Below, piece after piece: positions 1 to 52,553 of a stretch of 52,553 nucleotides of DNA (positions are counted from its first letter, which is position 1; the number at the start of each line of letters is the position of its first letter). The translations under genes and the position numbers were made by a program. The DNA is taken from contig VXPF01000118.1 in NCBI GenBank assembly GCA_009839725.1, positions 1 to 52,553 on the forward strand. The letters are read 5' to 3'. The notes under the pieces are model-generated. The model had not been told where the DNA came from, made no database searches, and saw only the letters and a list, made by a program, of their open reading frames with translations. The stretch is from Dehalococcoidia bacterium. Lineage in GTDB: Bacteria; Chloroflexota; Dehalococcoidia; Tepidiformales; Tepidiformaceae.

Positions 1-124
1 ACCCCACCCTCCCGCCAAAGGCTGCCGCTGGGACTGGACTACGGTGACGAGTCGTAGCACGGACGGGCCGGGTGGGACCGCAGCGCCCCGGATTCCGTCG
101 GGGCGGGAGCGGTCCGCGCCCGCG

Positions 125-130
125 TATCAT
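125..130 (+). promoter_or_regulatory. -10 box (TATCAT) close to the first CoA-transferase start
   Basis: TATCAT lies 8 nt before the ATG at 139, too close for a ribosome binding site in the transcript, so a leaderless or nearly leaderless mRNA is inferred. No clear -35 box is visible. Bases 1-124 show no gene. Confidence 0.4.
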
Positions 131-138
131 CCCTCCCC

Positions 139-1374
139 ATGCCCGGCCTCCCCCTCGACGGCGTCCGTGTCATCGACCTGACCTGGATCATCGCGGGCCC
201 CACCGCCACCCGGTACCTCGCCGATTTCGGCGCCGACGTCATCAAGGTCGAGCACGAGCAGGCCGTCGACCCCATCCGCCTCGGACGGCCCATCGTCGGC
301 GATGCGCCCACCCTTAACAACTCCGGCTTCTTCAACTACGTCAACCGCAACAAGCGCAGCGTCCTCCTCAACGTCCGCCACCCCTTCGGCATGGACCTGC
401 TGCGGCGCCTCATCGCCGTCTCCGACATCGTCATCGAGAACTTCTCCGCCGGAACGCTCGCCTCCTGGGAGCTTGACTACCCCGAGATGCGCGACATCAA
501 CGAACGCATCATCTACTGCTCCATCTCGGGCTTCGGGCACACCGGCCGCGACCGGGAGAACACCACCTGGGGACCCACCGCCCAGGCCCTCGGCGGCCTC
601 ACCCTCACCTCCGGCCTGCCCGGCAAGCCCCCCGCCGGCTGGGGCTACAGCTACATGGACCACACCGCCGGCTACTCCGCCGCCATCGCCATCCTCATGG
701 CCCTCCACCACCGCCACCGCACGGGCGAGGGCCAGCACATCGACATGTCCCAGGTCGAGGCCGCCACCGTCCTCAACGGCCCCGCCGTCCTCGACGGCAC
801 CGTCAACGGCCGCAGCTGGCGCCGCGAGGGGCTGCCCCCGGGGAATCGCGCCTGGGAGCCCGCCGTCGCCCCCCACAACACCTACCCCTGCGCCGGCGAG
901 GACCGCTGGATCGCCATCGCCGTCATGAGCGAGGCCGAGTGGGAGGCGCTCGTCCGCGCCATGGACGAACCCGCCTGGGCCCGCGACCCCCAATTCGGGT
1001 CGAACGCGGACCGTCTTGCCAACCAGGACGCCCTCGACGAGCACATCGCCGCCTGGACCGCCGAGCGCGACGACTACGACCTGATGGCCCTCCTGCAGGC
1101 GTCGGGGGTGCGCGCGGCCGTCTGCCAGAAGCCCGGGGATCGCGTCGAGAGCGACCCCCAGTTCGCCGCCCGCGGCTGGTGGCAGAACCTCCCCCACCCC
1201 GAAATGGGCGACACCCCCCACGACGGCGTCGCCCCCCGCCTGAGCGCCACGCCCGGCGTCCTGCAGCGCCCCGCCCCCCTCATCGGGGAGCACACGCGCG
1301 AGGTCCTGTCGGAGGCACTGAACCTATCCGAAGCGGAAATCGACGAGTTCGCGGAAGCGGGGGTGTTCATGTGA
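139..1374 (+). CDS. CaiB/BaiF family (class III) CoA-transferase, copy 1
   Basis: 411 aa, the usual length for family III CoA-transferases, which move CoA between acyl-CoA and free acid through an aspartyl-CoA thioester in the cytoplasm. The N-terminus has the family signature (GVRVIDLTWIIAGP, then ADFGADVIKVE). The expected catalytic aspartate is D174 in the YMDHTAGY segment, followed by TGEGQHIDMSQVEA. The start at 139 gives this conserved N-terminus directly. The acid it activates cannot be read from sequence. The stop overlaps the GTG start of a second CoA-transferase (atGTGa at 1369-1374), so the two are translationally coupled and may form a heteromer or act on paired substrates. Confidence 0.93.
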   Translation: MPGLPLDGVRVIDLTWIIAGPTATRYLADFGADVIKVEHEQAVDPIRLGRPIVGDAPTLNNSGFFNYVNRNKRSVLLNVRHPFGMDLLRRLIAVSDIVIENFSAGTLASWELDYPEMRDINERIIYCSISGFGHTGRDRENTTWGPTAQALGGLTLTSGLPGKPPAGWGYSYMDHTAGYSAAIAILMALHHRHRTGEGQHIDMSQVEAATVLNGPAVLDGTVNGRSWRREGLPPGNRAWEPAVAPHNTYPCAGEDRWIAIAVMSEAEWEALVRAMDEPAWARDPQFGSNADRLANQDALDEHIAAWTAERDDYDLMALLQASGVRAAVCQKPGDRVESDPQFAARGWWQNLPHPEMGDTPHDGVAPRLSATPGVLQRPAPLIGEHTREVLSEALNLSEAEIDEFAEAGVFM

Positions 1375-2594
1375 GCGGCCCCCTCGAAGGCCTGCGCGTC
1401 GTCGAGATCTGCGACGAGCTGGGGCAGTACGCCGGCAAGCTCCTCGCCGATATGGGTGCCGAGGTCGTCAAGATCGAGCCGCCCGAGGGCTCGTCCGCGC
1501 GCCGCGTAGGCCCCTTCGTGAACGACGAGCCCGGCCCGAACCGGTCGCTCAACTTCTGGTACCACAACACGAACAAGCGCTCCGCCGTCCTCGACCTCGA
1601 AGGCTCCGAGTCCGACCGCGAGACGGCCCGCGCCCTCATCGCCCGCACCGACGTCCTCCTCGAAGCGCTCGAGCCCGGCCGCCCCGCCGCCCTCGGCCTC
1701 GACTACGAGGCGCTCGCCCCCGCCAATCCCGCCCTCATCCACTGCGCCCTCACCCCCTTCGGGCAGGACGGCCCCTGGGCGCACTACCGCGTCTCGGACC
1801 TGGTCGCGCTGGCCTCGGGCGGCCCCATGAACATGAACGGCTACGACCCCGAGGACGCTCCCGGCGCCCCGCCCATCCACGGCAAGGGCGACCAGGCCTA
1901 CAACACCGGCGCCCACTTCGCCGTCATGGGCATCCTCACCGCCCTCCTGGGCCGCGACGCGAGCGGCGAGGGGCAGTACATCGACTGCTCCATGCACGAG
2001 GCCCTCTCCTCCGCCACGGAGGTGGGCCTCCCCCACTGGCTCTACACGAAGACGAACATCACCCGCCAGACGGGTCGCCACGCCGCCGTCATCCGCACGG
2101 AGCCGTGGATCCACCGCGCCCGTGACGGCAAGGACGTGCTCGTCTTCAACATCGGCCGCAGCGCTGAGTCGTGGGGCAAGCTGAAGCGCTGGATGCAGTC
2201 CCACGGCTTCGGCGCGAACTTCGACGAGGAGCGCTTCGACGACCCCATGGCCCGCCAGGCGGCGCGCGGAACGGCGGAAGCGAAGGAGATCTTCGCCGAG
2301 GTCACGCGCTTTGTCGCCGCCCTCGACGCGGAGGAGGTCTATCGGGGCTCGCAGGCCTGCGGCCTCCCCTGGGGCACCGTCCGCTCCCCCGACGAAGCTG
2401 TCGACGACCCCCACCTGCACGATCGCGGCCACTTCGTCGCCACCACGGGCGAGGGGCTGGAGGGGGAAGCGCTCATGCCGGGCGCGCCCTACGTGCTCAG
2501 CGCCAGCCCCTGGGAGTTGCGGCGTCCCGCCCCGAAGCTCGGCGAGCACACCGACGAGGTCCTGGCGGAGCTGCGCGCGCCTACTCCGGAATAA
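1371..2594 (+). CDS. CaiB/BaiF family (class III) CoA-transferase, copy 2
   Basis: 407 aa from a GTG at 1371 that overlaps the previous stop. The frame stays open further upstream, but the conserved N-terminus (GPLEGLRVVEICDELGQYAGK, ADMGAEVVKIEPPEG) begins here. D174 in KGDQAYNTGAH aligns with the catalytic aspartate of the family, and SGEGQYIDCSMHEAL follows. It is clearly diverged from copy 1, so this is an old tandem pair rather than a recent duplication. The 3' end overlaps the convergent LysM lipoprotein gene by 14 nt. Confidence 0.92.
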   Translation: MSGPLEGLRVVEICDELGQYAGKLLADMGAEVVKIEPPEGSSARRVGPFVNDEPGPNRSLNFWYHNTNKRSAVLDLEGSESDRETARALIARTDVLLEALEPGRPAALGLDYEALAPANPALIHCALTPFGQDGPWAHYRVSDLVALASGGPMNMNGYDPEDAPGAPPIHGKGDQAYNTGAHFAVMGILTALLGRDASGEGQYIDCSMHEALSSATEVGLPHWLYTKTNITRQTGRHAAVIRTEPWIHRARDGKDVLVFNIGRSAESWGKLKRWMQSHGFGANFDEERFDDPMARQAARGTAEAKEIFAEVTRFVAALDAEEVYRGSQACGLPWGTVRSPDEAVDDPHLHDRGHFVATTGEGLEGEALMPGAPYVLSASPWELRRPAPKLGEHTDEVLAELRAPTPE

Positions 2595-3174
2595 CCACTT
2601 CCTGGCCCACCTGCAGCGTGAGGCAGGCCTCTTCGTCCAGCCCGTTCGCGGCGAGGAACGTCGGCAGGGCGACGTCGTGGTCCTGGGCAATGGCCGCACA
2701 CGTGTCACCCGGAACGACGATGTAGATCGTCCCTTCCTGCGGGGGGGAGGTGTCGTCACTCGGGCTGGGAGTTGCCGCGGGGTCGGGCGCGGGGATGTTC
2801 AGAACCTCGTCCACGTGCAGGTTCGTGCAGTCCTCGTTGATGCGCGGGTTGGCGGCCAGCAGTGTGTCCACCGAGATGTTGTAGAGCGCCGCGATCCCGC
2901 CGCAGGTCTCCCCCTCCGCCACCGTGTGCGTGCGCGCTACCGGGGGTTCGGGCGTCACCGTCGCCTCCTCCGTCGCATCAGGGGCGAGAGGGTTGTCGCC
3001 GCCCAGGCGGTAGGGGGCGCGATCCTCGTCGGCGACGGCGGTGGGGACGCCCGCCGGGTCGGTCAGTGTGGGGCGCGCCTGCGGAGGCTCGGTCTCCTCG
3101 TCGCCGCCGCAGCCGGCAACCACGAGCGTAACGAGAAGGGCCGCCGCGAGCGTTCGGGTGAGCACCGTCGCCAT
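2581..3174 (-). CDS. LysM-domain lipoprotein (two LysM repeats)
   Basis: 197 aa from ATG 3174. The start gives a lipoprotein signal (MATVLTRTLAAALLVTLVVAGC) with lipobox VAGC and lipidated C22. After a Pro/Thr/Glu-rich linker come two LysM domains: one beginning HTVAEGETCGGIA with NPRINEDC in the middle, and one beginning YIVVPGDTCAAIA and ending the protein with VGQEVVIPE. LysM binds N-acetylglucosamine polymers, so it probably sits at the outer face of the membrane bound to peptidoglycan. Each LysM carries a Cys pair. The gene follows the M28 peptidase by 10 nt and is co-transcribed with it. An alternative start at 3201 would overlap the peptidase and adds nothing conserved. Confidence 0.85.
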   Translation of the reverse strand: MATVLTRTLAAALLVTLVVAGCGGDEETEPPQARPTLTDPAGVPTAVADEDRAPYRLGGDNPLAPDATEEATVTPEPPVARTHTVAEGETCGGIAALYNISVDTLLAANPRINEDCTNLHVDEVLNIPAPDPAATPSPSDDTSPPQEGTIYIVVPGDTCAAIAQDHDVALPTFLAANGLDEEACLTLQVGQEVVIPE

Positions 3175-3184
3175 GCTAGGTTCG

Positions 3185-4513
3185 CTAGGGTCCTCCGGCA
3201 ATCTCCGCCAGCAGCGCCTGCAGGATCAGCGCCCCCGCATCGCCGATGCGATCGACCGCCTCCGGCTCAACCTCGTCGAACACATCGGCGGGCGTGTGGA
3301 TGAGCGAAACGTCGCCGTCCGAGAGGAAGATCACAGGAACGCCGACCTGCACGAAGCTCGCGTGGTCGCTTCCGTATCCGGGCGGCAGGGACGAGGCGAA
3401 GGCCGCGATGCCGGCGTCCTTCAGCCGCTCCACCGCTCCCGCCACGAGGGTCGGCGTGCCGATCACCTCGACCGCGTCACCCCGCGCGGTCACGTCGAAG
3501 TTCATCATGAACTCGGGCAGCTCACCGGCGGCCGCCCAGCGCTGGGCCAGGGCGGCGCTGCCGAACAGACCCGACTCCTCCGCCCCGAAGGTGGCGAAGC
3601 AGAGCCCTTCGTCCAGACCGTCGGCGGCGAAGACGCGGGCCAGTTCGAGGACGATGGCCACCCCGCTGGCGTTGTCGAGCGCCCCGGGCGACGCCGGAGT
3701 TGTGTCGTGGTGGCCGCCGGCGATGATGTCGCACTGCGCTTCCGGTGCGGGCCGTGCGATCACGTTCGCCGCCATGGGTCGCGCCGGGCCGATCGTCAGC
3801 CGGATGGTGGCGCCATCCCTCGCTGCCTGCGCCAGCCGCTCCCCCTCGGATTGAGGCACCAGCACGACGGGTATGGCGTCCCTGACCGGGATGGGGAATC
3901 CCCACAGCCCCCAGCGCTCCCGGTTCACGATGATGAGGCCCGCCGCCTCCGCCCGCGCCGCCGACATGTAGAGCAGGCCGTCGCCGGGGTCGTTCGACCC
4001 CCGCTCCCTGATGGAGATGGCGCCCGCCGGCGCCATCGCTTCCTGCAGGCGATCATCGTGGGCTATCCCCTCCGCCGACCTCGCCCCGGTGGCCTCCCCG
4101 TTGAGCGCGATCCCATGGATCGTCTCTCCTCCAACCGTGACCGTGGCCAGCCGGAAGCGCGTCGCGTAGTCGAACTCCATCACCTCGACGGCGTAGCCGT
4201 AGCCGCGGAGGATGTCGGCGATGTAGGCCACCGTTTCCCGCGCCTCCGCGGAGCCGGATACGCGCGGCCCGATGACCGTGGAGAGCAGGCGCAGGTGGGC
4301 CATGGCCCGGTCGATGTCGTGGTCGGGCGGGATGGCGTCGGGCGCCAGCCGGGTGGGCGTGGCGTGGGCCGTGGTGGGGTCGGGGGTGCTGGGTGGGGAG
4401 GGGGTGGCGGTTGCGGGTGGGCTCGTCGGCGCTGGAGCCGGTGACGCTGGCTCACTGCCGCACGCAGCCAGCAGCCCGACGAGCGTCGCCGCGGTGATGA
4501 GCCGAAGGAGCAT
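3185..4513 (-). CDS. M28 family zinc aminopeptidase, lipoprotein, with PA-like insert
   Basis: 442 aa. The start at 4513 gives a lipoprotein signal ending LLAAC (C18), then a Pro/Thr/Ser-rich linker, a PA-like protease-associated region, and the M28 catalytic domain in the C-terminal half. Zinc ligands expected for M28 are visible: GGHHDT (His), GALDNASG (bridging Asp), GAEESGLFGS (catalytic Glu and ligand Glu), MNFDV (Asp) and LIHTPAD (His). It should release N-terminal residues from peptides outside the cell. The frame extends to 4609, but the added stretch is not signal-like. A stop-to-start gap of only 10 nt separates it from the LysM lipoprotein, suggesting both act at the cell surface. 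Confidence 0.88.
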   Translation of the reverse strand: MLLRLITAATLVGLLAACGSEPASPAPAPTSPPATATPSPPSTPDPTTAHATPTRLAPDAIPPDHDIDRAMAHLRLLSTVIGPRVSGSAEARETVAYIADILRGYGYAVEVMEFDYATRFRLATVTVGGETIHGIALNGEATGARSAEGIAHDDRLQEAMAPAGAISIRERGSNDPGDGLLYMSAARAEAAGLIIVNRERWGLWGFPIPVRDAIPVVLVPQSEGERLAQAARDGATIRLTIGPARPMAANVIARPAPEAQCDIIAGGHHDTTPASPGALDNASGVAIVLELARVFAADGLDEGLCFATFGAEESGLFGSAALAQRWAAAGELPEFMMNFDVTARGDAVEVIGTPTLVAGAVERLKDAGIAAFASSLPPGYGSDHASFVQVGVPVIFLSDGDVSLIHTPADVFDEVEPEAVDRIGDAGALILQALLAEIAGGP

Positions 4514-4550
4514 AGGGAACGGCTGGGAAGGGTGGTGCGGCTGGAGCGCC

Positions 4551-4988
4551 TTAGCGACGGCGAAACGCACGCCTGATCCGTGCCAACACGCCCGGCGGCG
4601 GGGGCTCATACTCGACGTAACGTCCCCGCCAGTGCGCCCCCTTGGCAGCCGGCTGGCGGACGGTGGCAGCTCGTCGCGGGCGCAGGAACGACCAGATGAA
4701 CGCAGCCGCGAAGAGGACCACGCCGCCGAAGGCGAGCCAGATGAACGAGCCCCAGATCGCCGAGAGGATGAAGCCGACGATCATGACGCCTGCGCCCGTG
4801 AAGAGCAGAGAGGCGGGCGTGGGACCGCGGACCGAGAGTCCGAAAGCCGCCCCCATGCGCGAACCGAGCGGAGCGCGGCGCTGCCGCCGTCGCTGGGCCA
4901 GCGAAATCGGCTCCTCGCCGGGCTTCGGAGGCTCCTCTCCGAGGCGGGACAGGATCTCCTCGATCTCGCGGTCGATACGGTCGGGCAT
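4551..4988 (-). CDS. small two-helix membrane protein of unknown function
   Basis: 145 aa from ATG 4988. The N-terminus is charged (MPDRIDREIEEILSRLGEEPP), followed by a basic patch, two hydrophobic helices at about residues 60-78 and 82-102 (GAGVMIVGFILSAIWGSF, LAFGGVVLFAAAFIW), and a basic C-terminal tail. I do not recognise a named family. A GTG at 5000 is also in frame but lies inside the probable -10 box TATCGT (4999-5004), which favours 4988. It leads the operon with the M28 peptidase and LysM lipoprotein, so an envelope role is plausible but not shown. Confidence 0.7.
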   Translation of the reverse strand: MPDRIDREIEEILSRLGEEPPKPGEEPISLAQRRRQRRAPLGSRMGAAFGLSVRGPTPASLLFTGAGVMIVGFILSAIWGSFIWLAFGGVVLFAAAFIWSFLRPRRAATVRQPAAKGAHWRGRYVEYEPPPPGVLARIRRAFRRR

Positions 4989-5031
4989 GTCGCTCTCCAC
5001 GATAGGGGATCAGCGAGCGGCGCGTCGATGG

Positions 5032-6594
5032 TTAGGCGCTGGCGTCCTTACCCCAGCCTCCCCCGCCGGGCGTGCGCACCTCGATGCGGTCGCCGGGACC
5101 TACCCGAAGCTGCTGCTGGCCGCCCAGGGCCTCGCCTTCGCCGCCGGCACGGATGCGCGTGTTCTCGCCATGCGCCGCCGCTTCCCCGCCGGCCGCTCCC
5201 GGTGGCCCGACGGAGCGGCGATCGCCGATGAGGGATACGTCCGCCTCCGTGAGGAACTCGATGTCCCGGACGACTCCGTCCCCACCCCGGTGAAGTCCGG
5301 CGCCACCGCTCCTCTCCCGAAGCTCGAAGCGACGGATGCGGACGGGGAAGGTGCTCTCGATCGACTCCGCCGGCGTGTTGGCGGTGTTCGTCATGTGGGT
5401 CTGAACACCGCTTTCGCCGTCTCCCTCGGGACCCGCGCCCGCCCCTCCGGGAACCGTCTCGTAGTAGGCGAACGGGTCGCCGCTCTCGCGCACGCCGCCG
5501 AAGGTGAAATTGCTCATCGTGCCCGCGCTCGAAGCCGGGATGCGGTCCGGGAGCGCCTCCGCGAACGCCGCCAGGACGACGTCGGTCACGCGCTGCGAGG
5601 TCTCGACGTTCCCGGCGGAGACGGCGCGCTGGGGGCGTGCATTCACGATCGAGGCCTCGGGCAGGACGACGCGGATAGGCCGGAAGACGCCCGCGTTCGA
5701 GGGTGCGTCGGGAGGGAGGAGGCAGCGAACGCAGTAGGCCACGGCTGATCGGGTGACGGCGGCGACGGCGTTGATCGAGGCGGGTTGCTCCCCGGCCGAG
5801 CCGGCGAAGTCGACCGTGACCACGTCACCCTCCACCCCCACCCGTGCGCGCAGAGGCAGGAGCCCCCCCTCGGTGCTCTCCATGACGTCCGACGCCTCGT
5901 AGTCGCCATCGGGAATGTCGGCGAGCGCCGCCCGGGTCAGCCGCTCGGCGTAGTCCGTGAGCGAGGCCATCCAGCGAGCGAGCTCGGCATTGCCGTAGCG
6001 GGCCGCGAGCCCTTCGAGCCGGGCGGCGCCGGTGCTCAGGGCGCCGAGCTGCGCCTCGAAGTCGCCCCGGCGCTCGGCGGGCGTGCGCACGTTGCGGAGG
6101 ATGAGGGCGAAGAGTGCCTCGTTCAGGCGGCCGGCCTCGCGCAGCTTGAGGGGTGGGATGATCACTCCCTCCTGGTACAGCTCCGTGGCGACCGGCATGG
6201 ACCCTGCCGACATGCCCCCGATGTCGGCGTGGTGGGCGCGGTTCGCGACGAACCCAACGAGCTCGCCGCTCGCGAACACCGGCGCCACCAGCGTCACGTC
6301 GGGGAGGTGCGTCCCACCGAGATAGGGATCGTTCACGATGGCGACGTCGCCCTCGCTCCAGGGTGCGAGCCCCGACACGGCCGCGATCGACTCGGGCATG
6401 GCGCCGAGGTGGACGGGGATGTGGGCCGCCTGCGCGACCATCTCGCCTTCCGCGTCGAAGACCGCGCAGGAGAAGTCGCGCCGTTCCCGGATGTTGGGCG
6501 AGTGCGCGGTCCGCCAGAGCGTGACGCCCATCTCCTCGGCTGCCGACGCGAGGAGGGCGTTCCAGACCGCGAGCCGGGCAGGATCGTCGCTCAT
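5032..6594 (-). CDS. hyuB: hydantoinase B / oxoprolinase subunit
   Basis: 520 aa, typical for HyuB, the partner of HyuA in ATP-dependent opening of hydantoins, 5-oxoproline or related cyclic amides (acetone carboxylases share the fold). Family landmarks: the N-terminal SAAEEMGVTLWRTAHSPNIRERRDFSCAVFD region, NDPYLGGTHLPDVTL, FVANRAHHADIGG, and the Gly-rich C-terminus ending GDRIEVRTPGGGGWG. The HHADIGG stretch matches the metal-site region in this family. ATGA overlap (6591-6594) with hyuA shows translational coupling. The true substrate is unknown because HyuAB are used for many amides. Confidence 0.92.
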   Translation of the reverse strand: MSDDPARLAVWNALLASAAEEMGVTLWRTAHSPNIRERRDFSCAVFDAEGEMVAQAAHIPVHLGAMPESIAAVSGLAPWSEGDVAIVNDPYLGGTHLPDVTLVAPVFASGELVGFVANRAHHADIGGMSAGSMPVATELYQEGVIIPPLKLREAGRLNEALFALILRNVRTPAERRGDFEAQLGALSTGAARLEGLAARYGNAELARWMASLTDYAERLTRAALADIPDGDYEASDVMESTEGGLLPLRARVGVEGDVVTVDFAGSAGEQPASINAVAAVTRSAVAYCVRCLLPPDAPSNAGVFRPIRVVLPEASIVNARPQRAVSAGNVETSQRVTDVVLAAFAEALPDRIPASSAGTMSNFTFGGVRESGDPFAYYETVPGGAGAGPEGDGESGVQTHMTNTANTPAESIESTFPVRIRRFELRERSGGAGLHRGGDGVVRDIEFLTEADVSLIGDRRSVGPPGAAGGEAAAHGENTRIRAGGEGEALGGQQQLRVGPGDRIEVRTPGGGGWGKDASA

Positions 6595-8531
6595 GCCGGT
6601 ACCACCTCGAGGTTGCCGCCGGCGTCCACGGTGGCGCGCCAGCCCTGCGGGATGAAGGTGGTTGCGTCCGGCTGCGTGACGACGGCCGGCCCGTCGAGCG
6701 TCGACCCGACCGCAAGGTCCGCACGGGAGACCTGGATGGCGGGAACGCCTCCCGCCAGCGCGATCGGCTGGGGCTGGCCGGTTCCTCCGGTTGCCTCGAT
6801 GGCTGTGTCGGGAAGGTCGCGGGGGACGCCCTGCGCGCGGCAGCGGAGGGCCACGAGTTCAGCGGGGCGCTCGCTCGTAGCGAACCCATATTCGCGTTCG
6901 TGGGCCGTGTGAAGCGCTTGCACGATCGTCGCCGGCTCGGGCTTGTCGATGGCGACGCGCAGCTCGTGGGCCTGGCCGCGGTAGCGGACATCGGCGGCCC
7001 AGGCCAGCTCGGCGAGCGTTCCGCCCGCGCCCTGGAGTCCAGCGACCGCTTGCTCCTCCAGCGTGGCCGCCGTCGTGCGCACCGTCTCGGCGGCGTCTTC
7101 ATCGAGGGGGAGCAGCAGCCCCTGGCCGCGCTCCACCACCTCCGGCGCGGTGGCGATGCCGATGGCCGAGAGCACTCCCGCGTGCCGGGGCACGAGCACC
7201 TTCCCGATGCCAAGCTCCGCCGCGAGCTCGCAGGCATGGAGCGGGCCGGCCCCCCCGAAGGCCACGAGCGTGAAGCCGGCGGGGTCGTAGCCGCGTTCGA
7301 GACTGACCCGGCGGAGGGCGCGGGCCATGGTCGCGTTCGCCACCTCCACCACTGCCGAAGCCGCGGCTTCTGTCTCGCCGAGGGTGGCAAGTGCCTCGCG
7401 CGCCCGTCCGAGGTCGGGGATCACGCTGCCGCCGAGGGGCGCCTCCGGGCGGAGGCGCCCGAGCACGAGATTCGCGTCGGACACCGTCGGGAGCGTTCCC
7501 CGACCGTAGCAGGCGGGGCCGGGGTCGGCGCCCGCGCTCTGGGGGCCGACGGCGAGCGCCCCCCCGCTGTCGAGCCTGGCGATCGACCCTCCGCCCGCCC
7601 CCACGGTCACGATGTCGACCATGGGGGTATGGACGGCGAGGCCGTCGACCTCGGTGGCCGAGCGGTAGCGGGGCTCCCCCGGACAGAGCGAGACGTCGGT
7701 GCTCGTGCCGCCCATGTCGAAGGTGATGACCTGCTCATGACCGGCGGACCGGGCGACGGCGAGCGCCCCGAGGACGCCGCCCGCGGGCCCGCTCGTCACC
7801 ATCGAAGCGGGCCGCTCGCTGGCCGTGGCGGCGTCGGTCAGGCCCCCAGCCGAGTGCATCACCCGCAGTCCCCGCGATCGCTCGTCGATGCCGCCGAGAT
7901 AGCCCCGCACCGTCGGTTGGAGGAAGGCGTTGACGGCCGTCGTGCTGGCGCGTTCGTACTCGCGGTGCTCGGGCAGGACCTCGTGGGAGGCGCTCACGGG
8001 GAACCCCGCCTCGCGGAGCGCCCCTGCCAGGAGGGCCTCGTGCTCGGGACGCAGGTAGGAGAAGAGCAGGCAGATGGCGACCGCCTCTGCGTTGAGGCGG
8101 CGGGCTTCGTCCACGACCCGAGCGACCTCGGCGTCGTCGAGGGGGACGACGACCTCCCCGCTTGCCCCGATCCGCTCCCGCACGGTGATGACGTCGCCCC
8201 GGGAGACGACGTGAGGTGTGCGGCGAGGCTCGAGGTCGTAGAGAGCGGGGCGCTCCTGCCGCCGGATCGTGAGCAGGTCGCGGAAGCCAGCGGTGGTGAC
8301 GAGGACGGTGCGCGGCCCGCGGCGTTCGAGCAGGGCGTTCGTGGCGACGGTGCTGCCGTGGGCGAGCGCGCCCTCCGCGAGGCCTTCCGCGCCTTCCAGC
8401 ACGGCCTGCTCGGGCGCGGTTGGCGTGGAGAGGCGCTTCCACGTGCGGATGCCGCCTCCGTCGATCGCGACGAAGTCAGTGAACGTGCCACCCACGTCCA
8501 CGCCGAGGACGCCGTCCTGCGCCCCGGTCAC
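6591..8531 (-). CDS. hyuA: hydantoinase A / oxoprolinase ATP-binding subunit
   Basis: 646 aa from a GTG at 8531. The N-terminus has the ASKHA-type phosphate loop (GVDVGGTFTDFVAIDGG), then HGSTVATNALLERRG. The middle carries ITFDMGGTSTDVSLC and VGAGGGSIA, all hallmarks of the HyuA/acetone-carboxylase ATPase family. It should phosphorylate the cyclic amide substrate with ATP for opening together with HyuB. The gene starts 1 nt after the uvrC stop and overlaps hyuB by ATGA, so uvrC, hyuA and hyuB form one transcription unit, an unusual mixture of DNA repair and catabolism. Confidence 0.93.
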   Translation of the reverse strand: MTGAQDGVLGVDVGGTFTDFVAIDGGGIRTWKRLSTPTAPEQAVLEGAEGLAEGALAHGSTVATNALLERRGPRTVLVTTAGFRDLLTIRRQERPALYDLEPRRTPHVVSRGDVITVRERIGASGEVVVPLDDAEVARVVDEARRLNAEAVAICLLFSYLRPEHEALLAGALREAGFPVSASHEVLPEHREYERASTTAVNAFLQPTVRGYLGGIDERSRGLRVMHSAGGLTDAATASERPASMVTSGPAGGVLGALAVARSAGHEQVITFDMGGTSTDVSLCPGEPRYRSATEVDGLAVHTPMVDIVTVGAGGGSIARLDSGGALAVGPQSAGADPGPACYGRGTLPTVSDANLVLGRLRPEAPLGGSVIPDLGRAREALATLGETEAAASAVVEVANATMARALRRVSLERGYDPAGFTLVAFGGAGPLHACELAAELGIGKVLVPRHAGVLSAIGIATAPEVVERGQGLLLPLDEDAAETVRTTAATLEEQAVAGLQGAGGTLAELAWAADVRYRGQAHELRVAIDKPEPATIVQALHTAHEREYGFATSERPAELVALRCRAQGVPRDLPDTAIEATGGTGQPQPIALAGGVPAIQVSRADLAVGSTLDGPAVVTQPDATTFIPQGWRATVDAGGNLEVVPA

Positions 8532-8532
8532 G

Positions 8533-10407
8533 CTAGACGTACTCCTTGACCTTCTCCGCGAGCGAGCGGGTATACCCGGCGGTGCTCGCGATCTCGTCGA
8601 CGCCCGCCTCGCGCACGGCCTTCAGCGAGCCGAACTTTCGCAGGAGCGCGCGCTTCCGCTTCGGTCCGACGCCGGGGATGGAGTCGAGGACGCTGGCGGT
8701 GGCGGCCTTGCGGCGGACCTGGCGGTGGTAGGTGATGGCGAAGCGGTGGGCCTCGTCGCGCACGCGCTGCACGAGGTAGAGCGCCTCGGAGCCACGAGGC
8801 AGCACGATGGGCGCCTCCTCGTCCGGTGCGAACAGCTCCTCGTGGCGCTTCGCGAGGCCGACGGTGGGGATGTCGTACACGCCCAACTCGCGCATCACCT
8901 CGACGGCCGCGCCAAGCTGCCCCTTGCCCCCGTCGACGACGACGAGGTCGGGCAAGTCCCAGCTGTCGTTATCGGCTGTGTCGGGAGCCTCTCCTCCTTC
9001 GAGGGTCTGCTGCTCAATCTGCCTGGCGGCGCGCTTGAAGCGGCGGCGGAGGACCTCCTGCATGGTGGCGAAGTCGTCCGCGCCCTCTACCGTCTTGATC
9101 CGGAACTTCCGGTACTGGCGGGGGGCGGGCTGGCCGTCGAGGAAGACGACCATGCTGGAGACGGGGCTGGCCCCCTGGAGGTTGGAGTTGTCGTAGCACT
9201 CGATGCGGTGGGGAACCTCGGGCAGGGCGAGCTCCTCGCGCAGCTCCTCGAGGGCGGTGGTGGTCTTCGTCTGGTCACTGAGCCAGCGCACCTTGAGGTT
9301 GTCGAGCGCCTCTGCGGCGTTCTCGCCGGCCATCTGCAGGAGCTGGCGCTTCTCGCCCCGTTGAGCGACGCGGATCTCGACATTGGCGGCGCGCTTTTCT
9401 GTCAGCACCGCCTCCAGGTCGACCCGTCCCTCGGGCTCGATGGGCACGACCACCAGCTTCGGGATTGACTGTGCGCTCTCGTAGTACTGCTGGAGGAGGC
9501 TGCCGAGGACGGCTTCGTCGGACTCACCCGTGACGCCCTCAAGCACGAAGTGGTCGCGGCCGGTCATCTGGGTACCGCGCACGAAGAAGACCTGGACGCA
9601 GGCGCGATCGCCCTCCCGCGCGAGGCCGTAGACGTCCAGGTCCTCCTTCTTCGTGGTGGACAGCATCTGGCGCTCGACGGTGCGCTCGATGGCGCGGATC
9701 TGGTCGCGGAGCATGGCCGCGCGTTCGTAGTCGAGGGACTCCGCCGCGCCGTCCATCTGCTCGCCGAGCCGGTCGAGCACGGCCGACGCCTTGCCCTCGA
9801 GGAAGAGGATGATCTGGTCGATGACCTCGGCGTACTCCTCGGAGGTGCAGTAGGCGGTGCAGGGCGCGATGCAGCGCTTGATGTAGTAGTCGAGGCAGGG
9901 GCGCGGGTCCTTCCCCGTGATTTCCTTGGTGCAGGAGCGGTAGGGGAAGAGCTTCTTGAGCAGGTCGAGGGTGGCGCGCACGGACCCGGCGCTCGCGTAA
10001 GGCCCGAAGTAGCGCGCCCCGTCCTTCTCGATGCGCCGCGTGATGTAGACGCGCGGCCACGGGTTCTGCACGTCGATCTTCAGGTAGGGGTAGCGCTTGT
10101 CGTCCTTGAGCCGGATGTTGAAGAAGGGCTGGTGGCGTTTGATCAGGGTCGCTTCGAGGATGAGCGCCTCGCCCGCGTTGGCGCAGACGATGTACTCGAA
10201 GTCCTCGATGTCGGCGCGCAGGGCGCGGGTCTTCGGTTCGAGGCTGCGGGGCGAGCCGAAGTAGGAGCGCACGCGGTCCTTGAGCCGTGCCGCCTTGCCC
10301 ACGTAGATGACCTCGCCCTTCTGGTTGCGCATGAGGTAGACGCCCGGCCTCGCGGGGAGCGCCTCGATCTGCTTCCTGAGCCGGTCGGGAAGGGCGGTAG
10401 CGACCAC
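8533..10407 (-). CDS. uvrC: UvrABC excinuclease subunit C
   Basis: 624 aa, full length. The GIY-YIG nuclease domain is at the N-terminus (RPGVYLMRNQKGEVIYVGKA), a Cys-containing region (CTKEITGKDPRPCLDYYIKRC) follows, then a UVR motif near residue 205-240, the RNase H-like C-terminal nuclease (PHRIECYDNSNLQG, DLVVVDGGKGQLGAA), and a helix-hairpin-helix pair at the end (LDSIPGVGPKRKRALLRKFG). It cuts DNA on both sides of lesions in nucleotide excision repair. GTG start at 10407; a TACACT box ends 6 nt before it, inside the 21-nt gap after the toxin gene, so the mRNA is probably leaderless. Confidence 0.97.
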   Translation of the reverse strand: MVATALPDRLRKQIEALPARPGVYLMRNQKGEVIYVGKAARLKDRVRSYFGSPRSLEPKTRALRADIEDFEYIVCANAGEALILEATLIKRHQPFFNIRLKDDKRYPYLKIDVQNPWPRVYITRRIEKDGARYFGPYASAGSVRATLDLLKKLFPYRSCTKEITGKDPRPCLDYYIKRCIAPCTAYCTSEEYAEVIDQIILFLEGKASAVLDRLGEQMDGAAESLDYERAAMLRDQIRAIERTVERQMLSTTKKEDLDVYGLAREGDRACVQVFFVRGTQMTGRDHFVLEGVTGESDEAVLGSLLQQYYESAQSIPKLVVVPIEPEGRVDLEAVLTEKRAANVEIRVAQRGEKRQLLQMAGENAAEALDNLKVRWLSDQTKTTTALEELREELALPEVPHRIECYDNSNLQGASPVSSMVVFLDGQPAPRQYRKFRIKTVEGADDFATMQEVLRRRFKRAARQIEQQTLEGGEAPDTADNDSWDLPDLVVVDGGKGQLGAAVEVMRELGVYDIPTVGLAKRHEELFAPDEEAPIVLPRGSEALYLVQRVRDEAHRFAITYHRQVRRKAATASVLDSIPGVGPKRKRALLRKFGSLKAVREAGVDEIASTAGYTRSLAEKVKEYV

Positions 10408-10413
10408 GGAGCT

Positions 10414-10419
10414 AGTGTA
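10414..10419 (-). promoter_or_regulatory. -10 box (TACACT) of uvrC, leaderless spacing
   Basis: On the minus strand TACACT is followed by exactly 6 nt and then the GTG of uvrC. Transcription would start at the start codon itself. It gives uvrC-hyuAB a promoter separate from the toxin-antitoxin unit upstream. Confidence 0.6.
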
Positions 10420-10428
10420 GCGCGGGGC

Positions 10429-10839
10429 TCACCGGGACAGTTCGGCGATGGCATCCGCCGGGGTGAGGGTGGGAACCGGTGAGTCCACGTAGTCGCGCAC
10501 GTTTCGGGTGACGATGTACCGCGCGTCGCAGGCGCGGGCAGCTGCAACTTGCATCGCGTCCTCGAAGTCGGCCAGGGGCAGCGAGAGGGCGTAGTAGAGA
10601 TCGTCGGTTGTGGTGGCCGCAACCTGGGCGAATTCAAGGAGGCCCTCGATGAACGCGCGGGCTATAGCCCTGTCGAGTTCTCTCGTGACGATGTAGTCGA
10701 TGTTGGAGAACGAGTGCCAGGCGATGCAGGCTTGCTCGGCGCCCTCCGCAACCTGCCCGAGGACGGCCCGTGACGCGTCGGCGTACGGGGGCCGGTCCAG
10801 TGCGACGTCGATGAGCATGTCGGAGTCGAGCAACAGCAT
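10429..10839 (-). CDS. PIN-domain toxin, VapC-like
   Basis: 136 aa. PIN nucleases are Mg-dependent RNases used as toxins. The N-terminus has MLLLDSDMLIDVAL (Asp6 and Asp8), the middle has a conserved Asp/Glu pair in PLADFEDAMQVAAA, and the C-terminus has DARYIVTRNVRDY, matching PIN acidic motifs. The ATG lies 10 nt after the stop of the antitoxin gene, in the usual antitoxin-first order. The operon is preceded by a paired palindrome that probably binds the antitoxin. RNA target unknown. Confidence 0.85.
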   Translation of the reverse strand: MLLLDSDMLIDVALDRPPYADASRAVLGQVAEGAEQACIAWHSFSNIDYIVTRELDRAIARAFIEGLLEFAQVAATTTDDLYYALSLPLADFEDAMQVAAARACDARYIVTRNVRDYVDSPVPTLTPADAIAELSR

Positions 10840-10849
10840 CGTGAGGGCG

Positions 10850-11206
10850 CTACAACCCGTACTTCTCGCGGTGGTACTCGTCTCGCAGGTTGTCGAGGTC
10901 CTCGTCAGTCAGCTGGCGCTTCGGCTTGAACTGTCCGGCCCAACGCGCCGGGAAGGTAAGCGACTTGTCGCGCCAGCGATCCGCGCGCTCCTGTTCCGTT
11001 TCGAACGGCAGGTAGGCCTCGATCTCCTCGAGAGTCTTCCCTGCTGCCGAGGACGTGCCTTCCGGCGGGGCGGCCGCTTCCAGCGCATCGCGAAGGAGCT
11101 GTTCGATGACGGAGGACAGGGAAGCGCCGTGCGTGCGTGCGTACTCCTTGGCCCGGGGGAGCACCTCGGAGTCGATGGTGACGGTGAGTTTGGTCTTGGT
11201 CTGCAT
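10850..11206 (-). CDS. antitoxin of the PIN toxin (ribbon-helix-helix / DUF6364-like)
   Basis: 118 aa. The N-terminal part reads as a beta strand followed by helices (KTKLTVTIDSEVLPRAKEYA, then SLSSVIEQLLRDALEA), as in DUF6364 and ribbon-helix-helix antitoxins. The C-terminal half (ETEQERADRWRDKSLTFP...) is charged and likely wraps the toxin. I choose ATG 11206 because GAGGAA lies 7 nt upstream; a GTG at 11221 is in frame but overlaps this site. Upstream at 11223-11261 is a perfect inverted repeat, the likely self-regulation operator. Confidence 0.8.
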   Translation of the reverse strand: MQTKTKLTVTIDSEVLPRAKEYARTHGASLSSVIEQLLRDALEAAAPPEGTSSAAGKTLEEIEAYLPFETEQERADRWRDKSLTFPARWAGQFKPKRQLTDEDLDNLRDEYHREKYGL

Positions 11207-11222
11207 GGGCGGGTTCCTCACG

Positions 11223-11261
11223 AGATACGTATACGTATTGTAGCAGTACGTATACGTATCT
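11223..11261. promoter_or_regulatory. paired palindromic operator of the toxin-antitoxin operon
   Basis: Two perfect 15-base arms, 11223-11237 and 11247-11261, form an inverted repeat with a 9-base spacer. Each arm contains TACGTATACGTA, itself a 12-base palindrome, at 11226-11237 and 11247-11258. The copies are 21 bp apart, two helical turns, so two antitoxin dimers could sit on the same DNA face. A -10-like TACAAT (minus strand, 11242-11237) lies between and partly inside them. Bound protein would therefore block transcription. Confidence 0.75.
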
Positions 11262-11266
11262 TCGTG

Positions 11267-12028
11267 CTACTGCCCTCCGAGATCCCTGAGTTCCCGGAGC
11301 CGCCGCCGAGCGTACTCGTCCTCGAGCTGCCAGCAGACGGCTACCTCCCAGGCCACCGACGCTCGCCGCGCGCGCTGGAACTCCTCCTCCGTCAGGCCGG
11401 CGACTTCGGAGTCGGGCAGGGCGCCAAGGTCGAGGAGTGGGGAGTCGACTCGCGCTTCGTCCCAGTCGAGGAGGCCTACCCTGTCTCCGTCGATGCGGAT
11501 GTTGGTAGGCGAGGGGTCGCCGTGGATCACTATCTCCTTGCGTTCCGGCAGCGCCCTCCACGCATCCCGGCACAGCTCCGCGTCTTCGGGCGGCAGCAGC
11601 GACATGTCGACATCGCCGCCGATGTCGGTGGCGACCAACTCCTGGGCCCTGCGGAAGCCGGGCCGCTGGGCCCACGGCCCCCGCAGGGCGTGCAGCCGCC
11701 GGAGCTCGGCGGCGACGCGCTCCGCGTCGCCCCGGCCCTCTGGCTCCCTGCCCTCGATGAAGGAGAACATGACGAGCCCACCGATCCGGCGCTCACCTGA
11801 CCGGGTGGAGATCGGGAGGGGAACCGTGAAGTCGTGGTTGTGAAGGGTTTCGAGCAGGTCGAGCTCCCAGTCGAGGGCGGCGGCGCTGCGGGTGTTCTGG
11901 CGCGCGATGCGGCGCTCGCCCCGGAGCCGGATGGTCCAGACGCGATTGCGCAGGCCGCTCACTTCGTCTTCGACCTCAACCTCGCCCCACGGTTCGAGCC
12001 TGCGCTGCAGATCGGCGTTGGCCGTCAT
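11267..12028 (-). CDS. aminoglycoside phosphotransferase-family kinase
   Basis: 253 aa from ATG 12028. APH/choline-kinase fold: the N-lobe includes RVWTIRLRGERRIARQNTR, and the C-lobe has the catalytic loop HGDPSPTN (H169, D171, N176) and the DWD metal-binding motif (188-190). It phosphorylates a hydroxylated small molecule such as a homoserine-, choline- or aminoglycoside-like substrate; which one cannot be told. Open frame continues upstream to 12397 but that part lies inside the divergent crotonase gene. GGAGA about 7 nt before the ATG may be its ribosome site. It lies just upstream of the toxin-antitoxin operon, separated by its operator. Confidence 0.8.
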   Translation of the reverse strand: MTANADLQRRLEPWGEVEVEDEVSGLRNRVWTIRLRGERRIARQNTRSAAALDWELDLLETLHNHDFTVPLPISTRSGERRIGGLVMFSFIEGREPEGRGDAERVAAELRRLHALRGPWAQRPGFRRAQELVATDIGGDVDMSLLPPEDAELCRDAWRALPERKEIVIHGDPSPTNIRIDGDRVGLLDWDEARVDSPLLDLGALPDSEVAGLTEEEFQRARRASVAWEVAVCWQLEDEYARRRLRELRDLGGQ

Positions 12029-12094
12029 GGACGTGTCTCCGTTGGCGCCAGCGTACGGGGTGGGGGCTCGCGAGCCACCTACCGGAAGCGCCGG

Positions 12095-12100
12095 TACAAT
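12095..12100 (+). promoter_or_regulatory. -10 box (TACAAT) of the crotonase-peroxiredoxin-dehydrogenase operon
   Basis: TACAAT ends 7 nt before the GTG at 12108. No room remains for a ribosome site, so a leaderless mRNA is inferred. It drives the three plus-strand genes to 14571. Confidence 0.6.
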
Positions 12101-12107
12101 CGCCGCC

Positions 12108-12914
12108 GTGGAGTACGAACACATCCTGTACGACGTGGCGGATGGCATCGCGACCATCACGCTCAACCGCCCCGAGCGGCTGAACGCCTTCGACAACCTG
12201 ATGTTGAGCGAGTGGCGCGACGCGATCGAGCGTTCGGATGCCGATCGCGACGTGCGCGTCATCATCCTGACGGGCGCGGGGCGCGGCTTCTGTAGCGGCA
12301 TGGACGTGGCCCACGAGACCGCCGGCGAAGGGGTCCTGCGCTCGGAGGAGAGCGTGGCCGAGCGGCGACACAGCCTCCGCAACAGCGTCCACCACATCCC
12401 GCGGGCGCTGGTGCAGCTCGAAAAGCCCTACATCGCGGCGGTGAACGGCGCGGCCGTGGGGGCGGGCATGGACATGGCATCGATGGCCGATATTCGTTTC
12501 GCCAGCGAGCGGGCGCGGTTCGGCATGGGCTACGTGCGCATGGGGCTCATTCCCGGCGACGGCGGCGCCTTCACGCTGCCCCGCATCGTGGGGACTGCCA
12601 AGGCACTGGAGCTGATCTGGAGCGGTGAGCTGTTCGACGCGCAGGAGGCGTTGCGGATCGGCTACGTGAGCGAGGTCTGCCCGCCTGAGGAGTTGCTGGA
12701 CCGGACGCGCGAGTTCGCCCTCAAGATCGCGCGGGGGCCGGCGACGGCCATCCAGCTCGCCAAGAAGCTCGTCTACCGCTCCGCCAACCTGACGTTCGAC
12801 GAACACCTCGACTTCGCCCAGATGGCGATGACCCTCGCGCAGTCCACCGAGGACGCGAAGGAGGGCCCCCTCGCCTTCACCGAGAAACGCGAGCCCAACT
12901 TCAAGGGCTACTAG
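12108..12914 (+). CDS. enoyl-CoA hydratase/isomerase (crotonase) family protein
   Basis: 268 aa from GTG 12108. Crotonase features: ITLNRPERLNAFD at the N-terminus, the oxyanion-hole segments GRGFCSGMDVAHE and AAVNGAAVGAGMDMA, and GLIPGDGGAFTLPRIVG with KALELIWSG after it. A glutamate matching the second catalytic Glu of hydratases is present (KALELI). The segment usually reading QPE is GMGYVRMG here, without the first Glu, so isomerase, hydrolase or other crotonase chemistry is possible. It is the first gene of an operon with a selenoprotein peroxiredoxin and an acyl-CoA dehydrogenase. Confidence 0.88.
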   Translation: MEYEHILYDVADGIATITLNRPERLNAFDNLMLSEWRDAIERSDADRDVRVIILTGAGRGFCSGMDVAHETAGEGVLRSEESVAERRHSLRNSVHHIPRALVQLEKPYIAAVNGAAVGAGMDMASMADIRFASERARFGMGYVRMGLIPGDGGAFTLPRIVGTAKALELIWSGELFDAQEALRIGYVSEVCPPEELLDRTREFALKIARGPATAIQLAKKLVYRSANLTFDEHLDFAQMAMTLAQSTEDAKEGPLAFTEKREPNFKGY

Positions 12915-12930
12915 CGACAAGGAGAAAGAT

Positions 12931-13392
12931 ATGCCTCCAGCACCTGGTGACCGCGCTCCGGCGTTCACGCTGATGAACAAGGACCGGGAGGAGGTCACGC
13001 TCGACTCCTTCCCCGGCAAGCACATCGTCCTGGCGTTCTATCCGCTCGCCTTCACCGGGGGGTGAACGTCGGAGATGATCGCCTTCCGGACGCACACGGA
13101 TGCGTTCGCGGAGGCCAACGCCCAGGTTCTGGGCGTGAGCGTTGATTCCTTCGCCGCCGTCGGCGAGTTCCAGGAGAAGCTCGGGCTGGAGTTCCCCCTC
13201 GTCTCGGACTTTCCGAAGAACCAGGCGGGTCGCGACTACGAAATCTTCAACGAGGACTTCGGTTTCCATAACCGCGCGACCTTCGTGATCGACAGCGAGG
13301 GCATCGTGCGCGATGCCTACCTCGAGCCGCGCGACTTCGAATCGCACGCCCCGCATGCGCTCGAAGTTTTGCAAGAGCTGAACGGGAGCTAG
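12931..13392 (+). CDS. AhpE-type peroxiredoxin with selenocysteine (in-frame TGA)
   Basis: 153 aa if TGA at 13063-13065 is read as selenocysteine, residue 45. ATG 12931 has AAGGAG 6 nt upstream. The protein starts MPPAPGDRAPAFTLMNKD and continues LAFYPLAFTGG-U-TSEM, so Sec takes the place of the peroxidatic Cys in the PxxxTxxC motif (P38, T42, U45). The remainder (EFPLVSDFPKNQAG, YEIFNEDFGFHNRATFVIDS) matches one-Cys AhpE peroxiredoxins. There is no other Cys, so resolution must use an external thiol. It reduces peroxides in the cytoplasm, and its operon partner is an FAD acyl-CoA dehydrogenase that may generate peroxide. Sense is kept on both sides of the TGA with no frame change, so it is not a pseudogene. 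selA/B/C/D are not in the window. Confidence 0.9.
13067..13108 (+). promoter_or_regulatory. candidate bacterial SECIS hairpin(s)
   Basis: Just after the TGA, two mutually exclusive stems can form. One pairs 13067-13073 with 13085-13092 (7 bp, bulged G13088). The other pairs 13087-13094 with 13101-13108 (8 bp including one G-U, loop CACGGA at 13095-13100). The second loop lies 29 nt past the TGA, within the range described for bacterial SECIS elements; its G residues are late in the loop. Which one SelB would bind is not decided by eye. Confidence 0.4.
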
Positions 13393-13398
13393 GCGACC

Positions 13399-14571
13399 GT
13401 GCTCTTTCGCGACTCGCCTGAGCAGGCCGCCTTCCGCGCTGAGATCCGCGAGTTCCTCGATGCGGAGCTGCCCGCGGAGATGTGGAACATGCGCAGCGAT
13501 CGCGAGGAGATGGACGACGAGGAGGCGGCCTTCGCGAAGCAGTTCCGGGGTCAACTGGCCGACCGGGGCTGGCTCACGCTGGGCTGGCCGAAAGAGTACG
13601 GCGGCGGCGGCGCGGACTTCGTCATGCAGACGGTCTACATGGAGGAGATGAGCTCGCGCGGCGCGCCCGGGGCCTACGACCAGGGGGTCTGGCTGGCGGG
13701 TCCGGCGCTCATGCACGAGGGCACGAAGGAGCAGCAGGATCGCTGGCTGCCCGGCCTCCGCGACGGCACCTCACGCTTCTGCCAGCTCTTCTCCGAGCCG
13801 GGCGCAGGCTCGGACCTCGCCTCGCTGCAGACAAGCGCCATCCGCGACGGCGACGAGTACGTCCTGAACGGCCAGAAGATCTGGACGAGCTGGGCGACCG
13901 GAGCGAAGTGGGGAATCCTTCTGGCGCGCACCGACCCGGACGCTCCCAAGCATCGTGGCATCAGCTATTTCATCCTCGACATCGAGTCGCCGGGGGTGAG
14001 CGTGCGGCCGCTCGTGAACATGATGGACGCGGCGCACTTCAACGAGGTGTTCTTCGACGACGTGCGCATCCCTATCGACAACCGCATTGGGGAGGAGAAC
14101 CGGGGCTGGTACGTGGCCGCGGCGACGCTCGACCAGGAGCGCAGCTCGATCAACCGCATCGTCATGACGCGCTCGACGCTGGAGGCGCTGGTCGACTACG
14201 TGCGCGAGCGGGACGGTGGGCAGGCGCCGCATCACATCCGCCACGAACTGGCCTCACGCACGATCGACTTCGAGCTGGGGCGCTGGCTCTGCTACCGGGT
14301 GGCGCAGATGCAGAGCGAAGGGGAGAACCCGAACTACGAGGCATCGATCTCGAAGGTGTTCGGCACGGAGCTGCAGCGCCAGATGGGCCAAACGGGAATG
14401 CGCGTCCTTGGTATGGAGGGGCAGCTCGAGCCGGGCAGTCCCTACGTGCCCCTGCAGGGCCGAGTCGAGCGCTGGGCCCTCGCGGGTCCCAGCTACACGG
14501 TGGCCGGCGGCACGAGCGAAGTGAACCGCAACATCATCGCGACCCGCGGGCTGGGATTGCCGCGCTCATAG
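13399..14571 (+). CDS. acyl-CoA dehydrogenase (operon with the selenoprotein)
   Basis: 390 aa from GTG 13399, 6 nt after the peroxiredoxin stop. Acyl-CoA dehydrogenase fold: GWLTLGWPKEYGGGGADF, the FAD/substrate segment CQLFSEPGAGSDLASLQTSA, NGQKIWTSWATGAKWG, and the C-terminal GGTSEVNRNIIATRGLGLPR. It oxidises an acyl-CoA to the 2,3-enoyl-CoA with FAD, passing electrons to ETF or, if oxidase-like, to oxygen. The crotonase two genes upstream would handle the product. The acyl group is unknown. It ends 8 bases before the convergent DUF402 gene. Confidence 0.92.
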   Translation: MLFRDSPEQAAFRAEIREFLDAELPAEMWNMRSDREEMDDEEAAFAKQFRGQLADRGWLTLGWPKEYGGGGADFVMQTVYMEEMSSRGAPGAYDQGVWLAGPALMHEGTKEQQDRWLPGLRDGTSRFCQLFSEPGAGSDLASLQTSAIRDGDEYVLNGQKIWTSWATGAKWGILLARTDPDAPKHRGISYFILDIESPGVSVRPLVNMMDAAHFNEVFFDDVRIPIDNRIGEENRGWYVAAATLDQERSSINRIVMTRSTLEALVDYVRERDGGQAPHHIRHELASRTIDFELGRWLCYRVAQMQSEGENPNYEASISKVFGTELQRQMGQTGMRVLGMEGQLEPGSPYVPLQGRVERWALAGPSYTVAGGTSEVNRNIIATRGLGLPRS

Positions 14572-14578
14572 AGGTGTC

Positions 14579-15274
14579 CTAGAGCCGCTTGGGGTTTGTC
14601 CAGTAGGGCTCGTCGTGGATGGCGAGGAGTTGGGCCTCGGGGATGTGGGCGTGGCCGGGGGTGGGCCAGGACGGGTCCGGGCGCCAGCCGCGGATGTCGT
14701 CGGTGAAAGGCCAGGCGCCGCGCTCGATGTCGGCGATGACGGCTTCCCCTTCCCTGCGGATGCGGTCCGCGACCGCCTCGGACATGAGGCCGCGTTCCAC
14801 CACCCGCTCGACTTCGTCCTCGTCCTTCCACTGCCAGTTGCGCTCGGCGTCGACGACGATGTCGAGCCAGAGGTCGCGCAGGTCGAAGCCGAGGGGTGTG
14901 CGCCGCAGGGGCTCCTCGAGGTTGACGTACCAGCCGAGGAACTCCCAGTCGGGCGTCCACCAGACCCAGGTGGCGCGCCACTGGTCGGGAACCTTGAGCG
15001 TGAGCATGTTCCAGCGTTCCCAGACCGCATCGACCAGCTCCCACTCGCCGTCGAGCCAGGGGCGAGGCTGTTCCGGGACGATGGGCTGCGACAGCTTCGT
15101 GGGCGTGCCCGGGGGCAGCCAGAGGGAGATGAGTTCGGGGGTGTCTTCGACGACGACCGAGGGTCGCACGTCGGCGACGGCAGGGGCGCACTCACCGTTC
15201 TCGGTGACGAAGAGGGTGCGATACATGACCACGTCGCCCCGCCGATACCGGTCCGACTCCCGGGGAGTGGTCAT
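14579..15274 (-). CDS. DUF402 / FomD-like nucleotide phosphatase
   Basis: 231 aa from ATG 15274. Contains the DUF402 core (WYVNLEEPLRRTPLGFDLRD, then LWLDIVVDAERNWQWKDEDE), a family including nucleoside tri/diphosphatases such as Staphylococcus Ntdp and the FomD phosphohydrolase. Acidic residues of this core bind divalent metal. The N-terminal half (RYRRGDVVMYRTLF) is the family's beta barrel. It probably removes phosphate from a nucleotide or nucleotidyl compound. A TACGCT box ends 6 nt before the start, and the divergent queuosine transporter has its own box beside it. Confidence 0.8.
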   Translation of the reverse strand: MTTPRESDRYRRGDVVMYRTLFVTENGECAPAVADVRPSVVVEDTPELISLWLPPGTPTKLSQPIVPEQPRPWLDGEWELVDAVWERWNMLTLKVPDQWRATWVWWTPDWEFLGWYVNLEEPLRRTPLGFDLRDLWLDIVVDAERNWQWKDEDEVERVVERGLMSEAVADRIRREGEAVIADIERGAWPFTDDIRGWRPDPSWPTPGHAHIPEAQLLAIHDEPYWTNPKRL

Positions 15275-15280
15275 GGGAAC

Positions 15281-15286
15281 AGCGTA
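15281..15286 (-). promoter_or_regulatory. -10 box (TACGCT) of the DUF402 gene, leaderless spacing
   Basis: On the minus strand TACGCT is followed by exactly 6 nt and then ATG 15274, the same geometry as at uvrC, gatC and uvrD. Confidence 0.55.
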
Positions 15287-15309
15287 GCAGCCGGCGGGTC
15301 CGCGGCTGC

Positions 15310-15315
15310 TAGAAT
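15310..15315 (+). promoter_or_regulatory. -10 box (TAGAAT) of the queuosine transporter
   Basis: TAGAAT ends 9 nt before ATG 15325. The transcript would carry at most a few leader bases. It is divergent from the DUF402 promoter 24 nt away. Confidence 0.55.
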
Positions 15316-15324
15316 CCCCGCCCC

Positions 15325-16074
15325 ATGACCCAGACGATGATGACGGAGTCGGGCGAGCGGCACTTCCGCTACCTGATGCCCGTGGCCGTGATCTTTACGG
15401 GCGCCCTGATCGTCTCGAACATCATCGCGATCAAGATCGTCGACATCTCCGGGCTGGTGGGCGGCGCCTTCGACTACTTTCAGCCCGCCGCCATCATCAT
15501 CTTCCCGATTTCGTACATCGTTGGCGACATCCTCACGGAGGTGTACGGGTACTCGGTGGCGCGGCGCGTCATCTGGTCCGGGTTCTTCGCGAACGCGCTC
15601 GCGGTGCTCGCGATCTTCGTCGCCCAGGAGATCCCGTCGGCGCCGTTCTGGGCGGACCAGGAGGCCTACGAGACGATCCTGGGGCAGACGTGGCGGATCG
15701 TGGGCGGCAGCTTCCTCGCGTTCCTCGTGGGGGAGTTCGCGAACTCGTACGTGCTGGCGCGGCTGAAGCGCGTGACGCAGGGGCGGTTCCTGTGGACGCG
15801 CACGATCGGCTCGACGATCGTGGGCCAGGGGATCGACTCGGCGGTCTTCCTGACGATCGCGTTCTTCGGGACGACGACGATCCCGAACGGCGAAGCGCTG
15901 TGGGCCTTCGTGTGGCGGGCGTGGCTGATGAAGACGCTCTACGAGGTGATCGCGACGCCGCTTACCTACCTGGTCGTGAACACGATGAAGCGGCTGGAGG
16001 GTGTGGACGTGTACGACACGGACACGGACTTCAACCCGATCCCGATTCTCTCCGCGCTTCGTCCGGGGCGGTAG
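15325..16074 (+). CDS. yhhQ: queuosine precursor transporter (YhhQ/DUF165 family)
   Basis: 249 aa integral membrane protein with about six hydrophobic helices. Family landmarks: IVSNIIAIKIVDISG near the start, IIIFPISYIVGDILTEVYGY, FLAFLVGEFANSYVLARLK, RTIGSTIVGQGIDSAVF and MKTLYEVIATPLTYLVV. YhhQ-type carriers import preQ0 or preQ1 across the cytoplasmic membrane. queF follows 44 nt downstream, which supports the substrate. The early acidic and His-containing tail is short, so the start at 15325 fits. Confidence 0.88.
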   Translation: MTQTMMTESGERHFRYLMPVAVIFTGALIVSNIIAIKIVDISGLVGGAFDYFQPAAIIIFPISYIVGDILTEVYGYSVARRVIWSGFFANALAVLAIFVAQEIPSAPFWADQEAYETILGQTWRIVGGSFLAFLVGEFANSYVLARLKRVTQGRFLWTRTIGSTIVGQGIDSAVFLTIAFFGTTTIPNGEALWAFVWRAWLMKTLYEVIATPLTYLVVNTMKRLEGVDVYDTDTDFNPIPILSALRPGR

Positions 16075-16118
16075 GCAGGAGCTTGCGCGCTCGCGCCGCG
16101 AGTCGCACGCTGGCGCGG

Positions 16119-16484
16119 ATGGGCGCGAACGAATTCGCCACCGACGGCACGATCGATTCCTTCGAGAACCAGCACCCCGGGCGCGACTACGAGATTCGCT
16201 TCGACGCGCCTGAGTTCACGAGCGTGTGCCCGATGACCGGGCAGCCGGACTTCGGAACGATCACCCTGACTTACGTGCCCGATGCGCGCTGCATCGAGCT
16301 GCGCAGCTTCAAGTTCTACCTGCAGACCTTCCGCCAGCGGGGCATCTTCTACGAGGACGTGGTGAACGTGATCCTGGAGGACGTTGTGGAGGCGATCGCG
16401 CCACGCCGGGCGACCGTTGTCGGGGACTTCCACGCCCGTGGGGGCATTACGGCGCGGGTGACCGCCACGCACGCCCAGGCGTAG
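16119..16484 (+). CDS. queF: NADPH-dependent preQ0 reductase, unimodular
   Basis: 121 aa from ATG 16119. QueF reduces 7-cyano-7-deazaguanine (preQ0) to preQ1 with two NADPH on the way to queuosine in tRNA. C37 in SVCPMTGQPDF is the nucleophile that forms the thioimide, and D44 of QPDF is the acid. The motif ELRSFKFYL matches the NADPH-binding signature with Arg at one usual Lys position. The length is that of the short, single-domain QueF. The frame is open further upstream, but only this start gives the family N-terminus. It lies between a queuosine transporter and nnrE, so imported preQ0 may be reduced directly. Confidence 0.9.
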   Translation: MGANEFATDGTIDSFENQHPGRDYEIRFDAPEFTSVCPMTGQPDFGTITLTYVPDARCIELRSFKFYLQTFRQRGIFYEDVVNVILEDVVEAIAPRRATVVGDFHARGGITARVTATHAQA

Positions 16485-16487
16485 CAT
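16482..16487 (+). promoter_or_regulatory. possible -10 box (TAGCAT) before the NnrE-like gene
   Basis: TAGCAT overlaps the queF stop codon and ends 11 nt before ATG 16499. It may supply an internal promoter. No ribosome site is seen in the short gap. Confidence 0.3.
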
Positions 16488-16498
16488 CGGGCGCACTC

Positions 16499-17275
16499 AT
16501 GGCGGTGAAAGGGAATCCCGGCGGCTTTCCCCAGCGCAAGTTGAAGGACACGCCAACCGTCACGCCCGGGCAGATGCGCGAGATCCAGCGCGCCGCCCAG
16601 GAAGTGTTCCACTTCGACATCCTGCAGGCAGTCGAGAATGCCGGTTTGGCGACGGCACAGCTCGTGCTGGCGATGCTGGGTGGCAGCGCGAAGGGACAGC
16701 GGGTGGTGGTGCTGGCCGGCGGCGGCCACGTGGGGGCCGCGGGGCTGTCGGCGGTGCGGCACCTCGACAACTGGGGCGTGCAGGCGGAACCGCTGCTCGG
16801 TGAGGTCGAGTCCCAGATGAGCTTCGTGACGCGGCGGCACCTGCACATCCTGGCGGAGTCGGGTATTGCGGAGCCGCGCGACAGCGACACCAGCGAGCAC
16901 ACCGCCGAGGACCATCTGCAGCGCGCGGACCTCGTTGTCGACGCGCTGGTGGGGTACGGACTCGAGGGCGCGCCAACGGGACTGGCGGCAGCCGTGACGG
17001 AGATCGCGGCGGCGGCGCGGCGCCCCATCCTCGCGCTGGACATTCCCACCGGGGTGAACGCGGAGACGGGGGCGGTCAGCAGCCCAGCCGTGACGGCGGC
17101 CACGACGCTCGTGTTCGATCTGCCGAAGACCGGCCAGGTGCTGCCGGTCTGCGAGAAGCATGTCGGTGAGCTGTACGCGGCGGACCTCGGGGTGCCGCGG
17201 GCGGCCTACGAGCGGCTCGGGATCAGCACGCGGGGCGTCTTCGCCGAGGGACACATCGTGCGGCTGCGGCGGTAG
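16499..17275 (+). CDS. NAD(P)H-hydrate epimerase-like protein (YjeF N-terminal domain), degenerate
   Basis: 258 aa. The family re-epimerises damaged NADHX/NADPHX. Visible parts: an N-terminal extension, VTPGQMREIQRAA, ENAG (46-49), VLAGGGHVGAAG (72-83), DLVVDALVGYG (144-154) and DIPTGVNAETG (181-191) with the expected catalytic Asp D181. The usual NNGGDG loop that helps hold the substrate and potassium reads GGGHVGAAG here, so activity may be altered or lost. The partner dehydratase domain is not fused and not in the window. The start follows the queF stop by 14 nt. Confidence 0.78.
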   Translation: MAVKGNPGGFPQRKLKDTPTVTPGQMREIQRAAQEVFHFDILQAVENAGLATAQLVLAMLGGSAKGQRVVVLAGGGHVGAAGLSAVRHLDNWGVQAEPLLGEVESQMSFVTRRHLHILAESGIAEPRDSDTSEHTAEDHLQRADLVVDALVGYGLEGAPTGLAAAVTEIAAAARRPILALDIPTGVNAETGAVSSPAVTAATTLVFDLPKTGQVLPVCEKHVGELYAADLGVPRAAYERLGISTRGVFAEGHIVRLRR

Positions 17276-17285
17276 CGCCCCGGCC

Positions 17286-17852
17286 CTAGAAGCGGCGGGA
17301 GTCCCAGAGCACGTCGCCGTGGCCGCTCAGCTGGTTCTGGAGGCGTGAAGCGACGAAGAGCAGATCGCTGAGGCGGTTGAGGTAGGGGGACACGAACTCG
17401 CCCACCTGCTCCTCGCGGCTGAGGGCGAAGGTGAGGCGCTCCGCGCGGCGGCAGATGGTGCGGGCGAGGTGGAGGTGGGCGGCGGTGGGGTCGCCGCCCG
17501 GCAGGACGAAGCTCGTGAGGGGCTCCAGGTCGTCGTTCCAGTCGTCGATCCAGGACTCGAGCTGCTCGACGTGGCGGCCCTCGACGCGGGGTCCCGATGG
17601 CTCCTCGCCGGGCTCGCGGGGGGTGGCGAGTTCGGCGCCGAGATTGAAGAGCACCTGCTGGATGACCGCGAACGGTTCCGCCAGAGGAGCCTCCAGCCCC
17701 GCCGCGACGGCGATACCAATGGCGCTGTTCAGCTCGTCGACGGTGCCGTAAGCCTCGATGCGGAGGCTCTCCTTGGGTACTCGCTGGCCGCCGGCAAGGG
17801 CAGTGGTGCCGTCGTCGCCGGCGCGGGTATAGACGCGGTTGATGCGAACCAT
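17286..17852 (-). CDS. PduO-type cob(I)alamin adenosyltransferase
   Basis: 188 aa from ATG 17852. Transfers adenosyl from ATP to cob(I)alamin to make coenzyme B12. The ATP-binding N-terminus reads YTRAGDDGTTALAGGQRV, followed by the conserved RIEAYGTVDELNSAIG; later LPGGDPTAAHLHLARTICRR and YLNRLSDLLFVASR complete the five-helix bundle. The open frame reaches 17951, but the added part has no family resemblance. It supplies cofactor for B12 mutases (for example methylmalonyl- or ethylmalonyl-CoA mutase), which suits the ccr gene elsewhere in the window. I looked for a B12 riboswitch in 17853-18000 and did not see one. Confidence 0.92.
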   Translation of the reverse strand: MVRINRVYTRAGDDGTTALAGGQRVPKESLRIEAYGTVDELNSAIGIAVAAGLEAPLAEPFAVIQQVLFNLGAELATPREPGEEPSGPRVEGRHVEQLESWIDDWNDDLEPLTSFVLPGGDPTAAHLHLARTICRRAERLTFALSREEQVGEFVSPYLNRLSDLLFVASRLQNQLSGHGDVLWDSRRF

Positions 17853-18095
17853 GGTCCAAGCATGCCGGAGGGCGTGGCCGCGGGCCAGCCGTCCCCTCTC
17901 TCCGCCAGGGATGAGGGCGCGGGTTCCTTTGTCCCCGAGAGGATGAGCCATGGGCGCTGCGTCACGGCTGTTCGCCGCTACGACGGCAGCTTCGACCGGC
18001 CTCCCGCCAGGCGGCTCGCCGCTCTGAGCTGTACGAGGGGGAGCGCACGTCCGGCTCGGGTTGACCTAGCGGACGACCCTCTCCACCATCGCCTC

Positions 18096-18407
18096 ATGGC
18101 TCTCTACGAATACCACTGCCCCGAGTGTGGCGAGCGCTTCGAGAAGCGCATGCCCATGGGCGACGCTCTCCAGCTCTTTCCCTGCCCGGCGTGCGGCGCG
18201 CAGGCGCAGAAGATCATCGGGAACTTCGCGGTCGTTGGACGCGCAGAGGCGGGTGTCGGCGACGGTCCCGCGCCGTGGGAGGACGGCGGTGACGGCGACG
18301 GTGAAGGCGAGGGCGCCCTCGACGCCGGGGGGGCGGACGACCTCACGCATCATGGCCACAGCCACGGCCCGGGAGGGCATTCACACGGCCATCCCCATCC
18401 GCACTAG
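18096..18407 (+). CDS. FmdB-family zinc-ribbon protein with His-rich tail
   Basis: 103 aa. The N-terminal FmdB/CxxC zinc ribbon reads MALYEYHCPECGERFEK and FPCPACGAQ, with C8, C11, C30 and C33 as zinc ligands. The middle is a linker rich in Gly, Asp and Glu. The last 22 residues contain nine His in GHSHG-type repeats. FmdB proteins are small putative regulators of unknown target. The tail would bind Zn, Ni, Co or Cu, and the divergent neighbour is a cobalamin adenosyltransferase. The 243-base gap 17853-18095 shows no gene and no convincing RNA. Confidence 0.8.
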   Translation: MALYEYHCPECGERFEKRMPMGDALQLFPCPACGAQAQKIIGNFAVVGRAEAGVGDGPAPWEDGGDGDGEGEGALDAGGADDLTHHGHSHGPGGHSHGHPHPH

Positions 18408-18439
18408 CGCTCCCGGGCTGCGCTACTTGTAGTACCGGA

Positions 18440-18459
18440 GGCAATCGCATATGGTTGCC
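18440..18459. promoter_or_regulatory. inverted repeat at the second toxin-antitoxin start
   Basis: GGCAA (18440-18444) and TTGCC (18455-18459) flank a CATATG at 18448-18453; a second CATATG lies at 18460-18465. The site covers the ribosome site and start codon of the antitoxin, as an operator for self-repression would. Confidence 0.4.
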
Positions 18460-18861
18460 CATATGAAGAAGACGACGCTCAACATCGATGAGGCCATCAT
18501 GGCGCGCCTGAAGGAAGAAGCCATCAGGCGGAAGACCACCATGGGTGCGCTCGTGGAGGCGGGGATCCGAAAGATCCTGGCCGAGGGCGAGGCGCCCGCG
18601 GTGGTGGCCGGTGAGCTGCCGCCCCTGCCAATAGCAAACATGGGCGAGCCCCTGGTGGACATCGCGGATCGGGAAGCCCTGTACGAGGTGCTGGATCGGG
18701 AGCGAGACGAGCGCCTGTACGGGAGGCCACCGGGCATCGCTGGAGAGCGTGACGCGCCTGGCCGAAGGCGCAGAGAGCTGGCCGTGGCCGAGGATCCGGC
18801 GCCCTATGACGCCGGCGAGGCCAGCGAGACGGAAACACGCGGACCTGCGGACGACGACTAA
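18451..18861 (+). CDS. ribbon-helix-helix antitoxin of the second PIN pair
   Basis: 136 aa from ATG 18451, which has GGAGG 9 nt upstream; ATG 18463 (MKKTTLNI) is in frame but lacks a site. The ribbon-helix-helix DNA-binding part is residues 5-43 (KKTTLNIDEAIMARLKEEAI, then RRKTTMGALVEAGIRKIL), as in type II VapB/CopG-like antitoxins. The tail contains DREALYEVLDRERDERLYG and an acidic end, likely the toxin-binding part. The stop TAA abuts the GTG of the toxin gene, so the two are translationally coupled. Confidence 0.85.
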   Translation: MVAHMKKTTLNIDEAIMARLKEEAIRRKTTMGALVEAGIRKILAEGEAPAVVAGELPPLPIANMGEPLVDIADREALYEVLDRERDERLYGRPPGIAGERDAPGRRRRELAVAEDPAPYDAGEASETETRGPADDD

Positions 18862-19296
18862 GTGCTCGCCGTTGACACCAACGTGCTGCTCTACGCGGCG
18901 AACGCCGACTCGGAGCTTCACCGACCCTGCCTACGACGACTGGAAGCGTGGAGGCGCGACCCCACTCCCACTTTCCTGACGTGGAACGTGTGCTACGAGT
19001 TCCTGAAGAACGCCACGAACACGAGGGTTTTCCCGGTGCCGTGGCAGGCGCAGCAGGCCATGAGCTTTCTCCAGGCGCTGCTCGCCTCGCCCGGATTCAC
19101 GCTTCTGACGGCGACGGGCCGCCACGAGGCAGTGCTCGCGCAGACCTTGGCCGAGCTACCCGGGTTGCGAGGGGGAGTCCTGCACGACCTTCATACCGCG
19201 GTCCTCATGCGAGAGCACGGCATCAGCCAGATCTGCACGAACGACCAGGACTTCCACCGGTTTCCGTTCCTTACCGTGATCGACCCGCTCGAGTAG
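18862..19296 (+). CDS. PIN-domain toxin, VapC-like
   Basis: 144 aa from GTG 18862, directly after the antitoxin stop. PIN nuclease motifs: MLAVDTNVLLYAAN (Asp5), WNVCYEFLKNATN (Glu), VLHDLHTAVLMREHG (Asp) and ICTNDQDFHRFPFLTVIDPL (Asp pair). It should be a Mg-dependent RNase held inactive by the antitoxin. It is not close in sequence to the PIN protein at 10429-10839, so the two modules came separately. A strong hairpin terminator follows. Confidence 0.9.
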   Translation: MLAVDTNVLLYAANADSELHRPCLRRLEAWRRDPTPTFLTWNVCYEFLKNATNTRVFPVPWQAQQAMSFLQALLASPGFTLLTATGRHEAVLAQTLAELPGLRGGVLHDLHTAVLMREHGISQICTNDQDFHRFPFLTVIDPLE

Positions 19297-19308
19297 GCGA
19301 GACAACGA

Positions 19309-19336
19309 AGAGGCCCCGCCAGACGGCGGGGCCTCT
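19309..19336. terminator. bidirectional hairpin terminator
   Basis: A perfect 12-bp stem (19309-19320 with 19325-19336, AGAGGCCCCGCC) closes a 4-base loop AGAC. It lies between the convergent PIN toxin and acyl-CoA dehydrogenase genes and would serve both; neither side has a long T run. Confidence 0.8.
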
Positions 19337-19359
19337 AGCCTGTTGCCGGAACGAGCGGG

Positions 19360-20469
19360 TTAGATCTCCAGCATGGCCGCGACTTGCTCGCGGTGGTAGT
19401 CGGCGTCGCCCCAGAAGAGCTCGGCGCGCTTCTGGCGACGGAAGTAGAGCTGGATGATGTAGTCCTTGGTGAAGCCGATGCCGCCGTGGATCTGCTGCCC
19501 GTGGGCAACCACGCGGCGGCTGGCCTCGCTGCACCAGGCCTTGGCCATGGAGGTGTCCATGTTCTGTGCGGGATCGTTCTCGCTGGTGGACCAGGCGGCC
19601 TTGTAGGTGATGAAGCGCATGCCGTCGACGTCGGTGACCATGTCGGCGGCCTTGTGCTGGATCGCCTGGAAGGAGCCGATGGGGCGACCGAACTGGACGC
19701 GCTCCTTGGCATAGTTGACGGCGATCTCGAAGTCCTTCTGGGCGAGGCCGACAAGGTAGGCGTTCTCGAGGTTCACGGCGATGTTGCGGCCGCGCATGCT
19801 CGTTTCGCCATCGACGGGCATGACGTCCTCGGCGGCGACGCGGACGTTGTTGAGGACGACCTCGGCCTGCTTGTCGCTGGCGATGGTCTTGAGGAGGTTG
19901 ACCTCCACGCCCGCCTGGTCGCGGGCGATGATGAAGTTCGCGAGCTTGCCATCGGGCGTGTTGCCGATGACGTGCAAGTAGTCGGCCACGTTGGCGTCGG
20001 GGACGAAGAGCTTGGCGCCGTTGAGGACGCAGTCGTCCCCGTCCTGGGTGGCGGTCAGGGTGAAACCGGCTCGGTCCCAGCGGCCACTCTCTTCGGTGAC
20101 GGCGTAGGTGTGAATGGCGGTCCCGCTGGCGATGCCGGGGAGGTACTTGGCCTTCTGGGCGTCGCTGCCGGCGATGACGAGCCAGGCGGCGCAGGTCGCG
20201 TTGGGGATGAAGGGACCGGGGACGAGGGCGCGGCCGAACTCCTCCACCAGGACGCAGAGGTCGAGGTAGGAGAAGCCGGAGCCACCGTGCTCCTCGGGGA
20301 TCATGAGGCCCTGCCAGCCGAGCTCGGCCATCTTCTTCCAGAGGTCGGGGCTGTAGCCGGCCTCGTCTTCTTCCATGGCCCTCACGTGCTCTTCGGGGCA
20401 CTCGTTCTCGAGGAAGTCGCGCGCCGAGTCGCGGATCAGGTTCTGCTCTTCGCTGAGGCTCAGATCCAT
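19360..20469 (-). CDS. acyl-CoA dehydrogenase family protein
   Basis: 369 aa from ATG 20469 (MDLSLSEEQNLIRDSARDFL), with AAGGA 9 nt upstream. N-terminal helix GLMIPEEHGGSGFSYLDLCV, middle VTEESGRWDRAGF and DDCVLNGAKLFVPDANVADY, C-terminal VVAHGQQIHGGIGFTKDYII and RAELFWGDADYHRE. It lacks the usual EPGAGSD segment and the EGTSEIQ end, so it is a divergent flavoprotein of the FadE type found in steroid- or aromatic-acid-degrading clusters, and may be one half of a heteromer. Substrate unknown. It is transcribed alone. Confidence 0.87.
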   Translation of the reverse strand: MDLSLSEEQNLIRDSARDFLENECPEEHVRAMEEDEAGYSPDLWKKMAELGWQGLMIPEEHGGSGFSYLDLCVLVEEFGRALVPGPFIPNATCAAWLVIAGSDAQKAKYLPGIASGTAIHTYAVTEESGRWDRAGFTLTATQDGDDCVLNGAKLFVPDANVADYLHVIGNTPDGKLANFIIARDQAGVEVNLLKTIASDKQAEVVLNNVRVAAEDVMPVDGETSMRGRNIAVNLENAYLVGLAQKDFEIAVNYAKERVQFGRPIGSFQAIQHKAADMVTDVDGMRFITYKAAWSTSENDPAQNMDTSMAKAWCSEASRRVVAHGQQIHGGIGFTKDYIIQLYFRRQKRAELFWGDADYHREQVAAMLEI

Positions 20470-20517
20470 CGTTGTCCGTCCTTCACCAGGGTCGCGAAGC
20501 AAGCGCACGTAAACACG

Positions 20518-20532
20518 CCCCCTTCGCGGGGG
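20518..20532 (-). terminator. hairpin terminator after the aminotransferase unit
   Basis: CCCCC (20518-20522) and GGGGG (20528-20532) close a 5-base loop. On the minus strand the stem is followed by CGTGTTT. It lies downstream of the pyrophosphatase-like gene and upstream of the acyl-CoA dehydrogenase. Confidence 0.5.
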
Positions 20533-20568
20533 TTAGCCGCGCGAGTCTAGCACGGGCTCGGGTGAGAG

Positions 20569-20925
20569 TCAGGGCAACTCGATCCAGGAGTCGAAGTAGC
20601 GCTCCTGGAAGTCCACGGCGGTAGTGATCGCAGCGGAATCCCAGGCGAATCCCGGGTCCAGCACGGCCACCAGCTTGTCCTCCACGTCGTCGCGGCGGCG
20701 GACGATGGCGATGACGGTGGCCTCGCACCGATCGAGCGGCTCGCTTCCGTCCAGGACGTAGACATCCATGGGGTGGCCATCGGGGGCGAGGGTGCCCGGG
20801 ACGAAGCCGTAGTTGACGGGGTACACCATGTCGTCCTCCCTCGGGTGACGTGTGCCGAGGGGGCGGTCGATCTCGACGGTGATGCGGCGTCCGGCCCAGT
20901 CGGCGAGCACGAGGTTGGGGTCCAC
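20569..20925 (-). CDS. short inorganic-pyrophosphatase-like protein
   Basis: 118 aa from GTG 20925; GTG 20910 is an in-frame alternative. The core matches class I soluble pyrophosphatases: ITVEIDRPLGTRHP, DMVYPVNYGFVPGT and APDGHPMDVYVLDG, where Tyr and Asp residues bind metal and diphosphate. True pyrophosphatases are about 170 aa, so this belongs to the short subgroup found also in Clostridia, whose substrate is uncertain. It starts 7 nt after the aminotransferase stop and ends with FQERYFDSWIELP. Coupled expression with the aminotransferase is likely. Confidence 0.75.
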   Translation of the reverse strand: MDPNLVLADWAGRRITVEIDRPLGTRHPREDDMVYPVNYGFVPGTLAPDGHPMDVYVLDGSEPLDRCEATVIAIVRRRDDVEDKLVAVLDPGFAWDSAAITTAVDFQERYFDSWIELP

Positions 20926-20932
20926 GGTGGGG

Positions 20933-22114
20933 CTAGCGGTTGCGCTGCACGAAGCGGCCGATGCGCTCGAGGGCGCGCTCGATCTGCTCGTAGCCGCTGG
21001 CGTAGCAGGCACGGACGAATCCCTCGCCGCAGGCGCCGAAGGCCACGCCCGGGACGACGGCGACGCGCTCTTCCTCGAGCAGGCGCTCGCTGAAGGTGGT
21101 GCTGTCCATGCCCGTCGGGCGAATGTCGGGGAAGGCGTAGAAGGCGCCGCGGGGGCGGAAGGCGGGGAGGCCGACGGCGTGGAGACCATCCACCATGAGG
21201 CGGCGGCGGCGGTCGTACTCGGCGAGCATCTCCTGGACGAAGCTCTCCCCGTGCTGGAGGGCGGCAAGGGCGGCGTACTGGGCGGCCGTGGGGGCCGACA
21301 TCATGACGTACTGGTGGACCTTCATGGCCGCCTCGGCGAGGGGGGCGGGGGCGGCCAGCCAGCCGATGCGCCAGCCAGTCATGGCGTAGGTCTTGCTGAA
21401 GCCGCCGATGAGGATCGTGCGGTCGCGCATGCCCTCGATGGAGGAGAAGCAGGTGTGCTCGCCTTCGTAGGTGAGGCGGGCGTACAGCTCGTCGCTGATG
21501 ACGGCGAGGTCGTTGGCGGCGGCGACCTCGGCGACCGCTTCGAGGTCGGGGCGGTCCATGGTCGCGCCGGTTGGGTTGGCGGGGTAGCCAAAGAGGAGCG
21601 CCTTCGTCTGTTCGGTGACGCGCTCGGAGACGTCGCTCGCAAGCAGGCGAAACTCGTGCTCCGCGCTCGTGGGGACGGGGCGGAAGCGGCCCTTGGCCAT
21701 GGTGACGGCGGGCTCGTAGGCGACGTAGCTGGGGTCGGGGCAGAGGACCTCGTCACCGTCGTCGAGCAGCGAGCGGAGGGCGATATCGAAGGCCTCGCTG
21801 GAACCGCTGGTGACCACGATCTCCGTGGCGGGGTCGTAGGAGACCCCGTAGAGGGTCTCGATCTCGTGGCTGAGGGCCTCGCGGAGTTCGAGGAGGCCGT
21901 AGTTGGAGGTGTAGTGGGTCTCGCCCTGTTCGATGCTCTCGAGGGCGGCGCGGCGGATGGGCTCGGGCGTTACATAATCTGGTTCACCGACGCCCAGGGA
22001 GATGACGTCGTCGATCGTGCTGAGCAGGTCGAAGAACTTGCGGATGCCGCTGGCGGGCACGGAGGCGAGGCTCCGGGAGATGAAGCGTTCGGCCCCGGGG
22101 GTGTCGTGGTCCAC
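20933..22114 (-). CDS. PLP-dependent aminotransferase, class I/II
   Basis: 393 aa from GTG 22114. Fold type I: ISLGVGEPDYVTPEPIRRAA, the PLP phosphate region TSGSSEAFDIALRSL, LLFGYPANPTGATMD, DELYARLTYEGE, and the Schiff-base lysine in GGFSKTYAMTGWRIGWLA. It moves amino groups between an amino acid and a 2-oxo acid; aspartate and aromatic substrates are both possible. The frame is open to 22207, but the extra part is low-complexity and overlaps a TAGCAT box (22206-22211). With that promoter the leader is about 85 nt and carries a GC-rich hairpin. Confidence 0.9.
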   Translation of the reverse strand: MDHDTPGAERFISRSLASVPASGIRKFFDLLSTIDDVISLGVGEPDYVTPEPIRRAALESIEQGETHYTSNYGLLELREALSHEIETLYGVSYDPATEIVVTSGSSEAFDIALRSLLDDGDEVLCPDPSYVAYEPAVTMAKGRFRPVPTSAEHEFRLLASDVSERVTEQTKALLFGYPANPTGATMDRPDLEAVAEVAAANDLAVISDELYARLTYEGEHTCFSSIEGMRDRTILIGGFSKTYAMTGWRIGWLAAPAPLAEAAMKVHQYVMMSAPTAAQYAALAALQHGESFVQEMLAEYDRRRRLMVDGLHAVGLPAFRPRGAFYAFPDIRPTGMDSTTFSERLLEEERVAVVPGVAFGACGEGFVRACYASGYEQIERALERIGRFVQRNR

Positions 22115-22156
22115 GGCCCCGTTCCTTCCGCCCCCCGCCGGCGGCGGATACGAAAG

Positions 22157-22175
22157 AGCCGCCCCGCGGGCGGCT
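22157..22175. terminator. GC-rich hairpin, gatA terminator or aminotransferase leader hairpin
   Basis: AGCCGCCC (22157-22164) pairs perfectly with GGGCGGCT (22168-22175) around a 3-base loop. On the minus strand it is followed by CTTTCG, so it could end the gatCA transcript. It is also within the probable leader of the aminotransferase, since a TAGCAT box lies upstream at 22206-22211. Confidence 0.45.
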
Positions 22176-22321
22176 TTCTGTCCTGTGCGTCCTTGAACCG
22201 CTCGCATGCTACCCGCGCGCTTGCGCCGCCGCCGCAGCGGCAGTGGGGAGGCACGTCGCAGTCAGCTTACGGTCCACGATTCGGACTCTGGGCATGGGGG
22301 CCATTACGGTCAAGGTTTGCG

Positions 22322-23779
22322 CTACAGCGCCGCGAGGCGGTTCGCCTGGCCGAGCGCTCCCTCGAAGGCGTGGCCGATCTGGAGGATCGTGCCCTCGTCG
22401 CCAACGTCGCCGATGATCTGGAGGCCGACGGGCAAGCCTTCGCTGAGGCCGCAGGGGAGGCTGAGGGCGGGCAGACCGGCGACAGCGCTGGGGAGCGTGT
22501 AGATGTCGTTCAGGTACATGGCGTAGGGGTCGTCGAGCTTCTCGCCGACGGGGAAGGCGACCCCGGGGGTGGTGGGGGTCACGAGCGCGTCGTAGCGGGT
22601 GAAGGCTTCGCGGAACTCGTTGGTGATCAGGGTCCGGACCTTCTGCGCCTTCAGGTAGAACTGGTCGTAGTAACCCGCGCTGAGGGCGTAGACGCCGAGC
22701 ATGATGCGGCGCTTCACCTCATCGCCGAAGCCCTGCTCGCGGGTCTGCTCCATGTTCTCCCACATGCTGCCGCCACGCTCGCTGAGGCCGTACTTGACGC
22801 CGTCGTAGCGGGCGAGGTTGGAGCTCGCCTCGCTGGGGGCGATGAGGTAGTAGACGGCGAGGGCGTGCTCGGTCATGGGCAGGGAGAGGTCGGTGTCGAC
22901 CTCGCAGCCGAGGGACTTGAGGCGGGCCAGGGACTCGTCGATACGGTCGCGGACCCCGGGCTCCATCCCCTCGATGAAATACTCGCGGGGGACGCCGATC
23001 TTCTTGCCGGCGATCTCGCGGCCGAGGTAGTGGCGCATGTCGGGCCGGGGTGCGGGGTCGCTGGTGGAGTCGCGGGGATCATGGCTGCCGATGCCATCGA
23101 GAATGGTGGCGACGTCCTCGACGTCGCGGCCGATGGGCCCGACCTGGTCGAGCGAGCTGCCGAAGGCGATGATGCCGAAACGGCTGACGCGGCCGTAGGT
23201 GGGGTCGAGCCCGACGACGCCGCAGAGGGCGGCGGGCTGGCGGATGCTGCCGCCGGTATCACTCCCGAGGGCGGCGAGGCACTCCCCCGCGGCGACGGCG
23301 GCGGCGGAGCCGCCGGAGCTGCCGCCGGGGACGCGGGCGGTGTCCCAGGGATTGCGCGTCGGTCCGTAGGCGGAGTGCTCGGTGCTGGAACCCATGGCGA
23401 ACTCGTCCATGTTCGCCTTGCCCACCATCACGGCGCCCGCGCGCTTGATCTGCTCGTACACGTGGCTGTCGTAGGGCGGGATGAAGTCCCCAAGCATGCG
23501 CGAGCCCGCGGTCGTGCGAACGCCCTTCGTGACGATGAGATCCTTGACGGCGAAGGGGATGCCGGTGAGGGGGGTGGCCGTGCCGGCGGCGAAGCGGGCG
23601 TCCGCCTCGCGGGCCTGCTCGAGGGCCAGCTCGTCGGTGCGGGTGACGTAGGCGTTGACGCGGTCCTCGACTGCATCGACGCGGGCGAGCACCGACTCCG
23701 TCAGCTCGACCGCGGAGAAGGCCCTGGCGCGGAGCCCATCCTGGGCCTCGTGGGCCGTCAGCTCCCAGAGCTCGCTCAT
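22322..23779 (-). CDS. gatA: Asp-tRNA(Asn)/Glu-tRNA(Gln) amidotransferase subunit A
   Basis: 485 aa. GatA is the glutaminase of the GatCAB complex that turns Glu-tRNA(Gln) into Gln-tRNA(Gln). Amidase signature: GIPFAVKDLIVTKGVRTTAGS with the catalytic Lys, and VPGGSSGGSAAAVAAG with GSDTGGSIRQPAALCGVVG providing the Ser-cisSer-Lys triad. Full length. It overlaps gatC by ATGA (23776-23779). gatB is not in the window. The open frame continues on the same strand through 26593, but that is the antisense of the PBP gene. Confidence 0.97.
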   Translation of the reverse strand: MSELWELTAHEAQDGLRARAFSAVELTESVLARVDAVEDRVNAYVTRTDELALEQAREADARFAAGTATPLTGIPFAVKDLIVTKGVRTTAGSRMLGDFIPPYDSHVYEQIKRAGAVMVGKANMDEFAMGSSTEHSAYGPTRNPWDTARVPGGSSGGSAAAVAAGECLAALGSDTGGSIRQPAALCGVVGLDPTYGRVSRFGIIAFGSSLDQVGPIGRDVEDVATILDGIGSHDPRDSTSDPAPRPDMRHYLGREIAGKKIGVPREYFIEGMEPGVRDRIDESLARLKSLGCEVDTDLSLPMTEHALAVYYLIAPSEASSNLARYDGVKYGLSERGGSMWENMEQTREQGFGDEVKRRIMLGVYALSAGYYDQFYLKAQKVRTLITNEFREAFTRYDALVTPTTPGVAFPVGEKLDDPYAMYLNDIYTLPSAVAGLPALSLPCGLSEGLPVGLQIIGDVGDEGTILQIGHAFEGALGQANRLAAL

Positions 23780-24063
23780 TCGAGCACGGCTCGCACGCGG
23801 ATGAGGCCGTCCTCCACCTCGGGCGCGTTGCTGAGGGCGTCGTCGCGTTTGAGGGAGGGCGCCACGGAGTCGCTGCGCATGACGTTGTGGAGGGGGAGGG
23901 GATGGGCGGTCGGCTCGACGCCCTCGGTATCGACGGCGGCGAGCGCGTCGAAGTGGTCGAGGATGTCGGAGAGCTGGACGGTAAGGCGGTCGATCTCGGC
24001 GTCGCTCAGACCGAGGCGGGCGAGCCTGCCGATGTGGAGCACCTGTTCGCGGGAGATGGGCAT
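23776..24063 (-). CDS. gatC: Asp-tRNA(Asn)/Glu-tRNA(Gln) amidotransferase subunit C
   Basis: 95 aa from ATG 24063 (MPISREQVLHIGRLARLGLS), the family N-terminus. GatC is a small bridge that holds GatA and GatB together. The rest reads LTVQLSDILDHFDALAAVDT, HPLPLHNVMRSDSVAPS and the short C-terminal tail. The frame extends to 24102 but that part is not conserved. The TGA overlaps the gatA ATG. A TACGAT box ends 6 nt before the start. Confidence 0.95.
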   Translation of the reverse strand: MPISREQVLHIGRLARLGLSDAEIDRLTVQLSDILDHFDALAAVDTEGVEPTAHPLPLHNVMRSDSVAPSLKRDDALSNAPEVEDGLIRVRAVLE

Positions 24064-24069
24064 GGCGCG

Positions 24070-24075
24070 ATCGTA
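24070..24075 (-). promoter_or_regulatory. -10 box (TACGAT) of gatCA, leaderless spacing
   Basis: On the minus strand TACGAT is followed by exactly 6 nt and then ATG 24063. It is identical in sequence and spacing to the uvrD promoter at 32501. Confidence 0.65.
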
Positions 24076-24196
24076 CACACGGTCCCCCGCACGTGCCCGC
24101 AAGGGGCCGTTTTGCTAGGCTCGAAGGTGATGCGGCACCCCGCCCATCCCTCGCACTGGATCCCACCCGCTGCCCCGGCCGACTGCGCTTTCGACG

Positions 24197-27100
24197 ATGT
24201 CTAGCCGCGTCGTCATCCGCCGCCGGCTGCGAGCGCGCCGGGCGCAGCAAAAGCGCGGCGGCCTCCCGCTCTGGGCGATCGGCCTGCTGGTGGCGGGTTT
24301 CCTCGCCTCGGCCTCGCTGGCGGGGGCGGCGGGGACCGTGTTCGCCGTCTACCAGCACTACGCTCGCGACTACGTACCTATCGAGGACCTGCTGATCGAG
24401 CGGCAGGTGGGGATCACGCGCATTTTCGACCGCACCGGGAAGGTCGAGCTGGGCGTACTGACGAACCCCGCCCAGCAGCTCCTGCACCCGGTCGAGCTGA
24501 AGGACATCTCGCAGAGCATGATCGACGCCACCGTTTCGACGGAGGACAACGACTTCTGGACGCATCCGGGCGTGAACTACCGGGGCCTCGCCCGGGCCGC
24601 CTGGGAGAACTACGTCGGCGGGGGCATCGGGACGGGAACGGGTGGCTCGTCGATCACGCAGCAGCTCATCAAGAACGTCTACATCTGCGGCAGCTTTACC
24701 GACCCGGACGACCCGTGCGTGGCCGAGCGCACCGTCGACCGGAAGCTGCGGGAGATCGCCTACGCGATCGAGTTGGAGCAGGACTACACGAAGGACCAGA
24801 TCCTGACCTGGTACCTGAACCAGATCTCGTACGCGGACCGCTATGTCGGGGTGCAGGCTGCAGCGGAGGGCTACTTCCGCAAGGACGCTTCGGAGCTGAC
24901 GCTGGCGGAGTCGGCGATGCTGGCGGGCATCCCGCAGTTCCCCACGCTCTACCACCCTCGCCTGAACTGCCATCGGGATGACGACGGCAACTGCATCCTC
25001 GATGCCCTGGGGCGCATGACCGTCGGGGGGCCGGCCAAGGTGCGGCAGGAGGACGTGATCGACCTGATGGTCGTGCACGGGTGGATCACCTTCTCGCAGG
25101 CGGAGGAGGCGAAGGAGGAAACGCTCTACGTGTTCCCGGCGGCGACCACGGCCGCCCAGGATGCGTCGGCGTTCATCGACAACCAGGTGGAGCCGCGGCT
25201 GGTGCGCATGTGCGAGGCAGGCCTCCTGCCGAAGCTGGAAAGTTCGCCGGACTGCCTCACCAGCGTGCACAGCGCGGGCTGGACCGTGCGCACGACGCTG
25301 GACTGGACAGCGACCCAGGATGCGCTGGCGTGGGCGCGGGCGGCGATCGAGCGGGGCCTGGAGGCGGGCTGCGAGTGCCACAACGCCGCGATCGTCACGA
25401 TCGAGCCGGAGACGGGTGAACTGCTCGTCTATGCGCCGAACCGGGATCCGTCGGTCACCGCCGACCCGAGGGTGGCGGGCAACGTCGACCAGCTCGTGGA
25501 GATCAACCAGCCGGGGTCGGCTTTCAAGCCGGCGGTCTATCTGGCGTGGTTCGAGTACGCCAAGAAGGCGCCGATGAGCATCCTCTGGGACACGAATCCG
25601 CTGGAACTCGAGGGCGAGGATGTCGAGATCGTCAACCCGCGCGCGGAGCCTCGCACGGAGGGACTGGTCAGCGCGCGGGCGGCCCTGGGTGGCTCGCAGA
25701 ACGTTCCCGCCTACCGCGCCGCCCAGGAGGCGGGCATCGAGAACGTGATCACGATGGCGAAGCTGCTGGGGATCACCACCATCCAGCAGCAGTTCGACCC
25801 CACGTTCGTGTCCCACCTCGATATCTACTACGGCGCGTCCATCGCGACCGGCGGGGCCAACATCCGGGCGGTGGACATGGCCTACATGAACGCGACCATC
25901 GCCAACATGGGCGTGATGGTGGGCGTGCCGCACCACGCGACCACGGTTGCGCCCGACACCCTGAACAACACGGCCTTCGACGAGGGCGTCGACTACGAGA
26001 ACGCGATCCAGCAGAAGCTCGACTTCCAGCGGGGGCACCTGCGGCTGCCGGGCACACGCCCCCTCGACCCGGTGGTGGTGCTGGAGGTCCGCGACATCAA
26101 CGATCGCGTCATCTTCCTGCACCAGGGCCCGCAGCGGATCCGGACGGTGGATGCGGGAAGTGTCTGGCTGCTGCACACCGTCATGTCGGATTGCACGGCG
26201 CGGTTCATCATCTGGGGCTGCGGGACGAACAACGAGGATCTTCGCCTGGACACCTTCGTGGGCGAGGAGAAGCTGGCGACGGGGATCAAGACAGGGACGC
26301 AGCAGGGCCCGCTGGACGCCGACGACACGCTGGAAACGTGGATGAACGGCTACTCCCGTGACGCGGCCACGGCGGTGTGGATCGGCAACGCCACGAACGA
26401 GCTCGTGATCGACGGACGCAGCGGCGAATACGCCTCGGCGCGGACAACGCTGTGGCTCTTCAAGAACTGGATGGGGCAGTACCACCAGTACCTCCTGGAC
26501 GAAGCGCGCATCGAGGAGCTGCGCGACTTCGAGGAGTTGCAGCCGGAGAACGTCGAGCTCACGGATTTCGCCACGCCCACGACGGACCGGCACCTCGACG
26601 GGGGTTGCGAGCAGGTTGTCGAAGCGTGGGTGCGGAAGGACGTGGAGTACGAGGACTCGTGCGCGCCGGCGATCATCGATACGCGGAACGGGCTGCTCGC
26701 TTCAAGCAGGACGCCTCTGCGGTACCGGGCGGCGGAGCGTTTCGTGAAGCTGCCGGAGTGGAAGCCCGACCTGGCGATCAAGCTGGTGGAGGAGCCTCCC
26801 GAGGACTTCCACGCGTTCATCCCGATCATGCCGGAGGTGGCGAGCACGGGCCTTCCCGCGCTCGCGATCGTGTCGCCGTTCCCGAGCGCGACCGTGGGGC
26901 TGGGGACGGGCGTCTTCGGGAGTGTGAATGCGGACGCGCTGACCGAGTGGGTGCTCGAGATCGGCCCGGGGGCGAGCCCCACCGAAGAGGACTGGGTGGT
27001 GCTTGCGACGGGTGAGGACAACCTCGTGAACGGGAGGCTGGGCACGATCGTCCTAGAGGAGTTCGCGCCGCGGGTCTACACGCTGCGACTGACGGTGCAC

Positions 27101-27262
27101 CAGGGGCTGCTGGCGCCCATGCAGGAAACCATCCTCGTGAACGTCACGAGCGGTCCGCCCACGCCACCGACGGGGATCGAAGGGGGCACGTCGCCGGGGA
27201 TCTTCCTTGATGAGCCACCGGAGCCCATTCTCCCCGAGGACCTGGAAGACTCCGACCGCTAG
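24197..27262 (+). CDS. class A penicillin-binding protein (transglycosylase-transpeptidase)
   Basis: 1021 aa. A basic cytoplasmic N-terminus is followed by one membrane helix (about 24-50), a GT51 transglycosylase domain (EDNDFWTHPGVNYRG with catalytic E116; GGSSITQQLIKN), and a transpeptidase domain with SxxK (S441-K444 in GSAFKP), SxN (S500-N502) and KTG (698-700). After the catalytic domain a 300-residue extension ends in Ig-like and Pro/Glu-rich sequence. The outer domains hold at least ten cysteines, so disulfides are likely. It polymerises and cross-links peptidoglycan, showing that this organism has a murein wall. A small frame overlaps the start (24130-24204). Confidence 0.95.
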   Translation: MSSRVVIRRRLRARRAQQKRGGLPLWAIGLLVAGFLASASLAGAAGTVFAVYQHYARDYVPIEDLLIERQVGITRIFDRTGKVELGVLTNPAQQLLHPVELKDISQSMIDATVSTEDNDFWTHPGVNYRGLARAAWENYVGGGIGTGTGGSSITQQLIKNVYICGSFTDPDDPCVAERTVDRKLREIAYAIELEQDYTKDQILTWYLNQISYADRYVGVQAAAEGYFRKDASELTLAESAMLAGIPQFPTLYHPRLNCHRDDDGNCILDALGRMTVGGPAKVRQEDVIDLMVVHGWITFSQAEEAKEETLYVFPAATTAAQDASAFIDNQVEPRLVRMCEAGLLPKLESSPDCLTSVHSAGWTVRTTLDWTATQDALAWARAAIERGLEAGCECHNAAIVTIEPETGELLVYAPNRDPSVTADPRVAGNVDQLVEINQPGSAFKPAVYLAWFEYAKKAPMSILWDTNPLELEGEDVEIVNPRAEPRTEGLVSARAALGGSQNVPAYRAAQEAGIENVITMAKLLGITTIQQQFDPTFVSHLDIYYGASIATGGANIRAVDMAYMNATIANMGVMVGVPHHATTVAPDTLNNTAFDEGVDYENAIQQKLDFQRGHLRLPGTRPLDPVVVLEVRDINDRVIFLHQGPQRIRTVDAGSVWLLHTVMSDCTARFIIWGCGTNNEDLRLDTFVGEEKLATGIKTGTQQGPLDADDTLETWMNGYSRDAATAVWIGNATNELVIDGRSGEYASARTTLWLFKNWMGQYHQYLLDEARIEELRDFEELQPENVELTDFATPTTDRHLDGGCEQVVEAWVRKDVEYEDSCAPAIIDTRNGLLASSRTPLRYRAAERFVKLPEWKPDLAIKLVEEPPEDFHAFIPIMPEVASTGLPALAIVSPFPSATVGLGTGVFGSVNADALTEWVLEIGPGASPTEEDWVVLATGEDNLVNGRLGTIVLEEFAPRVYTLRLTVHQGLLAPMQETILVNVTSGPPTPPTGIEGGTSPGIFLDEPPEPILPEDLEDSDR

Positions 27263-28179
27263 CGGAAGCGGGCCCCGACCTTCAAGCCGACCTCGGCAGC
27301 CCACTCGCCCGCGTTCACCTTGCGTGCTCCCTGGGGCTGGACGCGCTTGACGTGAAGCACGCCGCCGTTGAGGCGCACGTCGATGCCGTCTTCCTCGATG
27401 CGGATGACGGCGCCGGGCATGCCGGGTTCGTTGTCAGGGGTGAGGCGGCAGTCGAAGACGCCGAGGCGTTCGCCGCCCCGGCGGGTGGTCCAGGCGCCGG
27501 GCTGGGGATTGCAGCCGCGGATGCGGTCGTACACCAGCTGGGCGGGCTCGTGCCAGGGGATGCGGGCGTGCTCCTCGCCACAGGGGGGCTCGTAGGTCGA
27601 GAGCGAGTGGTCCTGCTCGATGCGTGGCGCTTCGCCCGCATCGACGAGGGCCACGGCCTCGGCCATGGCGTCGACGCCCATGGGGAAGAGGCGCTCGAAG
27701 TAGAGGGAGCCGAGGGTATCGTCGGGGCCGATCTTGCAGCTCTTCTGGAGGAGGACGGGGCCGGTGTCCATGCCCTCGTCGGGCCAGAAAATGCTGAGGC
27801 CGGTTTCGGTCCGGCCGAAGATGATGGGCCAGTTCATGGCGGAGGAGCCGCGGTGGAGGGGGAGGAGGCTGGGGTGGTACTGGATGGTGCCCTGCTCGGG
27901 GGCGGTGAGGGCGTCCGCGGGGAGCATCTCGGTGACGAAGGCCATGACGCCGAGTTCGGCGCCGGCGGCGCGCCAGGCGGCGAGCCCCTCCTCGCCCTTG
28001 AGCGCGGCCGTGTCGATGGGCGCCAAACCGGCCTCCTGGGCGGCGACCCAGAGGGGGTCGGGTCGGCCGCCCTCGCGGGGCTCGGGGGCGGAGGCGGCAA
28101 TGACCTCGACGCCCTCGTCGATGAGGCGCTTGAACACGGCTTCGCCGAAGGCGGCTTGCCCGATGATCGAGACGCGCAT
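27259..28179 (-). CDS. 10-formyltetrahydrofolate-dependent formyltransferase / hydrolase-domain protein
   Basis: 306 aa. Formyltransferase fold plus a C-terminal Fmt-type barrel. The active site reads IQYHPSLLPLHRGSSAMNW and FWPDEGMDTGPVLLQ, giving the catalytic His and Asp. Tyr before HPSLLP, AMNW and FWPDEGMDTG match the hydrolase domain of 10-formyl-THF dehydrogenase (ALDH1L) better than Met-tRNA formyltransferase, which has Asn there. It therefore may cleave formyl-THF or formylate a small molecule. GGAGG 5 nt before the ATG. The stop shares CTAG with the convergent PBP stop. Confidence 0.8.
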   Translation of the reverse strand: MRVSIIGQAAFGEAVFKRLIDEGVEVIAASAPEPREGGRPDPLWVAAQEAGLAPIDTAALKGEEGLAAWRAAGAELGVMAFVTEMLPADALTAPEQGTIQYHPSLLPLHRGSSAMNWPIIFGRTETGLSIFWPDEGMDTGPVLLQKSCKIGPDDTLGSLYFERLFPMGVDAMAEAVALVDAGEAPRIEQDHSLSTYEPPCGEEHARIPWHEPAQLVYDRIRGCNPQPGAWTTRRGGERLGVFDCRLTPDNEPGMPGAVIRIEEDGIDVRLNGGVLHVKRVQPQGARKVNAGEWAAEVGLKVGARFR

Positions 28180-28256
28180 CCGTTCCTCCCGGGGCCGAAC
28201 GGCTCAGCGGGAGCCTACACCAGGGCGCGGCGCGAGCGTGTAGCGAAGGGCGGGCC

Positions 28257-28262
28257 TACACT
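28257..28262 (+). promoter_or_regulatory. -10 box (TACACT) of the argA-like gene
   Basis: TACACT lies 143 nt before the ATG of the acetyltransferase gene and 9 nt before a small upstream reading frame. It would give a leader of about 135 nt holding two strong hairpins. Confidence 0.45.
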
Positions 28263-28271
28263 CAGGGTGCG

Positions 28272-28364
28272 ATGCTGCAGCGACCAGTGTCCGAAGGAGC
28301 CCCGCAGGGCGGCGTTCAAGCCGCCCTGGCGCGCGGCGGCGCCGAGGCCAGGCCCCGGGCCTGA
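28272..28364 (+). CDS. possible leader peptide, 30 aa
   Basis: ATG 28272 starts 9 nt after a -10-like box and reads 30 codons to TGA 28362-28364. The peptide starts MLQRPVSEGAPQ and ends ARGGAEARPRA, with Arg at 4, 21, 27 and 29. Two hairpins (28305-28328 and 28344-28369) lie in its 3' half and the stop falls in the second. This is the layout of an attenuation leader, and the gene behind it starts arginine synthesis. No conservation data, so it may be chance. Confidence 0.3.
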   Translation: MLQRPVSEGAPQGGVQAALARGGAEARPRA

Positions 28365-28369
28365 GCCTC
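28305..28369 (+). promoter_or_regulatory. two leader hairpins before the argA-like gene
   Basis: Hairpin 1: CAGGGCGGC (28305-28313) with GCCGCCCTG (28320-28328), a 9-bp perfect stem and loop GTTCAA. Hairpin 2: 28344-28355 with 28357-28369, more than 10 bp with one bulged A. They sit between the promoter and the AGGAGG at 28395-28400. I do not recognise a known riboswitch. Confidence 0.5.
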
Positions 28370-28405
28370 CCCACGCCGTTCCGTCCCGCGTACCAGGAGG
28401 TTCCC

Positions 28406-28876
28406 ATGATCTGTGTCGAACCGGCCCGCCTTGGCGATGCCGACACCATCCACGCGCTGATCGATGCGTGGGCGCAGCAGGGCGAGATGCTCGAACGCCC
28501 CCTCGGCGAGATTCACGAGGCAATCCGCGATTTCAAGGTCGCCCGGGAGGGTGAGGAGATCGTCGGCTGCGGCTCGCTCCACATCATGGGGAGCGATCTC
28601 GCGGAGATCCGTTCACTGGCCGTGCGTGAGGACCAGCACGGGAAAGGCGTGGGCGCGGCCATCGTCGACGCGTGCATCGAGGAAGGGCGGGAGATGGGCA
28701 TCGAGCGCGTCTTCGCGCTCACCTACCAGCCCGGGTTCTTCGAGCGGCAGGGGTTCGTGCTCGCGAACGTGATGGACTTCCCCGAGAAGGTGTGGAACGA
28801 GTGCGTGCGCTGCCCGTTCTTCACGGATTGCCGCGAGATCGCGGTCGTGCGGGACTTGAGGGTGGAAGTCTCTTAG
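28406..28876 (+). CDS. argA: short N-acetylglutamate synthase-like GNAT acetyltransferase
   Basis: 156 aa with AGGAGG 5 nt before ATG 28406. GNAT fold: VEPARLGDADTIHALIDAWA, EIRSLAVREDQHGKGVGAAI (acetyl-CoA pyrophosphate loop QHGKGVG) and TYQPGFFERQGF. The end reads EKVWNECVRCPFFTDCREIAV, a cysteine-containing tail shared with short NAGS enzymes such as mycobacterial ArgA. The reaction would be acetyl-CoA plus glutamate to N-acetylglutamate, the first step to arginine. No other arg gene is near, so the assignment rests on the sequence. Confidence 0.78.
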   Translation: MICVEPARLGDADTIHALIDAWAQQGEMLERPLGEIHEAIRDFKVAREGEEIVGCGSLHIMGSDLAEIRSLAVREDQHGKGVGAAIVDACIEEGREMGIERVFALTYQPGFFERQGFVLANVMDFPEKVWNECVRCPFFTDCREIAVVRDLRVEVS

Positions 28877-28954
28877 TCCCGGAAGCTTCATTCCCCGGCA
28901 ACTGTTGTGGAAAATACTCGTATCCGGTAGCCTTGCACTACTGGGAGGACCAGC

Positions 28955-29170
28955 GTGGCAGCTTCCACCTTCGACTCACGCGAGGCGTACCACAGGCTGC
29001 GTGAAGGTGGTATGGATGAACCTGCCTCCGACGCGGTCGTGGAGATCCTGAACCCCTTCGTCACGCGCGACATCCTCCAGGCGGAACTGGCCAAGGTGCA
29101 GCTTCGGATGATCTCCTTCAACGTGGCCATTGCGACGATCGCTGTCGCGGTCGTGGCGCTGGTGGACTAA
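28955..29170 (+). CDS. small coiled-coil plus membrane-helix protein
   Basis: 71 aa from GTG 28955 with GGGAGGA 5 nt upstream. It starts with AYHRLREGGMDEPASDAVVE, followed by a short heptad-like helix (TRDILQAELAKVQLRMI) and a C-terminal membrane helix (SFNVAIATIAVAVVALVD). This layout resembles DUF1640/CCDC90-like small proteins. A related protein of the same design is encoded at 49722-49967. Function unknown; such proteins often form oligomers at the membrane. It is transcribed by itself towards the convergent TPP gene. Confidence 0.65.
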   Translation: MAASTFDSREAYHRLREGGMDEPASDAVVEILNPFVTRDILQAELAKVQLRMISFNVAIATIAVAVVALVD

Positions 29171-29194
29171 CAGCGCCGCAGCCCTTTCCCACCC

Positions 29195-30814
29195 CTAGTA
29201 CTTCGAGATTTCGATCTCCTTCTGGGTGATGAACTCCAGCAGCGCGGGAGTCCCGGCCTCGGTCTGGGCGATGCCACGCTTGATGGCGGGCACGATCTCG
29301 GCGGGGTCGGTGACGCGCTCGCCGTAGCCGCCGAAGGCCTTCGCCATGTCGGCGTAGTTGCCGCTGATGTCGGTGCTCCGGTACTTCTCCGTGGCGGCCT
29401 GCATGATGGGCAGCTCGATGGCCATGGAGAAGTTGTTGAGGAGGATTGAGAGGATGGGGATGCGCTCGCGGACGGCCGTCTCGAAGTCCATGCCGGTGAA
29501 GCCGATGGCGGCATCGCCCCAGACGTTGATGCAGAGCCGCTCGGGGCGGGCCAGCTTCGCGCCCATTGCGTAGCCGAGGCCGGTGCCGAGCTGGGTGGTC
29601 TTGCCCCAGCCGATGTAGCTGAGGGGCGTGCGGCTCTCCCAGAAGGGGGAAAGCTGGTCGCGGGGGCTGCCGGCGTCGTGGGTGATGATGGTGTTGTCGA
29701 CATCGACGGTGTGCAGCAGGTCCCAGATGACGCGGTACGGTGAGAGCGGAGAGGAGTCGTCGGTCAGCTTGGGCTTCCACTCCTCGATCCACTCCGCCTT
29801 CACGTTCGCGATGCGCTCCGTGACGCCGTCTCGGGAGGCGGTGGCGCCATCAAGCTCGCAGAGGAGCGCGGAGAGCGTGAGCTTCGCGTCGCCGATGAGG
29901 GCGTGGGCGGAGGCGACGTCCTTGTTCACGTCGGCGGGATCGAGGGTGGCGTGGATGATGGTCTTGCCCTTCGGCATGGCGACGCCGAAACCCGTGGCCG
30001 CGAAGCTGCAGCCGATGCCGAAGATGACGTCGGCTTCCTGGAGGAACTCGTGCACGGCGCGGGGGATGGAGCGGCCGCCCGAGCCGAGGGAGAGGGGGTG
30101 GTTCTCGGGGAAGGCGCTCTTACCCTGGAGGCTTGTGGTGACGGGGATCTGGAGCTTCTCGGCGAGCTCTCGCAGCTCGTCCCATGCTTTCGCGTAGTGG
30201 ACGCCCTGGCCGGCGTAAATGACGGGGCGCTCCGCGCTGCGGAGCACCTCGGCGACGGCCTTCACGGCTTCTGGGTCGGGACCGGAGCGGAGGGCGGGGG
30301 CGGGCTCGTAGGCGAAGTCGTCGGGAACGTCCTCCTGGAAGACATCGCCGGGGATCTCGATGAGCACGGGGCGGGGGCGCCCGTTCCGCACCTGGGTGAA
30401 GGCGCGGCGCATGACGTCGGGAACGGTCGAGCCGAGGGTGACCTGCTCGGTCCACTTGGTGACGTGCTGGAAGTTGAGGAAGGAGTTGAAGTTGGGGGCC
30501 GTGTTCGTGATGCGGCGGGCGTAGCCGCCGGGCATGACGAGAATGGGGACGGAGTCGCCGTAGGCCTGGGCGACCCCGCCAAAAGCATTCTCCGCGCCGG
30601 GACCGTGTTGCATGGCGAAGACGCCGATGCGGTCGCCCGAGTTCACGCGGCTGAAAGCATCGGCCATGTGCAGCCCGACACGCTCCTGGCGGACGATGAT
30701 GGTGCGGACATCGGCGCGGGCGGCCGCCTCGATGATGGGGTTGACGGGATAGGCGACGAGGAAGTCGACGCCCTCGCGCTTCAGGATCTCGGCTACGGCA
30801 TCGGCGACTTTCAT
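29195..30814 (-). CDS. thiamine-diphosphate enzyme, acetolactate synthase-like (copy 1)
   Basis: 539 aa, three-domain ThDP enzyme. The N-terminal Pyr domain includes IIVRQERVGLHMADAFSR with the catalytic Glu of the family, and GPGAENAFGGVAQAYGDSVP. The central domain is Rossmann-like. The C-terminal PP domain has GDAAIGFTGMDFETA ending in ILLNN, the ThDP/Mg motif, here GDA rather than the common GDG. It decarboxylates or carboligates a 2-oxo acid; ALS, sulfopyruvate decarboxylase or oxalyl-CoA-type roles are all possible. No regulatory subunit adjoins, so branched-chain synthesis is unlikely. Preceded by AAAGGGGG. A second, related copy is at 50851-52482. Confidence 0.87.
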   Translation of the reverse strand: MKVADAVAEILKREGVDFLVAYPVNPIIEAAARADVRTIIVRQERVGLHMADAFSRVNSGDRIGVFAMQHGPGAENAFGGVAQAYGDSVPILVMPGGYARRITNTAPNFNSFLNFQHVTKWTEQVTLGSTVPDVMRRAFTQVRNGRPRPVLIEIPGDVFQEDVPDDFAYEPAPALRSGPDPEAVKAVAEVLRSAERPVIYAGQGVHYAKAWDELRELAEKLQIPVTTSLQGKSAFPENHPLSLGSGGRSIPRAVHEFLQEADVIFGIGCSFAATGFGVAMPKGKTIIHATLDPADVNKDVASAHALIGDAKLTLSALLCELDGATASRDGVTERIANVKAEWIEEWKPKLTDDSSPLSPYRVIWDLLHTVDVDNTIITHDAGSPRDQLSPFWESRTPLSYIGWGKTTQLGTGLGYAMGAKLARPERLCINVWGDAAIGFTGMDFETAVRERIPILSILLNNFSMAIELPIMQAATEKYRSTDISGNYADMAKAFGGYGERVTDPAEIVPAIKRGIAQTEAGTPALLEFITQKEIEISKY

Positions 30815-30907
30815 GGCATCCCCCTTTGCTTGCCGCGAGGGGCCGTTCGCGGCGGCGCCAGTCTACCGCTCGGGGGCTCGCGCTTGCCGCAAGCGCGGGG
30901 TGGCGCG

Positions 30908-30913
30908 CACAAT
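30908..30913 (+). promoter_or_regulatory. possible -10 box (CACAAT) of the DRTGG gene
   Basis: CACAAT ends 8 nt before ATG 30922. It is a weaker match to the start-proximal boxes seen elsewhere; no ribosome site is visible. Confidence 0.35.
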
Positions 30914-30921
30914 TCGCCGCG

Positions 30922-31803
30922 ATGCCCCTGCTCAGCGTGATCTCCGATACGCCTGGCGCCGGCAAGACCGGCGTCGCCGCCAGCCTTGCGCGAGCCCTTG
31001 CCTACACGGGCCAGCGCGTCTGGCTGGTTCGGGGCGAGGGATCGGATGGCGGCAACGCGGCCGCCGACGCGCACTGGTTCGGCAGCCTCGACTTCGCCCC
31101 GGGAAGCGCCTCGACACCGGTGGCGGCGCAGGTCATCCCGCCGCCCAGCGGCGACGAGATCGTCGTCGCGGAACTGGACGAGCCACTGGAGCGGGCGGAC
31201 GCGACGATCCTCGTGACCCGCGGCCTTCCCGACGAGGCGCGCGTGGCCGAGGTCGCTCCCGTTGCCGTCGTCGCGCTGGACGTGGCGGAGTCAGCGCTGG
31301 GGGATACGCCGGACGAGGTGAGCGGCGCGCCCCTGGTCACGATCGCCGAGGACCGCACCCTCGCGGGCTTCAGCGTCTCCGAGGCGCAGGCGGCGCTGAT
31401 GGCGGAGACGCTGGTGGAAGGGGACGGGCTCGATCCGACCTGCGACCACCTCGTGATTGCGCCGATCGGCTCGGACTCCGGGCAACCGTACCTGGAGCGC
31501 TTCGAGTCGAAGGCGGTGGTGGTGCGCTACGACAAGACGGATCAGCACCTGGCGGCGCTGGCGACGGAGCCCGCCTGCCTCATTTTGACGGGCGGCCGGC
31601 GTCCCAGCGAGTACCTCTTCGATGCCGCGGCGGCGCGCGGCGTGCCCGTCATGCTCTCGCGCACGGACACGGAGAACACGGTCATCGCGCTGGAGGGCAT
31701 CTTCGATCGGACACGCTTCCACGGGGAGCGGAAGCTGGAGCGGATGTCGGAGCTGCTGGGGGCGACGCCGCTCTCGGAGCGGGTGGCGGGGGCGCTGGGC
31801 TAG
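30922..31803 (+). CDS. P-loop and DRTGG-domain protein (phosphotransacetylase N-terminal-like)
   Basis: 293 aa from ATG 30922. The N-terminus is a BioD-like P-loop (LSVISDTPGAGKTGVAASLA), and the C-terminal half is a DRTGG domain (DHLVIAPIGSDSGQPYLE, TEPACLILTGGRRPSEYLFD, VPVMLSRTDTENTVIALEGI). This pairing occurs at the N-terminus of long phosphotransacetylases and as stand-alone proteins. It lacks the acetyltransferase part, so an ATP-sensing or regulatory role is likelier than catalysis. It runs convergent into the zinc-ribbon gene, sharing CTAG at the stops. Confidence 0.8.
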   Translation: MPLLSVISDTPGAGKTGVAASLARALAYTGQRVWLVRGEGSDGGNAAADAHWFGSLDFAPGSASTPVAAQVIPPPSGDEIVVAELDEPLERADATILVTRGLPDEARVAEVAPVAVVALDVAESALGDTPDEVSGAPLVTIAEDRTLAGFSVSEAQAALMAETLVEGDGLDPTCDHLVIAPIGSDSGQPYLERFESKAVVVRYDKTDQHLAALATEPACLILTGGRRPSEYLFDAAAARGVPVMLSRTDTENTVIALEGIFDRTRFHGERKLERMSELLGATPLSERVAGALG

Positions 31804-32351
31804 TTTTCCCGCCTGCGGACGAGCGAGGTGGAGCGGCGGACGAGGCCGCCCAGGGCGCCGGGGCGTTGCTCTTCGCCGATGTGGTTGGGAGCGGGACCGG
31901 GGGCGATGGCGGGAGGCTTCTCGCTGCCGCAGTAGGGGCAGGCGAGCCAGCCGAAGTCGAGAGCCTTGTCGCAGTCGGGGCAGGGTTCCTTCAGCTCCAC
32001 CAGGCAGAAAGGACAGATGAGGTAATCGTCGCGCACGCGGCGGCGGCAGGCGGGGCAGGCCTTCTGGTCGTCGAGATCCTGGAGGATGGCCTCCTCCTCG
32101 AGGGAGCGCTCGTAGAGCTCGGTGAGGGTCTGGCGGGGGCGGAGGATGAGATAGATCCAGTGTCCGGGGAGGAATCCGGCGAGCACGAGCAGCACCGAGA
32201 TGATCTGCATGACCGGGTCGCGGGTGCGCTGCCGGATATCGCGGAACACCCAGAAGATGAGGGCGACCCAGATGATGGCGCCGTAGATGGACAGCACCGT
32301 GAGGACGAGCCGCACGGTGTCCTGCCAGGAGCCGCCGGGCCAATCGAACAT
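31800..32351 (-). CDS. double zinc-ribbon membrane protein
   Basis: 183 aa from ATG 32351. Two membrane helices at about residues 10-35 and 48-70 (LVLTVLSIYGAIIWVALIFW, IISVLLVLAGFLPGHWIYLI) are followed by a charged helix (YERSLEEEAILQDLDDQ) and a double zinc ribbon: CPACRRRV ... CPFCLVEL, then CPDCDKAL ... CPYCGSEK. This is a DZR-type architecture, common in Chloroflexota and Actinobacteria and of unknown function. The in-frame extension to 32534 overlaps the uvrD promoter and is not conserved-looking. A short basic tail ends the protein. Confidence 0.8.
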   Translation of the reverse strand: MFDWPGGSWQDTVRLVLTVLSIYGAIIWVALIFWVFRDIRQRTRDPVMQIISVLLVLAGFLPGHWIYLILRPRQTLTELYERSLEEEAILQDLDDQKACPACRRRVRDDYLICPFCLVELKEPCPDCDKALDFGWLACPYCGSEKPPAIAPGPAPNHIGEEQRPGALGGLVRRSTSLVRRREN

Positions 32352-32500
32352 CGGGGAATCCTTACCTTCAGGCCACGCACTCAACGCGCGACGCGCCGTC
32401 GGCGCCGCCACATCCTGAGGGTACAGCATCGCCCCGTAATGGCGCGAGAAGAACTGTTCAGCCCACTGATCAGAGTCGGGCGCGGGAGCGCCCGAGCCGA

Positions 32501-32506
32501 TACGAT
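32501..32506 (+). promoter_or_regulatory. -10 box (TACGAT) of uvrD/pcrA, leaderless spacing
   Basis: TACGAT is followed by exactly 6 nt and then the GTG at 32513. Identical to the gatC promoter. Confidence 0.65.
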
Positions 32507-32512
32507 GGGCGG

Positions 32513-34723
32513 GTGCCCGCCACGCAGCGTCCATCGCCCGCCGTCGAGGGTCTGAACCCGGCCCAGCGCGCCGCCGTGGAGCACCCGGAGGGCGCCCAGC
32601 TCATCCTCGCGGGGCCGGGAAGCGGCAAGACGCGTGTCATCACGCACCGCATCGCTTGGCTCGTGGGGGAGCAGCGCGTGGCGCCGTGGCGCATCCTCGC
32701 GGTGACGTTCACGAACAAGGCGGCACGTGAGATGCGGGCGCGGGCGGAGGGGCTGCTCGGCGAGGATGCGGCGAAGCTGCACCTGGGCACGTTCCACTCG
32801 ATGTGCGCGCGCTGGCTGCGCATCCACGGGCAAGACATCGGGCTGTCTCCCAACTACGTGATCTACGACGACGCGGACCAGACCGCGCTGATGAAGCGCG
32901 TGCTGGCGTCGCTGCACGTCGACTCCCGGCAGTTCACGCCGCGGTCGGTGCTCTCGGCGATTTCGAGCGCGAAGAGCGAGATGAAGGGGGCGGACCACTT
33001 CAAGCGGCAATCCGAGAACTACTTCCAGGAGGTAGTGGCGCGGGCCTACGAGCGCTACCAGCAGGGGCTGCGGGAGGCCTCGGCGCTGGACTTCGATGAC
33101 CTGCTGGGGGAAACGGTGCGGCTGTTCCGCCAGTCGGAGGAGGCGCTGGAGAGGCGCGCCGGGCAGTACCTGCATGTGCTCGTGGACGAGTTCCAGGACA
33201 CGAACCCGGCGCAGTACGCCCTAGCGCGGCAGCTTGCCTCGGGGCACGGGAACATCTGCGTGGTCGGAGACCCCGACCAGAGCATCTATTCGTGGCGGGC
33301 AGCGGACTCGCGCAACACGCAATACTTCCTGCGGGACTTCGACGAGGCGGAGACCTACCTGCTCGAGCAGAACTACCGCTCGACGCAGCCCATCCTGGAC
33401 GCGGCCAACGCGGTCATCGAGAACAACCGCAGCCACATCGAACGCGCCCTGTGGACGGAGCGCAAGGACGGGCAGGCGCTCGTCCAGTACGAGGCCTACA
33501 ACGACGAGGAGGAGGGGGAGTTCGTGGCGCGGGAGGTGGAGCGCCTCGCGACGACGGACCAGCCACTGGGTTCGATCGCGGTGCTGTACCGCACGAACGC
33601 GCAGTCGCGGCCGATCGAGGACGCGCTCGTGCGGCACCGCATCCCGTATCGGCTGATCGGTGGCGTGCGCTTCTACCAGCGGCGCGAGATCAAGGACCTC
33701 ATCGCCTACCTGCGGCTGGTGCACAACCGGCTCGACGAGGCGAGCCTGCTGCGCATCATCAACGTGCCGGCGCGGGGCATCGGCGATACGACGCTCGCGC
33801 GGCTGTCGGAGTACGCGGGGTCGACCGGCCTCGCGATCTGGGACGCATGCGAGGCGGTCGCGCGGGGGGAGCCGGTCCCGGGTATCGCGGCGCGGGCGGC
33901 AACGGCGATCAGGCGATTCGTGCTCGCGGTCGAGGGGATGCGCGGGGAGCGGGACCGGCCCCTGGCGGAGCTGCTCGACCATGTGCTGCAGGAGAGCGGC
34001 TACGTCGACTACCTGCGCGATCGGGACGAGGGTGGGGAGGAGCGCCTGGAGAACGTGCTGCAGCTGCGCACGGTGATGGCGCAATACGAAGACACGACGG
34101 GGGGCGAGGCGGCGGACCTCGCGAGCTTCCTGCAGGACGTGGCGCTCGTGGCGGATGTCGACGAGCTGGAAGGGGCGGCGGAAGCGATCACGCTGATCAC
34201 GCTGCATGCGGCCAAGGGCCTGGAGTTCCCGGTCGTGTTCCTGGTGGGGATGGAGGAGGGCGTGTTGCCCCACATCCGCTCGTTCGATGACCCCCGGCAG
34301 ATGGAGGAGGAACGCCGCCTCGCCTACGTTGGCATTACGCGGGCGGAGGACTCGGTGTACCTGACGCGGGCGTACCGGCGCTACCTGGGGGGGCGCCCGC
34401 TTACGAACGGTCCCTCGCGCTTCCTCGGGGAGATACCGGAGCACCTGCTCCAGCCTTACCGAAGCGGCGAACGGCGCACGGTGCGGGAGCCTGCACCTGT
34501 CGTGCCTGCCGCCCGTCCAGCGGCTGCGGCCCCCGCCGGCGAGGCGTCATCCGAGCCGGAGTGGCAGGCGGGGGAGCGGGTGCGTCACGCCCACTTCGGG
34601 GAGGGGATCGTCGTGAGTTGCCAGGAGCGTCGCGGGGACGTGGAGGTGGTGGTGGCGTTCGACGACGCGAAGGCGGGGGTCAAGCGGCTGCTGCAGAGCC
34701 TGGCGCCGCTGGAGCGGGCTTAG
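32513..34723 (+). CDS. pcrA: ATP-dependent 3'-5' DNA helicase UvrD/PcrA
   Basis: 736 aa from GTG 32513. Superfamily 1A helicase motifs in order: LNPAQRAAVEHPEGAQLILA, Walker A GPGSGKT (34-40), VTFTNKAAREM, VDEFQDTNPAQY, VVGDPDQSIYSWRAAD, EQNYRSTQPIL, TLHAAKGLEFPVVFLVGMEE and AYVGITRAEDSVYLTRA. The end has the small barrel of PcrA that binds RNA polymerase (WQAGERVRHAHFGEGIVVSC). It unwinds DNA in excision repair and removes replication and transcription blocks. UvrC is also in the window. The last base pairs overlap the convergent hicB stop (TTAG). Confidence 0.95.
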   Translation: MPATQRPSPAVEGLNPAQRAAVEHPEGAQLILAGPGSGKTRVITHRIAWLVGEQRVAPWRILAVTFTNKAAREMRARAEGLLGEDAAKLHLGTFHSMCARWLRIHGQDIGLSPNYVIYDDADQTALMKRVLASLHVDSRQFTPRSVLSAISSAKSEMKGADHFKRQSENYFQEVVARAYERYQQGLREASALDFDDLLGETVRLFRQSEEALERRAGQYLHVLVDEFQDTNPAQYALARQLASGHGNICVVGDPDQSIYSWRAADSRNTQYFLRDFDEAETYLLEQNYRSTQPILDAANAVIENNRSHIERALWTERKDGQALVQYEAYNDEEEGEFVAREVERLATTDQPLGSIAVLYRTNAQSRPIEDALVRHRIPYRLIGGVRFYQRREIKDLIAYLRLVHNRLDEASLLRIINVPARGIGDTTLARLSEYAGSTGLAIWDACEAVARGEPVPGIAARAATAIRRFVLAVEGMRGERDRPLAELLDHVLQESGYVDYLRDRDEGGEERLENVLQLRTVMAQYEDTTGGEAADLASFLQDVALVADVDELEGAAEAITLITLHAAKGLEFPVVFLVGMEEGVLPHIRSFDDPRQMEEERRLAYVGITRAEDSVYLTRAYRRYLGGRPLTNGPSRFLGEIPEHLLQPYRSGERRTVREPAPVVPAARPAAAAPAGEASSEPEWQAGERVRHAHFGEGIVVSCQERRGDVEVVVAFDDAKAGVKRLLQSLAPLERA

Positions 34724-34971
34724 GCGTCGGGGAAGGGGACGACGGCTTCGATGAGGAGCGTCCCGGCGCCGCCCTCAATAGCAATGCTCGACGGCAGTGG
34801 CCGGTTCCAGTACTCGTAAATCTCCGTCACCGCCGCGAATGCATCCTCGGCATGCGCCAGGCACTCCGCCACGGTGTCTCCTTCGGTGATCAACTCCGGG
34901 AGGAGCGGAGACGTCACGGTATAGCCACCCTCGGGCTGGGGCTCCAGGAGCAGCGGGATGCGTGCCAGCAC
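34720..34971 (-). CDS. HicB-family antitoxin-like protein, no HicA beside it
   Basis: 83 aa from GTG 34971, 3 nt after the MaoC stop. The HicB partial RNase H fold is visible: IPLLLEPQPEGGYTVTSPLL, then PELITEGDTVAECLAHAEDA. The usual HicA toxin (about 60-80 aa) is absent on either side, since uvrD overlaps its 3' end and MaoC its 5' end. It may be an orphan antitoxin or a repurposed regulator. Confidence 0.7.
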   Translation of the reverse strand: MLARIPLLLEPQPEGGYTVTSPLLPELITEGDTVAECLAHAEDAFAAVTEIYEYWNRPLPSSIAIEGGAGTLLIEAVVPFPDA

Positions 34972-34974
34972 GAG

Positions 34975-35457
34975 CTACTCGCCCGCGTCTCGCTTCGGGA
35001 CCATGACCTTGCGGGTGAAGGTGAGGACGGTCTCGCCGCGCTGGTTGTAGCCGCGCGTATCGACGGTGACGATGCCGCGGTCGTTGCGCGAGCGGGACTC
35101 GACCTTGTCGGTCACGGTCGTCTCCGCATAGACGGTGTCGCCGTGGAAAGTGGGGGCGGTGTGCTTGAGCGACTCGATCTCGAGGTTGGCGATGGCCTTC
35201 CCCGAGATCTCGGTGACGGTCATGCCGAAGACGATCGAGTAGACGAGCGTGCCGACGACCACGTTCTTGCCGAACTGGGTCTCCTCCTCGGCGTAGCGCG
35301 CGTCGATGTGGAGGGGGTGGTGGTTCATGGTCTGCATGCAGTGGAGGATGTCGTCGTACTCGGTGATGGTGCGTCCCGGCCAGTGCTTGAAGACGTCGCC
35401 GACCTCGAACTCCTCGTAGTAGCGCCCGAAGGCTTCGCGCCCGTCGTGGACAGTCAT
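34975..35457 (-). CDS. MaoC-family (R)-hydratase
   Basis: 160 aa hot-dog protein. FGRYYEEFEVGDVFKHWPGR leads into TITEYDDILHCMQTMNHHPL, containing the MaoC catalytic Asp and His (D-x-N-x-x-H type, here NHHPLHID). GTLVYSIVFGMTV and TRKVMVPKRD follow. Family members hydrate enoyl-CoA, including the mesaconyl- or methylmalyl-type steps. It is downstream of ccr and an acyl-CoA dehydrogenase on the same strand, a set that fits ethylmalonyl-CoA-type metabolism. GGAG lies 7 nt before the ATG. Confidence 0.85.
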   Translation of the reverse strand: MTVHDGREAFGRYYEEFEVGDVFKHWPGRTITEYDDILHCMQTMNHHPLHIDARYAEEETQFGKNVVVGTLVYSIVFGMTVTEISGKAIANLEIESLKHTAPTFHGDTVYAETTVTDKVESRSRNDRGIVTVDTRGYNQRGETVLTFTRKVMVPKRDAGE

Positions 35458-35505
35458 GGTGTGGCTCCTGGCTGTTGGCTCTTGGTCCCCGCTGCCCCGC
35501 CCCGG

Positions 35506-36681
35506 CTAGTCGATGGCGTACTCGCGGAGGAGGTTGCGGGCGATGACGATCTTCTGGATATCGCTGGTGCCCTCGGCGATGACCATGACGGGGGCGTCAC
35601 GGTAGTAGCGCTCGAGGGGGAGCTCCTTGCTGTAGCCGACGCCGCCGTGGAGGCGCAGGGCTTCGAGAACGACCTCCTGGCAGACCTCGGTGGCGAACAG
35701 CTTGGCCATGCCTGCGTCGAGGTCGGTGCGGGCGCCGCTGTCCTTGCGGCGGGCAGCGTCGAAGGTGAGGAGGCGGGCGGCGCGGATCTTGGTCGCCATC
35801 TCGGCGAGGCGGATCTGCTGGGCCTGGTGCTCGCCGATGGGCTTGCCGAAGGCGTGCCGTTGCTGGGCGTAGGCGATGGCGTCCTCGAAGGCGGCCTGGG
35901 CGACGCCGACGCCGCGGGCTGCGACGTTGATGCGCCCCACCTCGAGCGCGCTCATGACGTGCTGGAAGCCGCGGCCTTCGTCGCCGCTGAGCAGGTTGCC
36001 GGCGGGGACGCGGGCGTTGTCGAAGGCGAGCTCGGTGGTTTCGACGCCCTTGTAGCCGAGCTTCTCGAGCTTGCGGCCGACGAAGAAGCCCTCCATGCCG
36101 GGCTCGACGAGGAAGGCGCTGATGCCGCGGTGAGCGGGCTGCGCCTCGACATCGGTCTTGGTGAGGACGAGGTAGACGCCCGCGCGCTGCCCGTTCGTGA
36201 CCCACATCTTCTGGCCATTGATGACGTAGTCGTCGCCATCGCGGGTGGCCTGGGTCTTGATGGCCTGGGCATCGGAGCCGGCGTCGGGTTCCGTGATGCT
36301 GAGGGCGGCGCGGATCTCGGGGTCGATCATGCGCGGGAGGAAGCTCTGCTTCTGTTCCTCGGTGCCGTAGGTGGAGATGGCGTAGCCGACGAGGACGTGC
36401 GTGTTGAGGACGCCGGCGAGGCTCATCCAGCCGCGGGCGAGCTCGACGCAGACGCCGGCGTAGCACTCGAAGCTGAGGTCGAGGCCGCCGTATTCCTCGG
36501 GCACCTTGATGGCGAAGAGGCCCATCTCGGCCATGCCGTTGACGAGGGGCTCGGGGTATTCGTCGGCGTGCTCGTACTCGCTGGCGACGGGCTTGACCTC
36601 GCGGTCCACCCAGACGCCCACGTTGGAGACGATCTCCTGGGCGATGGGATCGAGAATGTCGGCGGCGAAGTCACGCGCCAT
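35506..36681 (-). CDS. acyl-CoA dehydrogenase (ccr cluster)
   Basis: 391 aa with all classic parts: EEYGGLDLSFECYAGVCVEL, ITEPDAGSDAQAIKTQATRD, GQKMWVTNGQRAGVYLVLTK, and the C-terminal LHGGVGYSKELPLERYYRDA and IAEGTSDIQKIVIARNLL with the catalytic Glu in AEGTSDIQ. It oxidises a saturated acyl-CoA using FAD and ETF. Between ccr and MaoC it could act as a methylsuccinyl-CoA dehydrogenase, but known Mcd enzymes are longer (about 550 aa), so a short branched-chain acyl-CoA dehydrogenase is likelier. GGAAGGGG precedes the ATG. Confidence 0.9.
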   Translation of the reverse strand: MARDFAADILDPIAQEIVSNVGVWVDREVKPVASEYEHADEYPEPLVNGMAEMGLFAIKVPEEYGGLDLSFECYAGVCVELARGWMSLAGVLNTHVLVGYAISTYGTEEQKQSFLPRMIDPEIRAALSITEPDAGSDAQAIKTQATRDGDDYVINGQKMWVTNGQRAGVYLVLTKTDVEAQPAHRGISAFLVEPGMEGFFVGRKLEKLGYKGVETTELAFDNARVPAGNLLSGDEGRGFQHVMSALEVGRINVAARGVGVAQAAFEDAIAYAQQRHAFGKPIGEHQAQQIRLAEMATKIRAARLLTFDAARRKDSGARTDLDAGMAKLFATEVCQEVVLEALRLHGGVGYSKELPLERYYRDAPVMVIAEGTSDIQKIVIARNLLREYAID

Positions 36682-36704
36682 GTCGGAGGCCCCTTCCTGG
36701 TTTG

Positions 36705-36720
36705 GGCGGCTGCAGCCGCC
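36705..36720. other. perfect GC palindrome between ccr and the acyl-CoA dehydrogenase
   Basis: GGCGGCTGCAGCCGCC, a 16-base perfect palindrome, fills part of the 48-nt gap between two genes on the same strand. It can form an RNA hairpin without a T run, more like an RNA processing or stability element than a terminator; protein binding is also possible. Confidence 0.5.
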
Positions 36721-36729
36721 GGGCGCGGT

Positions 36730-37983
36730 CTAGCTGCGCCCCTGTCCCTCTTCGGTGGCGCCGACGAGGATGGCCATGTTTCCGTCGGGGTGGCGGTTCT
36801 CGAACATGAGCTGGTGGCAGGCGCCCGTCTCCTCGAAGGGGAAGACGCGCGAGAGGCAGGGGTCGATCTTGCCCTGAATCACCAGCTCGTTGAAGGCTTC
36901 GGCCTGCCCGTCGTTGGCGAAATGGGAACCCTGGAAGCGCTTCTGGCGCATCCAGAGGTAGCGCAGGTCGACATCGGCGTTGTAGCCGGTGGTGCCGGCG
37001 CAGATGACGACCATGCCGCCGGTATCGCAGACGAACATGGAGGTCGGGAGGGTGTCCTCGCCGGGATGCTCGAAGACGATGCGGGGGCTGCGGCGTTCGC
37101 CGAGCACGTCCCAGATGGCCTTGCCGAAGGCGCGGGCGCCCTTCTGGAAGTCGCCCATGCCGGCGGCGTCCTCCCAGTTCGGGAGGCGGCCCCAGTGGTC
37201 GAAGTTCTTGCGGTTGATGTAACCGATGGCGCCGAGCTGCTTGCAGAACTCGCCCTTCTCGTCGCTGGAGACGACGGCGATGGGCTTGGCGCCCTGGAGA
37301 GCGGCGAGCTGGATGGCCATGGTGCCGAGGCCGCCGGCGCCGCCCCAGATGAGGACGACGTCGTCCTCGCGCACGTCGTGGGGAGGCCAGGAGAAGAGCA
37401 TGCGGTAGGCGGTGGCGCCGACGAGGGTGGGGGCGGCGGCTTCTTCCCAGGTGAGGTGGGGCGCCTTGGGCAGGCACTGGTGCGCCTGCACGCGCGTGAA
37501 CTGGGAGAACGAGCCCCAGTTCGTCTCGTAGCCCCAGATCCGGTAGGAGGGGTCGTACATCGGGTCGTTCCCGGCGGTCACCCAGGGTGCGTGGATGTTC
37601 CAGATGCCGCAGTGGATGATGACTTCGTCGCCCACTTTGACATTGGTGACGTTCTCGCCGACGGCATAGACGATGCCGGAAGCATCGGAGCCGCCGATGT
37701 GGAAGTCCTCGACCTCGCCGGCCTTCTGGCGGGCGGCGATGACGTCGATGGGGACGCCTCGGCCGGCCCAGACGTTGTTGTAGTTGACGCCGGCGGCCAT
37801 GACGTAGACGAGGGCATCGTCCGGTCCGACGGGGGGAATCTCGACGACTTCGGGGGCGAAGGCCTGGATGGGCTCGCCGAAACGGGACTCGCGGATGAGC
37901 TGGGCGTGCATGCGCTTCGGCACGTCGCCCAGCGGAGGCGCTTCGCCAAGGGGGTACAGATCGCGGTCGGCGCCGGTGGTCAT
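36730..37983 (-). CDS. ccr: crotonyl-CoA carboxylase/reductase
   Basis: 417 aa from ATG 37983. Medium-chain reductase fold: [60 protein letters not shown] (NADPH Rossmann) and the Ccr signature [18 protein letters not shown], with EHPGEDTLP further on. Ccr reduces crotonyl-CoA with NADPH and CO2 to ethylmalonyl-CoA. The loop after GYETNW reads GSFSQF, where some carboxylating members have GSFAEF, so whether it carboxylates or only reduces cannot be decided by eye. The acyl-CoA dehydrogenase and MaoC genes follow on the same strand. Confidence 0.9.
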
Positions 37984-38011
37984 GCGACCCCTGTTAACGA
38001 GGGTGGCCGAA

Positions 38012-38017
38012 ATGTTA
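38012..38017 (-). promoter_or_regulatory. promoter of the ccr operon
   Basis: Minus-strand -10 TAACAT with TTGCCC (38034-38039) 16 bp upstream as a -35. The start would give about 20 nt of leader with AGGGG before the ATG 37983, so this unit is not leaderless. Confidence 0.45.
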
Positions 38018-38239
38018 CGCCGACACGTCACAAGGGCAAATCGAGGCCACTCGAGGGCACGAAGGGGACGGCGTGGGGTGAGAGGCGGCGCTCCCAGCGC
38101 CCGGAGCCGGGCCGGCTCGAGTCCCATGACGTCGCGCGGGCGTACCTCTGCCGCGCGGTACCCGTAGACTCCCCGCGATAACGCGTCGTTGTGGCAGGGG
38201 GACGCGTTCCTGTCACCTGGCGGCGCGGCGAGACGTGCA

Positions 38240-39886
38240 ATGTCAGCTGACCGCTCGGGATGGGGGTCGCCGGGTCCCACGAAGATCGTTGCCCTGGCAG
38301 CGCTCACGGCGCTGGTGGTGGGGATCTCGCTCGTGACCGCGCGGGGCGACCCGGCAGGTCCGGGTCAGGACGCGCCGGCCCCGCAACTCGAAGCGGTGGC
38401 CAACGCTCGTGACGGGAACGAGGCGGAGCCGGCCTCGGCGCCCGCAACCCCCGATGTCGCAGAAAGCGGCACCGCACGGGTGGTCCCGACGGACGAGGAT
38501 GGGGTGGAAGACCCCGGTGACAGTCCACCGCCGCCCGTGGTGACGGAACCGGCTGAGGTGTCCATCGCGTCGGGGCCGCGACTGGTCACGGAGGCAGCGC
38601 CCGCGGTCTTCACGTTGACGCGCACGGGGGAGACGGGAAGGGCCCTGACGGTCGCCGTGGGTGTGGCGGAGAGCGGTTCGATGCTGGACGGGGCGGCGCC
38701 TGAAGCGGTGACGTTCGCCAGGGGTGAGCGCACGACGACCCTGTCGGTGGCGATGGCTGACGACGACGTTGTCGAGGCCACCAGCAGGGTGGCGGTGACG
38801 ATCAGCCCGGGGGAGGGCTACCTGGTCCAGGAAGACGCGGGCTCGGCGGCCGTGTTCGTGGCAGACAATGACCGTCGCTTCCTGCTTCCCGACCTGGTGA
38901 GCGATGCGCCCACGCCGTGGGGCGAGGCGGAGGTGGTGTGGTGGGACGGGGAGGAGATGCTGGTCCTGCGCTTCGAGGGCTATGTGACCAACCTCGGGGA
39001 TGGTCCGTTGGACCTGCGGGGCAACCCCCAGCTGGCCGATCCGAGTGACGCGACGAGTCACGAGGTGTGGCAGCGGGTCCGGACGTCGACGGGGGACTGG
39101 GTGAGCCTCACGAAGCCTCCCGTTCGCTACGAGACCGCTGATGGACATAACCACTTCCATCTCATGAAGGTGATGGAGTACTCGCTGTGGGATGAGACGG
39201 GCACGACCCAGGTGGCGCCGGGCAGGAAGGTGGGCTTCTGCATGCTGGACGTGGAGCCGCTACCCGAGCGGCATCCCGCGCCGGGAGAACGGGGCTACGA
39301 GGAAGAGGATATCGAGAACTGCCGCGCCAATCAGCCGGATGCGGACTACCTGCTCATGGGCGTCACCGAGGGGTGGCGCGACGTGTACGAAGGCAACCTG
39401 ACGTTCCAGTGGGTCGATGTGTCCGATCTGAGGCCCGGCCACTACCGGCTCGCCGCCCAGGCCGATCCCCACGACATCGTGGTCGAGAGCGACGAGACGA
39501 ATAACGGGGTCGCCATCTCGGATGTCATCAGCGTCGTCCCGGGCCATGTCGCGCAGCCACTGGCGGTCGCCACGGAGAGCGACACGGCGATCGACATCGT
39601 GCTGGCGGCCGAGACCTTCGGCATCCCGGGACCACGCTACTTCCGCGTCGTCACGGCGCCGGCCAACGGGACTCTCAATGCGGCCGTGGGTGACTGGTTG
39701 TCGGGCACGATCCTGTGGTACACGCCGGACGCGGGGTTCTCCGGGTACGACCTGTTCGAGTACGAGGCCTTCGATCCCTACAGCGCCTACCCGAGGCAGG
39801 CGGTGCGAGCGGTGGTGGCGATTCGGGTTGGCGAAGCAGACGCCCCCCTGGGGAAGCCGGGCGACAAGGCTGGCGGGGAACGGTAA
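38240..39886 (+). CDS. secreted protein with Calx-beta, lysyl oxidase and Ig-like domains
   Basis: 548 aa from ATG 38240; a TTG at 38189 in the same frame is possible. Signal anchor or peptide at 14-36 ([20 protein letters not shown]), a Pro/Glu/Ala-rich linker to about 100, a Calx-beta-like domain (104-212), a lysyl oxidase-like domain (214-433) and a cadherin/VCBS-like repeat (445-535, ATPANGTLN-like [13 protein letters not shown]). The copper site is GHNHFH (302-307) in [15 protein letters not shown]. Lysyl oxidases oxidise lysine side chains or amines outside the cell, making peroxide. This may cross-link surface proteins or feed on amines. Confidence 0.8.
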
Positions 39887-39892
39887 TAGAGG

Positions 39893-39972
39893 CGCCCGGC
39901 GCGGCCTGCTGGCCCCGGTGAGCACCGGCCCCTGAAGGCTGTCGCGGGCGGGCCGGCGCGGGGTTTCTGTTT
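39893..39972 (+). terminator. terminator-like region after the lysyl oxidase gene
   Basis: GC-rich potential hairpins, among them CCGGT (39915-39919) with ACCGG (39924-39928), lie before a T-rich stretch TTTCTGTTT (39964-39972). I cannot name one definite stem; the position between the LOX gene and the nuo promoter fits a terminator. Confidence 0.35.
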
Positions 39973-39995
39973 GGTCCCGGAAGGGGCGTCCGTGC

Positions 39996-40001
39996 TATAG
40001 T
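39996..40001 (+). promoter_or_regulatory. -10 box (TATAGT) of the nuo operon
   Basis: TATAGT is the best consensus -10 in the window. TTGGTC (39971-39976) is a weak -35 candidate with a long 19-bp spacer. The nuoA GTG is 40 nt downstream, so the operon has a leader of about 34 nt. Confidence 0.55.
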
Positions 40002-40041
40002 GCCGCGGGTCTTCGCGAGAGATTTCACAAACGGCTGAGGC

Positions 40042-40416
40042 GTGCTCCACGAATACGGCCACATCGCCATCCTCGTCATCATCGCGCTCATCTTTCCGGC
40101 AGGCGCGATCGTGCAGTCGTGGGCGTTCAAGTTCGTCAATATCCGGCCGGAAGTGCCCTCCGACCCGGTCAAGGAAGACACCTACGAGTGCGGCATGGTC
40201 ACGCGCGGGTCGGCGCTCACGCAGTTCAACTTCCGCTTCTACTACGTGGCCCTGCTCTTCCTCCTGTTCGACGTCGAGATCGTGTTCCTGTTCCCCTGGG
40301 CGGTGGTGTTCGAGGATGCGGGGCTCGTGGGGCTGGGGAAGATCGCGATCTTCATCGGGACGTTCGTGGTGGGCGGGCTCTACGCCTGGCGCAAGCGCGC
40401 GCTGGAGTACAGCTGA
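40042..40416 (+). CDS. nuoA: NADH-quinone oxidoreductase subunit A
   Basis: 124 aa from GTG 40042, three membrane helices. Landmarks: YECGMVTRGSALTQFNFRFY, ALLFLLFDVEIVFLFPWAV. NuoA sits in the proton-pumping arm beside NuoH at the quinone site. The stop overlaps the nuoC start (TGATG, 40414-40418), so nuoB, normally between nuoA and nuoC, is missing here. Confidence 0.95.
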   Translation: MLHEYGHIAILVIIALIFPAGAIVQSWAFKFVNIRPEVPSDPVKEDTYECGMVTRGSALTQFNFRFYYVALLFLLFDVEIVFLFPWAVVFEDAGLVGLGKIAIFIGTFVVGGLYAWRKRALEYS

Positions 40417-40940
40417 TGACGCGCTGGTGGAGCGGCGAGGAGCTGGGGGCGGCGGCGGAGCGGCTCGTGCCCGGTTCGGTGGCGAACACGACGGAGACGG
40501 CGTGCGTCCTCAAGGCCGAGCACGCGCTTGAGACCTTCCGCGCCCTGCGTGACGACCCCGAGACGAACTTCGCCCACCTCTCGAACCTGTGCGGGGTGGA
40601 CCAGTGGGACCGCTTCGAGGTGGTCTACCACCTGCAGTCGCTGGAGCGGAACCAGATCGCCTGCGCGAAGGTGGAGGCGCACGACCGCGAGAACGCATCC
40701 GTCCCGAGCGTGGTGGAGGTGTGGCAGGGGGCCTGGATCCAGGAGTCGGAGACGTACGACCTGTTCGGGATCGAATTCGAGGGGCACCCCAACCTGCAGC
40801 GCATCCTGCTCTGGGACGGCTACCCGGGGCACCCGCTGCGCAAGGACTTTCTCTCAATGCCCGGTGGGCTGCAGCCCGGCCTGAACGAATTCGCGGGGAC
40901 CTCGGCCAAGCCCGAGCCGCCGGTACGGCCGGTCACATGA
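40416..40940 (+). CDS. nuoC: NADH-quinone oxidoreductase subunit C
   Basis: 174 aa, start overlapping the nuoA stop. NuoC (30-kDa subunit) signature: FAHLSNLCGVDQWDRFEVVY, WQGAWIQESETYDLFGIEFE, and LLWDGYPGHPLRKDF at the end, with ERE/R-type peripheral-arm contacts. It lies in the hydrophilic arm with NuoD near the quinone. A following ATGA links it to nuoD. Confidence 0.95.
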   Translation: MTRWWSGEELGAAAERLVPGSVANTTETACVLKAEHALETFRALRDDPETNFAHLSNLCGVDQWDRFEVVYHLQSLERNQIACAKVEAHDRENASVPSVVEVWQGAWIQESETYDLFGIEFEGHPNLQRILLWDGYPGHPLRKDFLSMPGGLQPGLNEFAGTSAKPEPPVRPVT

Positions 40941-42046
40941 GCGAGATCGTCCATTCCGAACCGTTCGTCATGAACATCGGGCCGCAGCACCCGTCGACGC
41001 ACGGCGTGTTCCGGGTGAAGGCGACCGTCGACGGGGAGCGGGTGGTCGATGCGGAGATGGTGATCGGCTACCTGCATCGCTCGATGGAGAAGCTGGCGGA
41101 GGAGCGCACCTACACGCAGAACATCCCCTTCACGGACCGCACGGACTACCTGAGCAGCATGTCGAACAACCTCGGCTACTGCCTGGCGGTGGAGAAGCTG
41201 GCGGGCATCGAGGTGCCGCCCCGGGGGCAGGCGATCCGCGTGATTATGGCGGAGCTGCAGCGCCTCGCGAGCCACTGCATGGGGGCGGGCGCCTTCGCCA
41301 ACGACACGGGCGCGTGGCAGACGCCGATCATGTGGTTCATGCGCGAACGCGAGAAGATCCTCGACATCTTCGAGATGACGAGCGGCGCGCGGCTCACGTG
41401 CAACTACATGCGCATCGGCGGCGTCGCCTTCGATCTGCCGGACGAGTTCGAGGAGATGGTGCGGGAGCTGATCGGGCCGTTGCGCGAGACGATCGCCGAC
41501 GGCGAAGGGCTGCTCTCCGGAAACGAGATCTTCCTGACGCGGGCGCGGGACGTTGCAGTGATCCCGCCGGAGATGGCGATCAACGCCTCGCTCAGCGGGC
41601 CGATGCTGCGGGGCAGCGGCGTTGCCTGGGATATCCGCAAGGCGGACCCGTACTGCGGCTACGAGCAGTACGACTTCGATATCCCGATCGGCTACCAGGG
41701 CGACGCCTACGACCGCTTCATCGTGCGGCTGGAGGAGATGCGCCAGAGCCTCAGCATCGTCGAGCAGGCGCTTGACGGGCTGCCGGGCGGCCCCCACAGC
41801 ACGGAAGTGCCGCTGGCGCTGCGTCCGCCGGCGGGCGAGGCCTACGCGCGCATCGAGAGCCCGCGAGGCGAGCTGGGCTACTACCTCGTGAGCGACGAAG
41901 GCCCCTCGCCCTATCGCTTCCACATCCGACCGCCCTCGCTCATCAACCTCAGCGTGCTGAAGGAGATGACGGTGGGCGGCTCCATCGCGGACGCCATCGT
42001 GGCGCTCGGCTCGATCGACATCGTCGTCGGTGAGATTGACCGCTGA
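40937..42046 (+). CDS. nuoD: NADH-quinone oxidoreductase subunit D
   Basis: 369 aa, slightly short of the usual 380-420. Landmarks: FVMNIGPQHPSTHGVFRVKA with the His and Tyr-site region, YLHRSMEKLAEERTYTQNIP, DYLSSMSNNLGYCLAVEKL and the C-terminal SINLSVLKEM-like segment LINLSVLKEMTVGG with GEIDR end. It forms the quinone site with NuoB and NuoH. The stop overlaps the nuoH start (TGATG). Confidence 0.96.
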   Translation: MSEIVHSEPFVMNIGPQHPSTHGVFRVKATVDGERVVDAEMVIGYLHRSMEKLAEERTYTQNIPFTDRTDYLSSMSNNLGYCLAVEKLAGIEVPPRGQAIRVIMAELQRLASHCMGAGAFANDTGAWQTPIMWFMREREKILDIFEMTSGARLTCNYMRIGGVAFDLPDEFEEMVRELIGPLRETIADGEGLLSGNEIFLTRARDVAVIPPEMAINASLSGPMLRGSGVAWDIRKADPYCGYEQYDFDIPIGYQGDAYDRFIVRLEEMRQSLSIVEQALDGLPGGPHSTEVPLALRPPAGEAYARIESPRGELGYYLVSDEGPSPYRFHIRPPSLINLSVLKEMTVGGSIADAIVALGSIDIVVGEIDR

Positions 42047-43311
42047 TGCAGGTGCTCGCGACGGACCACTGGTACGACTTCCGCGACCTCTCGAACCTGT
42101 CGCGCGTCATCCTCGAGGGGATCGACAAGGTGGCGCCGTACGAGCTGGCGTACATCGTGGCGCCGATCATCGGGTTCGTGGCGGCCTTCGTGATCTTCGT
42201 GCTGCCCTCGCAGCTGTTCGTGGGGGTGTACGGGGAGCGGCGGCTGATCGGGCGCATCCAGTCGCGCAAGGGGCCGAACCGGGTGGGGCCGTTCGGCCTG
42301 CTGCAGCCGGTGGCTGACGCCCTCAAGCTGCTCCAGAAGGAAGCGCTCACGCCCACGGTCGCCGACAAGACGTTGATGTGGGCGGCGCCGGTGTTCTTCG
42401 TAGCGCCGGCGGTTCTGCTCTTCGCGGTGATCCCGTTCGGGCCGAACATGGTGTTCGCGGACGTGCCCGCGGGCCTGATCTACTTCATCGCCGTGTCAGG
42501 GTTGCCGGTGCTGGCGGCGTTCATCGCGGGCTGGAGCTCGAACAACAAGTACAGCCTGTTCGGGGCGATGCGGATCGTGGCGATGTCGGTCAGCTACGAG
42601 GTGCCGCTCGTGCTGATGCTGCTCTGCGTGGTGGTGTTCACGAACGACATGAGCCTGCCGGGCATCGTTGATTTCCAGATCGAGTCGAACTTGTGGCTCA
42701 TCTTCATGCAGCCACTGGCGTTCGTCGTCTACTTCATCGCCGTCAGCGCCGAGCTGAACCGCACACCCACGGATATCGCGGAGGCGGAGTCGGAGATCGT
42801 GGCGGGGTACCTGACCGAGTACAGCGGCATGAAGTGGGGCCTCTTCTACGGAATGGACATCGGCTACGCGCTGGCGGCGGCGGCTTTCGCCTCGACGATC
42901 TTCCTGGGCGGCTGGTCGATGTGGGGACTGGAGCAGTGGGTGCCGCCGTGGCTCATCTTCATCGCCAAGACCCACCTCTTCTACATGGTCTTCATCTGGA
43001 CGCGGGGGACGCTTCCGCGGCTGCGGATCGACCAGCTCATGGGCTTCGCCTGGAAGTTCCTGCTGCCGCTGGCAGTCTTCAACCTCTTCCTGGTCGCGCT
43101 CGAGCGGCTGTGGTGGGTGGAGGCCGACCTGAGCGGCAACATCGTCTTCGCCTTCATGGGCATCAATATCGTGGCCTCGGCGGCGGCGGTGTACCTGTGG
43201 GCGCGATTCCTCGGCTACAGGCCCGAGAACATTCCCACGCGGCCGCGCCTGGTGCGCGACGCGGGCGGCTATGTGCCAGTCGAGGATCCCGCTGCGGGAG
43301 GGGGCAAGTAG
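42046..43311 (+). CDS. nuoH: NADH-quinone oxidoreductase subunit H
   Basis: 421 aa, eight to nine membrane helices. The quinone-pocket loop GERRLIGRIQSRKGPNRVGP and the acidic loop AEAESEIVAGYLTEYSGMKW are typical. The C-terminal tail (YRPENIPTRPRLVRDAGGYV...) is longer than in E. coli NuoH. It links the hydrophilic and membrane arms. Immediately followed by nuoJ. Confidence 0.96.
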   Translation: MQVLATDHWYDFRDLSNLSRVILEGIDKVAPYELAYIVAPIIGFVAAFVIFVLPSQLFVGVYGERRLIGRIQSRKGPNRVGPFGLLQPVADALKLLQKEALTPTVADKTLMWAAPVFFVAPAVLLFAVIPFGPNMVFADVPAGLIYFIAVSGLPVLAAFIAGWSSNNKYSLFGAMRIVAMSVSYEVPLVLMLLCVVVFTNDMSLPGIVDFQIESNLWLIFMQPLAFVVYFIAVSAELNRTPTDIAEAESEIVAGYLTEYSGMKWGLFYGMDIGYALAAAAFASTIFLGGWSMWGLEQWVPPWLIFIAKTHLFYMVFIWTRGTLPRLRIDQLMGFAWKFLLPLAVFNLFLVALERLWWVEADLSGNIVFAFMGINIVASAAAVYLWARFLGYRPENIPTRPRLVRDAGGYVPVEDPAAGGGK

Positions 43312-43836
43312 ATGGAAGGCGCCGGCGTGAACATCGCGTTCTACGTGCTCTCCATCCTCACGCTCGTATCGGCCGGGGGCGTGATGGTGTCGCGCAACCT
43401 GCTGCACGCGGTGCTGTTCCTGATCGTGACCTTCATCGGGGTGGCGGGATTCTTCGTCCTGCTCTCGGCGGAGTTCATCGCGATGGCGCAGATCGTCATC
43501 TACGTGGGCGCCATCTCGGTGCTGATCCTGTTCGCGATTGTGCTGACGCCTCGCTCCGTGCGGGACAACTCGGAGACGGCGATGGTCGGCCCGGCGATCC
43601 TGCTGGGCGTCGCCCTCGTGACCGTGTTCCTGTTCGTCATCCACGACACGACCTGGTCGACCGGCGGGACCGACGCGGGCCTCTCCGCGGCGAACCTCGG
43701 CAGGGCGCTGCTCTCGACCTGGGTGCTGCCCTTCGAGATCGCGTCGGTGCTCCTGACGGCTGCCCTGGTGGGCGCGATCATGCTGGTCCGCTCCGAGGCC
43801 GAGGAAAGCGAGGACGTCACCGATGCTGACGCTTGA
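43312..43836 (+). CDS. nuoJ: NADH-quinone oxidoreductase subunit J
   Basis: 174 aa, start directly after the nuoH stop; five helices. Landmark GVMVSRNLLHAVLFLIVTFI with the FVLLSAEFIAMAQIVIYVGA helix carrying the conserved pi-bulge Tyr region. The end is acidic (EAEESEDVTDADA). It overlaps nuoK by 14 nt. Confidence 0.93.
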   Translation: MEGAGVNIAFYVLSILTLVSAGGVMVSRNLLHAVLFLIVTFIGVAGFFVLLSAEFIAMAQIVIYVGAISVLILFAIVLTPRSVRDNSETAMVGPAILLGVALVTVFLFVIHDTTWSTGGTDAGLSAANLGRALLSTWVLPFEIASVLLTAALVGAIMLVRSEAEESEDVTDADA

Positions 43837-44146
43837 GCATTTCCTCACGGTCGGGGCGCTGCTGTTCTGCCTCGGCCTCGTGATCGCGCTGAGCAAGCGG
43901 AACGCCATCGGCGTGCTGATGGGCATCGAGCTGATGCTGAACTCCGTCAACATCACGCTGGTCGCGTTCTCGCGCTTCAGCGACGGTTTCGCGGGAGCCG
44001 CGCAACCGATCGCGGGCCACGCCTTCGTGGCCTTCATCATCACCGTCGCCGCTGCGGAAGCGGCCGTCGCGCTCGCACTCGCGGTGGCCGTCTACCGGAG
44101 CCGCCAGACCGTCGAGGTCGACCAGCTCGACCTCCTGAAGTTGTAG
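43823..44146 (+). CDS. nuoK: NADH-quinone oxidoreductase subunit K
   Basis: 107 aa, three helices. NuoK signature GVLMGIELMLNSVNITLVAF with the two membrane glutamates expected for proton transfer (E in GIELML and E in AAAEAAV). Four bases after its stop, a small non-Nuo gene interrupts the usual K-L junction. Confidence 0.95.
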   Translation: MLTLEHFLTVGALLFCLGLVIALSKRNAIGVLMGIELMLNSVNITLVAFSRFSDGFAGAAQPIAGHAFVAFIITVAAAEAAVALALAVAVYRSRQTVEVDQLDLLKL

Positions 44147-44150
44147 CGCC

Positions 44151-44348
44151 ATGTGGGTTGAATTCATGAGCGTGGCAAACGGGTACGTCGCCGAGACGTG
44201 GCAAGAGCTGTTCGCGGCCGAGGGGCTACGGATCGTGATCATGCCGCCCGTGGGCCGCGGCGAGGACGCCTCCATGCGCGACGAACGCACCATCTACGTC
44301 CCCACGGGCAAGGCGCACGTGGCGCGCGAGATCCTGAGGAAGATCTGA
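44151..44348 (+). CDS. small soluble DUF2007-like protein between nuoK and nuoL
   Basis: 65 aa, starting 4 nt after nuoK and ending 4 nt before nuoL; ATG 44166 is an in-frame alternative. It has no membrane helix. The pattern VANGYVAETWQELFAAEGLR-IVI, a glycine-rich turn, TIYVPTGKAHVAREILRKI resembles the small DUF2007/signal-transducing fold, where an alpha-beta unit with a C-terminal helix is expected. It is not a complex I subunit known to me. Its place in the operon suggests a link to complex I assembly or regulation, which is inference. Confidence 0.65.
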   Translation: MWVEFMSVANGYVAETWQELFAAEGLRIVIMPPVGRGEDASMRDERTIYVPTGKAHVAREILRKI

Positions 44349-44352
44349 GCCG

Positions 44353-46308
44353 ATGATCCAACTCTTCGCAGCCGCGACGGCAGAGGTTCCCGGGATCAGC
44401 GAGGCCGTGCTGTGGGCGATCATCCTCTGCCCGCTGGTGGCGTTCGCGGTCATCACCCTCTACCTGCGCAAGCTGCCGAAGATCGCGGGCTACCTGAGCA
44501 TCCTCGCGATCGGTATCTCCTTCGTGCTGTCGCTGGTCGCGCTGGTCGACGTGCTGGGGGCGGGCGGGCACTACGCGATTTACTCGCACGAGTGGTTCCG
44601 GGCGGGCGACCTGGAGCTGGCGCTGGGAGTGCGCATCGACGGCCTGACGGCGGTGATGCTGGTGGTGGTCTCGAGCGTGTCGCTGCTCGTGCAGGTGTAC
44701 TCGCAGGGGTACATGGAGGGGGATCCCGGGTACGGGCGCTACTACGCCTACATGAGCCTCTTCATCACGGCGATGCTGGGGCTGGTCCTGGCCGACAACC
44801 TCTTCATGCTCTTCATTTTCTGGGAGCTGGTGGGCCTCTCGAGCTATCTCCTCATCGGCTTCTGGTTCCACAAGCCGAGCGCGGCAGCGGCGGCCAAGAA
44901 GGCGTTCATCGTGACGCGCCTCGGCGACCTCGGGCTGCTTGCCGCCATCCTGCTCATCTGGACGCGGGAAGGGACGTTCGCCATCGATGAGATTCACGGC
45001 GCTGTGGCGGCAGGCACCCTCGCGGGGACGACGCTGACGCTGTTCGGCCTGGGGCTGTTCGCGGGCGCGGTCGGCAAGAGTGCGCAGTTCCCGCTGCACG
45101 TCTGGCTTCCCGACGCGATGGAGGGCCCGACGCCGGTCTCAGCCCTCATCCACGCCGCCACGATGGTGGCGGCGGGCGTCTACCTGATGGCGCGCTTCTT
45201 CCCGGTGATCGAGGCGTCGGACGATGCGCTCATCGTGGTCGGCTGGATCGGGGCGGCGACGGTGGCGGTGGGCGCCTCGCTGGCGATCGTGCAGACGGAT
45301 CTGAAGCGGGTGCTCGCCTACTCCACGATCAGCCAGCTCGGCTACATGATGCTGGCGCTGGGCGTGTTCGGGTACGCAGTGGCGATCTTCCACCTGTTCA
45401 CGCACGCCTTCTTCAAGGCGCTGCTCTTCCTCGGCAGCGGCTCGGTGAACCACGCGACCAACACGTTCGACATGCGCCTCATGGGCGGCCTGCGCACGGT
45501 GATGCCGATCACGTTCTGGACGTTCCTGATCGGCACGCTCAGCCTCTCGGGCATCTTCCCGCTGGCGGGATTCTGGTCGAAGGACGAGATCCTGCTGGAG
45601 GCGTGGGTCAACGACAAGGGCCTCTACACGGTGGCCGCGATCGGTTCGTTCGTGACGGCGCTCTACATGTTCCGCGCGGTCTTCATGACCTTCTTCGGGG
45701 AGTACAAGGGCGGCGAGCCGGTCGACCACGAGGACGAGGACTCGCACTTCCACGGCGACCCGGCGCACCCGCACGAGTCGAGCTGGGTGATGACGGTACC
45801 GCTGCTTATCCTCACCGCCGGCGCCATCGCGGCCGGCTGGTGGGCGTGGGGCAAGGAGTTCCACCACTTCGTCGAGGCGGCCGTGCCGGCTGAAGCCATC
45901 CACAAGGCGCCTGCCTTCAGCTACGGGATCGCGATCACGTCGTCGATAATCGCCGTGGCGGGCATTGCGACGGCGTGGGCCATCTACCACAAGCGCCTCG
46001 TCTCCTCCGCCGAGATCCGCAGGACCGCCTTCCCCATCGCCGCTCTCCTCGAGAACAAGTTCTTCCTGGACGACCTGTATGAACGGGCCTTCGCCGTCAA
46101 CGCCTTCCAGCGCGGCTGGAACCGGCTGGTGGAGCTGTTCGACACGCTCGCCGTGGACGGGGCCGTGAACGGTACCGGCTGGGTGGGCGCGCAATCGAGC
46201 CGCGTGCTGCGCCACGCCCAGACCGGGCAGGTGCAGCTCTACGGGGTGGGTATCGCCGCCGGCGTCTTCATCGTCGCCATCATCGTGTTCATCGCGAATC
46301 CGCTGTAG
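44353..46308 (+). CDS. nuoL: NADH-quinone oxidoreductase subunit L
   Basis: 651 aa, full length antiporter-like subunit with 14 or more helices and the long lateral helix. Landmarks: LFIFWELVGLSSYLLIGFWF (the Glu of the proton channel), GKSAQFPLHVWLPDAMEGPT with the channel Lys region, PVSALIHAATMVAAGVYLMA and DLKRVLAYSTISQLGYMMLA. A His/Asp-rich loop (HEDEDSHFHGDPAHPHE) near residue 460 is extra. Coupled by a 4-nt gap to the small gene before it. Confidence 0.96.
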   Translation: MIQLFAAATAEVPGISEAVLWAIILCPLVAFAVITLYLRKLPKIAGYLSILAIGISFVLSLVALVDVLGAGGHYAIYSHEWFRAGDLELALGVRIDGLTAVMLVVVSSVSLLVQVYSQGYMEGDPGYGRYYAYMSLFITAMLGLVLADNLFMLFIFWELVGLSSYLLIGFWFHKPSAAAAAKKAFIVTRLGDLGLLAAILLIWTREGTFAIDEIHGAVAAGTLAGTTLTLFGLGLFAGAVGKSAQFPLHVWLPDAMEGPTPVSALIHAATMVAAGVYLMARFFPVIEASDDALIVVGWIGAATVAVGASLAIVQTDLKRVLAYSTISQLGYMMLALGVFGYAVAIFHLFTHAFFKALLFLGSGSVNHATNTFDMRLMGGLRTVMPITFWTFLIGTLSLSGIFPLAGFWSKDEILLEAWVNDKGLYTVAAIGSFVTALYMFRAVFMTFFGEYKGGEPVDHEDEDSHFHGDPAHPHESSWVMTVPLLILTAGAIAAGWWAWGKEFHHFVEAAVPAEAIHKAPAFSYGIAITSSIIAVAGIATAWAIYHKRLVSSAEIRRTAFPIAALLENKFFLDDLYERAFAVNAFQRGWNRLVELFDTLAVDGAVNGTGWVGAQSSRVLRHAQTGQVQLYGVGIAAGVFIVAIIVFIANPL

Positions 46309-46317
46309 GAGGGTGGA

Positions 46318-47781
46318 ATGCTGCTGAGCGTGCTCGTGTTCCTGCCCGCCTTCGCGGGGCTGTTGATCCTGTTGCTGCCCTCCGACCGGGCGCAGCAGTC
46401 GCGCTGGGTGGCGCTGCTGGGCTCGCTCGTGGCGCTGGCTATCTCGCTCGTCATGTTCTTCAACTTCGAGACGGGCGGGGGGTTCCAGTACGTCGCCCGC
46501 GAGCCCTGGATCGACGTCGGCTTCTTCGACATCCAGTACTTCCTCGCCGTCGACGGGCTGAGCATGCCGCTGGTGGTGCTGACGACGTTCCTGACGACGG
46601 CCTCGGTGCTCATCTCGTTCAACATCGAGCACCGCCCGCGGGCGTACTTCGCCAGCCTGATGGTGCTCTCGACGGCGGTGCTGGGCGTCTTCACGGCGAT
46701 GGACTTCCTGCTCTTCTTCCTGTTCTGGGAGCTGGAGCTATTCCCGATGTACCTGCTCATCTCGATCTGGGGTTCGGGACGGCGCGAGTACTCGGCGATG
46801 AAGTTCGTGCTGTACACGGTGGCGGGCTCGGCCTTCATGCTCGTGGCGATCCTCGCGCTGGCCTTCAGCGCTGGCACGTTCGACATGCAGGTGCTGGGCA
46901 GCGGAGAGCCGATCACCAGCGCCGTGCTGCCGCTGCGCTGGGTGTTCCTGTTCCTGTTCATCGGGTTCGCGGTGAAGCTGCCGATCGTGCCGCTGCACAC
47001 GTGGCTGCCCGACGCGCACAGCGACGCCCCGACGGCCGTCTCCGTGATGCTGGCGGGCGTCCTCCTGAAGATGGGCGGCTACGCCATCATCCGCACCTGC
47101 GTCACCATCCTGCCCGGCCAGGCGAACGACTACGGCATCTGGCTGGCGGCCATCGGCTCGATCAGCGTCCTTTATGGGGCGTTCGTGACGTTCCGGCAGA
47201 CGGACGTGAAGCGGCTGATCGCGTACTCATCGGTGAGCCACATGGGCCTCGTGTTGCTCGGCATCGGGGCGCTGGGGACGACGGCAATGGTGGGCGCGGC
47301 CTACCAGATGCTGGCCCACGGCCTCATCACGGGGATGCTCTTCGTGGTGGTGGGCCTGATGTACGAACGCACGCACACGCGCGAGATCGGGAAGCTGGGT
47401 GGACTCGCCCGGCAGATGCCGCTGATCGCGACGGGCCTCGTCTTCGCGGGATTCGCGAGTGTGGGTCTGCCCGCGCTGGCGGGGTTCATCGCGGAGGTCA
47501 CGGTCTTCATCGGCGCCTTCCAGAAGCACGAATGGGCCGTGCTGATGGCCATCTTCGGCGTGGTGCTCTCTGCCGGGTACATCCTCTGGACGCTCCAGCG
47601 GGTGGTGTTCGGTCCGGTGCGCCACGAGTGGGATGAGGCGGACGACCAGCGCCACTGGTGGGAGCACGCGAGCGTCGTCGGGCTGGCGGCGCTGGTGATC
47701 CTGCTCGGCGTCTACCCGAGCCTGATCATGGACATGCTCGATCCCGCCATCGGGGTCGTGAGCGCGAGGGTGGCAGGGTGA
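46318..47781 (+). CDS. nuoM: NADH-quinone oxidoreductase subunit M
   Basis: 487 aa, antiporter-like subunit. FLFFLFWELELFPMYLLISI has the conserved channel Glu, and VKLPIVPLHTWLPDAHSDAP with TAVSVMLAGVLLKMGGYAII and DVKRLIAYSSVSHMGLVLLG the Lys channels. GGAGGG lies before the ATG 46318. The TGA overlaps the GTG of nuoN (47778-47781). Confidence 0.96.
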   Translation: MLLSVLVFLPAFAGLLILLLPSDRAQQSRWVALLGSLVALAISLVMFFNFETGGGFQYVAREPWIDVGFFDIQYFLAVDGLSMPLVVLTTFLTTASVLISFNIEHRPRAYFASLMVLSTAVLGVFTAMDFLLFFLFWELELFPMYLLISIWGSGRREYSAMKFVLYTVAGSAFMLVAILALAFSAGTFDMQVLGSGEPITSAVLPLRWVFLFLFIGFAVKLPIVPLHTWLPDAHSDAPTAVSVMLAGVLLKMGGYAIIRTCVTILPGQANDYGIWLAAIGSISVLYGAFVTFRQTDVKRLIAYSSVSHMGLVLLGIGALGTTAMVGAAYQMLAHGLITGMLFVVVGLMYERTHTREIGKLGGLARQMPLIATGLVFAGFASVGLPALAGFIAEVTVFIGAFQKHEWAVLMAIFGVVLSAGYILWTLQRVVFGPVRHEWDEADDQRHWWEHASVVGLAALVILLGVYPSLIMDMLDPAIGVVSARVAG

Positions 47782-49238
47782 GCGAACTCGACATCGTCGG
47801 ACCCCAGCTCGCGATCCTGCTCGCAGCCGGCGCCGTGCTCGTCTGGGATGCGCTCCTGCCGAGCCGCCGCCAGTACCTGCCCTACATCGCCCTCGCGGGC
47901 ATCCTGGGCGCGGCCATCTGGACCTCGACGTGGGTCATCCGGGGGGACTTCCAGACCGCCTTCGACGGCACCTTCGCGATCGACCAGTACGCGGTGTTCT
48001 TCCAGTACGTGTTCGCGGGCATCACGGCCATCGTGGTCATCGCCTCGATCGACTGGGTGGACCGGGTGGGGCGGCGGCAGTCGGAGTACTTCGCGTTGGT
48101 GCTGACGGCGTCGGCGGGGCTGATGTTCCTCGCGGGCGCGCGCGACCTCATCACGATCTTCCTGGCGCTCGAGCTGAGCTCGATCCCGCAATACATCCTC
48201 GCCGGGTGGGGCAAGGACCAGCGATCGAGCGAGGCGGGCATGAAGTACCTGCTGCTGGGCGCCATCGCCTCGGCCCTCCTGCTGTACGGCATGGCGCTGC
48301 TGTACGGCTTCGCCGGCTCGACGCTGCTGACGGACATCTCGGCGGCCATCTCCAACAGCGGAGCGGACAACCGCTCGCTGCTGGTGGTGGCGAGCATCCT
48401 GCTGATCGCCGGGTTCGGCTTCAAGATGGCGGTCGTCCCCTTCCAGATGTGGGTGCCGGACGTGTACCAGGGAGCTCCCACGCCGGTGGCCGCGTTCCTC
48501 TCCGTGGGGTCGAAGGCTGCGGCCTTCGCCGTCGTCATGCGGCTCTTCTTCGAGGGGCTGGGCGAGCAGTTCCTGAGCAATGACTGGGCGATGATCTTCG
48601 CGGTCATCGCGGCGGTCTCGATGACGCTGGGGAACGTGCTCGCGATCGTGCAGCGCGACATCAAGCGGATGCTGGGGTACTCCTCGATCGCGCAGGCGGG
48701 CAACTTCATGATCGGGCTGGCCGCGATCTCAATCCTGGGGGAGCACTTCGTGCAGGGCGCGAGCGGCGTGCTGCTCTTCGTGGCGGCCTACGCCTTCACG
48801 AACCTGGGCGCGTTCATCGCCGTGATCGGCATCTCGCAGCGAATCGGGAGCGACGACATCGCGGACTACGCGGGCATGTGGCGGCGGGCGCCGCTGCTGG
48901 CGCTGGCGCTGGCCATCTGCCTCATCTCGCTCGCAGGCATCCCGCCGACGGCGGGTTTCTGGGCGAAGCTGTACGTGTTCAACGCGGGCATCCAGGCCGA
49001 CCTCGCCTGGCTTGTCATCATCGGCGTGCTGAACTCGGTGATATCGGCCTACTACTATCTCGCGGTCGTGCGGCAGATGTTCCTTGGCGAGGCAGAAGAG
49101 GAGCAGCGCCTGGCGATCTCACCAACGGTGGGGCTGGCGCTGGGCGTGGCCACGGTGGGCGTGATCGTGTTCGGCATCATCCCGACGCCGCTGGTCGACG
49201 CCGCCCGCGAAGCCGCCGCCATCTTCGCCGTCAGCTAG
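47778..49238 (+). CDS. nuoN: NADH-quinone oxidoreductase subunit N
   Basis: 486 aa from GTG 47778. Landmarks: LITIFLALELSSIPQYILAG (Glu), KMAVVPFQMWVPDVYQGAPT and DIKRMLGYSSIAQAGNFMIG. It completes the A-C-D-H-J-K-L-M-N set, all in one direction with overlaps. nuoB, E, F, G and I are absent from this locus. Followed after 6 nt by ybeY. Confidence 0.95.
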   Translation: MSELDIVGPQLAILLAAGAVLVWDALLPSRRQYLPYIALAGILGAAIWTSTWVIRGDFQTAFDGTFAIDQYAVFFQYVFAGITAIVVIASIDWVDRVGRRQSEYFALVLTASAGLMFLAGARDLITIFLALELSSIPQYILAGWGKDQRSSEAGMKYLLLGAIASALLLYGMALLYGFAGSTLLTDISAAISNSGADNRSLLVVASILLIAGFGFKMAVVPFQMWVPDVYQGAPTPVAAFLSVGSKAAAFAVVMRLFFEGLGEQFLSNDWAMIFAVIAAVSMTLGNVLAIVQRDIKRMLGYSSIAQAGNFMIGLAAISILGEHFVQGASGVLLFVAAYAFTNLGAFIAVIGISQRIGSDDIADYAGMWRRAPLLALALAICLISLAGIPPTAGFWAKLYVFNAGIQADLAWLVIIGVLNSVISAYYYLAVVRQMFLGEAEEEQRLAISPTVGLALGVATVGVIVFGIIPTPLVDAAREAAAIFAVS

Positions 49239-49244
49239 CGCGGC

Positions 49245-49712
49245 ATGGCCCACCCCATCGACTTCGTGGTCGAGATCGAGCCGGAGGGCGTTGATCTCGC
49301 GGCCCTCGAGGTGCTCGCCGGGCGCGTGCTGGAGGGGGAGGGCGTGGCGGACGGGGTGGCGCTCACGGTGCTGACCACGGACGACGAGACGCTCCAGGAC
49401 CTGAACAGCCGCTTCCTCGGGATCGATGCTCCTACGGACGTGCTGGCGTTTCCAGAGGCGGCGGAAGCGCCGCTCGGGGAGGGCGAAACTCCCAGCCTCG
49501 GGGAGATCGCGATCAGCGTGCCGACGGCGGTGCGTCAAGCCTTGGAGTTGAATCACCCGCTCGCGGACGAGCTGGCGCACCTGCTGACACACGGCATCCT
49601 GCACCTTTGCGGGTACGACCACGAGGCGGGGGGCGAGGAGGCGGCGCGGATGCGCGCTCGGGAGGAGCGGTACCTGGGCGACATAAAGGGACACGAGAGA
49701 GGCGCGGGCTAG
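49245..49712 (+). CDS. ybeY: endoribonuclease YbeY
   Basis: 155 aa. Zinc motif HGILHLCGYDH, with three His ligands, near the C-terminus, after DDETLQDLNSRFLGIDAPTD and VLAFPEAAE. YbeY matures the 3' end of 16S rRNA and takes part in ribosome quality control. It follows nuoN closely, though it is not a nuo gene. The ending is convergent with a small membrane protein gene. Confidence 0.94.
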   Translation: MAHPIDFVVEIEPEGVDLAALEVLAGRVLEGEGVADGVALTVLTTDDETLQDLNSRFLGIDAPTDVLAFPEAAEAPLGEGETPSLGEIAISVPTAVRQALELNHPLADELAHLLTHGILHLCGYDHEAGGEEAARMRAREERYLGDIKGHERGAG

Positions 49713-49721
49713 GGCGCGGGC

Positions 49722-49967
49722 TTACGCCGATACGATGACACCGGTGGCGATGCCGATGGCAGCAAGAAGGAGGCTGGTGCCGGCCACCAACATCATGCCG
49801 ATGCGGACAATCACGCGCTGCTCAAGGTGCTGGAGGTCGTCTTTGGTGGTGAGACGCTCGCCAACGGCATTTGCGACAGTGGAAACGATGGCGCCCGCCT
49901 GTCGCTCGTCGAAGTCGCCTTCATCGCGCAGCCGCATAGCTGCCTTGAGGGTGTCGAACAGCGCCAT
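49722..49967 (-). CDS. small coiled-coil plus membrane-helix protein (related to 28955-29170)
   Basis: 81 aa. MALFDTLKAAMRLRDEGDFD, then AGAIVSTVANAVGERLTTKD, a heptad-like helix (DLQHLEQRVIVRI) and a C-terminal hydrophobic helix (GMMLVAGTSLLLAAIGIATG). It shares the RLR-x-x-G, acidic, T-x-x-D-L order with the 71-aa protein at 28955, so the two are likely paralogs of a DUF1640-like type. A TAAGAT box sits exactly 6 nt before the ATG. Confidence 0.7.
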   Translation of the reverse strand: MALFDTLKAAMRLRDEGDFDERQAGAIVSTVANAVGERLTTKDDLQHLEQRVIVRIGMMLVAGTSLLLAAIGIATGVIVSA

Positions 49968-49973
49968 GAAGCA

Positions 49974-49979
49974 ATCTTA
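49974..49979 (-). promoter_or_regulatory. -10 box (TAAGAT) of the small membrane protein, leaderless spacing
   Basis: Minus-strand TAAGAT is followed by exactly 6 nt and ATG 49967, another case of the leaderless geometry. Confidence 0.6.
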
Positions 49980-50092
49980 TAAGGTAGCAACTACCGCTAG
50001 CAATGCCCGGCGAGTTCCTTCGCACGGAGTGGGGATGCGTACTCGACGCGCCTGCGTAGGATGAGCCGCCGCATACCCCACGGAGGCTATCG

Positions 50093-50854
50093 ATGGCGAC
50101 ACTGAACCGGGACGGCGTGAACCTGTACTACGAGGTTGAGGGCGAGGGGCCGGCGATCCTGCTGACGCATGGCTTCGGGGCCAGCTCGCAGATGTGGCGG
50201 GGGCAGATGGATGCGTTCCGGGACCGCTACCGGATCATCGCCTGGGACATGCGCGGGCACGGCGACACCGACAGCCCGGAGGAAGCGGCCGAGTACTCGG
50301 AGCCGGCGACCCTGGCTGACATCGCCGCTGTCCTCGACGCCTGTGGCGTAGAGAGCGCCATCATCGGCGGATTGTCGCTGGGCGGGTATATGTCGCTGGC
50401 GTTCAACCTCGTCCATCCCGAGCGGACACGCGCCCTGATGCTGTTCGATACGGGTCCGGGGTACAACAACCCGAAGGGCCGCGAGGGCTGGAACCAGTTC
50501 GCCATCCGGCGGGCGGAGGCGTTCGAGACGAAGGGGCTCGCCTCGCTGGGCGAGTCGGCGGAGGTGAAGGCGGCTCGGCACCGGTCGGCGGAGGGGCTGG
50601 CGAAGGCGGCGAGGGGCATGCTGACGCAACGCGACGCGAGTGTGATCCAGTCGCTGACCTCGATCGACAAGCCGACGCTCGTCGTGACGGGGGCGGACGA
50701 CACGAACTTCCTCGCCGCTCACGGCTACATGAGCGAGAACATCCCGGGCGCGATGAACTTCCTGATTGACGACGCGGGGCACGCCGCGAACATCGACCAA
50801 CCCGAAGCGTTCAACGCCGCGATGGAGGCGTTCCTGGCCTCGCTCGACGGCTAG
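50093..50854 (+). CDS. alpha/beta hydrolase
   Basis: 253 aa with GGAGG 6 nt before the ATG; a TAGGAT box lies at 50056-50061. Lid-type alpha/beta hydrolase: oxyanion LLTHGFGASSQMW, nucleophile elbow GGLSLGGYM with Ser, acid in VVTGADDTNFLA and His in DDAGHAANIDQPEAF. Probable esterase, haloalkane dehalogenase-like or enol-lactone hydrolase; the substrate is unknown. The stop shares CTAG with the convergent TPP gene. Confidence 0.9.
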   Translation: MATLNRDGVNLYYEVEGEGPAILLTHGFGASSQMWRGQMDAFRDRYRIIAWDMRGHGDTDSPEEAAEYSEPATLADIAAVLDACGVESAIIGGLSLGGYMSLAFNLVHPERTRALMLFDTGPGYNNPKGREGWNQFAIRRAEAFETKGLASLGESAEVKAARHRSAEGLAKAARGMLTQRDASVIQSLTSIDKPTLVVTGADDTNFLAAHGYMSENIPGAMNFLIDDAGHAANIDQPEAFNAAMEAFLASLDG

Positions 50855-52482
50855 AAGCGGGACTTCTTCGACTCGTAGTTCGAATGCACGTCGATGAGGA
50901 CGGTCTGGCCGTTGTCGTTGAGCGTGCGTGCGGTCCGGATGGCGTCGCCGAGGTCGTCGGGCTGCTTCACGGTGATGCCGGTCGCGCCGAGGCCCTCGGC
51001 GATAGCGGCGTAGTCGCCGGTCATGTGTGAGACGCCGAACTGGGTGCGGGCGGTGGGGAAGCCGCCGGGATAGGTGGCCATGCCCCCGTTATTGAGCAGG
51101 ACGGTGGTGATGGGGAGGCCGGCGCGCACGGAAGTCTCAAGGTCGAGGCCGGACATGCCGAAGGCGCCATCGCCCATGAAGTTGAGGCAGAAACGGTCGG
51201 GGCGGGCGAGCTTGGCGCCGATCATGAGGGGGATGCCGAAGCCGAGGTGGGTGGTCTTGCCCCAGCCGATGTAGCTGTGGGGTGAGGTAGCCGTGAAGAA
51301 CGGCACCATCGAGTCGCGGGGGGCGCCCGCGTCGTGTGTGACGATGGAGTTCTCGTGGTCGACGTTCTCGTTGATCTCGTGGATGACGCGGTAGGTGTTG
51401 AGGGGCGCCTCGCTGGAGGTGAGGAGGGGCGTCCACTCGGCCATCCACTCGCGCTGCTTCACCGCGAGGCGGGCGGCCGCGTCGGAGGTGCGGCCCTTGC
51501 CGTCGGTGCGGGCCTTCGCCTCCTCGATGAGGGCCTTGATGGTGATGCGCGCGTCGCCAACGAGGGCGATGGCGCAGGCGGTGTCCTTGTTCACGTCCTC
51601 GGGGGCGTTGGTGTTGTGGATGACGGTCTTGCCGGCGGGAACGATCTGGGTGTAGCCGTTGTGCGTGAGGCTCGCGCCCAGGGCGAGGATGGTGTCGGAC
51701 TCGACGATCCAGGCGTGCGCGGCGCCGGTCGTGGCGCGGCTGCCGGCGCCCAGCGAGAGCGGGTGGCGCTCGTCGAAGGCGGACTTGCCCTCCATGGTCG
51801 TGAACACGGGGATGTCGAGGAGCTCGGCCAGCTGGCGGAGGGCGTCCGTGGCGCGCGCGGTGAGGACGCCGGAGCCGGCCCAGATCATCGGTCGCTCGGC
51901 GGCGAGGAGGGCCGTGACCGCCGCCTCGATGTCGCCGTTCGAGGGGCTCTGGCGCACCTTGCCGGGCGAGTCGTAGTGCGTCTCTCCCTCGGGAACCTCT
52001 TGGGCGCAGACGTCAGAGGTGAGCTCAACGACGACGGGTCCGCCGCGGCCGCTGCGAAGCGCGTGGAAGGCGCGGCGCATGGCGGGCGCGATCTGGGAGG
52101 GAGTGTCGATGGACTCGACGGACTTGACGATGCCGCGGTAGTTCTCGACGGCGGAGAAGTTGGGGCGCACCTGGCGCTCGATGAGGGGGTAGCCGCCGGG
52201 CAGGACGAGGATGGGCACGTTGTCGCCGAAGGCCTGGGCGATACCGCCCATGGCGTTCTCGGCGCCGGCGGCGTTCTGCGTGGCGACCACGCCGAAGCGC
52301 TCGCCGTCGCTGACGCGGCTGTAGCCGTCGGCGGCCATGATGGCGCCCCGCTCGTGGCGAAACATGATGGGCCGGATACCTTGCTTCGCCACCTCCTCGA
52401 TGAGGGGGTTGTTGGGGAAGCAGGTCATCTCGGCGACCCCTTCCTGCTTGAGGATGCTGGCGATGAGCTCGTTCCCGTTCAT
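50851..52482 (-). CDS. thiamine-diphosphate enzyme, acetolactate synthase-like (copy 2)
   Basis: 543 aa. Same design as the protein at 29195-30814: IMFRHERGAIMAADGYSRVS with the catalytic Glu, NAAGAENAMGGIAQAFGDNV, a Rossmann centre and the ThDP motif GDGAFGMSGLDLETS ending VLLNN. The GDG motif is intact here, whereas copy 1 has GDA. Sequence identity between the copies is clearly visible along the whole length. No small regulatory subunit adjoins. The substrate is probably a 2-oxo acid, not necessarily pyruvate. Bases 52483-52553 after its start show no gene. Confidence 0.87.
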   Translation of the reverse strand: MNGNELIASILKQEGVAEMTCFPNNPLIEEVAKQGIRPIMFRHERGAIMAADGYSRVSDGERFGVVATQNAAGAENAMGGIAQAFGDNVPILVLPGGYPLIERQVRPNFSAVENYRGIVKSVESIDTPSQIAPAMRRAFHALRSGRGGPVVVELTSDVCAQEVPEGETHYDSPGKVRQSPSNGDIEAAVTALLAAERPMIWAGSGVLTARATDALRQLAELLDIPVFTTMEGKSAFDERHPLSLGAGSRATTGAAHAWIVESDTILALGASLTHNGYTQIVPAGKTVIHNTNAPEDVNKDTACAIALVGDARITIKALIEEAKARTDGKGRTSDAAARLAVKQREWMAEWTPLLTSSEAPLNTYRVIHEINENVDHENSIVTHDAGAPRDSMVPFFTATSPHSYIGWGKTTHLGFGIPLMIGAKLARPDRFCLNFMGDGAFGMSGLDLETSVRAGLPITTVLLNNGGMATYPGGFPTARTQFGVSHMTGDYAAIAEGLGATGITVKQPDDLGDAIRTARTLNDNGQTVLIDVHSNYESKKSRF

Positions 52483-52553
52483 GGCGTACTCCGTTCTGGC
52501 GTGGGGGGCCGGGTGATCTCAACGCACGGGAGCGGGAGGGGCAAGGGCGGAGG

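Follow-up and report, generated by a model that had tools for sequence, protein, structure and literature searches.

The window analysed here, a 52,553-nt stretch of DNA from a Dehalococcoidia bacterium of the Tepidiformaceae, a family of the Chloroflexota, carries a peroxiredoxin gene in which a TGA codon occupies the place of the peroxidatic cysteine, raising the question of whether this codon is read as selenocysteine (Sec) and which signal would then recode it. The initial annotation had proposed Sec at an AhpE-type active site, in an otherwise intact frame that needs no frameshift and with peroxiredoxin sequence on both sides of the TGA. Our reading of the frame bore this out: it consists of 153 codons at 12931-13392 (+), with a single in-frame TGA at codon 45, a TAG stop and no frameshift, and a Pfam AhpC-TSA match (PF00578; residues 5-128, E 2.7e-36, 124.7 bits vs a cut-off of 26) crosses the TGA. 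When the translation with U45 was aligned to AhpE of M. tuberculosis, the TGA fell on the peroxidatic Cys, and P38, T42 and Sec45 of the PxxxTxxC/U motif are all present. As had also been anticipated for annotation software, the list of open reading frames (≥80 aa) contains only 13075-13392 in this frame, corresponding to 105 aa.

Table 1. Features of the Sec peroxiredoxin locus, in window coordinates.
Feature	Position	Strand	Basis
Enoyl-CoA hydratase/isomerase (crotonase), upstream neighbour	12108..12914 (start approximate)	+	Pfam ECH_1 E 2e-61; synteny
Shine-Dalgarno-like AAGGAG before ATG 12931	12919..12924	+	Sequence reading
Sec peroxiredoxin gene, AhpE/BCP-like, 153 aa, Sec45	12931..13392	+	Pfam, AhpE alignment, homologs
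TGA read as selenocysteine (strongly supported), peroxidatic position (PLAFTGG-U)	13063..13065	+	TGA in 26/26 best-ranked sequences; aligned with homolog Cys
H1, first RNA hairpin, proposed SECIS spacer	13081..13115 (nt 19-53 from U of UGA)	+	Shuffle z, two-sided changes
H2, second RNA hairpin CGCCCAGGUUCUGGGCG, apex G-GUU-C, proposed SelB-binding	13119..13135 (nt 57-73)	+	Shuffle z, pair 57-73 alternation
Acyl-CoA dehydrogenase, downstream neighbour, 6 nt past the peroxiredoxin stop	13399..14571	+	Pfam Acyl-CoA_dh domains; synteny

The same open reading frame list could be taken to mean that the TGA is a premature stop, arising from a sequencing error or in a pseudogene, and that only the 105-aa part after 13075 is translated, if at all. 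Against this reading, all 26 best-ranked matches (the window's own counted in) came from separate genomes and have TGA at the peroxidatic codon, and a TGA is present in each of the first 28 entries (28/28) of the match list. We then compared 100 homologs, combining 33 and 67 loci from separate searches with three duplicates dropped and with seven loci that are near-identical to same-genus sequences (L048-L054) excluded from the counts. The peroxidatic codon was TGA in 69, TGC or TGT in 30 and AGC in one, proportions that are not a frequency, since TGA loci were picked deliberately and Cys loci as controls. Neither another stop codon nor a frameshift, which the initial annotation had named as evidence against Sec, was found at this codon in any of the 100 (among the loci whose match includes a TAA or TAG, the three examined, L092, L113 and L115, have TGA, Cys and Cys at the site, respectively), and the distance from the site to the AQVLG strand was a constant 19 codons in these profile-placed homologs. 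Purifying selection also acts on both sides of the TGA: against five same-genus sequences, dN/dS was 0.07-0.28 for the whole gene, 0.03-0.19 before the TGA and 0.07-0.30 for codons 70-150 in four pairs (saturated in the fifth), while for codons 46-63 two of the five comparisons, both with low dS, rose to 0.67 and 0.52. Together with the complete Sec machinery and the RNA structure tied to Sec described below, the conservation and selection at the TGA led us to reject a sequencing error or pseudogene, to which we give next to no credence.

The genome that contains the window was then searched for selA, selB, selC (tRNA-Sec) and selD, the check that had been suggested for this gene. The assembly comprises 160 contigs (the window being contig 130) and 2.83 Mb and is 92.5% complete, and all four components are present: tRNA-Sec (71.1 bits vs a cut-off of 47, with a TCA anticodon according to ARAGORN), selA (E 2e-154), selD (E 1e-99, carrying an in-frame TGA of its own) and selB (292.9 bits), of which the first 457 aa are available before the contig ends, ahead of the SECIS-binding domains. 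Four matches to other selenoproteins of the molybdopterin family were found in this genome, and no stop codon lies inside any of the matched stretches.

Co-occurrence was examined across 36 genomes of the family. Because the Rfam tRNA-Sec model matched all 14 control genomes, five of them above its cut-off, a tRNA-Sec was counted only above 60 bits, and four family genomes with matches of 48.9-49.4 bits were scored negative. By these criteria, 29 genomes had selA above its cut-off or a counted tRNA-Sec, and seven had neither. Among the matches listed, the TGA peroxiredoxin was found in 25/29 Sec-positive and 0/7 Sec-negative genomes (Fisher 4e-5, uncorrected for kinship); the four Sec-positive genomes without it among these matches were G012, G019, G024 and G029, and the best match listed for each of the seven Sec-negative genomes had no internal stop. 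G024 also has a SelD with Cys in place of Sec (L084), alongside selA and tRNA-Sec. Outside the family, one relative of the same class (G053, 95% complete; loci L146 and L060) has tRNA-Sec, a TGA selD and a TGA peroxiredoxin and gave no selA match at E 0.001, which may be due to a gap in the assembly or to a different route to Sec-tRNA. In another genome (G054), two tRNA-Sec matches over the cut-off lie on contig 68, at 7946-8039 and 12427-12520 (68.9 and 63.1 bits).

These data also bear on whether the UGA could be read as another amino acid, or could mostly serve as a regulatory terminator with occasional read-through. Sec decoding in bacteria is known to be partial, and nothing specific speaks for such a reading here. 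Cys stands at the site in 30 of the 31 non-TGA homologs examined, and the TGA gene is absent, among the matches listed, from the seven family genomes without Sec machinery; we thus regard this reading as very improbable. Given the machinery and the conservation of the codon, Sec at the peroxidatic position, and hence at the active site that had been predicted, is strongly supported by the comparison of genomes.

The assignment to the AhpE type held up in part. By sequence, AhpE is the best match in the PDB (6.2e-22 with the single protein; 3e-39 with a profile, 5id2). The fold ranked otherwise: an AlphaFold2 model (Cys for Sec, 6-sequence alignment, mean pLDDT 85.9) has the thioredoxin-like peroxiredoxin fold, with TM of about 0.9 to peroxiredoxins, and Foldseek placed BCP 9a4d (7.0e-16), Bcp1 3drn (1.5e-15) and then Prx1/Prx2 entries above AhpE 1xvw (3.2e-14). 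Since AhpE comes first by sequence and BCP first by fold, we call the protein AhpE/BCP-like; none of the NCBIfam peroxiredoxin models reached its cut-off with the window protein. The proposal of a one-Sec enzyme without any other cysteine holds for the window gene, which has no Cys codon in the whole frame 12931-13392, and for 24 of the 26 sequences of the close set (the window copy plus 24 more sequences from the family and L043 from the class); a Cys codon is likewise absent from 45/69 Sec homologs. The conserved Arg (R115) was invariant in 23 aligned sequences. The active-site Pro at residue -7 from Sec, which the window protein retains, is kept in 32/69 Sec forms (Val in 16, Ala in 13) vs 30/30 Cys forms examined.

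The gene had also been placed in an operon with a crotonase and an acyl-CoA dehydrogenase, and synteny supports this, as the order crotonase, peroxiredoxin, acyl-CoA dehydrogenase is found at 9/9 same-genus loci, the window included. The same two genes lie on either side of the peroxiredoxin in L038, L039, L041 and L042; at the remaining loci, at least one of them was not found in the stretch examined, which in some cases ends at the contig. A Sec-based peroxide scavenger would thus be placed inside an acyl-CoA oxidation gene cluster, and it may act against H2O2 or acyl hydroperoxides arising from acyl-CoA oxidation. Elsewhere in the window, the genes at 10429-10839 and 10850-11221 (-) form a pair resembling a PIN-type toxin-antitoxin module (10429-10839 being a PIN_3 match), and a second such pair, by its appearance, lies at 18451-18861 and 18862-19296 (+).

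Folding of the coding region after the UGA showed two hairpins, H1 and H2. To separate RNA constraint from protein constraint, we exchanged, gene by gene, the codons used for the same amino acid. Applied to the 26 close sequences, this codon shuffle gave a mean z of -3.04 for H1 (24/26 at p<=0.05), -2.37 for H2 (18/26) and -4.11 for both together (26/26). The 43 other Sec homologs gave -1.06 for H1 (13/43) and -1.40 for H2 (17/43 at p<=0.05), and the 31 Cys/Ser homologs gave no signal (+0.17, 1/31 for H1; +0.10, 0/31 at p<=0.05 for H2). A 24-nt sliding profile of the close set had minima at +24 (-2.2) and at +48 to +54 (-1.5, -2.3), with values from -0.9 to +0.7 elsewhere. H1 and H2 are therefore RNA-level structures of the close Sec genes that are absent from the Cys homologs examined. 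Both were also present in the fold of a Desulfuromonadaceae MAG (L055; z -3.8 for H2 and -1.4 for H1).

Base-pair changes were counted in an alignment of 25 of the 26 close sequences (A2, L021 excluded). Over 20 pairs and 25 sequences, 90.0% of the cells were paired vs 85.5% in shuffles, and 16 cells were changed on both sides vs 4.3 in shuffles; the sequences are related, so that these counts overstate independence. Six pairs had changes on both sides, all of them in H1 (6 of its 14 pairs). As a control, sliding the register by +2 gave 14 two-sided cells, which is near the observed 16 with a lower score, and other slides gave 2-7. H1 is conserved more in its shape than in its sequence: we found no shared motif in H1 loops, with GU within the first 4 nt in 1/47. 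Its loop, at a spacing of 29 nt from the UGA, reads CACGGA in the minimum free energy (MFE) fold of the window, with no G in the first two positions. A hairpin with its loop at 22-33 nt from the UGA appeared in the MFE fold of 47/47 Sec genes having H2, Sec genes alone being counted.

H2 has the apex G-GUN-C, with the loop 60 nt away from the UGA. Its arms are fixed at synonymous positions: Ala is GCC in 26/26 close sequences vs 169/398 elsewhere in the same genes, Leu is CTG in 24 or TTG in 2, and Gly is GGC in 25/26; unlike in the arms, the third base of the loop codon GTN is free. At the basal pair 57-73, a synonymous third base of Asn, Asp or Gly faces the first base of a Val or Ile codon, and compensatory change has recurred there among these close relatives (C-G 14, T-A 10, T-G 1, C-A 1), with about seven changes per side on a tree built without the hairpin stretch. 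The six upper pairs of H2 had no two-sided change within the close set. Beyond the close set, pair 57-73 was canonical in 21/43 other Sec vs 17/31 Cys/Ser genes, which is no better. All five H2 pairs were formed in 47/69 Sec vs 2/31 Cys/Ser homologs, and for the 43 Sec genes outside the close set the share of these H2 cells that paired was 79% in register vs 18-60% in registers shifted by as much as 6 nt. With Thr as the first residue, the combination of ACC and GGT occurs in 5/9 Sec genes and 0/2 Cys genes. H2 overlaps the conserved peptide AQVLG.

The full H2 is absent from 22/69 Sec homologs, which must use another signal. Four Sec genes without a full H2 (L107, L118, L120 and L129) have a proximal hairpin with a CGUGA loop, 21 or 27 nt from the UGA and on different stems, lying at an in-frame Arg codon in 4/4 (CGT in L129); they are perhaps an ordinary SECIS class.

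A related apex was found in selD. We examined 31 selD loci, of which 27 were placed by the search pattern (26 Sec and 1 Cys), so that selD offers no Cys control group. GGCGCAGGTNCTGTCGCC follows the gene's own UGA in 12/15 family selD genes. In MFE folds, a GUN loop at a spacing of 33 was formed in 11/15 family and 5/11 other selD genes, and a short hairpin preceded the GUN-loop hairpin in 8/15 and 4/11, respectively; the codon-shuffle profile had minima at +6 (-1.5) and +24 (-1.7). In L075 both arms are changed (CAA, CTT) and the stem is kept, and in L082 (GAG, CTC) the three inner pairs are kept and the hairpin is not formed in the MFE fold. The apex of the selD hairpin of the window's own genome resembles the G-GUN-C of H2, a likeness that comes partly from protein sequence, because the selD hairpin codes for AQVL and H2 overlaps AQVLG.

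Which of the two hairpins would then recruit SelB? Since H1 is at the published distance but lacks the loop, and H2 has the loop but not that distance, the two are most simply read together as a tandem SECIS, and we consider that the gene probably encodes a one-Sec peroxiredoxin decoded through H1 and H2 together. The layout would comprise the UGA, 15 nt that are at most weakly paired, H1, a 3-nt linker and H2, whose G-GUN-C apex would be the SelB-binding site. By folding away 35 nt, H1 would act as a spacer that brings the H2 loop in space to about where a usual SECIS loop sits, near the ribosome, so that the UGA at 13063 could be decoded by SelB and tRNA-Sec as the peroxidatic residue. The selenol would then attack the peroxide and be oxidized to a selenenic acid, with recycling by an outside reductant, which we propose because the window protein lacks a second Cys.

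The alternative of a true Sec peroxiredoxin with a single-hairpin SECIS, in which SelB binds H1 and H2 is accessory or regulatory, deserves weighing. At 29 nt the H1 loop falls inside the published range of 16-37 nt, a loop at 22-33 nt recurs in all 47 Sec genes with H2, the set counted for this, the shuffle signal of H1 exceeds that of H2, and an alternative fold of the H1 region in the window gene satisfies the published rule, as do folds in 19/31 Cys/Ser genes. Other features point the other way: in the window, the H1 loop of the MFE fold starts with two bases other than G, and no motif is shared by H1 loops, while the G-GU apex, the fixed synonymous arm bases and the likeness to selD all belong to H2. 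SelB binding to H1 is thus a possible but rather unlikely arrangement.

Model searches were also applied to the hairpins. The published bSECIS rule, as coded here, passed 28/47 Sec genes with H2, 14/22 Sec genes without it and 19/31 Cys/Ser genes; with that many controls passing, the scan was set aside as a discriminator. An Rfam search gave no SECIS match and three chance-level matches. We also built a covariance model on the alignment of 25 close sequences. Among 60 relatives, it recovered the TGA gene in all 25 family genomes having one and in G055 at E 2.8e-14 or better (next match 5.0e-6), although most of these matches are sequences on which it had been trained. Run on 74 other loci (43 Sec, 31 Cys/Ser), it gave 20 matches down to E 1.1e-5, all of them Sec genes and some without a full H2; the best Cys gene, at 4.8e-5, ranked above several Sec genes, and protein homology contributes to these matches.

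Returning to the tandem arrangement, we lean, with some reserve, towards a distinct bacterial SECIS class, in which a spacer hairpin conserved in shape would bring a remote SelB-binding hairpin (apex G-GUN-C, loop at 60 nt) to the ribosome. Such an arrangement would serve as the regular signal for a large group of Sec peroxiredoxins from Chloroflexota and for that of one Desulfuromonadaceae MAG at least, and the selD genes of these genomes would carry a compact form of it, with the loop at 33 nt. A 2026 review notes that the single-hairpin SECIS model does not accommodate a subset of bacterial selenoprotein genes, which points to distinct classes (PMC13188914), and another paper likewise describes some bacterial selenoprotein genes that do not meet the SECIS model (PMC12013277). 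The Chloroflexota group is a candidate for one such class, and its natural compensatory changes make the reach rule of SelB testable. For annotation, ordinary ORF callers would shorten such Sec peroxiredoxins, and tools that expect the SelB hairpin at 16-37 nt may misplace or miss the signal. Full-text searches of open-licence papers listed neither a Sec AhpE nor a two-hairpin bacterial SECIS.

Among known proteins, AhpE of M. tuberculosis (Rv2238c), a 1-Cys peroxiredoxin from another phylum, shares the PLAFTG stretch and the single redox residue with the window protein but has Cys where the latter has Sec. AhpE is reduced by mycoredoxin/mycothiol and prefers fatty acid hydroperoxides. Sec peroxiredoxins with a TxxU motif are a listed family (PMC13188914, PMC9312934, PMC1794560, PMC1088965), and the 2026 review cites the Eubacterium acidaminophilum protein for it (PMC13188914). 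The window protein has in common with this Prx, as described there, the AhpC/TSA family and Sec at the peroxidatic position of T-x-x-U, but it is nearer to AhpE, has no second Cys and carries H1 and H2; the NCBIfam PrxU model gave 61.5 bits vs a cut-off of 270. The thiol peroxidase Prx-SUH (NCBIfam NF045827), also a selenoprotein of the peroxiredoxin superfamily and listed with a CxxU motif in the same review (PMC13188914), is a weak match (33.9 bits vs a cut-off of 298). Sec peroxiredoxins are thus a known kind, and what looks new is the recoding signal. The bSECIS model, as given in that review, places the apical loop 16-37 nt from the UGA with a G in its first two positions (PMC13188914). 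H2 resembles it as a hairpin in the coding region after the UGA, with an apex that fits the G[G|U] loop rule, but differs in having its loop at 60 nt rather than 16-37 nt, with a second hairpin in between.
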